36,838 bases of DNA, from assembly GCA_001714685.2 (NCBI GenBank), contig MDTP02000062.1:1-36838 (forward strand), read 5' to 3'. A program made the position numbers and the translations under genes. This DNA comes from Methanosarcina sp. Ant1. GTDB lineage: Archaea; Halobacteriota; Methanosarcinia; Methanosarcinales; Methanosarcinaceae. Each line of letters opens with the position of its first letter. Position 1 is the stretch's first letter. This document shows positions 1-36,838 of this stretch, piece after piece. The notes below the pieces were generated by a model. That model made no database searches. It saw only the letters and a program-made list of their open reading frames with translations, and was not told the origin of the DNA.

Positions 1-937
1 ATATCGGTTTCTTGTTAAACTTGTGAAGATATTCAGGACTTTCAATGTCTTTTTGCGCTGAACTCATAAGCTCCTTGACACTTTTAAGTGTCATTGTTGC
101 TGGCATAATAAATGGAATTTTTTCATGGAGTAGTTCTTCAATGTTACCCTTACTGAAGAATCCTCTGTCCATTACCAATGTATACTTCTCCACTCCGTAA
201 GCTTCTATCTTTTTGATTGTGTTTTTGAGGGTTGTAACATCAACAATGCTTCCTGGATAGATGTCATACATCACTGGAATTCCTTTTTCTTTATCCACAA
301 TCATAGAGAGATTTAGTTGAGGGAGATTATCGCCATCTCTATTGTATCCGTATTCAAGGAGATTTATCAATTGTGAGTAGCTTGAGAAACTGGTAAGGTC
401 GTACACTAATGTGTGTTTTTTCCCAATACTTCTGAACATTTTACCCATAAACATAGATGGAATGTCGCTGTCACCTACTTTAGCAAGTAAATTGCTTATG
501 TTTTGACTTTTCAAAGGTAATTCAGGCCACTCAAGGGAAAGAACAGAATTCTCATACCACGTTTTAAGGTTATACATAGCTGTAGGACGAATTACACGAT
601 TAAGTGCCATTGCAAGTATCATGTTCCTGTCTTTTTCATTGAACAGATTTCCAAGATATTCTCCAATCTTGAGTTCATCTGTGATTTTCTGCAACGGGAG
701 AAACTCACCATAGTTGTAAGCATTTATGGGTTTGCTGGCAGGTGGTGAAATATCATTGGAAGAAATCCCATCGGAAGAGTTCAATGCATCTCGAACTCGA
801 ACAGGTTTACCATTTACGTTTCTACCTATGTATTTGGATCGATGACGAATCTGTTTCTTTTCCTTATCATAATAAGGAATATCTTCATACCAGTACTCAA
901 TCCCATTTATTTTCTTGATACGGAGTGTAGATTTCAT
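1..937 (-). CDS. IS1634-like DDE transposase, N-terminal 312 residues
   Basis: An open frame starts at the ATG at 937-935 and continues without a stop to the left edge, giving MKSTLRIKKINGIEYWYEDI at the N-terminus. The protein has the plan of IS4/IS1634-group transposases: a basic N-terminal region, then an RNase H-like core with VYDLTSFSSYS (Asp180) and LVMDRGFFSKGN (Asp257), the first two acidic catalytic residues. The third (Glu) should lie beyond the window. It would cut and rejoin the element ends as a multimer. No frameshift is visible in the part present, so the copy may be active. The neighbouring terminal repeat supports the call. Confidence 0.85.
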   Translation of the reverse strand, partial: MKSTLRIKKINGIEYWYEDIPYYDKEKKQIRHRSKYIGRNVNGKPVRVRDALNSSDGISSNDISPPASKPINAYNYGEFLPLQKITDELKIGEYLGNLFNEKDRNMILAMALNRVIRPTAMYNLKTWYENSVLSLEWPELPLKSQNISNLLAKVGDSDIPSMFMGKMFRSIGKKHTLVYDLTSFSSYSQLINLLEYGYNRDGDNLPQLNLSMIVDKEKGIPVMYDIYPGSIVDVTTLKNTIKKIEAYGVEKYTLVMDRGFFSKGNIEELLHEKIPFIMPATMTLKSVKELMSSAQKDIESPEYLHKFNKKPI

Positions 938-1005
938 ATGTGCTTATATAATAAGCGCATAATTGTGTTTAAAATTTTCCAATCGCAGGTAAAAATAAGA
1001 CAAAC

Positions 1006-1025
1006 TCATGCGCATTTGCGCATGA
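1006..1025. repeat. 20-bp near-perfect palindrome in the IS leader
   Basis: Nine bases (TCATGCGCA) pair with TGCGCATGA around a two-base loop, between the transposase start and the terminal repeat. It could be a transposase-binding or regulatory site, or an RNA hairpin limiting transposase translation. The function is inferred from position only. Confidence 0.55.
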
Positions 1026-1212
1026 ATTGAGGTGACTCCAAAAGAATATGAAGATTATGCGCTTAAAATTTGGGAACTAAGGTTTCAAGTACACTCTAAT
1101 AGACGAATTTCAGGAAAAACTCCATGTCCTTGATAAATCCGCAGCAGGAAATCTTCTAAGCAGTCTTGAAGCCTTACAAGACAATAAAAGAAAATACATA
1201 ATCAGTTCCTTA

Positions 1213-2148
1213 ATGGAAGAAGCAATAGCTTCAAGCCAGATTGAAGGGGCAGCAACTACAAGGGAAATTGCAAAAAGGATGCTGCAGGAAAACAGGAAGC
1301 CCAGAAGTAAAGACGAAAAAATGATTGCAAATAATTACATTACAATGAAGCACATTGTGGATTTAAAAAACGAAGCAATCACCCCTGATAAGATTCTTGA
1401 AATCCACAGGCTGATTACAAGCCGAACACTTGAAAAACCCGAATACGAAGGCAATTTCAGAGAAAATAACGAAATTGCGGTTTATTCCCACGACGGAACC
1501 CTGCTTCATAAACCTGTAGAATACCCAGACGTCCCGAAATTGATTAATGAACTGTGTGATTTTGCCAATAACAAGGATGAAAATTTCATTCATCCCATCA
1601 TAAAGGGAATAATCATTTATTTCCTGGTCGGATACATCCACCCCTTTAACGACGGCAATGGCAGGACAGCAAGGGCTCTTTTCTACTGGTATCTTCTTAA
1701 AAATGACTACTGGCTTTTCGAGTACATGGCAATATCAAGGATAATTAATAGTTCTAAAAAGCAGTATAGAAATGCCTACCTCTACACCAAATCCGACAGA
1801 ACCCCGAATGATTCCGGCAACCTCACGTACTTCATCAAATATAACCTCGACTGTATACAAAAAACCCTTGAAGAAGTCCTCGAATACCTAAACCGAAAAC
1901 AAAAAGAGCAGTCTCAGGATTTAAAAACAATAACAGAATCAGGGAATCTGACTTTAAGACAGGCGGAAATCCTCAAGCAGTTCTTAAAACAGCCTGAGAA
2001 ACCCATCACAATTAAAGAAATAGTGACTATGTACAGCGTTGCATACGCCACTGCCAGAAGTGACCTCTTCAGTTTGGAAAAAATGGGCTACGTTGAGAAG
2101 AAGAAAGCTGGAAAAGAGTTTATTTTCATTTTCAAGAGAATTGATTGA
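1213..2148 (+). CDS. Fic-domain protein (AMPylase type) with wHTH tail, 5' end lost to IS
   Basis: Fic proteins transfer AMP or related groups from nucleotides to target hydroxyls. The catalytic motif HPFNDGNGRTAR is complete, with His143 counted from this ATG. Near the start SSQIEG matches the inhibitory [S/T]xxxE[G/N] helix motif that blocks ATP binding in the N-terminally autoinhibited class. The last ~65 residues form a winged helix (LTLRQAEILKQF..., TARSDLFSLEKMGYV). Fic-like coding continues upstream in the same frame to 1084 (FKYTLIDEFQEKLHVLDKSA), but there is no start codon and the IS end abuts it. The ATG at 1213 has no clear ribosome-binding site, so the product is either an N-terminally shortened protein of 311 residues or not made. 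Family call sure; activity doubtful. Confidence 0.85.
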   Translation: MEEAIASSQIEGAATTREIAKRMLQENRKPRSKDEKMIANNYITMKHIVDLKNEAITPDKILEIHRLITSRTLEKPEYEGNFRENNEIAVYSHDGTLLHKPVEYPDVPKLINELCDFANNKDENFIHPIIKGIIIYFLVGYIHPFNDGNGRTARALFYWYLLKNDYWLFEYMAISRIINSSKKQYRNAYLYTKSDRTPNDSGNLTYFIKYNLDCIQKTLEEVLEYLNRKQKEQSQDLKTITESGNLTLRQAEILKQFLKQPEKPITIKEIVTMYSVAYATARSDLFSLEKMGYVEKKKAGKEFIFIFKRID

Positions 2149-2303
2149 GGTTTTTCCGGCTGCTTATTATCAGAATCTATCAAAATGTATTAAATTGATA
2201 GAAAAATGACCGGAATTTATTGAAGAACAGAGTAGAAAAGAAGAAAAAACTCTTTTTGTTCTTGATAATTCAAAAGTTCATCAAACAAATTTTCAAAACT
2301 GTG

Positions 2304-2490
2304 TTAGTATTTTTGCACCATTTCCCCTTTCCGTTCCGTCTCCAGCCACCCTCCAAAGCCTCCCAGCTTGTTCATTTCGTCCAGATATTTTATTGCTTCA
2401 TCCGCCGAAAAACCAAGGTCTCTGAGCACACATCCAAAAACTGTGCAAGTCCTGCCAATGCCCCCAAAAGAAGGCTCAAGAAATTTAAGT
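2304..2490 (-). pseudogene. Remnant of a dual-specificity/tyrosine phosphatase C-terminus
   Basis: On the minus strand the frame reads GGIGRTCTVFGCVLRDLGFS and then ADEAIKYLDEMNK before a stop. This is the end of a protein tyrosine phosphatase P-loop (consensus HCxxGxGRTGTV) and the helix that follows. The catalytic His and Cys and everything upstream are absent; the sequence before GGIGRT (SKLKFLEPSF) is not phosphatase-like. It is a short 3' remnant next to the EVE gene and a sign that the island has been eroded by deletion. The rest of 2149-2508 shows nothing else beyond A/T-rich sequence after Fic. Confidence 0.55.
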
Positions 2491-2508
2491 TTTGAAATCG
2501 GCTCAATA

Positions 2509-3657
2509 TTATTGATATTCGTCCTCAACCGAAAAATATTCAGCTACTTCATCTAAGAATGATGGATTTAAGTACGAAGCTATCCCTAATTCTTGAATTT
2601 TTGTTGCCTTATCTTGCAAATCTGAAAAGGAAATGAAACCGCATATATCGGAAAGAGGTTTAGGAAGACACTCAAAAGTTGGTCTCAATATTTCCCATTT
2701 AACTTTATCACTTCGGGCATCTGGAGCAACCAGATATAGTTTTATTTCTAAATTTGGCTGAAGCGCTATTAGATCACTCATTCTTAAAAGACCAGAGTAT
2801 ATGGATGTTGTAGATTCAATTTCAAAAGCTGCAATGATTGTTTTGCCTTTTAGCCAAAGCACGTCTATCAGTTCAATTGTTTTTTGAGTAGCATTATTAA
2901 ATTGCGTTGGCAACTCAGAAATCATTTGGGGTATTGATTCAAATGAAATATTATTGTGTGCTTTGGAACGATCATTTTTTGCGACCCAAACATTTAACCC
3001 CATCTTTGAACCTAAATTCAATAGATAATACTGGATTTTAGTGTGTTCATTCGTACTAGAGAAATCTTTATTGTAAATATTATCATTAGCAGGAGAATTT
3101 GATTCTGTCTCGGGAATAGTAACAATTATATCCTTCGTACCTCTCTTAACTTTATATAGAGGAATTTTTCCCATCTTTTTATAATCGATTTCCTTTATAA
3201 CAGGATTTTTCTCTGCTTCTTTCAGCAGTTCAAAAACATACTTCCCGTCATTTTCCTTAAACTTTGTAGAGCTCCTCCTAATAAAGCCTTTGAAACCTTT
3301 GCGACGATCATCAGGGTTTCCATAGAAACTTACTTTACCCTCAAGTTCTTTCATCGGTACACCATATTCGGGATTGAGTGTTAGAATTGGCTTCACAGTC
3401 AGCCTTACAGGAAAATTTAATTTTTCGGAATTGTCATTAAGATTCCAGATTTGTCTTGTATCGTCGCTAGGTCCGATAACTTCTAGTGCACCAACCCAAT
3501 GCATTATACCTGTAATATAGCAGAGGAGAATATCTTCCTTCTCTATTTTATCCACCGTTTTTTGGCTACCTTTACTAAATCCACTGACATCTGAACCTGC
3601 TTTTTGGAATTCTTCCCACGTTTTTCCTGTAAATAAGCTTAACCAATAATTTACCAT
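2509..3657 (-). CDS. EVE-domain protein with C-terminal PD-(D/E)xK-like nuclease domain
   Basis: Residues 1 to about 150 resemble an EVE (PUA-like) domain: NYWLSLFTGKTWEEF at the start, then ILLCYITGIMHWVGALEV. EVE domains bind modified bases and are often joined to nucleases in anti-phage systems. After a linker, residues 205-340 look like a restriction-endonuclease fold: helices, IDVLWLKGKTIIAAFEIES with Asp265, Glu279 and Glu281 spaced like a PD-(D/E)xK core, then a strand KLYLVAPD. The natural reading is a modification-dependent nuclease, which is inference; the nuclease part is called from pattern alone. It starts at ATG 3657, is 382 residues, and looks intact although its neighbours are broken. 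No partner methylase is next to it. Confidence 0.65.
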   Translation of the reverse strand: MVNYWLSLFTGKTWEEFQKAGSDVSGFSKGSQKTVDKIEKEDILLCYITGIMHWVGALEVIGPSDDTRQIWNLNDNSEKLNFPVRLTVKPILTLNPEYGVPMKELEGKVSFYGNPDDRRKGFKGFIRRSSTKFKENDGKYVFELLKEAEKNPVIKEIDYKKMGKIPLYKVKRGTKDIIVTIPETESNSPANDNIYNKDFSSTNEHTKIQYYLLNLGSKMGLNVWVAKNDRSKAHNNISFESIPQMISELPTQFNNATQKTIELIDVLWLKGKTIIAAFEIESTTSIYSGLLRMSDLIALQPNLEIKLYLVAPDARSDKVKWEILRPTFECLPKPLSDICGFISFSDLQDKATKIQELGIASYLNPSFLDEVAEYFSVEDEYQ

Positions 3658-3740
3658 TTTGTATCACTTCTCAATTTGAAAAAATACTTGAGGAAACGTT
3701 CCTTGAATAATCTCCTCTTGATCAACAAATTTCCTCATCA

Positions 3741-3926
3741 TTAAAGACCTGTAGAGGCAGTTGCTTCCAGACACTTATCAAGCGGCCTTTTGTCTTCCGC
3801 GACAAAATACTCCATAGCCACATCTTCATGGCCCATTTGTCTTAGTACAAGACTGACTCTCTTCCGGCATTTCTCAAGATCCTTAAATGTAGAAGATACA
3901 AATATACGGGCCATCTTATCCACCAA
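3741..3926 (-). pseudogene. DUF4062 N-terminal fragment
   Basis: The 61-residue frame contains ARIFVSSTFKDLEKCRKRVS and AMEYFVAEDKRPLDKCLE, the hallmark opening of DUF4062, a TIR-like N-terminal domain found on large NTPase or TPR proteins, some linked to defence. It stops after about 55 conserved residues (TASTGL then stop), well short of the domain's end, and no continuation is found in the other frames downstream. I read it as the stump of a deleted gene. Translation could begin at 3926 or at the in-frame Met at 3914. Confidence 0.6.
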
Positions 3927-4112
3927 TTATCCAGCTAATCATTCCAAAAATACATTAAAATATTAGAAGTTAAATCTTTTGAATTAATTTGATTAATTAA
4001 AAATAAAAATCACTCGACGGTTCATAACTGCTTTCATCCATACCTTTTAATATTCCCAAAAACGTAACTATGAAGGGATAAAACCCCTAATCATCTTCAG
4101 GTGACTTTTATA

Positions 4113-5270
4113 ATGTACTCCGACCGAATTAATGCATTACCCCCATATCTTTTTGCAGCTATTGATGACGCAAGGGACGAAATGATTGCTGCGGGGGTGG
4201 ACGTGATTGACCTTGGCGTGGGAGATCCTGACCTGCCTACACACCCGCACATTGTCGAGGCCATGCGGGAAGCTGTTTGCGACCCGAAGACGCATCACTA
4301 TCCTTCTTATGCCGGGATGCCGGAATTCAGGAAGGCTGCGGCTGAATGGTGTAAGAAGTATAAGGGAATCGAGCTTGACCCTGCGACTGAAGTGCTGTCC
4401 CTGATAGGGTCAAAGGAAGCTGTGGCACATATTCCGATCGCTTTTGTCAATCCAGGGGATGTCGTACTCTATACAGATCCCGGGTATCCGGTTTACAAAA
4501 TAGGGACTCTTTTTGCGGGTGGAGAGCCGCATCCTCTGCCGCTGACCGCCGAGAACAATTTCCTGCCGGATCTGGACTCTATTCCAGAGGATGTTCTGAA
4601 AAAAGCGAAGCTTTTCTTTTTCAATTACCCGAACAACCCGACTGCTGCTACAGCGGACATGAAGTTCTTTAACAAAGTTGTTAAGTTCTGTAAAAAGCAC
4701 GACATCATTGCAGTACATGACAACGCCTACTGCCAGATGACCTATGACGGGTACGAATCTCCATCTTTCCTTTCAGCAAAAGGGGCAATGGATGTCGGAA
4801 TGGAACTCTATTCCCACTCCAAGACCTACAACATGACAGGCTGGAGGCTCGGGTTTGCAGTCGGAAACAAAGAACTCATAAAGGGGCTCGGGAAGGTCAA
4901 ATCCAACGTGGACTCAGGCGTCTTTGATGCAATCCAGATCGCAGGCATTGCAGCCCTACGTTCTTCCCAGGCCAGTGTTGAAGAAACGAATAAAATCTAT
5001 GAAGAAAGGCGGGATGCTCTCGTCGAAGGTCTCAAAGCTATGGGCATTGAAGTAAAATCTCCAAAAGCCACCTTCTACGTCTGGGCTCCTGTCCCGAAGG
5101 GTTTTACCTCAATCAGTTTTGCAAAACTCCTGCTGGAGGATGCCGGTATCGTTGCAACTCCGGGTGTCGGTTTTGGAGAAGCCGGCGAAGGCTACATCAG
5201 GTTTGCTCTCACCAAGCCAGTTGAGAGAATTAAAGAAGCTGTAGAAAGGATGAAGAAACTTCGGCTCTAA
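4113..5270 (+). CDS. dapL: LL-diaminopimelate aminotransferase
   Basis: This PLP enzyme converts L-tetrahydrodipicolinate and glutamate directly to LL-diaminopimelate for lysine synthesis, a route used by many methanogens. It has the class I/II aminotransferase signatures: [35 protein letters not shown], and the PLP-lysine motif [15 protein letters not shown] (Lys237). Length 385 residues is typical. I chose ATG 4113 because AGGTGA at 4099-4104 is a good ribosome-binding site 8 bases upstream; a GTG at 4101 is part of that site. A TATA-like TTTTAATATT lies near 4047. A GC-rich hairpin and T-run follow the gene. Acyl-specificity cannot be proved by eye, but the sequence fits DapL closely. Confidence 0.9.
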
Positions 5271-5318
5271 CCTACCGCTTCTATCGTTTTTCGAGAAGCT
5301 CAAATATTTTTTAAATCC

Positions 5319-5368
5319 GGCGGCAAACACATGAAAAACACATTAAAATGCCGCCAGAATTCTTTTTT
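5319..5368 (+). terminator. Hairpin plus T-run after dapL
   Basis: GGCGGCA (5319-5325) pairs with TGCCGCC (5349-5355) and is followed by TTCTTTTTTG. It lies between dapL and the UPF0280 gene and separates their transcripts, if it acts as a terminator. Confidence 0.45.
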
Positions 5369-5497
5369 GAATTGAATTTCTACCCGGCCTCGCTTCGCTG
5401 GGAAACAATAACGGTTGAAGACATCCAAATTCGGCTGCCCGGAATCCAGACCCAAAAAGCATTTCTTTATTAAGCAATTACTTCCTAGTGAATCAAC

Positions 5498-6265
5498 ATG
5501 CCATATCCCACAAATCCTACAAATTCCACAAGAGAAAAAGCAAAAATTCCGATTAAAGAGCACTTCCAGCTTAAGGAAACCATAGTTACGATCGCAGCCG
5601 ATAACCAGGCCCATATCGAAGCCGCAAAAGATGCAATCCGCATCCACAGGGCAGCTCTTGAGATGTATATTCTTTCGGATCCTTATTTTCAGCTCACCCT
5701 CGAACCTTATGAATGCCCCAAAATTGCTCCTGAAGTTGTCAGGAGAATGATAAAAGCTGGAAATACAATGGGAATAGGACCAATGAGTGCGGTTGCAGGC
5801 ACAATTTCTGCCCTTGCAGTGGAAGCGATGGTAGAAGCCGGAGCAAAATATGCTATAGTTGATAACGGCGGAGATATTGCACTTATTAATGACAGACCTG
5901 TTATAGTCGGGATCTATGCAGGACAATCTCCAATCAAAAACCTGGGACTGGTTTTCGAGCCGCAAGATTCGATAACAGGCGTATGCACCTCGGCTGGAAC
6001 AGTTGGCCCTTCAATCAGCTTCGGGATGGCGGATGCTGCCGCAGTGTTCTCGGATGATGTTTCTCTGGCAGATGCGGCTGCAACGGCACTTGGAAATGAA
6101 GTAGGTATCGGAAAAGAGTCAGTAGAGGTTTCTTTTAACGCAGTAAAAGGGATTCCGGGAATAAAAGGCGCACTCGTAATTCAGGGAGAGTACATTGGTA
6201 TGTGGGGTCAGGTGCCAAAAATTACGCAGGCGGATGTAAAATATGAATACATAACCAAAGCGTGA
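5498..6265 (+). CDS. UPF0280 family protein (ApbE-like fold)
   Basis: The 255-residue protein matches the UPF0280/COG2122 family common in methanogens. This family is distantly related to ApbE flavin transferases, but its role is unknown. Conserved stretches include [34 protein letters not shown] and [20 protein letters not shown], which resemble the ApbE glycine-rich nucleotide-binding and metal-site regions. No signal peptide or membrane segment is seen, so it is probably cytosolic. The start ATG 5498 has no convincing ribosome-binding site; TTTATTAAG about 30 bases upstream may be a TATA box, giving a short or absent leader. It follows dapL by 227 bp with a probable terminator between. Flavin transfer is only an analogy. 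Confidence 0.85.
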
Positions 6266-6582
6266 ACACTCACCTGAAACCTTTTCAGAAACTTTTTTGC
6301 ATATTTCCAGGATATTTTTTGGGCTTTGTTGCAAAAATAGCTTTTTTGCTTGAATTTTGTGACAGTGAAGGAGTAAGAATATTAATATAAGATCGATTTT
6401 ATATGCAATGAGAATTTAATATTTTCGGGCATACTGATTCGATTTTTTAAAACATCATGGGGCATATTCTGTTAAATGTGACAAGAATTTCAGAAAAGTT
6501 CTCATGTCCAAAAATGACAATCACTTACATGCAGTTAAATATATCTTTCAAAGCTATATTTAATAATTGGAGAAAATACTGA
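6266..6582 (+). promoter_or_regulatory. A/T-rich upstream region of the sensor kinase
   Basis: No gene is seen here. TATA-like tracts (TTAAATATATC near 6535, CTATATTTAATA near 6555) and GGAG at 6569-6572 precede the kinase ATG. A lone GGGCTTTGTTGCAAAA near 6321 resembles an IS end, but no partner was found. Confidence 0.4.
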
Positions 6583-9500
6583 ATGAATGAAAAAATGAGA
6601 ACTTCTGGTATCGATATTATTGGAGAAGTGTCATGGGGAACGCACTTCTGCCAGTTCTATCAAACAAAAGAGGATTTGACAGACATACTGATTCCTTATT
6701 TCAAAGCAGGGCTGGAAAACAACGAATTTTGCCTCTGGGTCACGTCACAACCCATGGAAGTAGAAGAGGCAAAAGAAGCCCTTGGAAAGGCTATTCCTGA
6801 TATTGATATTTATCTGGAGAAAGGGCAAATTGAAATTATCCCCTGCACTCACTTGTATTTAAAGAAGGGTAGTTTCGACTCGGAAAGGATTTTCGACTCA
6901 GAAAGGATATTACAAGGCTGGATTAAAAAACTCAATCAAGCTCCGGACAGTGGTTACGATGGTTTGAGATTTAGCTGGAACGCCTCCTGTCTGGAAAAAG
7001 AAAGCTGTGATCTTTTCTTTGAATATAAGGAACGGATAGACAAGCTTATCGACAACCACCGGCTGATAGCTCTATTCACGTATTCTCTTGATAGGTCCAG
7101 CGCAACCGAGATCATCGATGTGGTCGCTAACCATCAGTTCGTTCTGATCAAAAAAGAAGGAAAGTGGGAGAAGATAGAAAATTCCGGGCGGAAAAATATC
7201 ACCGAGAGCAAGCGGACAGAAGAAGCGCAGAGCCAGAGTGAGCAGCGCAGCAGGCTGGAGAGCATTCTCTCGCTTGATGGGGATACGGCTAACCTGGAGC
7301 TTGCTGATATCGTTGATGTACAGGCAGTCCAGTCCCTCATGGATGACTTTTATAAATTTGCTCATTTTACAATGGCACTGCTTGATCTCAAAGGAAACGT
7401 TCTGGTAGGTGTAGGGTGGCAGGATATCTGCACCAAGTTCCACAGAGTTCATTCCGAAACATGTAAGCACTGTGTAGAAAGCGATACAAAGCTGTCCGCA
7501 GGCGTTCCTCTGGGAGAATTTAAGTTATACAAGTGCAAAAACAACATGTGGGACATAGCAACTCCAGTTTTCTCTGGTAGTCAACATGTCGGCAATATCT
7601 TCTCAGGACAGTTCTTTTTTGACGACGAACCTCTGGACTATGAGCTCTTCCGATCCCAAGCGAAAAAATACGGCTTCAATGAAGAAGAATACATAGCAGC
7701 GCTAGAAAAAGTTCCGCGGTTGAGCAGAGAGGCTGTGGACACAGGCATTGCCTTCTTAATGAAGCTCGCCAACATGCTCTCACAGCTAAGCTACAGCAAT
7801 ATCAATCGGGCCCATTCGCTGGCGGAACGCGATGCCCTGATGGACACTTTGCGGGGGAGTGAGGAAAAGTACCGCAATATCGTAGAGACAGCAAATGAAG
7901 GAATATGGTGCCTTGACGCTGAAGCTGGGACTACTTACATTAATGAAAAAATGGCGGAGATGTTAGGATACAGTCAGGAAGAAATGATTGACAGATTTAT
8001 ATTGGACTTTACCGATGAAGAAAGTGAGCCTATCCTTAAAATGCATCTGGAAAAGAGCAGGCAGCGTATCAATGAGGTCTATGAGCTTAAATTAATATGT
8101 AAAGATGGCTCGCCCTTATGGGCGCTTATAAGTGCTAAATCCCTTTTTAATAAGGGTGGCAAGTTTGCTGGCTCCCTGGGCATGTTCACTGACATTACAG
8201 AGCACAAGCAAGAAGAGCACCGGATATGTAGATACAACCTTATTCTTGAAGGAATCAATCGGATTTTCAGCAATGTGGTGCAGGCAAAAACAGAAGAAGA
8301 GCTAGGAGAGGCGTGTCTGTCTGTAGTCCTGGGAGTGACGGGCAGCCAGCTTGGTTTCGTTAATGAAATGGGCAACGACGGGTTACTGCACGATGTAACT
8401 TACAGCGACATGGGATGGGATCAGTGCCTAATGTACGACAAGACTGGGCATCGCCGACCCCCCCGTGATTTTGCCGTGCATGGTATTTACGGCCGTGTCG
8501 TTAACAGCGGGAAAGGTTTCTTTACCAACGATCCGCCGTCGCACCCCGACAGTATCGGCCTGCCACATGGCCATTCACCGCTCACGTCATTTCTCGGCGT
8601 GCCCCTTATCTTAGACGGAAAAACGATGGGCTTGATTGCAGTCGCAAATCGTGAAGGCGGCTATAGCTGCGAGCAGCAGGAGGATCTCGAAGCCATCGCA
8701 CCGGCGGTGATTCAAGCCCTGCATAGAAAAAAGGAGGAGCAAAAGCGGGAGCTGGCTGAGAAGGCGTTGCTGGAGAGCGAGGAACGTGAGCGAGCTCGCT
8801 CGAATGAACTGACAGTATTATTGGATGCCGTACCTGTTGCTGTGTGGATAACACACGATCCCAAGGCGCTTCAGATAACTGGGAATCGGCTCTCCTATGA
8901 ATGGCTTCGAATTCCTGAGGGTGCTAACATGTCCAAATCCGCTCCAGAAGGGGAGAGACCCGAAACGTTTAGAATGTTCAGGGATGGGGTGGAGCTCAAA
9001 CCTGAAGAAATGCCGGTGCAGATGTCAGCTGCGGGTACAGAATTACGCAACTACGAGTTCGATATCGTCTATCCTGACTGCATGGTGCAACACATATTGG
9101 GTAACGCTAGACCCTTGCGTGACGAGCAGGGCAATCCAATAGGGTCAGTTTCTGCGTTCATAGACATCACCGAGCGCAAAAAAGCGGAAGAAGCTCTCAG
9201 ATTATCAAATATTTATAATCGCAGCCTTATTGAAGCCAGCCTTGATCCTCTGGTAACCATCGGGCCTGAAGGCAAAATTACGGATGCTAATGACGCTACA
9301 GAACAGGTTACTGGATATTCCAGAAACGAATTGATTGGGACTGATTTTTCAGATTACTTCACTGAGCCTGAGAAAGCCTCTACAGGCTATCAGCAGGTAT
9401 TCACACATGGTGAAGTTCGGGATTATCCTCTAGATATTCATCATAAGGATGGACATATAACTCCTGTTTTGTACAATGCCTCAGTTTATAGAGACGAGAA

Positions 9501-11445
9501 TGGTGAGGTTATTGGTGTTTTTGCAGCTGCACGTGATATTACTGAACGTAAGAAAACAGAAGAAGCCCTTAAAAAAGCACACGACAGTTTAGAAGAAAAA
9601 GTTAAAGAACGTACATCAGAGCTTGAAAAGGCTTATAACTCGTTGAAGGAAAGTGAAAAAGGTCTTGCTGAAGCCCAAAAGATGGCTCATATTGGAAGTT
9701 GGGATTGGGATATTGTAACTGGTGAAACATACTGGTCTGATGAACTGTATCGAATTTTTGGACGTAATCCTGAAGAATCAGGTGCAACTTTCGATGAACT
9801 TTTAAATTATGTACACCCCGATGATCGAGACTATGTGGAGAATGCCATTAATAAAAGGTTAAATAGGAAGACTCGTCGCATAGATTATCGGATTATCTTA
9901 GCTAATGGCGAAGAACGCACAGTCCATGCGCGGAGTGAAGTTATTTTTGATGAGAAAAATATCCCTATTCGAGTTAAGGGAATAACTCAGGACATTACTG
10001 AGCGTAAAAAATCAGAAGAGATAATTCAGAACTTAGCGAATATTGTGGAATCGTCGAATGATGCTATTGGAACTATATCATTTGACGGCGTTATTACAAG
10101 CTGGAACAAAGGAGCAGAGCAGGTTTATGGTTATTCAGCTAAAGAAGTTCTTGGAAAGACCACATCCATCCTGGCACCATCCTATTTAGATGAAGAAACA
10201 AAAAAATTAGCTGAGATGGTTAGACAGGGAGAAGAGATCCACCAATATGAGACTTCAAGGTTAAGAAAGGACGGGAAGATAATATATGTTTCAATAACTC
10301 TTTCTCCGGTTTTTGATATCCATGGAAAGATGACGGCAATCTCGTTCATTTCTAGAGATATAACCGAAATAAAAAGAGCAGAAGAAAAACTTCGGGAAAG
10401 TGAGGAAAAGTACCGCAACATCGTAGAGACAGCCAACGAAGGTATACTCATAACTGACAATGAAAACATAATCACTTACGTTAACAAGAAATTTGCAGAT
10501 ATGCTCAGATACAATATCGAAGAGGTTATTGGTAGACCTATATGGGATTTCATCAGTGAAGAATACAAACCTATTGTCAAAAGGAATCTGGAAAATCGGA
10601 TGCAGGGGATAAGTGAAAGCTATGAATTGAAATCAATACGTAAAGATGGCTCATCCCTTTGGCTATTTCTAAATGCTAAACCCCTTTGTGATAAGGATGG
10701 TAAGTATATGGGCGCTATGAGTATGTTAACCGACATCGATAAGCGAAAAGAAGCTGAAGATGCTCTCACTAATATCGAGATTGCCCGTAAAAAGGAAATT
10801 CATCACAGGATCAAGAATAACCTGCAGGTTATCTCGTCCCTTCTTGACCTGCAGGCTGAGAAATTCAATAACACAGAGGATATTAAGGACTCAGAAGTTC
10901 TGGAAGCCTTCAGGGAAAGCCAGGACAGAGTAATGTCAATTGCCCTGATCCATGAAGAGTTGCACGAGGGCGGAGGAGACAATACACTGTATTTTTCTCC
11001 ATACCTTGAGAAGCTCGTTGAGAACCTTTTTCAGACATATCGGCTTGGAAATGTCGATATTAGCTTAAACATGGATCTTGAAGAAAACATCTTCTTTGAC
11101 ATGGATATTGCAGTCCCATTAGGGATAATTGTTAATGAACTTGTTTCCAATTCATTAAAACATGCATTCACAGGCAGGAACAAAGGGGAAATTCAAATTA
11201 AACTATTTAAAGAAGAAAAAGCCGGAAATGAGCTGAGTAATGATGAAGACGAACTTACTGGAAAAGTTATCGGATACACCCTGATTGTCTCAGATGATGG
11301 AGTTGGCATTCCCGAAAAAATTGACTTAGAAAATTCAGACACACTTGGTCTGCAGCTTGTAAACATTCTAGTAGATCAGTTAGATGGTGAAATGGAACTA
11401 AAAAGGGATAAAGGTACCAAATTCGATATAAGAATAAATGTATAG
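6583..11445 (+). CDS. MEDS/PocR/PAS/GAF multi-sensor histidine kinase
   Basis: This 1620-residue cytosolic sensor has no membrane segment. Domains in order: MEDS (about 10-200, GTHFCQFYQTKEDL...FCLWVTS), a domain found in methanogens and methylotrophs and in DcmR-type regulators; PocR (about 236-403) with conserved cysteines (CKHCVESD, KCKNNMWDIATPVF); PAS1 (425-545); GAF (550-716); PAS2 (737-863); PAS3 (871-990); a coiled coil (990-1030); PAS4 (1030-1143); PAS5 (1146-1263); PAS6 (1272-1388); HisKA_2 with HHRIKNNLQ (His1407/1408); HATPase with VNELVSNSLKHAF, VSDDGVGIPE and a LGLQLV lid. It lacks a receiver domain and no response regulator is adjacent, so its partner is elsewhere. PocR and MEDS suggest sensing of one-carbon or corrinoid-related small molecules, an inference. 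GGAG at 6569-6572 supports the ATG at 6583. Confidence 0.93.
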   Translation: MNEKMRTSGIDIIGEVSWGTHFCQFYQTKEDLTDILIPYFKAGLENNEFCLWVTSQPMEVEEAKEALGKAIPDIDIYLEKGQIEIIPCTHLYLKKGSFDSERIFDSERILQGWIKKLNQAPDSGYDGLRFSWNASCLEKESCDLFFEYKERIDKLIDNHRLIALFTYSLDRSSATEIIDVVANHQFVLIKKEGKWEKIENSGRKNITESKRTEEAQSQSEQRSRLESILSLDGDTANLELADIVDVQAVQSLMDDFYKFAHFTMALLDLKGNVLVGVGWQDICTKFHRVHSETCKHCVESDTKLSAGVPLGEFKLYKCKNNMWDIATPVFSGSQHVGNIFSGQFFFDDEPLDYELFRSQAKKYGFNEEEYIAALEKVPRLSREAVDTGIAFLMKLANMLSQLSYSNINRAHSLAERDALMDTLRGSEEKYRNIVETANEGIWCLDAEAGTTYINEKMAEMLGYSQEEMIDRFILDFTDEESEPILKMHLEKSRQRINEVYELKLICKDGSPLWALISAKSLFNKGGKFAGSLGMFTDITEHKQEEHRICRYNLILEGINRIFSNVVQAKTEEELGEACLSVVLGVTGSQLGFVNEMGNDGLLHDVTYSDMGWDQCLMYDKTGHRRPPRDFAVHGIYGRVVNSGKGFFTNDPPSHPDSIGLPHGHSPLTSFLGVPLILDGKTMGLIAVANREGGYSCEQQEDLEAIAPAVIQALHRKKEEQKRELAEKALLESEERERARSNELTVLLDAVPVAVWITHDPKALQITGNRLSYEWLRIPEGANMSKSAPEGERPETFRMFRDGVELKPEEMPVQMSAAGTELRNYEFDIVYPDCMVQHILGNARPLRDEQGNPIGSVSAFIDITERKKAEEALRLSNIYNRSLIEASLDPLVTIGPEGKITDANDATEQVTGYSRNELIGTDFSDYFTEPEKASTGYQQVFTHGEVRDYPLDIHHKDGHITPVLYNASVYRDENGEVIGVFAAARDITERKKTEEALKKAHDSLEEKVKERTSELEKAYNSLKESEKGLAEAQKMAHIGSWDWDIVTGETYWSDELYRIFGRNPEESGATFDELLNYVHPDDRDYVENAINKRLNRKTRRIDYRIILANGEERTVHARSEVIFDEKNIPIRVKGITQDITERKKSEEIIQNLANIVESSNDAIGTISFDGVITSWNKGAEQVYGYSAKEVLGKTTSILAPSYLDEETKKLAEMVRQGEEIHQYETSRLRKDGKIIYVSITLSPVFDIHGKMTAISFISRDITEIKRAEEKLRESEEKYRNIVETANEGILITDNENIITYVNKKFADMLRYNIEEVIGRPIWDFISEEYKPIVKRNLENRMQGISESYELKSIRKDGSSLWLFLNAKPLCDKDGKYMGAMSMLTDIDKRKEAEDALTNIEIARKKEIHHRIKNNLQVISSLLDLQAEKFNNTEDIKDSEVLEAFRESQDRVMSIALIHEELHEGGGDNTLYFSPYLEKLVENLFQTYRLGNVDISLNMDLEENIFFDMDIAVPLGIIVNELVSNSLKHAFTGRNKGEIQIKLFKEEKAGNELSNDEDELTGKVIGYTLIVSDDGVGIPEKIDLENSDTLGLQLVNILVDQLDGEMELKRDKGTKFDIRINV

Positions 11446-11447
11446 CG

Positions 11448-11685
11448 GGGTTCTGTAAAATTGTCGGTTGATTAAATAAAATCAGACATAGGGAGACTTC
11501 TCTTAAAAATTAAAAAAATGCATGAGATCGTTATTCATAATGATTATCCTATTACCCCCAAGTTAGCATATTATTAACCTAAGACTTTGCAAAGCTCGGT
11601 TAACGATCGTTTATATATTTTCTTTTTTAAAAATTATTATGAGTATTGAGTGTTAGTATGCGGAGGGCATTTTTCAACAGAACCC
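11448..11685. mobile_element. Possible 238-bp element with short terminal inverted repeats
   Basis: GGGTTCTGTAAAATTG at the left, directly after the kinase stop, is matched in inverse by CAACAGAACCC at the right end, whose reverse complement reads GGGTTCTGTTGAAAAATG. The ends resemble those of the IS6 group. No coding capacity is present inside. The match is short and the target duplication is not clear, so this is a weak call for a MITE or deletion remnant. Confidence 0.3.
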
Positions 11686-11750
11686 TTTTCAGGGGAATAC
11701 TTTTATTAAGGAACTTCTGCATAATTAGATAATATTCGAATTCATTCCGC

Positions 11751-11804
11751 ATTCAAATTAGTACTTTCATTCAAATTAGAACTTTCATTCAAATTAGTAC
11801 CTAA
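11751..11804. repeat. Three 18-bp tandem repeats upstream of the aldehyde oxidoreductase
   Basis: The unit ATTCAAATTAGTACTTTC occurs at 11751-11768 and 11769-11786 (one change), then a partly diverged third copy at 11787-11804. A second, different pair (AAAATTTGTTT[G/A]GGAG) follows at about 11835-11867. The spacing of nearly two helical turns would put a bound protein on a similar face at each copy. The repeats are about 150 bp before the start codon. Confidence 0.6.
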
Positions 11805-11949
11805 TATTTATCCGGCAAGCTCAAACTCTCATTTAAAATTTGTTTGGGAGCAAAATTTGTTTAGGAGTATGAGAATCAGGAAGTTGGGCCGGGAATCGAC
11901 GACATCGTTTTTATGAGTGACCGAAAATACCCATTAGGAGAGACTATCT

Positions 11950-13773
11950 ATGTTAGGGGGCTACGCAGGAAAGATCCTGGACGTCAATCTTGAGAGTGGA
12001 GAGCTTAAAGACATACCGCTTGACGAAGCAGTTTTAAGGATGTACCTCGGAGGAAAAGGGCTCGGCCTGAAACTCGTATACAATGAATTCAGGCCTGATA
12101 TGCAGCCTTTTGATCCCGATAACCTGCTGGTGTTTGCTACCGGGCCTGCTACAGGGGGAAAAGTTCCTACAAGCGGACGCTACCACGTTGTCTGCAGCAA
12201 ATCTCCCCAGACAGGGACTGTGGGGAGCGGAAATTCAGGCGGAAACTGGGGCCCCTACCTGAAGTTTGCGGGATACGATGCTGTTTTGGTCCGGGGGATT
12301 TCAAAAGAGCCTGTCTACCTGAGCATTGTGGACGGAAAAGCCGAGCTTGTGAAAGCTCCTGAAATCTGGGGGATGACAGTCCATGCGGTCACGGACGAAC
12401 TGACAGAAAGGACAGGCGACCCGAAGAAAACTTCAGTTGCATGTATCGGGCCTGCCGGAGAAAACCTGATCCCATTTGCCAGCATCATGAACGACAAGTA
12501 CAGAACCGCAGGCAGGACAGGGCTTGGGGCTGTAATGGGCAGCAAGAAGTTAAAGGCTATTGTGGTTTCAGGCAATAAAAGAGTCGAGCCTGCAAACCCC
12601 GAACTCTTGAAAGAGAGAGTCGCCGATTCCATGAAAAAAATAAGGGAAAACCCGGTTACCAGCCCCACCGGAGGACTCCACACCTACGGAACCTCTATCC
12701 TTGTAAACATCATCAACGAACATGGAGCCTACCCGGCCCGGAACTTCCAGGAAGCTTACTTCCCTGATGCCGATGAACAGAGCGGGGAGACTCTTGTCAA
12801 AAAATACCTGACAGGGAGATACGGCTGCTGGGGCTGCCCGATTATCTGTGGGAGGAAGTCCGATGTGCCTGATGGACCGTTCAGTGTCCGGCATACCGAG
12901 GGACCGGAGTATGAGACCATCTTTGCCTTCGGTTCCAACTGCGGAATAAAAGAGCTGGATGCTCTGGTAAAGGCAAACCACCTCTGTGATGAGCTGGGGC
13001 TTGACACCATCTCCATGGGAGATACAATTGCCTGTGCCATGGAACTTGTGGAAAAGGGAAAGATCCCTGAAGAAAAGTTTCACGGCATGAACCTTCGCTT
13101 CGGAGATGCCGGATCAATGATTGAAGCCATCTGGAGGACAGCATATCGCGCAGGGTTCGGAGCCGACCTTTCCCTCGGCTCAAAAAAGCTTGCAGAAAAA
13201 TATGGGGCTCCGGAACTCTCCATCACTGTCAAGGGCATGGAACTTCCAGCTTACGACCCAAGAGCCATCGAGGGAATGGGCCTCAACTACGCAACCGCAA
13301 ACCGCGGCGGAGACCACGTCTACGGATACATGGTATCTCCCGAAATCCTGGGGCTTCCTGAAAAACTTGACCCTTATACTAAGGAAGGTAAGCCGATGTG
13401 GACCATTATTCTCCAGGACCTGACCTCAGCCATCAACTCATCTGTCGTCTGCCTCTTTACTTCTTTTGCCCTTGGTCTTCCGGAGTATGCCGGGATGCTG
13501 GCAGCGATTACAGGCTTTGACCTTGACGCCGACAAACTCCTGAAACTCGGAGAAAGGGTTACGAACCTCGAGCGGCTGATGAATAACATGTACGGGCTTG
13601 ACCGAAAAGAAGACATTCTTCCAAGACGCCTCACTCAAGAGCCTATCCCAACAGGGCCCTCAAAAGGTCATGTTTCCCATGTTCCGGAAATGATTGATGA
13701 ATACTATAGACTCAGGGGCTGGATTGACGGAAAGCCGACTGCAGAAAAGTTGAAGGAACTAGGGATTGTCTGA
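11950..13773 (+). CDS. Tungsten-type aldehyde:ferredoxin oxidoreductase
   Basis: Members oxidise aldehydes to acids with ferredoxin as acceptor, using a bis-pterin W (or Mo) cofactor and one [4Fe-4S] cluster. The 607-residue length is normal. The N-terminal domain begins GGYAGKILDVNLESGELKDI and contains ATGPATGGKVPTSGRYH and the pterin-contact region GNSGGNWGPYLKFAGYDAVL. The cluster cysteines fit the family pattern: GCWGCPIICGRK (Cys294, Cys297, Cys301) and a fourth, Cys501, in VVCLFTSFALG. Start ATG 11950 follows AGGAG at about 11936. A MoaD-like gene lies 64 bp downstream. The aldehyde substrate cannot be told from the sequence; Methanosarcina genomes carry several paralogues. Confidence 0.92.
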   Translation: MLGGYAGKILDVNLESGELKDIPLDEAVLRMYLGGKGLGLKLVYNEFRPDMQPFDPDNLLVFATGPATGGKVPTSGRYHVVCSKSPQTGTVGSGNSGGNWGPYLKFAGYDAVLVRGISKEPVYLSIVDGKAELVKAPEIWGMTVHAVTDELTERTGDPKKTSVACIGPAGENLIPFASIMNDKYRTAGRTGLGAVMGSKKLKAIVVSGNKRVEPANPELLKERVADSMKKIRENPVTSPTGGLHTYGTSILVNIINEHGAYPARNFQEAYFPDADEQSGETLVKKYLTGRYGCWGCPIICGRKSDVPDGPFSVRHTEGPEYETIFAFGSNCGIKELDALVKANHLCDELGLDTISMGDTIACAMELVEKGKIPEEKFHGMNLRFGDAGSMIEAIWRTAYRAGFGADLSLGSKKLAEKYGAPELSITVKGMELPAYDPRAIEGMGLNYATANRGGDHVYGYMVSPEILGLPEKLDPYTKEGKPMWTIILQDLTSAINSSVVCLFTSFALGLPEYAGMLAAITGFDLDADKLLKLGERVTNLERLMNNMYGLDRKEDILPRRLTQEPIPTGPSKGHVSHVPEMIDEYYRLRGWIDGKPTAEKLKELGIV

Positions 13774-13804
13774 GTCTTTCATCCTATTTTTTTTCATTTA
13801 CTTT

Positions 13805-13834
13805 TTTCAGGAGAGGTAATTTTCAGGAGAGGTG
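13805..13834 (+). promoter_or_regulatory. Duplicated ribosome-binding site before the MoaD-like gene
   Basis: TTTCAGGAGAGGTAA (from 13805) is repeated 16 bp later as TTTCAGGAGAGGTGA (ending 13834). Only the second is correctly spaced for ATG 13838. The first may be an inert copy or a standby ribosome site. Confidence 0.6.
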
Positions 13835-13837
13835 AAT

Positions 13838-14122
13838 ATGAGGATACTCGTAAAGTTCCTTGCAAACATCCGTGAAATCACCGACGAGTCCGAAATAGAG
13901 CTTGAAATTCGTCCAGGAGACAGCATCGAAACGGTGATGAAGACTCTTGAATTGAGGTACGGCAAGGGTTTTAAAGAAGCAACAACAGGCACCACCACGA
14001 GCGGGATTCCAAATGTAAGTATCCTCGTAAACGGTAGAGACATGGACTTTCTCAAAGGGTTGAAAACCGAACTGCAGGAAGGGGATATTGTGGTTCTGAT
14101 CCCACCGGTTGCAGGCGGGTAA
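13838..14122 (+). CDS. MoaD/ThiS-like ubiquitin-fold sulfur carrier
   Basis: The 94-residue beta-grasp protein opens MRILVKFLANIREIT and ends PPVAGG. The terminal Gly-Gly is the site adenylated and thiocarboxylated in MoaD and ThiS carriers, which donate sulfur for molybdopterin/tungstopterin or thiazole synthesis. Its place 64 bp after a tungsten-type oxidoreductase favours the pterin pathway, and archaeal homologues can also be protein modifiers (SAMPs). ATG 13838 is preferred: the GTG at 13832 lies within the ribosome-binding site GGAGAGGTGA. Adenylating (MoaB/MoeB-like) and MoaE partners are not in the window. Confidence 0.82.
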   Translation: MRILVKFLANIREITDESEIELEIRPGDSIETVMKTLELRYGKGFKEATTGTTTSGIPNVSILVNGRDMDFLKGLKTELQEGDIVVLIPPVAGG

Positions 14123-14427
14123 AAGGTCAAAAAAAGTAAATAACACACGCAGAACCTGGAAAAAATTTATTCTTTTTTGAAGATCCCTATCATCAAAGGC
14201 TTTTTTACTGAATTTTTTTCCATTCCTCCATGTTAGATTAGAAATTTTGAACCTGGAAAAACTCCCGAATTTAAGGCACCTGAACTCCTGGGAAAACTGC
14301 AAGATAAGCAAATAAGGAGCAAACTTATCCATAATAGCTAATAATCTGAGAATTCATGAGTAGCTAATAAATCTGAGAATATTTGTGCATAAAGGAGAAT
14401 GAAATCAACCGAAAAAGAGGGGAAACT

Positions 14428-15009
14428 TTGAAAGCTCTGGTTATAATAGATATGACTAACGATTTCGTATTTGAGGAATACGAATACGGTGGACAGATAT
14501 ACCAAGGAAAACTTGTAGCTCCTTTGGGAAAGACAATTGTTGATAGAATAGCAGGACTCATAAAAAAGGCAGTAAGTGGGGAGACGATCAGTCTTTTCAG
14601 GCTTCCGAAAGACCATTTCAATGCTTTTACAAATCCAGAACTAGAACTGAAAGTTGCAGAGCTGGAAATTGATGAAGTCTTCATGACGGGTCTGGTTGAT
14701 GAAGTCTGCATATATCATAACAGCCTGAGCTTCCTGGAAAGAGGTTTTCGGACAAATATAGTAAAAGGCTGTACCGCGCCTTTTGAGGAAGAAAAAGGGA
14801 AAGAAGCCTTGAAAGAACTTGAAGCCTGTGGTGCAAAAATGGTTGATGATATTCCAGAAGACATAAAGGTCATCCTGCTTCTCGAAGACGAACACGACAA
14901 AAACTCCGAAGAAATAAAATCAGGGAACTGGCCACCCCACAATATGAAAGGAACACCTGGAGCAATGACAGTCAAAGAGATAGGGGATGCCCTTGAGAAA
15001 AGGTTATAA
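14428..15009 (+). CDS. Isochorismatase-like cysteine hydrolase with rearranged segment order
   Basis: The protein has the isochorismatase/nicotinamidase fold: KALVIIDMTNDF (Asp8), LPKDHFNAF (Lys61) and TGLVDEVCIYHNSL (Cys94) form the expected Asp-Lys-Cys triad. In the family, the strand and loop carrying DxH and the WPPHxxxGTxGA motif sit between the first strand and the lysine. Here that part (EDIKVILLLEDEHD ... NWPPHNMKGTPGA, residues 144-193) is at the C-terminus, after the region that normally ends the protein, and AVSG joins directly to GETISLF. All pieces are present, so this looks like relocation, not loss. I chose TTG 14428, just after GAGGGGA and before the conserved KALVIID; a TTG at 14383 gives a 15-residue unconserved extension. 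A 10-codon ATG frame at 14399 overlaps this start and could couple translation. Substrate unknown. Confidence 0.8.
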   Translation: MKALVIIDMTNDFVFEEYEYGGQIYQGKLVAPLGKTIVDRIAGLIKKAVSGETISLFRLPKDHFNAFTNPELELKVAELEIDEVFMTGLVDEVCIYHNSLSFLERGFRTNIVKGCTAPFEEEKGKEALKELEACGAKMVDDIPEDIKVILLLEDEHDKNSEEIKSGNWPPHNMKGTPGAMTVKEIGDALEKRL

Positions 15010-15086
15010 AAATCGAAAATAAAGTGGAAAGAAGAAATTCGGAGATCCATTCCCGGAACTCCTGCTTCCCTTTTACTTTGTGTCAT

Positions 15087-15998
15087 TCAGGTTAAAACTC
15101 TCTCTCCATAATTTAATACACTCTCGATTTCTTTTTCCTGGTTCTGTTTCAGCTCTTCAGGAGTCCGATTTTTGTCAGGGACTTTATGAAGGTAAACCAA
15201 ACGCTGAGGGAATGGCATTTCTATACCATTTTCTTTAAGGGTCTTCTTTATGGCCCAGAGAAGCTTGCTTTTCAGTGCAGCCCATTCGCTAATAGGCGCC
15301 CAGATCCTGACAATGAGGTCTACCGAACTTTCTCCCAGTTCATTTACAAAAACAGAAGGATCAGGATTAAGGAGGGCAAAAGGCTCTTTGTCTATGAGGT
15401 CTTTAATCAGAAAGATTGCTGCGTCGGCATCGTCACTGTAGCGGATTCCAAATTTGAGATCGAACCTTCTGGCAGGGTAACCTACAACGTTTGTAATATT
15501 TGTTGTAAAAACTTGCTGATTGGGGATTCGGACAAGAAGCCCATCATAGGTCCGTATAAGGGTGGAGATTATGCGGATATCGGTGACGAAGCCCAATGTC
15601 CCGCTGATTTCGACCTGGTCTCCTATTTTTATGGGTTTTTCTATCATCAGGAAGACACCGGAGATCAGATTTCCCACAATATTCTGACTCGCAAAACCGA
15701 GGACGATACCTGTGATCCCTCCTGCCAGGAAGAGCCCTGAGGGATCAAGCCCTGTCAGAGGGAGTACGGCGATAAAAACAATAATAATCGTGCCATAATA
15801 AAAAAGTTTGAGGATAGTTTCGCCCGCATCCTTACTGACCTTATCTTTGAAAGATCTGCGCAGGTAAAGTGTAATAATTCTGGAAATGATGATTGAAAAA
15901 GATAGAATGAGTACAAACTTCAGCAAATCTCCCATGGTGACTGGACCATTTGAGGTAGAATAAGGGCTAAAGTCTAAAAAATTGATGTCCGTGATCAA
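15087..15998 (-). CDS. MscS-family mechanosensitive channel
   Basis: The 303-residue membrane protein should open under membrane tension to release solutes. An N-terminal part with two or three hydrophobic segments (LLKFVLILSFSIIISRIITLYL; TIIIVFIAVLPLTGLDPSGLF) leads into the pore-lining helix GGITGIVLGFASQNIVGNLI. The beta domain follows with EKPIKIGDQVEISGTLGFV and RTYDGLLVRIPNQQVF, both hallmarks, then the mixed C-terminal cage. It starts with TTG at 15998 inside TTGA, overlapping the stop of the DUF432 gene, with GAGG about 10 bases upstream; translation is probably coupled. It converges with the hydrolase gene on the other strand. Confidence 0.92.
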   Translation of the reverse strand: MITDINFLDFSPYSTSNGPVTMGDLLKFVLILSFSIIISRIITLYLRRSFKDKVSKDAGETILKLFYYGTIIIVFIAVLPLTGLDPSGLFLAGGITGIVLGFASQNIVGNLISGVFLMIEKPIKIGDQVEISGTLGFVTDIRIISTLIRTYDGLLVRIPNQQVFTTNITNVVGYPARRFDLKFGIRYSDDADAAIFLIKDLIDKEPFALLNPDPSVFVNELGESSVDLIVRIWAPISEWAALKSKLLWAIKKTLKENGIEMPFPQRLVYLHKVPDKNRTPEELKQNQEKEIESVLNYGERVLT

Positions 15999-16741
15999 AA
16001 TCCCAACCTCATATCAAATGTCAGTGATACGGGTACAAAATCGAGCTTCCGATTGTAAATTTCGATAGCTTCTTTTCGAGTCTCCTGGTTTTTTGGATGA
16101 AAACTTTTCAGCTCCCCACTAATATGCTGCAACTCAAAACCTGTTTCAGCCGTGTTCTTGTTGAGGATATCCATGTGCGCCCTCATGAAAACGTCGCTGT
16201 CATAAAAAATTTTCATCCCATATGCACTGAAAACCGCCTTTGAGATCGAGGCCCACTCAGAAGTGGTGTTTCTAAGAGTCAATTCCATAATTCCTTCCTG
16301 CAGAGGGTTCGGAGAGGGTGAAACTGAATATATCCCGCTTTTCCAGTGCTTGCAGATTATGCCATTTGAAACAGGCCCATAAAGTGTAAATTTCTTTCTT
16401 GCCAGAGTGAGCACATCCAGAAGCTGGAGGTTCTTGTTTCCCTTATCCGAGATAAAAACGCCTATTTCGACCGGAAAAGTAAGGAAAATCTTTTTTCTTG
16501 CTCCTGCCGCAAGAAGCAGAGTTTTCTCAAATTCTATTAGCAGGTTTGGTGTAATTTCTTTAGGAGTGTTAAGGGGCTCTACTGGACTTATGATTATATG
16601 CTTTCCATCTCCGAGGATGAGTTTCTCTACTGTATCTGTTCCAAGTGTCCTTTTGTATACCCACCGTTTTTCTAGCTCTTCCACGGAAATCGAAATTCCT
16701 TCCTTCTCTATTGAAAATGGGGGGTCATAATTGCCGTACAT
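15995..16741 (-). CDS. DUF432 family protein
   Basis: The 248-residue soluble protein resembles DUF432, a family of unknown function found mainly in archaea beside MscS genes. It begins YGNYDPPFSIEKEGISISVE; the middle has GKHIIISPVEPLNTPKEI and FLTFPVEIGVFIS, and the end is VPVSLTFDMRLGF. No signal peptide, membrane segment or catalytic motif is recognisable. The stop codon overlaps the TTG start of the channel gene by three bases, so the two are almost certainly co-translated. A role as a channel partner or regulator is suggested by this pairing alone. Confidence 0.75.
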   Translation of the reverse strand: MYGNYDPPFSIEKEGISISVEELEKRWVYKRTLGTDTVEKLILGDGKHIIISPVEPLNTPKEITPNLLIEFEKTLLLAAGARKKIFLTFPVEIGVFISDKGNKNLQLLDVLTLARKKFTLYGPVSNGIICKHWKSGIYSVSPSPNPLQEGIMELTLRNTTSEWASISKAVFSAYGMKIFYDSDVFMRAHMDILNKNTAETGFELQHISGELKSFHPKNQETRKEAIEIYNRKLDFVPVSLTFDMRLGF

Positions 16742-16864
16742 AGTATTCCACTAGTTAACATTTTTTAGACAAATTCCTAAATTTCTTAATATTAATTCTA
16801 ACTATTATAAAAAAGTTACAGTTGAACTATTTTTATGAACAAGTGAAGAAAAGAGAAAACGGAC

Positions 16865-17935
16865 TCAAACCCATCTTTTCTTTTTAAAGTAAGAAAACAT
16901 GATAGTTCCTACTGAGGCCATGAACAGAAGGATTGCAGGATAGCCCCAGCGCCACTGGAGTTCAGGCATATACTCGAAGTTCATCCCATAAACGCCTGCT
17001 ACAAAAGTGAGGGGAATGAAGATGGTGGCTATCACTGTCAGGACCTTCATAATATCATTCATTTTATTGCTTACGCTTGAAAGGTAAATATCCACCATTG
17101 AAGCCAGAATCTCCCTAAAATCTTCGACTGAATCTATCACCTGGATAGTATGATCATAGACGTCTCTCAGGTAAATCTGGGTAGTATCCTTAATAATTTC
17201 CGACTCAATTTTCTGCATACCATTGATTAACTCCCTGAGAGGCCAAACAGACTTACGAAGGGTGATCATGATCCTTTTGAATTTCTGGATAGTTCTGATA
17301 GTTTCAGGGCTGGGCTGTATGACCAATTCATCCTCAAGTTCCTCAATTTCCTCTCCAAAATGTTCAAGAATCAAGAAATAATTGTCAATCACTGCATCTA
17401 TAAGGCCATAGGCAAGATAATCCACTCCGTTTTTCCGGAGGCGAGAAGCTGGATTTTTGAGCCTCTCCCTTAAGGGATCGAAAACGTCTACCTCTCTTTC
17501 CTGAAAAGAAAGAATATAATTGTAACCGAAGACGATGCTTACCTGATCTATAATAATCTCGTTCTTTTCCTTATCAAGAAGCATCATTTTTAAAACAGTA
17601 TATACATAGGAGTCATAATCTTCCATCTTGGGCCTCTGTGCGGTATTTAGCACGTCTTCGAGGGTAAGAGGATGAATATGAAAATAGCTCCCGAGCTTTT
17701 CTATAACCTCTATTTGATCGAGCCCATCAACATCTATCCATAAATTCATACCTGGCTGGTCCTTAAAGGCCAAGCACTCTTCAACACTATTCAGTTCCTT
17801 TTCTACAATTCTTTCACTATTATACGCCACAATTTTGATTATGACTTTATCGATCTTTTTATCCCCAATGTGAACAAGAGTTCCAGGCGCAAGCCCTACC
17901 TTTACCCCTCTTTTCCTGAAAGTTCCCCGTTTCAC
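16865..17935 (-). CDS. corA: CorA-type magnesium/divalent-cation channel
   Basis: This is a 356-residue CorA homologue. A soluble N-terminal domain (about 1-290) contains WIDVDGLDQIEVIEKLG and FHIHPLTLEDVLN, followed by the long stalk helix and two C-terminal membrane helices. The pore signature YGMNF (about residue 317) ends the first helix, and the protein ends in the basic KKKRWV typical of the inner ring. It would form a pentamer that imports Mg2+ (or Co2+/Ni2+). Start is GTG 17935 with AGAGGTGAGG about 10 bases upstream. It is divergent from the TM-repeat gene at 18099 and shares a 163-bp promoter region with it. Confidence 0.93.
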   Translation of the reverse strand: MKRGTFRKRGVKVGLAPGTLVHIGDKKIDKVIIKIVAYNSERIVEKELNSVEECLAFKDQPGMNLWIDVDGLDQIEVIEKLGSYFHIHPLTLEDVLNTAQRPKMEDYDSYVYTVLKMMLLDKEKNEIIIDQVSIVFGYNYILSFQEREVDVFDPLRERLKNPASRLRKNGVDYLAYGLIDAVIDNYFLILEHFGEEIEELEDELVIQPSPETIRTIQKFKRIMITLRKSVWPLRELINGMQKIESEIIKDTTQIYLRDVYDHTIQVIDSVEDFREILASMVDIYLSSVSNKMNDIMKVLTVIATIFIPLTFVAGVYGMNFEYMPELQWRWGYPAILLFMASVGTIMFSYFKKKRWV

Positions 17936-18098
17936 GGCTCTGCCTCACCTCTTAATAAAAATAAATACTTTAATTAATTGAAGCTTCATTGATTTAAGCC
18001 TGTGCACATTTTTTGCATGAATATATATATTAAGTTATTTAAACAGTTGGGCTTGTTTTCAACATACAGGACCGTCAGTTCAAAAATAAGCCGTTAAA

Positions 18099-19133
18099 AT
18101 GTTTACAGATAATATTATCAGCTGGTTGGATAATATATATATTGCGTTTTTCCGAAGATTGGGAAATTTGGAAAAACTATCATTTTTAAACAAAAATATA
18201 GGAGTGGTTAATCTGGTTGGGAATGAAATCACGAATAGTTTAATCAATATGGTTGATCAGTTTATTGCGTTTATTCCGACTCTTGTAGCAATTATCGTTC
18301 TTATCATCTTGGGGAAAATTGTAGGAACCTTTCTTGGAAAGCTTGGTGCAAAGGTGCTTGATAAGGTAGGACTCGATGACCTGATTGACAGAACTGTCAT
18401 AGGTGGAATGATAAAAAGAGGGCAGATGAGTACGGTAGGTTTTTTTGATGCAGTCATCCGATGGTTTGTCTACATCATCTTTGCTATGGTCATCCTTGAT
18501 CTTCTTAATATCCAGGCAGTGAATAATTTCGTCAGTCTGATAGTATTCTATATCCCGCTCTTGATCTCTGCCTTTGTTGTACTGCTTATAGGCTTACTGA
18601 TTGTGGATTTCATCAGCGATCTAATCAAAAGATTACTCGTTGCAGCCGGGATAGATGAGAAGTTTGAAAAAACAGCTTTTGGGGCTTCAGTCGTATCTGG
18701 AGGACTGACCGCTTCAGGAATTATAGCAGGACTTATCAGACTATTTGGTTATCTGATGTTTCTTACTGCGGCATCCGATATTCTACGGCTAACCATGCTT
18801 ACCCAGCTGCTGATAAGTATTACTCAGTATCTGCCACGCCTCTTTACAGGTATCCTGGTCCTGATGATAGGAGTCCTGTTTATTGACATAGTTATGGACT
18901 ATCTGAGCGGTACTGTCAAGGGCATGAATATAGAAGGAGCAGAAATAATTCTTCCTCTTCTGAGGGGTTTCCTGTTTCTCATCGTGATCCTGGTTGCACT
19001 GGATACGATGCTGGTTAATACTAGCATCCTCTACCTGTTCTTCGGACCGCTGGCATGGGGAATTGCAGTCGTGGTCGCGTTCAAATACGGAGTTAAAGAC
19101 GCAATTGTTGCGTATGCAAAGGAAAGGAAGTAA
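18099..19133 (+). CDS. Membrane protein with conserved TM-helix repeats (MscS-related)
   Basis: The 344-residue protein has no MscS beta domain but carries several amphipathic hydrophobic helices of the 'conserved TM helix' type: LVAIIVLIILGKIVGTFLG + VGLDDLID, FVVLLIGLLIVDFISDLIKR + AGIDEKF, and ILVLMIGVLFIDIVMDYLSG. Each is followed by a short segment, so it is built from about three internal repeats with other membrane spans between. Such proteins occur beside mechanosensitive channel genes; the function is unproven. ATG 18099 is preceded by TATATATATTAAG near 18020. It is read away from corA. Confidence 0.8.
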   Translation: MFTDNIISWLDNIYIAFFRRLGNLEKLSFLNKNIGVVNLVGNEITNSLINMVDQFIAFIPTLVAIIVLIILGKIVGTFLGKLGAKVLDKVGLDDLIDRTVIGGMIKRGQMSTVGFFDAVIRWFVYIIFAMVILDLLNIQAVNNFVSLIVFYIPLLISAFVVLLIGLLIVDFISDLIKRLLVAAGIDEKFEKTAFGASVVSGGLTASGIIAGLIRLFGYLMFLTAASDILRLTMLTQLLISITQYLPRLFTGILVLMIGVLFIDIVMDYLSGTVKGMNIEGAEIILPLLRGFLFLIVILVALDTMLVNTSILYLFFGPLAWGIAVVVAFKYGVKDAIVAYAKERK

Positions 19134-19183
19134 TCTCTTCCTTTCATTTATTTTGACCTCAGTTTGACAGTGCAAATTCCATT

Positions 19184-19261
19184 TATAGTCGGCACGGGAA
19201 ATATTTACACTTTATAAATATGGTTCTATTCTAAGAATAGTGTTCAAAAGTTTAATTAATT
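19184..19261 (+). repeat. 78-bp dispersed repeat, copy 1
   Basis: This stretch, from TATAGTCGGCACGG to TTTAATTAATT, matches the reverse complement of 24432-24509 over its full length with about ten substitutions and no gap. It contains ATATTTACACTTTATAAAT, which looks like a TATA promoter element. The two copies face each other across the translation gene cluster. No coding frame is shared. Confidence 0.8.
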
Positions 19262-19345
19262 GATCCGTTGACTACAGTTTAAGAGAAAGGATAAACGCGG
19301 AAAACGCAGAAAGCGCGGAAAAAACTGTAATTTTGAAATTTAGTC

Positions 19346-19516
19346 TTTTAATTAGTCCTCTTGAGCGAAGCGAAAAGGACAGCGCACTGCAGAGCCGCAA
19401 CTCTGCCGAAAAGGACCGCGTACTCCCGAGGCGCAATTCGGGCGAGGCGCAATTCGGGCGAGGCGCAATTCGGGTGGCGCAATTCGGGTGGCGCAATTCG
19501 GGTGGCGCAATTTTGG
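19346..19516 (+). repeat. Mosaic repeat with tandem GGCGCAATTCGGG units
   Basis: Nothing codes in 19134-19584. After CTCTTGAGCGAAGCGAAAAG and GAGCCGCAACTCTGC, both also present in reverse at 33835-33962, six tandem units follow: three of 15-16 bp starting GAGGCGCAATTCGGG (19428-19474), then three of 14 bp starting TGGCGCAATT (19475-19516). The block is GC-rich against an A/T-rich background. It is probably an expanding extragenic repeat; function unknown. Confidence 0.75.
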
Positions 19517-19584
19517 TACTTGATGATAAATTAATCTGCCCCATTTTGTGAAGTGTTGATTTTTACTGTGGAGACTAACACCTA

Positions 19585-20199
19585 TCAGATTTCTTTACTT
19601 GCAGCTTCAGATAAAGCCCTTATGTGGAACTCGGAGTCAAGCTCATCTGCAAGCTTTTTACATTTTTCCAGATCTATTTCGGACACGTTAACTACTGTAA
19701 CTCTTGTACTGATTCCTGCTTTTCTAGCTTCCTTTATAAAATCAAGTACTGCTCCGTAAGCGTTTTTGTTAATTGGTCTGCAAAGTTTGTTATACTTTTC
19801 TTCTGACTCGGCGTTCAGGCTAACAGAGATGGAATCTATTCCTGCGTTTTTCAATTCGAGTATTACATTTTTTTCTGGATTTATAAGAGCTGCTTGTCCG
19901 TTGGTATCAAGCCTGACTCTAATATTTCGGATTTTAAGCCAGCGTGTCACTGCAAGCACAACATCGAACCTGAGTGTAGGTTCTCCAAGGCCTGTGAATA
20001 CGATTTCTTTGTATTTTGAAAAATCCTGTATTTCAAGGGCTTCAATGACCTCCTCTGCTGACGGTTCTTTTGAAAGCCTCAGGTCATATCCGTGAACTCC
20101 GTCTGCAAAGTTGCGGATGCAAAAGATACAGTCTGCACTGCAACGATTTGTAAGGTTAATGTATAGGTTTTTGTAAGCTTCGTAGCAAATTGTGTCCAT
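19585..20199 (-). CDS. Radical SAM protein, TatD-associated type
   Basis: The 204-residue protein has the radical SAM cluster motif RCSADCIFCIRN (CX3CX2C; Cys20, Cys24, Cys27), the GGE-like strand VFTGLGEPTLR, and later strands ISVSLNAESEEKYNKLCRP. It uses SAM and a [4Fe-4S] cluster to make a 5'-deoxyadenosyl radical. The short form and the sequence around CIRN resemble the group often linked to TatD nucleases; no TatD gene is in the window and the substrate is unknown. I start at ATG 20199: an upstream in-frame ATG (20232) lies at the edge of the TATA box TTATAAATA (20228-20220), which is centred 25 bases before ATG 20199, so the mRNA is probably leaderless. Confidence 0.82.
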   Translation of the reverse strand: MDTICYEAYKNLYINLTNRCSADCIFCIRNFADGVHGYDLRLSKEPSAEEVIEALEIQDFSKYKEIVFTGLGEPTLRFDVVLAVTRWLKIRNIRVRLDTNGQAALINPEKNVILELKNAGIDSISVSLNAESEEKYNKLCRPINKNAYGAVLDFIKEARKAGISTRVTVVNVSEIDLEKCKKLADELDSEFHIRALSEAASKEI

Positions 20200-20219
20200 G
20201 CGAATCAAAATTATTACAT

Positions 20220-20228
20220 TATTTATAA
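20220..20228 (-). promoter_or_regulatory. TATA box of the radical SAM gene
   Basis: TTATAAATA on the minus strand is centred about 25 bases upstream of ATG 20199. This places transcription start at or next to the start codon and argues against the longer reading from 20232. Confidence 0.6.
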
Positions 20229-20399
20229 CCATAACGCATTAATTCATTTTTTATGCAGAAACTGGAGACACTCTTATATACACTAATATACACTAATTTT
20301 TTATTGCTTACTTCTGTTTTTAGGTTATGATTCGTGTTTTCAAGCAGAAAGTTTATAGGTAATTATGTACTTCTAAGGTTCGATCTGCGGTATTTAGCA

Positions 20400-20553
20400 A
20401 GCAGTATATATATTTCAACTGATTTACTCTCCGCATTGAAGTATTTCAGGTTCTTTTTTAGGAATTTGGATTTTCAATGTTGATAGATATGTGTTAAAAA
20501 ACCTATGATTGATGAAAAATTGCGGTATTCGCAATTTCGAAGGAGAAACTTAA
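20400..20553 (+). promoter_or_regulatory. Promoter and leader of the ribosomal gene cluster
   Basis: AGTATATATATTTC (about 20403-20416) is a strong TATA candidate. Transcription from about 20435 gives a leader of roughly 120 bases ending in AAGGAG (20540-20545), nine bases before the L7Ae ATG. The leader is long for an archaeal mRNA and could carry regulation; L7Ae is known to control its own mRNA through a kink-turn in some archaea, but no clear kink-turn was identified by eye. Confidence 0.5.
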
Positions 20554-20916
<363 letters not shown>

Positions 20917-20925
20917 TCCTAATGA

Positions 20926-21162
<237 letters not shown>

Positions 21163-21178
21163 GAAAGCGGTGAGATAG

Positions 21179-21367
<189 letters not shown>

Positions 21368-21407
21368 CAGATAGAATTGCCAAATTCGGTATTGTTAAGG
21401 TGTCCAT

Positions 21408-21857
21408 ATGGAACAGACATACGTTATGGTGAAACCTGACGGAGTCCAGCGCGGGCTTGTTGGAGAGATTATTTCCAGAATAGAAAGGCGGGGTCTCAAA
21501 ATTGTCGCCCTCAGGATGAACGTTATCAGTGAAGCCACTGCAAAAGAACACTACAGTGAACATGCAGCCAGGTCTTTCTTTCCCTCCCTTATTGAATTCA
21601 TCACCTCCGGCCCCTCCGTCTCAATGGTAGTTGTCGGAAAAGATGCAATTCGGGTTATGAGAGCTATAAACGGGGCTACAAATCCTGTAGACGCGGCTCC
21701 AGGAACTATCCGTGGGGATCTTACTCTGGATGTGGGCAGAAACGTAGTTCATGCATCCGATTCCCCAGACGCTGCAGCAAGAGAAATTGCAATTCACTTT
21801 AAGGACTCAGAAATCCTGAAATATTCCAGGATCGATGAGGCCTGTCTGTACGAATAA
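21408..21857 (+). CDS. ndk: Nucleoside diphosphate kinase
   Basis: The enzyme moves the gamma phosphate from ATP to other NDPs through a phosphohistidine. The 149-residue protein starts [20 protein letters not shown], with the active-site motif [16 protein letters not shown] (His115) and catalytic/binding residues in [24 protein letters not shown] at about 21396-21401 precedes the ATG. Its position between L24e and aIF5B is common in archaea and ties GTP supply to translation. Confidence 0.97.
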
Positions 21858-22012
21858 AGCAGGTATATCAAAGCTTTTTTGTGTTCCTGAAATTTTCAGG
21901 GCACGATTTCAGCCTTTGTTTATACGGTACCTGCGATATGGGTCCGTAGGGAAAACCTGGACCCTTCTGGACCTGCAGCGAATAAGACGCGGGAATGAGA
22001 GAGGTTTTGCAT

Positions 22013-23791
22013 ATGACCGACAAGAAAAATTTGAGGACTCCTATAGTCTGCGTGATGGGGCACGTCGACCACGGTAAAACTACTCTGCTGGACAAGATCA
22101 GGGGTACTGCAATTGTTAGCGGAGAAGCTGGGGCTATCACTCAGCATATAGGAGCAACTGAAGTCCCGATAGATGTGATTGTCGATAAGCTTGGAGATCC
22201 AAGACTTCGAGACCGTTTCATAGTACCCGGGCTGCTCTTTATCGATACGCCTGGACACCACGCCTTTACAACTCTGAGGAGCAGGGGAGGCGCCCTTGCC
22301 GATCTTGCGATTGTTGTATTGGACATAAATGAAGGTTTCAAGCCCCAGACCTACGAAAGCCTGCAGATTTTAAAGCGATTTAAGACTCCTTTTGTTGTCG
22401 TTGCCAATAAGATAGACAGAATTGGTGGATGGGTTTCTCAAAAAGACCTGCCTTTTGCTGCTACTTTCAAGAAACAGTCCGAACAGGTCCAGTCCCGGCT
22501 TGAGACAAAGCTCTACGAGATAATAGGTGAACTATACAACCAGGGCTTTGCAGCAGAACGTTACGACCGGGTTACAAACTTCCAGAATACTCTTGGAGTA
22601 GTGCCTGTAAGTGCTGTTACAGGAGAAGGTATTCCTGATGTCCTGATGGTACTCCTAGGACTAGCCCAAAAGTTTCTCGAAGCAAACCTGCAGTACAGCG
22701 CCAACGGCCCAGGAGTCGGGACTGTGCTTGAGGTGAAAGAAGAAAAAGGACTAGGGGCAACGCTTGACGTTATCCTCTATGACGGTATGTTGAAAAAAGG
22801 GGATACTGTTGTTATAGGAAGTTTGGGGGAGCCAATTCAGACCAAGGTACGGGCTCTTTTAAAGCCCAGAGAACTCTCAGAGATCCGCTATGAAAGCAAG
22901 TTTCAGCAGGTAAATAAGATTACTGCTGCAGCTGGTGTTAAGATCTCCGCTCCAGGTCTAGAAGGTGCCCTTGCGGGTGCCCCTATAAGAGTTGCTACAG
23001 AAGAAACCCTTGAAGAAATTGTAGCGCAGGTAAAGTCCGAGATTGATGCGGTCAGGATTGATACTGGTTCAGAAGGGATTCTGATAAAAGCAGATACACT
23101 CGGCTCCCTTGAAGCCCTTGTCCATGAGTTCCGGAAAGATAAAGTCCTTATCAGGAAAGCGGAGGTAGGGGACATCTCACACAGGGACGCGGTCGAGGCT
23201 TCTACAGTTGAAGACTCACTCTATTCGGTGATTATTGGTTTCAATGTCAAAGTTCACCCTGATGTTAGAGATTTCCTGCAGGAAAGTAGTAGTGTGAAGG
23301 TATTCACAAATGACGTAATCTACCGTCTGATTGAGGATTACCAGAAGTATGTAAAAGAACAGCAGGAAATATCTGAAAAGAAGATTTTCGAAACCATTAT
23401 CCGTCCTGGGAAATTTAAAGTTCTTCCAGGATGCGTGTTCCGCCAGAGCAAACCTGCCGTTGTCGGGGTAAGGGTGCTTGGAGGAGTCGTGAGGACAAAT
23501 GCGGATGTCATGCTTGAAAACGGAAGTGTCGTGGGCAAGATCAAAGGCCTACAGTCAGAAGGGGAAAATATTCCTTCTGCAAAAGTAGGCAAGGAAGTTG
23601 CAATGGCAATTGACGGCGCAACCGTAGGCAGACAAATCAAAGAAGGAGACGTGCTCTATATCAATGTGCCTGAGAGGCACGCCAAAGTTCTTGAGCACGA
23701 AATATACGACTCCCTTTCAACCGATGAAAAGGAAACTCTTGATATTTTCCTTGCACTCAAAAGAAAAGATAATCCTTTCTGGGCAAAATAA
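22013..23791 (+). CDS. infB: Translation initiation factor aIF5B
   Basis: This ribosome-dependent GTPase promotes subunit joining and placement of initiator tRNA. The 592-residue protein has G1 GHVDHGKTT (16-24), G3 IDTPGHHAF and G4 NKID, then the EF-Tu-like beta-barrel, the IF-2 domain 3 (IIVRADTLGSLEAL-like ILIKADTLGSLEALVHEF) and a C-terminal barrel. ATG 22013 is chosen because GAGAGG at about 21999-22004 is well spaced and MTDKKNLRTP matches the usual opening; an upstream ATG at 21995 would place the site inside the gene. A 155-bp gap after ndk holds a small hairpin (GGGTCC/GGACCC, 21940-21964) and no gene. Confidence 0.96.
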   Translation: MTDKKNLRTPIVCVMGHVDHGKTTLLDKIRGTAIVSGEAGAITQHIGATEVPIDVIVDKLGDPRLRDRFIVPGLLFIDTPGHHAFTTLRSRGGALADLAIVVLDINEGFKPQTYESLQILKRFKTPFVVVANKIDRIGGWVSQKDLPFAATFKKQSEQVQSRLETKLYEIIGELYNQGFAAERYDRVTNFQNTLGVVPVSAVTGEGIPDVLMVLLGLAQKFLEANLQYSANGPGVGTVLEVKEEKGLGATLDVILYDGMLKKGDTVVIGSLGEPIQTKVRALLKPRELSEIRYESKFQQVNKITAAAGVKISAPGLEGALAGAPIRVATEETLEEIVAQVKSEIDAVRIDTGSEGILIKADTLGSLEALVHEFRKDKVLIRKAEVGDISHRDAVEASTVEDSLYSVIIGFNVKVHPDVRDFLQESSSVKVFTNDVIYRLIEDYQKYVKEQQEISEKKIFETIIRPGKFKVLPGCVFRQSKPAVVGVRVLGGVVRTNADVMLENGSVVGKIKGLQSEGENIPSAKVGKEVAMAIDGATVGRQIKEGDVLYINVPERHAKVLEHEIYDSLSTDEKETLDIFLALKRKDNPFWAK

Positions 23792-23910
23792 CGCTGATTT
23801 GAGCACCAGCTTAGTTCATGATCGGTAAGGATTAAGGTATGAATTCGGTAACGAAGGCAAGGTAAGGCAAAGTAGTTATTAAAGATAAAACTGATATTGG
23901 AGGATTTCAC

Positions 23911-24321
23911 ATGGCAAGTTTCAAAGTTGTAATTTCTGACCCAAAAGAAGCGCGTGCTTACCAGCTCGACATTAAGGACGCTGAAGCAAACGCATTAATC
24001 GGAAAATCAATCGGTGACATTGTTGACGGTGCCATCTTTGGTCTCGCCGGCTATAAAGTCAAGATCACTGGCGGCTGCGACGGTAGTGGTTTTGTTATGA
24101 AACCGGATCTTCCGGGCCCCAGAAGGCAGAGAATTCTGCTTGCAGTAGGTGTAGGCTATACCCCCAAACTCCCTGGGCAGCGCAGGAGAAAAATGATGCG
24201 CGGCAAGGAAATTGCTCCGGATATTGTCCAGATCAATACCAAAGTCGTTGAATACGGGAGTAAATCCATAAAAGTTCTTCTAGGCCTCGAAAAAGCAGAA
24301 GGAGCCCCAGCAGCAGAGTGA
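23911..24321 (+). CDS. rps6e: Ribosomal protein S6e
   Basis: The 136-residue archaeal S6e is a small-subunit protein. It shows [50 protein letters not shown] and the basic stretch [13 protein letters not shown], all conserved. TTGGAGG at about 23897-23903 is a strong ribosome-binding site and a TATA-like TTATTAAAG lies just before it, so it may also have its own promoter. It ends the translation cluster. Confidence 0.96.
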
Positions 24322-24358
24322 TTTCAAGTTCCGCCTGCGGGCGGGTCCTGAACACTCT

Positions 24359-24420
24359 TATTTCTGTATTCTTTCAGTTTTATTTTAGTTTTCTTTTAAT
24401 TTTATTTTCTTTTGATTATA
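24359..24420 (+). terminator. T-rich terminator after S6e
   Basis: Repeated T-runs (TTTCAGTTTTATTTTAG, TTTTCTTTTAATTTTATTTT) directly follow S6e. Poly-T tracts without a hairpin are the usual archaeal termination signal. Confidence 0.55.
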
Positions 24421-24431
24421 GTGAGCCCACG

Positions 24432-24509
24432 AATTAATTACACTTTTGAACATCATTCTTAAAACAGAACCAGATTTATAAAGTGTAAATATTTTCCGTG
24501 CTGACTATA
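24432..24509 (-). repeat. 78-bp dispersed repeat, copy 2 (inverted)
   Basis: Reverse complement of copy 1 at 19184-19261, same length. Read on the minus strand it contains the conserved ATATTTACACTTTATAAAT. It sits beyond the S6e terminator. If the TATA-like element is active it would point back toward S6e. Confidence 0.8.
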
Positions 24510-24543
24510 TTACTGTTTTTTATTACTTGATTTTAGTCATTTG

Positions 24544-24663
24544 ATGATCATAGTTAATCGGCAGATTATTTCGGTGGAACCTGAATATGAGATTTCCGTC
24601 CATTTCGTCTCGCGCCCAGGAAAGGTAGAGCCCAGGCTTAGAGCAATAAAAACGAAAACTTGA
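24544..24663 (+). CDS. Possible 39-residue ORF or gene remnant
   Basis: An ATG frame (MIIVNRQIISVEPEYEISVH then FVSRPGKVEPRLRAIKTKT) has more balanced base use than the A/T-rich sequence around it, which suggests it is or was coding. No ribosome-binding site is clear and no family is recognised. The rest of 24510-24825 is A-rich, with the purQ terminator at its end. Confidence 0.25.
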   Translation: MIIVNRQIISVEPEYEISVHFVSRPGKVEPRLRAIKTKT

Positions 24664-24794
24664 AGGAACTATTTAGCAACATTATTAGCTAAGGCTGTCA
24701 AACTGAGATTAAAAGAGAAGATAGGTCAAAGATATAAAAGATGGACAAGATAAAGATAAAACACATTAACAAAAAATAGAAACATGGATTAAGG

Positions 24795-24825
24795 AAATAA
24801 AAAAAGGATTAAAAAATAAGGCGGG
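24795..24825 (-). terminator. Poly-T terminator of purQ
   Basis: On the minus strand, T-runs (TATTTTTTAATCCTTTTTTT) follow the purQ stop at once, a typical archaeal termination tract. Confidence 0.5.
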
Positions 24826-25524
24826 TTAGAAATTTTCAGTAATATAATCCGCCATGGACTCAAAAACCCGCAGGCCATCATCTGAACCAAGGATTGATTC
24901 GGAAGCTCTTTCCGGATGGGGCATGAGGCCGAGAATGTTTCGCGAAGTGTTAACTATTCCTGCAATGTTTTCAAGAGAGCCGTTAGGATTAGCTGAATCC
25001 ATTACTTTTCCGTTTCCATCTACATAGCGGAAAACAACCTGCTCTTTTTCGTCAAGTTCTGCCAGAGTTTTTTCTTCGGCATAAAACTTCCCCTCCATAT
25101 GGGCAATCGGCATCCTGATAAGCTCGCCTTTCTTAAACTTCGAGGTAAAAGGTGTATCAACTGCCTCTACCCTGAGGTTGGTCCAGTGGCACCTGAATTT
25201 CGGGTACTCATTGGTTGTAAGGGCCCCTTCGAGAAGCCGGGCTTCGGTAAGAACCTGGAAGCCATTGCAAATTCCAAGGACAGGCTTTCCTTCGGCTGCA
25301 AGTTTTTTCACTGAGTCCATAATTGGAGTGCGGGCTGCAATTGCACCGGCTCTAAGATAGTCTCCGTAGGAAAAGCCGCCAGGAACAACGACTCCGTCAA
25401 AGCCTGTTAGGTCTTCCTGTTTGTACCAGACAGTCTCAGCATCTAAACCCAGGACATCTTTGAGGACGTGGAGGACGTCCAGATCGCAGTTTGTGCCTCC
25501 GAACTGAATAATGGCAATTTTCAT
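24826..25524 (-). CDS. purQ: Phosphoribosylformylglycinamidine synthase, glutaminase subunit PurQ
   Basis: PurQ releases ammonia from glutamine for the fourth step of purine synthesis, acting with PurL and PurS. The 232-residue class I glutaminase has VVVPGGFSYGDYLRAGAIA, the nucleophile elbow LGICNGFQ (Cys86) and the His-Glu motif MPHPERASES near the C-terminus, completing the triad. It lies 75 bp after purS on the same strand; purL is not in the window. Confidence 0.96.
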   Translation of the reverse strand: MKIAIIQFGGTNCDLDVLHVLKDVLGLDAETVWYKQEDLTGFDGVVVPGGFSYGDYLRAGAIAARTPIMDSVKKLAAEGKPVLGICNGFQVLTEARLLEGALTTNEYPKFRCHWTNLRVEAVDTPFTSKFKKGELIRMPIAHMEGKFYAEEKTLAELDEKEQVVFRYVDGNGKVMDSANPNGSLENIAGIVNTSRNILGLMPHPERASESILGSDDGLRVFESMADYITENF

Positions 25525-25599
25525 CTTTTTCCCTCAATCTTCAGCATTTCAAAATTTTTAGCTTTTCTGATGTTTCAATCCCTATCTGCAGGATAGCTC

Positions 25600-25851
25600 T
25601 CAGTTAAGCTCCTTGAGTTCGATTGTATAGTTGTGGACGATTGGGTTTGCAATAAGTTTCTGGCACATTTCATCAACCTTCTGTTGTGCAATATCTGCAG
25701 ATTCGGCTTCGAGCACGATTTCATACAACTTTGCGGTCTTTACGCTGCTGACTTCGTAGCCAAGGTGTCCGAGAGCCCTTTTTGCTGTAGTGCCTTCAGG
25801 GTCAAGCATGCCTGCTTTCTGTTCAATTGTAACTGTTGCCTGGTACTGCAT
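25600..25851 (-). CDS. purS: Phosphoribosylformylglycinamidine synthase subunit PurS
   Basis: The 83-residue small subunit bridges PurL and PurQ in the FGAM synthase complex. MQYQATVTIEQKAGMLDPEG, TTAKRALGHLGYEVSSVKTA and a C-terminal VHNYTIELKELN match the family. ATG 25851 is chosen: the upstream TTG frame start (25866) overlaps the ribosome-binding site TTGAGG. It leads a purS-purQ pair. Confidence 0.94.
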   Translation of the reverse strand: MQYQATVTIEQKAGMLDPEGTTAKRALGHLGYEVSSVKTAKLYEIVLEAESADIAQQKVDEMCQKLIANPIVHNYTIELKELN

Positions 25852-26652
25852 TTTTATAAGCCTCAATTTAGAATTTTTAAATTAACCTATATCGCCTGCT
25901 TTCCAGTAGCCCGAATACAGGATCAAATGAGCTTTAAAGGTAAATAATTATCAGCTGCATGATAATAATATAAGATGCTTAAAAACGTTGCGTATATTAA
26001 AGAACACGGATAAAAAGTTTTCTTAAAGAACACGGATAAAAAGTTTTCTTAATGAAAACTAAAAAGTTTTCTCAATGAAGGCTGTCATCTCTTTAGAATT
26101 AAATTCAAGTGACGCTGTCTGTTCTGGTACTGGCATCCAGCGAGTTATAAACTTTCTTATTGAGAACTACCGTATACAAAGTCCGCGAACTTTTGGAGAT
26201 TAGTGAAGAATTGAATCAAACCGAAAAAATAAAAAAGACTCGGAAAACTTAAGCTATGGTTTGGTGTCTTCTTCTATACCAGTTTATAAGATAGATTTGG
26301 ATGTAAAAGCACCTTATATAAGTTACTTACAAAATATTATTATAATGAAGTCGGGAGACCAGTTGAATTACTCTTTTATCTCTACCAAAAACGTTTTTTC
26401 CAATGGATTTTGCATTCGAAAAATTTTCTTCTTCTCTATTGTTTTTGAAATTCAGGTCTAGTAAAAGGATAATACTATAAGAATACATTGAAGTGTATCT
26501 TTATATCTAAATTTATATCTAAGAGGAATATATCTAGATCTAAGAATAAGGAGCATATCCGGGTTTTAAAACCCAGATTTAAGCAAGATAATTATAATTT
26601 TACCGGGTATTTAAGAGAAACGCTTTTGGCATTTCAGCTTATAAATTGATAT
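25852..26652. other. Gene-free A/T-rich region with short repeats
   Basis: I see no convincing gene. The region holds a 26-bp direct repeat (25999-26050, annotated separately), an imperfect inverted repeat around 26112-26143 (CGCTG/CAGCG) and repeated TATATCTAA/TATATCTAG motifs near 26500-26545. A 66-codon frame at 26261-26461 has A/T-driven composition and no ribosome-binding site. Confidence 0.6.
25999..26073. repeat. 26-bp tandem repeat with a degenerate third unit
   Basis: AAAGAACACGGATAAAAAGT plus TTTCTT occurs identically at 25999-26024 and 26025-26050; a shortened third unit (ACTAAAAAGTTTTCT) follows to about 26073. Exact identity implies a recent duplication. Confidence 0.75.
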
Positions 26653-27003
26653 TTAGGAAAGGCTCTTGAGTCGTTCTATGTTTTGGAGTACGGTCCTGCT
26701 CTCAGCCATTACATTTTCTTCTATTGTGTTAATAATAGTTTCCATTGGGACTGTTAATTTGTACAATTTAACCGGCCTGCCTTTGCCCAGGTTCTTCTTT
26801 TCTTCCCGCATATCTATCCAATTATTTTCTAGAAGATAGCGCATTGCAATACTGACTTCAGGTTGTCTTAAGCCTGATACCATTTCGATACACTGGGAAG
26901 AAATCTCCTCTCCTTTGGAGAGGCACGTAAGGGTGTAAGCAACTGGCCTGTTTATACTAAGCCTTCTCAATAGCTCCACCATTTCGTACTCAACATCTCC
27001 CAT
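26653..27003 (-). CDS. Winged-helix transcriptional regulator, divergent from hdrA
   Basis: The protein is a small winged-helix regulator: LLRRLSINRPVAYTLTCLSK, a helix-turn-helix at EEISSQCIEMVSGLRQPEVSIAMRYLLE, a wing at NLGKGRPVKLYKLTV, then a C-terminal helix ENVMAESRTVLQNIERL suited to dimerisation. It resembles ArsR/TrmB-like archaeal regulators without a visible ligand domain. An ATG at 27054 would give 133 residues, but TTTATA at 27061-27066 (TATAAA on this strand) puts transcription start near 27038, so ATG 27003 is preferred. It is the natural candidate to bind the repeats at 27349-27394 and control hdrA or itself; that is inference. Confidence 0.75.
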   Translation of the reverse strand: MGDVEYEMVELLRRLSINRPVAYTLTCLSKGEEISSQCIEMVSGLRQPEVSIAMRYLLENNWIDMREEKKNLGKGRPVKLYKLTVPMETIINTIEENVMAESRTVLQNIERLKSLS

Positions 27004-27348
27004 TTTAAAATCATTATTCTCTGATTTAAACCCATTTTCTGCCACAACTATCATCTTCCATTTATACCTGAAGGGGAACTTATGTTCGCTTCTGATATTA
27101 TTTTTTATCCAGTATTATCAGACTAACAGAAACGTATCATTTTAATCACGTCATACTTAAATATTTTTTACATATATTATTTAATATATTTCTATTTAAA
27201 TGAGTTTCTGATCTGTGGGAGTATCTCACAAAATCTGTTTTCCTCAGTTTATTTAAATAATAATACTTTCTTCATATATATAATTATATGCCCATAAAAA
27301 CTTTTTAACAATTTAACTTTTTAAGCTTTTTTATATTTAGATTATGAA

Positions 27349-27394
27349 ACCAGCAGGTCATTTTGTACATTTATATCCCGAGACCAGTAGGTCA
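27349..27394. promoter_or_regulatory. Direct-repeat operator candidate ACCAG[C/T]AGGTCA
   Basis: ACCAGCAGGTCA (27349-27360) and ACCAGTAGGTCA (27383-27394) lie 34 bp apart, between the divergent regulator and hdrA. They are GC-rich islands in an A/T-rich region. The spacing is close to three helical turns. Confidence 0.45.
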
Positions 27395-27539
27395 AAAATA
27401 AATTAGAAAGTGGAACTTTTATTAAACTCATTTCCAAGTCTTCATTAAAATATATATATGATAAAAACATTTTTAGATTTAGTGTTTTTAGGTTAAAGAA
27501 ATATAATTATAATAAGAATAAAACCGATGGAAAGGTGAA

Positions 27540-27635
27540 ATGTACTTTTCTCTAAATAAATATCCTTTTTTTGAAAGTATTGGTTTGCTTTTTACCTTTT
27601 TGGGTCATTATACCCTATGTTTTGGTAAGTCTTAA
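27540..27635 (+). CDS. Possible 31-residue leader ORF before hdrA
   Basis: AAAGGTG at 27531-27537 precedes ATG 27540, opening a frame MYFSLNKYPFFESIGLLFTF then LGHYTLCFGKS that stops at 27635. It is hydrophobic and aromatic-rich. The frame ends within the hdrA TATA box, so it would be read only from an upstream promoter. No family is recognised; it could be chance. Confidence 0.25.
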   Translation: MYFSLNKYPFFESIGLLFTFLGHYTLCFGKS

Positions 27636-27643
27636 ATATAAAT
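27633..27643 (+). promoter_or_regulatory. TATA box of hdrA-hdrC-hdrB
   Basis: TAAATATAAAT is centred about 25 bases upstream of hdrA ATG 27663, and no ribosome-binding site lies between. A leaderless or nearly leaderless mRNA is the simple reading. Confidence 0.55.
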
Positions 27644-27662
27644 CCCTTAAATATTTAGTACA

Positions 27663-30080
27663 ATGAATACCGCCCTGAACAAAACCGCTGTATTTATCTG
27701 CCACTGCAGTGGGAATATCTCAGACCACATTGACATTAATTTTCTTAAGAAAACCCTTAAGGCAGAAGGGATTTCGGTCCTCGATTACGAGTATCTCTGT
27801 TCTAGCGAGGGACAAGCCCTGATCAAAAATAAGATTTCTGAAGGGAACCTGAACCGGATAGTTATAGGTTCGTGTACTCCTTCCAAACATGGCACCCTCT
27901 TTAAAAAGTGTATCCAGGAAGCGGGACTTAACGGAGCAATGCTAGAGATTGCAAACCTCAGGGAACACTGTTCTTGGGTTCATCCAGATAAAGCCGAAGC
28001 TACGGAAAAAGCTCTTTCTCTTCTCCGGGGAAAACTCAGACGCCTGGAAAATAGTCAGCCCCTTGGAGAAATAAAAGTGGATATCACTCCAAAAGCGCTT
28101 GTTATCGGTGGGGGAATTGCAGGGATTACTGCGGCAGTAAATCTTGCAGATAATGGAATTTCCACTTACCTGGTTGAGAAAGAATCCAGTATAGGTGGAA
28201 ATATGGCGAAAATAGGCAAGGTATTTTCCCCTGACAAGCTTGCGGAAGAGTGTGCAATGTGTTCATTGAGCCCGCTGATGAACGAGGTAGTAGCTAACCC
28301 GAAGATAACTCTTTTCACTTGGACTGAGGTGGAAAGTTTAAGCGGAAGCGCCGGCAACTTCACAGTCAGGCTCAGGAAAAAACCGAGATATGTGCACGAT
28401 AACTGTACAGGATGTGGCCGATGCAGCCGTGCCTGTCCTGTTATGGTTGAAAACGAATTTAACTGTGGGTCTGTAGACAAAAAGGCAATTTCCCTGAGTT
28501 TTTCCCAGGCTGTTCCTAAGACTTACTGTATAGACCCTGATAAATGTCTGCAGATTAATGGTGAAACATGCGGAAAATGTGCGGATGTTTGTAAATCCGG
28601 GGCAATTGATTTTTCGCAGAAAGAAGAGATTGTTGAACTCAATGTTGGTGCAGTCATTGTTGCTACCGGCTTTAAGGAGTATGATGCAACCCAGAAACCC
28701 CAGTACGGATATGGGATTTTCAAAAATGTGATAACTCAGATGGAACTTGCTAGAATGCTTGGAATCAATGGCCCTACAAAAGGAGCATTGATCAGGCCTT
28801 CAGATTTAAGGACAGCTTCTGATATAATCCGATCCTCAACAGATACCTTTGAAAGTGATAGTTCCTCGGAAGATTCTTCTGATCACTCCGATGACACTGG
28901 AACACCTAAAAGGATAGTTATGATCCAGTGTGTGGGTTCAAGGGACGAAAAAGAAGGTGGAAATCGTTATTGCTCCAGGTACTGCTGCATGGCAGCCCTG
29001 AAACACTCGAGCCTTATTAAGAGAAAGTATCCAGGTGCTGAAGTCACGATTTGCTATGTTGATCTGCGGGCTCTAGGCTTTTACGAGAATTACTATCGGG
29101 CGGTACAGGATATGGGAGTCAGATTTGTAAGGGGAAGGCCGGCCGAAATTGTGGAAAAGCCTGATAAGAGTCTTGTTGTAAGAATTGAGGACACTCTGAA
29201 CCAGAAGATAAAGGAACTTTCTGCAGATCTCGTTGTGCTCTCCGTTGCCATGATTCCTTCCCAGGGAACCAGAAAAATCGCAGGCGTGTTGAACCTGAGC
29301 CAGGACGAAAGTGGCTTCATTAAGGAGAGACACTCCAAACTGAAACCTGTAGACAGTTCACTTGACGGAATCTTTGTCTGTGGCACTGCTCAGAGCCCCA
29401 AAGATATTACGGATACCATTGCTCAGGCAGGGCTTGCATCTATAAGGGGAAGGGCTTTTATTACGGACAGTCCAAAGGCTTTGGCAAACGAAATTCCTAC
29501 TTTCAATCCGTTACTCTGCACGAAATGTGAGGAATGCTTTAAGTGTCCTTTCAATGCTATTTCTTTAAATGAGAGCGACAGGATTGTCGTAGATCCACTT
29601 GTCTGTATAGGCTGCGGATACTGCACTGAACTCTGTCAAAACGGGGCTATCCAGATCGCAAGCTTCACGAAAACTCAGCTAAAGGCCGAAATTGAGGGCG
29701 AACTTAAAGAGGGAGATCTGCTGGGCTTTGTAAACAGCGGGATTGCATCCCTTACCTGTGATAACATAGGTAGCAGTGTGCTTACCTATCCCTCAAATGT
29801 CAAGTTAATCAAGGTACCAACAAGCCTGGTGTTGGATAAAGATCTGCTACTCCACGCTTTTAAACACGGGGCATCTTCTATCCTCTTTTTGGAAGACCCT
29901 CCTGACAGCCCGAAAGCCGAAGTCATATATCCTTTAACTGTCAGTCATTTTGAGAAATTGAAAAAAGAAATGGGAGATTTAGGAAACCGGCTCTATTTCA
30001 AGAAAGCTTATGTTCCAAATACAAAAGGGCTTGCAGGAGCTTTTACCAGCCTTGCCCGGGAAGGAGAGATGATCGGATGA
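27663..30080 (+). CDS. hdrA: Heterodisulfide reductase subunit A, HdrA2 type with MvhD-like tail
   Basis: HdrA is the FAD/Fe-S core of the soluble heterodisulfide reductase, which takes in electrons and may bifurcate them between CoM-S-S-CoB and ferredoxin. The 805-residue protein has an N-terminal domain (VFICHCSGNI), FAD loop VIGGGIAG (146-153), the ECAMCSLSP site, a ferredoxin site CTGCGRCSRACP (about 248-259), CLQINGETCGKCADVC, the conserved QCVGSRDEKEGGNRYCSRYCC, and C-terminal ferredoxin sites CTKCEECFKCP and CIGCGYCTELC. The first of these last two has a two-residue final spacer instead of three. A Ser/Asp-rich linker fills about 396-415. Residues 684-805 resemble MvhD but lack nearly all its cysteines. 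The gene overlaps hdrC by ATGA. Confidence 0.92.
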   Translation: MNTALNKTAVFICHCSGNISDHIDINFLKKTLKAEGISVLDYEYLCSSEGQALIKNKISEGNLNRIVIGSCTPSKHGTLFKKCIQEAGLNGAMLEIANLREHCSWVHPDKAEATEKALSLLRGKLRRLENSQPLGEIKVDITPKALVIGGGIAGITAAVNLADNGISTYLVEKESSIGGNMAKIGKVFSPDKLAEECAMCSLSPLMNEVVANPKITLFTWTEVESLSGSAGNFTVRLRKKPRYVHDNCTGCGRCSRACPVMVENEFNCGSVDKKAISLSFSQAVPKTYCIDPDKCLQINGETCGKCADVCKSGAIDFSQKEEIVELNVGAVIVATGFKEYDATQKPQYGYGIFKNVITQMELARMLGINGPTKGALIRPSDLRTASDIIRSSTDTFESDSSSEDSSDHSDDTGTPKRIVMIQCVGSRDEKEGGNRYCSRYCCMAALKHSSLIKRKYPGAEVTICYVDLRALGFYENYYRAVQDMGVRFVRGRPAEIVEKPDKSLVVRIEDTLNQKIKELSADLVVLSVAMIPSQGTRKIAGVLNLSQDESGFIKERHSKLKPVDSSLDGIFVCGTAQSPKDITDTIAQAGLASIRGRAFITDSPKALANEIPTFNPLLCTKCEECFKCPFNAISLNESDRIVVDPLVCIGCGYCTELCQNGAIQIASFTKTQLKAEIEGELKEGDLLGFVNSGIASLTCDNIGSSVLTYPSNVKLIKVPTSLVLDKDLLLHAFKHGASSILFLEDPPDSPKAEVIYPLTVSHFEKLKKEMGDLGNRLYFKKAYVPNTKGLAGAFTSLAREGEMIG

Positions 30081-30787
30081 TGCCATATGTAAACGAATAT
30101 GATACTCCGGAATGTAAAACCCTTGCAGAAACAGTAAAGAAAAGCATCCGGACGCCTGCCTCTTTGGGGCTTGACCGCTGCATTCAATGCGGAGCCTGCA
30201 CGGCTTCCTGTCCGGCAGCCCGATTTACAGATTATAGCCCACGTCAAATTGTGAAAAAGGTGCTGGAAAATGATCACAGTGTACTTGAGTCTGAAATGAT
30301 CTGGTCTTGCTTCTATTGCTATTCCTGCAACCTGCGCTGTCCCAGGAATAACAGCCCTGCAACAATAGTGCAGGTACTCCGGCAGATGGCTATCAACGAA
30401 GGCATAGGAGTTGAGAAGCTTGGCTATTTTGTTGAGATTGGGGAATATCTAGCTGAGAATGGGGCCAGCAAAGTTCCAGGAGCTGGAGTCAAAAATATGG
30501 AAAGAGATCTCGGAGAGCGCTGGATCAAATTCAAAAAGGACCTCGAATCAATTCGTGTAGAGCTCGGGCTCAGTTCCAGGGATATAAGGAATACCCATGG
30601 AGAAGTTAGGGCTATTCTTGAAGGCACAGGATACTTTGAAAGGGAAAAATGGATCAAAACAACTATACAAGAAAAAAGTTTGCATCAGCTTCTGAAGAGC
30701 CAATGTATGAAAGAAGAAGACAAGAGTGGAGATTTCGGCTTTGAAAACGATAGGGGATATCCCGGACAGGCAGCTCTTATTATTTAA
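30077..30787 (+). CDS. hdrC: Heterodisulfide reductase subunit C
   Basis: HdrC carries two [4Fe-4S] clusters that pass electrons from HdrA to HdrB. The motifs are CIQCGACTASCP (Cys35, 38, 41, 45) and CFYCYSCNLRCP (Cys78, 81, 84, 88), both complete. At 236 residues it is longer than minimal HdrC because of a charged C-terminal half. The start ATG 30077 overlaps the hdrA stop as ATGA. Its 3' end overlaps the hdrB frame by about 50-60 bases, so the three are translated together. No membrane segment is present, fitting the soluble type and not HdrDE. Confidence 0.93.
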   Translation: MMPYVNEYDTPECKTLAETVKKSIRTPASLGLDRCIQCGACTASCPAARFTDYSPRQIVKKVLENDHSVLESEMIWSCFYCYSCNLRCPRNNSPATIVQVLRQMAINEGIGVEKLGYFVEIGEYLAENGASKVPGAGVKNMERDLGERWIKFKKDLESIRVELGLSSRDIRNTHGEVRAILEGTGYFEREKWIKTTIQEKSLHQLLKSQCMKEEDKSGDFGFENDRGYPGQAALII

Positions 30788-31685
30788 AAGCTGCATGGTA
30801 GGGCAGGAATACCCTGGGGTGGAAACTTCCACTCGTTACGCATTTGACAGGCTTGGAGTAGATTATATTATAAACGATGAGCAGTCCTGCTGCACAGGGA
30901 TAGGACATTATACTGACATTTTTGAGGGGCTAACAACAACAGCCATTGCAGCCCGAAATTTTGCAGTCGCAAGAAGATGCGGGCATCCCAACATAACCTG
31001 CCTCTGTTCAACCTGTTATGCCATAAATAAAGAAGCCTGTGAAGTTCTCAATACTGATAACGAGATCAGGGAAAAAGTCAATTCGATCTTCAGAGAGCAA
31101 GGTCTTGAGGATCTTGTTTACGAAAAAGATGATATGAATTCTAAGGCAAATTTTTACCATGCAGTCGAGATTCTTTTAAGCAAGGCCAGCCAGATTCAAG
31201 CAAAGAAGAAGTTCGATTTTTCAGGTGTCAAGGCTGCAGCCCACCATGCCTGCCACTACTATAAAGTTAAGTATCTCGACGTCCTGGGAAATCCTGAAAA
31301 CCCCCAGCTCATAGATACCATAGCCATAGCGTGCGGAGCCGATATGGTCCGCTGGTACGAAGATCGCACTCTTACCTGTGGAATGGGCTTTGCTCAGCTT
31401 CACCTTAACAAAAAAACCTCTCTTCAGGTTACAAAGACGAAACTCGACAGCCTTCAAAAAGCGGGTGTGGAACTTATGATCCATATGTGCCCGAACTGCC
31501 ATATTCAGTACGACCGTTACCAGCCTGTAATAGAAAGAGAGTTTGGGGCGAAGTACGATACTGTGCACATGAACATTGCCCAGTTTGTAGCCCTTTCCAT
31601 GGGTGCTGACCCCTACAAAGTATGCGGTTTCCAGACCCACTCCGTGCCACTTGAAGGATTTCTAGAGAAGCATGGGATAATCTGA
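30726..31685 (+). CDS. hdrB: Heterodisulfide reductase subunit B, with altered second CCG motif
   Basis: HdrB reduces CoM-S-S-CoB at two non-cubane [4Fe-4S] clusters, each held by five cysteines of a CCG domain. The first domain is complete: Cys23, SCCTGIG (55, 56) and CSTC (94, 97). In the second, Cys176, Cys255 and Cys258 (MCPNC) are present but the CCG reads TLTCGMG, so one ligand is Thr217. Start is uncertain: GTG 30726, or TTG 30741 just upstream of the conserved LLLFKSCMVGQEYPG; the Met after Cys23 is too late because it would lose a ligand. It ends the operon, followed by T-rich sequence. Confidence 0.9.
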   Translation: MEISALKTIGDIPDRQLLLFKSCMVGQEYPGVETSTRYAFDRLGVDYIINDEQSCCTGIGHYTDIFEGLTTTAIAARNFAVARRCGHPNITCLCSTCYAINKEACEVLNTDNEIREKVNSIFREQGLEDLVYEKDDMNSKANFYHAVEILLSKASQIQAKKKFDFSGVKAAAHHACHYYKVKYLDVLGNPENPQLIDTIAIACGADMVRWYEDRTLTCGMGFAQLHLNKKTSLQVTKTKLDSLQKAGVELMIHMCPNCHIQYDRYQPVIEREFGAKYDTVHMNIAQFVALSMGADPYKVCGFQTHSVPLEGFLEKHGII

Positions 31686-31710
31686 GAAATCCTGCTCTGG
31701 AATAAGCAGG

Positions 31711-31762
31711 TCATCTTTTTCGTTTTTATCTTTTTAACTTTCTTTGGGCTTTATTTTTCTGT
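31711..31762 (+). terminator. T-rich terminator after hdrB
   Basis: T-runs (TCTTTTTCGTTTTTATC, TTTATTTTTCTG) start about 30 bases after the hdrB stop. The rest of 31686-32255 contains no gene beyond the small element at 31954-32131. Confidence 0.5.
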
Positions 31763-31953
31763 CCTACATAATTTTAAAAGTATTTGGTTGTAGGGTACTA
31801 TTCGAACGCATGGACTCCTATGAGACTAGACCCTCAAAATAAAATCCACTCGTCCCTGATATTAGCACTAGATTTACAAATACTTCTATAATTTGACTTT
31901 TAGGATTTAACTTTAATAATGCGGCGGAAGTTTGCGTTTTTATTTATAGAAGA

Positions 31954-32131
31954 GGCTCTTCGCTTTTTTGTGTGGGTTGAAAATAATTTTCCAGTTGAAA
32001 AGTAACTGCACCAAATAGATAAACATTGATTCTGAATGTGATTTCCCACACTAAATGTCTTCAAATACTATATATGTTGTATCGCATTTGGAAAGTGACT
32101 CTAAATTACCCACTCGAAATAGCGAAGAGCC
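31954..32131. mobile_element. 178-bp MITE with ISL3-like terminal inverted repeats
   Basis: The left end starts GGCTCTTCGCTTTTTTGTGT and the right end, reversed, starts GGCTCTTCGCTATTTCGAGT; 24 bases match at all but about four positions. GGCTCTT ends are typical of the ISL3 family. There is no coding frame inside. The flanks share TAGAA (ATAGAAGA before, CTAGAAAC after), possibly an eroded 8-bp target duplication. It is a non-autonomous element; the matching transposase is not in the window. Confidence 0.65.
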
Positions 32132-32255
32132 CTAGAAACAACCTGTTCCGGCATTCTCGGGATGCAAAACAGAAAGGCCCGAGGGATGCCATAAGGTTTC
32201 CCCGAAATAATATCAAGTGATTAAATATGGAATATCTTTGAGCGTTGAATAATCC

Positions 32256-33626
32256 TTATTTCCGCCAGCTCCTCTCCATTTTTTCGTAGAGGCCAATTAA
32301 ATTATTCCGTGTGATCTTGAAATAAGGGTGTTCGGGGCCGTATTCTTTTTCAATTATGTCGAGAGCTTTTTCGTAGAGGTTGGTTGCGGTTTCGTATTCG
32401 CCCATACTTTCGTGGAGGCCTGCGAGATTGTTGAGGGTGGTGCCGACATCGGGATGGGTCGGGCCAAGAGTGTTTTCGTAGATTTTGAGGGCGCGGTTGT
32501 AGAGGGGTAGGGCTTTTTTGTGCTGGCCGAGGATTCTGTAGAGCTCACCAAGGTTGTTTAGGGTCTTGGCAACGTCCGGATGTTCAGGCCCGAGGATGCG
32601 CTCCCGGATTTCAAGGGCTCGCGAGTAAAGTTCCAGGGCATGTTCATGGCGGCCTTTTTGGACATAGACGCCTGCGAGGTTGTTCAGGGTTGTGGCAAAG
32701 CCTGTATGTTCGGTTTTTCCGAGTTTTTCCATTATCTCGAGGGACCGGGTGTAGAGGACAAGAGCTTTTTCATATCTTGCGGTCTGGAAATAGAGAAGAG
32801 CTAGATTGTTCAGGGTCTGGGCTACCTGCGGGTGCTCTGGGCCATATGCTTTTTCCTGGAGCTTTAAAGCCTGTCCATATCTGTCCTCAGCTTCCTCAAT
32901 TTTGCCCATCTCAGATAGCACAACGCCCAGGTTATTCAGGGTACCGGCTTTATATGTCATGATCTCGCGCTTGTCAGGCTCCTGCACCTGAAACTTTTCA
33001 AGAAATTCGAGAGCCCTGGTGAAGAGTTCTTCAGCTTTTTCGGGTCTTTCCATTCCCTTATAAAAAAAAGCCATCCTGTTCAGGGTTCTGATAGCACCCA
33101 TATTTTCCGAACTCATGGATTTTATTTGGATGTCCAGTGCCCGGGTATAATACGAAAGAGCTTCTTCATGCCTGTCCATCGAATAGTAGAGATTACCCAG
33201 TTCACTGAGTGTATCTCCGGTCTCCGGCCGTTCAGCGCTAGGGAGCTTTTCACGGATCCTGAGCGCCCTGGAAAAAAACCTGAGGGCTTCTTCATAATTC
33301 CCCATATAGCGATAGATTCCTGCAAGACCATTCAGCGCGGTCGCAGTTTCCGGGTTTTCCGGTCCGAGGTTCTTTTCTGCAATATCAAGCAACTCTTCAT
33401 ACAGGGGTAACAGCACCTTCCAGGACCCTGATCTGTAGAAAGGTTCGGCCCTGATGGTAAACCATTTTACCAGCTCCTCCGGCTCCAAAACCTCTTTTGC
33501 ATGCATAAAAGCTTCCTTTAAGGCTATCTCGTCTTCTGGGGTGACAAGTTCGGGGTCAAGGTTTTTCAGCCGATGTTCGTACCTCTCAAGCAAAGCTCTG
33601 TGATTTTTCGCTTTCTTATCTTTCAT
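32256..33626 (-). CDS. Kinesin-light-chain-type TPR repeat protein
   Basis: The protein consists of about eight and a half tandem 42-residue TPR units (from residue about 90), with repeated phrases such as GPEHPDVAKTLNNLGELY and EKALPLYNRALKIYE, forming a superhelix that binds peptides. No enzymatic domain, signal or membrane segment is seen, so it is a cytosolic scaffold of unknown partner. The ATG at 33626 has no ribosome-binding site. The open frame continues 22 codons upstream (an acidic NSKDSVKDEENSAEKSSAE stretch) to ATT/ATA/ATC codons at 33692-33684, just after GGAGGGG at 33702-33696 and after a TAA at 33695. The real start may therefore be a non-standard codon. Confidence 0.85.
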   Translation of the reverse strand: MKDKKAKNHRALLERYEHRLKNLDPELVTPEDEIALKEAFMHAKEVLEPEELVKWFTIRAEPFYRSGSWKVLLPLYEELLDIAEKNLGPENPETATALNGLAGIYRYMGNYEEALRFFSRALRIREKLPSAERPETGDTLSELGNLYYSMDRHEEALSYYTRALDIQIKSMSSENMGAIRTLNRMAFFYKGMERPEKAEELFTRALEFLEKFQVQEPDKREIMTYKAGTLNNLGVVLSEMGKIEEAEDRYGQALKLQEKAYGPEHPQVAQTLNNLALLYFQTARYEKALVLYTRSLEIMEKLGKTEHTGFATTLNNLAGVYVQKGRHEHALELYSRALEIRERILGPEHPDVAKTLNNLGELYRILGQHKKALPLYNRALKIYENTLGPTHPDVGTTLNNLAGLHESMGEYETATNLYEKALDIIEKEYGPEHPYFKITRNNLIGLYEKMERSWRK

Positions 33627-33834
33627 CTCAGCAGAGCTTTTTTCGGCGGAATTTTCTTCATCTTTTACTGAATCTTTTGAATTGATTATAATTTACCCCT
33701 CCTGAATGGATTATAGGATAATGAAATCTTATCTGGAGATTTAACTGTAAATATTCCAGAGTGCCTCTATATTAAGTAAGAGGTGGACTATGGACTCAAA
33801 AGTATTTATAAAAAAGATAATTTAAGGACAGCAG

Positions 33835-33962
33835 AGTTGCGGCTCCCGAGTTTCGCTTCCCTAGTTTAGCTTCGGGATCACAGAAAATCGGAGATTTTCT
33901 GGGAGTTGCACTGCAAGTGCAACAGCGCGAGGTCCTTTTCGCTTCGCTCAAGAGGGCTAATT
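33835..33962 (-). repeat. Mosaic repeat related to 19346-19430, with two hairpins
   Basis: Read on the minus strand it begins CCTCTTGAGCGAAGCGAAAA and ends GAGCCGCAACTCTGC, the same two blocks as at 19350-19405 in the same order, but separated by different sequence here. Inside are two perfect hairpins: CAGAAAATC/GATTTTCTG (33881-33901) and GTTGCACT/AGTGCAAC (33905-33923), both with three-base loops. No coding frame. Extragenic repeat family of unknown role. Confidence 0.7.
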
Positions 33963-33981
33963 GAAAGAAAATTAATTTACA

Positions 33982-34144
33982 AACCTAAGTTCCGCTTTTT
34001 TAAGCGCATAAGCTTCCAATGATATCGAATTATGTACTTAAATTAAGCACATTAACTGCAGGCTCTAATTTCAAAATCACAATCATCTGACTGATCATAC
34101 TTTTGGAATTAGGCTTATGTGCTTAAAATATGGGAACTCAGGTT
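33982..34144. mobile_element. 163-bp MITE with terminal repeats matching the left-edge IS
   Basis: The ends, AACCTAAGTTCC...TTAAGCGCATAAGC (33982-34013) and GCTTATGTGCTTAAAATATG...CTCAGGTT (34113-34144), are inverted repeats of 32 bases with a few mismatches. The right end also matches the IS end at 1053-1084 (about 27 of 32 bases). There is no coding frame inside. It is a non-autonomous derivative that the transposase at 1-937 could move. A clear target duplication was not found. Confidence 0.75.
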
Positions 34145-34303
34145 ACGAAATTAGAGTTCCTCCTTATTTTCCGTGTTTTCTGCATAAAAAAATATCGGGT
34201 GAATTTTTCGTGCCCTTCTGTGTATTCCGTCGCCCGCCTCTAAATTTAGAATGATGCCGAAGTTTGGCACTTAACTATAATTGCTGGGTTGACTATAACC
34301 TGC

Positions 34304-34673
34304 AAGCCAGAGTGGGAAGGATGTGCTGCCCGCTCTAAGGATCAGGTTGGAGATCTTTCAGAGAGTGTACTTTTTAAACTCAGGGGAGAAAATATACCGA
34401 TTCTCAGAAGTATCATCCCTGTATCAGTAGCATGAAACGGGTACTTTATTGGAAGTTTTCTCGACATCTCGGAACACAGAAAAACAGAAAAGGAATTTTT
34501 GCAGGCAAAAATAGAAGCTGAAGAAGCAAACTTTATATCAGCAAATTCCTGCCACCATAAGCTACGAACTGCATATTCTTCTGACTTTAGCCATCGGCTT
34601 TTCAAAAATCAAGACCGAAAATCAGGGCGTCTGAAAAAAACTGTAAATTTTGTAGGGGCTGAAAATTTCCCTT
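34304..34673 (+). pseudogene. Remnant of a PAS-histidine kinase
   Basis: One frame reads GDLSESVLFKLRGENIPILR, then PVSVA, a TGA stop, and after it NGYFIGSFLDISEHRKTEKE, FLQAKIEAEEANFISANS and CHHKLRTAYSSDFSHRLF. This parallels the end of a PAS domain and its DISERKK linker, then the H-box region (usual FLANMSHELRTPL). The stop, the damaged H-box and loss of both flanks show it is dead. It runs into the 3' end of the convergent specificity-domain gene. Confidence 0.6.
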
Positions 34674-35780
34674 TTACCAGACACCACTGTTTTTCAGGGT
34701 CGCCAGAATATTTGTGAACTCGTTGCTGAACCTGCAATTCCGAAAATCCGGAGAACCTAGAATATTTTCCTTTATCGCTTGTAACCCGATCAAAAGATTT
34801 ATGTCGTCACTGTATTCTAATTCTTCGTCAGATGAGGTAATATTCTCTTCAAGAATTTCAAGGAGCTGCGGGTCAAGATCATTTGTCATATAGGTATCCA
34901 GAATCAGAAGATCTGATATTCTTTTGTAGAAATCAATTAATCTTTGATAACCTGGTATGGAGTAAACTTTTGCTGCATGCTTTTGCCTGTTAAGATAAAT
35001 CAGGTAGCGGGATATTGTGCTTACAAGGTTCTCAGTAGTTTGACTTTTTGGAAATACAATTGGAAACCTTTTCAACATTTTTGGGCATAATTTGCTCCTG
35101 TTTTGCCCCTGTTCACGGCTCCATATCTCAGGGAAAGCCTTTGATATCGTGGAATTAAGTACAGCTGTTACATAATGATAGAGTGTGGGATCTCCAAGAA
35201 CAACACCTACTCCATCAGCAAATACGTATTTTCCTAACGAGTCGTACGAAGCCTGTAGATTATAATTTTCAGTAATTATAATTTTGGGCGTGTTGATGTA
35301 CTGAAGGAAGCTTTCGCTTTCCAAGCGGTAACAATCGGCAGAATCAAGTTCCTGTTTCTCGGCTCCAGACTTGAATTTATTTTCTGTTAGCTGTTCATGA
35401 GCTATAGGAAACTTTGTTTTTAATTCATCTGGCTGAAAGATTTTGTACTCTTTCCTTATGCCAAGGCCAAGAATTTCATAGGGAAGCATAAATTGGTACT
35501 GCGATGCATGAATGGCAAATTCATTTGAAAGAGAACCATCCATGTAAGGATACGTAAGTTCCTTTTCTATGCTTACCTGTTCTATGCTTACATTTGTTTG
35601 TAGGTTTCTGCAGATGTAGGTTGAATCTGTGCAATTTTCTATCGAAAGGCTAGCTCTGTATAACGAATCATTTGATGAGGGTACGCCTTCGAAGACTTCT
35701 ATTGAGATGTCTTCCAACGTTCTAGGTATTTTGCTCAGCCTTTCTACAATATCGTCTTTACTCCAGAACATATATTTCAC
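34674..35780 (-). CDS. Orphan TaqI/Eco57I-like specificity-domain protein (no methylase domain)
   Basis: The 368-residue protein resembles the C-terminal target-recognition part of type IIG/Eco57I-like restriction-methylases: PRTLEDISIEVFEGV, PYEILGLGIRKEYKIFQPDE followed by LKTKFPIAHEQLTENK, an IIITENYNLQASYDSLGKYV strand block, YHYVTAVLNSTISKAFPEIW and LKRFPIVFPKSQ, then a helical tail. No SAM-binding or NPPY motif and no nuclease motif is present, and the 286 bp upstream contain no methylase remnant. It may be the surviving 3' part of a broken gene or a free-standing specificity protein. Starts: GTG 35780 or, with AAGAAGTG before it, ATG 35771. TATATATA just upstream could be a promoter. 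Family call moderate. Confidence 0.6.
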   Translation of the reverse strand: MKYMFWSKDDIVERLSKIPRTLEDISIEVFEGVPSSNDSLYRASLSIENCTDSTYICRNLQTNVSIEQVSIEKELTYPYMDGSLSNEFAIHASQYQFMLPYEILGLGIRKEYKIFQPDELKTKFPIAHEQLTENKFKSGAEKQELDSADCYRLESESFLQYINTPKIIITENYNLQASYDSLGKYVFADGVGVVLGDPTLYHYVTAVLNSTISKAFPEIWSREQGQNRSKLCPKMLKRFPIVFPKSQTTENLVSTISRYLIYLNRQKHAAKVYSIPGYQRLIDFYKRISDLLILDTYMTNDLDPQLLEILEENITSSDEELEYSDDINLLIGLQAIKENILGSPDFRNCRFSNEFTNILATLKNSGVW

Positions 35781-36066
35781 TTCTTTTTTATATATAGGGA
35801 ATTCCAGGTAAATAGCTCTCTGTCATCAGTTGCAATGTCAAAAATTAAAGTTTTAATTTTAAGACAGCTAACTTTTGACTTTTCAGAAATCTCCGTATCA
35901 AGCTTTGAATACAACTCTTAATATAATAATTTATTCTTTATAAAGGTTGACAATTGAAAGATGATTGTTTCATGTTTAAGAAAAAAATGATAACAGAAGT
36001 CATTGAGCCAAGTTTTTATTACCCTCAAAAAGGAGCTTTTTGAAAATGGGGGAAAAGCATTTGGGT

Positions 36067-36750
36067 TTACAAATGAGACCAGACTTCTAAAGCTATCCTT
36101 GCGTTTTCCAGCATGTTATGATCGTTATTGAAGTAAACGTAGACTTTCTCAGGCCCAAATTTGCTTATTTCCCCGACAGTTTCTCTTATTTCTTTTTGTG
36201 AATAATTATAACTGTACCAGCCTTCTCTTCCGTGCATTCGCATATAAACTATTTTTCCGGGAAAGATTCGGTCTCTGTAATCCGGCGAGTCTACAGATAC
36301 AAGGATAACTTTTTCCATAAGCTCAGCGCAAAGCTCATCATTTCCTAGCAGTTCTTTATTCCTTATCTCCAGAGCAAATCTTTCGCCAAGTCCTGTATCT
36401 TCTGCAAATCTGAGTGCCTTTGTGACGTCATCGAACTTTGGAGGCACCTGAAAGAGATAGAAATCAATGAGGTGATCCATCGGCTTAAAAAGCTCCCGAA
36501 AATTTTCCCAGGTTTCAAGAGCACTCTCACTTAACTGGCGCCAGTGGGTTATTGACCTGTGAACTTTTACGCTCCACCGGAGCCCTGCCCCTTTCATATT
36601 CCAGCTTCTGATATGGTTTGGAAAGGGGAACCTATAAAAACTGGTATTAAGTTCGACAGTGTTGAGGCCGGAATTCCGGACGAACCAATCCAGATTTTTC
36701 TTTTTATTCCATTCATAATACCAGCCGCTTGTACCCACAAATGCATCCAT
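36067..36750 (-). CDS. DUF72 family protein
   Basis: The 227-residue protein matches DUF72 (COG1801), a widespread TIM-barrel-like family without a firmly known role. Signatures: FVGTSGWYYEWNKKKNLDWF, LNTVELNTSFYRFPF, FYLFQVPPKF, FALEIRNKELL, VYMRMHGREGWYSYNYS and the closing VYVYFNNDHNMLENARIALE. ATG 36750 is preferred, as GGCGGGGATT just before it can serve as ribosome-binding site and MDAFVGTSGW is the normal opening; the Met at 36765 would lie upstream of that site. The remaining 73 bases to the right edge show no gene. Confidence 0.9.
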   Translation of the reverse strand: MDAFVGTSGWYYEWNKKKNLDWFVRNSGLNTVELNTSFYRFPFPNHIRSWNMKGAGLRWSVKVHRSITHWRQLSESALETWENFRELFKPMDHLIDFYLFQVPPKFDDVTKALRFAEDTGLGERFALEIRNKELLGNDELCAELMEKVILVSVDSPDYRDRIFPGKIVYMRMHGREGWYSYNYSQKEIRETVGEISKFGPEKVYVYFNNDHNMLENARIALEVWSHL

Positions 36751-36838
36751 ATAATCCCCGCCCATTTGTCATCGGTTAACGAATTTTATGCACAACTTCG
36801 AATACCACGTGTAGTGATTTTCCGACTTGAATGTTGAG

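Follow-up and report, generated by a model that had tools for sequence, protein, structure and literature searches.

The ORF at positions 14428-15009 of Methanosarcina sp. Ant1 contig MDTP02000062.1 raises the question of whether an isochorismatase-fold protein can keep its function when a core segment, with the metal-binding motifs, stands at the end of the chain, and how such a chain would fold. The contig is 36,838 nucleotides long and is referred to here as the window. For comparison with the family, the chain was divided into segment A (strand 1 to helix 1), segment B (strand 2 with the DxH, WPPH and GTPGA motifs) and segment C (strand 3 to strand 6, with the Lys and Cys). The features are as follows.

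14428..15009, + strand: ORF of 193 residues, predicted isochorismatase-fold cysteine hydrolase, non-circularly permuted; TTG start at 14428, stop at 15007-15009
14428..14577, + strand: segment A, residues 1-50; strand 1 with putative catalytic Asp8 (14449-14451), insert loop, helix 1
14572..14589, + strand: new A-C junction, residues 49-54 (SGETIS); site of B removal, placed by the B re-insertion optimum at residues 50-54
14578..14862, + strand: segment C, residues 51-145; strands 3-6, putative catalytic Lys61 (14608-14610) and nucleophile Cys94 (14707-14709)
14845..14868, + strand: new C-B junction, residues 140-147 (DDIPEDIK); short connection between strands 6 and 2, placed by the alignment and by predicted strands 137-139 and 148-154
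14863..15006, + strand: segment B, residues ~146-193, displaced to the C-terminus; strand 2 (IKVILLLED), metal site, WPPH (14929-14940), GTPGA, C-terminal helix
14887-14889, 14893-14895 and 14938-14940, + strand: putative metal ligands Asp154, His156 and His171 of segment B

The native ORF matched PF00857 with 60.2 bits, above the curated superfamily cut-off of 27, in two separate stretches, and residues 59-140 of segment C corresponded to model positions 91-172. The best homologues in the PDB, the PncA structures 3s2s, 3o90 and 5zn8, matched the ORF in phmmer only as misordered pieces: along the 3s2s chain, ORF residues 2-36 were followed by residues 151-188 and then by residues 56-137. When B was put back at position 51, the Pfam match became continuous and rose from 60.2 to 76.1 bits, and the 3s2s match likewise became continuous and rose from 53.3 to 71.3 bits. 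These results confirm that the ORF has the order A-C-B instead of the family-standard A-B-C, with B after the normal last strand, and they bear out the claim of an earlier note on this DNA that all of the expected family pieces are present. The family-standard order b1-a1-b2-metal loop-b3-...-b6 is replaced by b1-a1-b3...b6-b2-metal loop, and the ORF is therefore a variant, not a standard member of the superfamily.

The nature of the rearrangement was resolved with a hidden Markov model built from 19 standard-order homologues and scored as the best single domain. The native chain scored 55.4 bits, whereas the chain with B re-inserted at residue 52 scored 112.3 bits (+57, a doubling). Residue 52 was the top of 146 insertion sites for B, and among 625 moves of any 48-residue segment the same movement of B to the middle was the best region. 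The gain is far above chance, as re-insertion of shuffled B gave 67.5 +/- 8.8 bits with a maximum of 81.4. Circular permutation was rejected: the best of the 193 rotations reached 55.9 bits, as against 112.3 bits for the transposition. Since no rotation helps and re-insertion of B peaks at 112.3 bits, the rearrangement is therefore a segment transposition and not a circular permutation, as the earlier note had proposed. That note had also read the DxH/WPPHxxxGTxGA segment as moved to the C-terminus and had placed the excision at AVSG-GETISLF, and both readings agree with the re-insertion optimum at about residues 50-54 (AVSG/ETISLF).

The draft assembly that contains the window is divided into 342 contigs, a point in favour of an artefact of assembly or annotation, or of a pseudogene in decay. 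However, 26 of the 31 Methanosarcina species genomes, among them several complete ones in a single contig, have the same collinear order at 71-85% identity; 25 carry a full-length match and the 26th has the gene split over two contigs. The gene was also present in all four genomes of the sister genus g5, giving 29 genomes with full-length collinear orthologues plus the split one, and A-C-B was the order in 64 of the 64 Methanosarcina and g5 ORF copies classified (29 genomes; overlapping loci included). The orthologues contain no internal stops, and their median dN/dS was ~0.11, with segment B the lowest of the three segments (0.077), showing that the permuted gene is under purifying selection. 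The artefact or pseudogene explanation is refuted by these orthologues and can be regarded as virtually impossible; the assembly error that had been raised earlier is excluded, since the order recurs in independent isolates, in complete genomes and in MAGs.

The TTG start of the ORF is preceded by a G-rich ribosome-binding stretch. This start is kept in 29 of 29 full-length orthologues, most of which have GGTGA or GGTGG 6-10 bases upstream, and the TTG at 14428-14430 is thus an unusually constant non-ATG start. Separately, one g5 genome contains a second, decayed copy (L052 6001-6264; G037:C40:15505-15771), which covers residues 104-192 only and has three in-frame stops.

Beyond Methanosarcinaceae, no permuted gene was found in 238 genomes of the class or in a 393-genome sample of the phylum, where only C-region matches were seen, nor was it found in plasmids or IMG/VR; the wider contig scan used two peptide patterns, SEEIKSGxW and DMTNDFV, which divergent permuted members elsewhere could escape. 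Every other homologue with a detectable B has the order A-B-C. The possibility that A-C-B is simply the normal arrangement of close homologues, which would have undone the claim of the earlier note, thus holds inside one clade but fails outside it, indicating that the permuted order is derived.

The contig scan also yielded the closest standard-order relative, L054, an ORF in a Candidatus Aenigmatarchaeota MAG (JAQUSH010000056.1). BLASTP matched L054 to the window protein through two segments in the wrong order; entered as three fragments, it aligned ungapped, the identity being 56% for A, 60% for B and 47% for C, with B in the middle. L054 shares with the permuted proteins the loop after DFV, the EEIKSG...PHNMKGTPGA stretch and the GLVxEVC..N motif, all absent from other nicotinamidases. 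In contrast to the permuted proteins, however, it carries B between helix 1 and strand 3, as does the rest of the family. In a tree built on order-restored sequences, the permuted proteins formed one clade (99/98) with L054 as its sister (100/98), with long branches present. A monophyletic permuted clade with a standard-order sister is explained by one transposition, and the tree indicates a single rearrangement on the branch leading to Methanosarcina and g5. Before the two genera split, one event would have taken B, which comprises strand 2 together with the Asp-x-His...His metal site and the WPPH/GTPGA flap, out of the gap between helix 1 and strand 3 and placed it at the C-terminus.

The neighbourhood of the gene was compared among its relatives. 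Downstream, a convergent block at 15087-17935 of the window (an MscS-like channel, DUF432 and a CorA Mg2+ transporter) is kept beside the permuted gene in most relatives, which supports vertical inheritance within the clade. Upstream, at 11950-14122, a tungsten-type aldehyde ferredoxin oxidoreductase (AOR) is followed by a ThiS/MoaD-like protein, and this pair adjoins the permuted gene in only some relatives. As a clue to the substrate, the operon context was discarded: neither the patchy AOR-ThiS pair nor the conserved convergent block points to one.

The earlier note had reasoned that either the chain end or a second subunit has to supply the central strand. This reasoning is correct, and the monomer prediction, of only moderate confidence, is compatible with the chain end as the source. 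AlphaFold2 monomer models from 18 permuted sequences reached a pLDDT of 71.8 and a pTM of 0.76, which increased to 79.2 and 0.81 when the L054 fragments were added; L054 was entered as three fragments because a mixed full-length alignment placed B in the wrong columns, and viral scans, run to deepen the alignment, gave one usable standard homologue. Strands were predicted at residues 2-8, 55-61, 83-87, 108-112, 137-139 and 148-154, and helix 1 (predicted at 32-50) leads straight into strand 3 (55-61) at the A-C junction. In Foldseek, A and C superposed on PncA with an rmsd of 2.6-2.8 A, and the top matches were nicotinamidases (5zn8, TMt 0.63, rmsd 2.6 A).

The sheet of the isochorismatase fold has the strand order 3-2-1-4-5-6. 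Strand 148-154 equals strand 1 (2-8) and strand 3 (55-61) in length; it is too long to pair only with the three-residue strand 6, and, with its VILLL core, it would fit a buried position; strands 1 and 3 are therefore its likely neighbours. On the basis of these strand lengths and the sequential superposition, the C-terminal strand 2 would return to the position that it had before the transposition, between strands 1 and 3 in the sheet of the same chain, and would bring the metal site beside Asp8, Lys61 and Cys94. The models are compatible with such a self-contained monomer.

Against this placement stands the tight link: about eight residues must cross four strands to bring the chain from edge strand 6 to slot 2; the alignment shows a one-residue insertion at this C-B junction in three orthologues. 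In addition, the metal-site loop (residues 161-180) was poorly modelled in the monomer, with a pLDDT of ~50, as was the loop of segment A (residues 11-33). The tight link and the poor metal loop make a domain-swapped dimer a serious rival, in which two chains, or the chains of a higher oligomer, exchange their C-terminal B segments and each active site combines A and C of one chain with B of the other. In YcaC, which has a related fold, the C-terminal helices touch the neighbouring monomer (PMC4519933), which was counted in favour of a swap. On the other hand, the monomer reached its pTM of 0.81 without a partner, and residues 131-150, the link included, had a pLDDT above 90, so that B supplied in trans is a possible but less likely arrangement. 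The stricter proposal, that the transposition fixed an obligate reciprocal swap in which the metal-binding half of each active site comes from the C-terminus of the partner, is doubtful; if it were true, one genomic rearrangement would have made an obligate oligomer in a single step.

A third arrangement, with B outside the classical slot, a rewired sheet (for example, strand 3 adjoining strand 1) and a new, possibly non-catalytic role, would be consistent with the rmsd of the PncA superposition, which leaves room for a shifted strand 3, with the low confidence of the metal loop and with the altered Cys94 motif. It is improbable, however, given that B is the most conserved segment, that all six catalytic and metal residues are invariant, and that the hydrophobic strand 2 suits a buried central position.

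Asp8, Lys61 and Cys94, as well as Asp154, His156 and His171 and the flap residue Trp168, were invariant in 18-20 aligned orthologues, which thus retain the PncA-type Asp-x-His...His and Trp motif. They correspond to Asp8, Lys96 and Cys138 and to Asp49, His51, His71 and Trp68, respectively, of Mycobacterium tuberculosis PncA, in which Asp8 also forms a hydrogen bond with the Asp49 backbone (PMC3025910). The pieces, the Asp-Lys-Cys triad, the metal motif and the WPPH flap are all shared with PncA of B. subtilis (5zn8), S. mutans (3s2s), S. pneumoniae (3o90) and P. horikoshii (1ilw/1im5), members of PF00857. The permuted protein differs from these in its A-C-B order, in the extra loop after DFV, and in its Cys94 motif, x-D/E-V-C instead of the usual T-D/N-x-C. 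It also falls below the cut-off of the NCBIfam nicotinamidase equivalog NF008623, with 27-28 bits against 174 in both native and de-permuted form; L061, an archaeal homologue that has both the standard order and the PncA motif, is below this cut-off as well (88 bits).

The protein is most likely an active nicotinamidase-like amidohydrolase of uncertain substrate, and would cleave an amide through the usual Cys acyl-enzyme intermediate. The gene of L054 (3904-4718) overlaps the start of a gene for NadE (NAD synthase) by 4 nt, PncB (nicotinate phosphoribosyltransferase) occurs in 30 of the 31 Methanosarcina genomes (NCBIfam confirms its identity for one), and in 12 genomes PF00857 matches nothing but the permuted protein; nicotinamidase is therefore the leading guess, and the substrate may well be nicotinamide, converted to nicotinate that would feed PncB. 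The substrate is nevertheless uncertain because related genera that lack the permuted gene commonly have PncB too, which makes its phylogenetic profile uninformative, and because the 99%-complete Methanosarcina genome G024 has PncB and no PF00857 protein. Some Methanosarcina also carry accessory standard-order isochorismatase paralogues (L104 1477-2139, L105 1471-2043), which are patchy and without the DxH metal motif. Overall, the observed order and its conservation, the standard-order sister, the intact catalytic residues and the purifying selection, together with the modelled fold, make it probable that the permuted protein is a functional, lineage-specific isochorismatase-like cysteine hydrolase, nearest to the nicotinamidases (PncA), with its B strand back in its own sheet.

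Non-circular permutations of proteins are documented and are rarer than circular ones (PMC10085705; PMC2096629). They include DNA methyltransferases, cited as such in PMC10085705, and AML1/CBF compared with riboflavin synthase (PMC2096629); these likewise reorder segments within a domain with no rotation of the termini, although their folds differ. The Methanosarcina protein differs from them in being a single segment transposition in a young clade, with an unpermuted sister alignable at 39-60% identity, and no earlier report of a permuted isochorismatase was found in the open-access literature. Within single domains, natural non-circular permutations are rare; most of the known examples are old and came to light only through structural comparison.

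The permuted protein and L054 form a pair that offers a direct experiment on the chain connectivity that an alpha/beta enzyme needs, and on whether such a move forces oligomerisation. Annotation that depends on segment order splits or truncates proteins permuted like this ORF. Carried across a group of methane-producing archaea, the gene provides a clean natural example in which a protein tolerates a shuffled chain order while the gene stays under strong selection.
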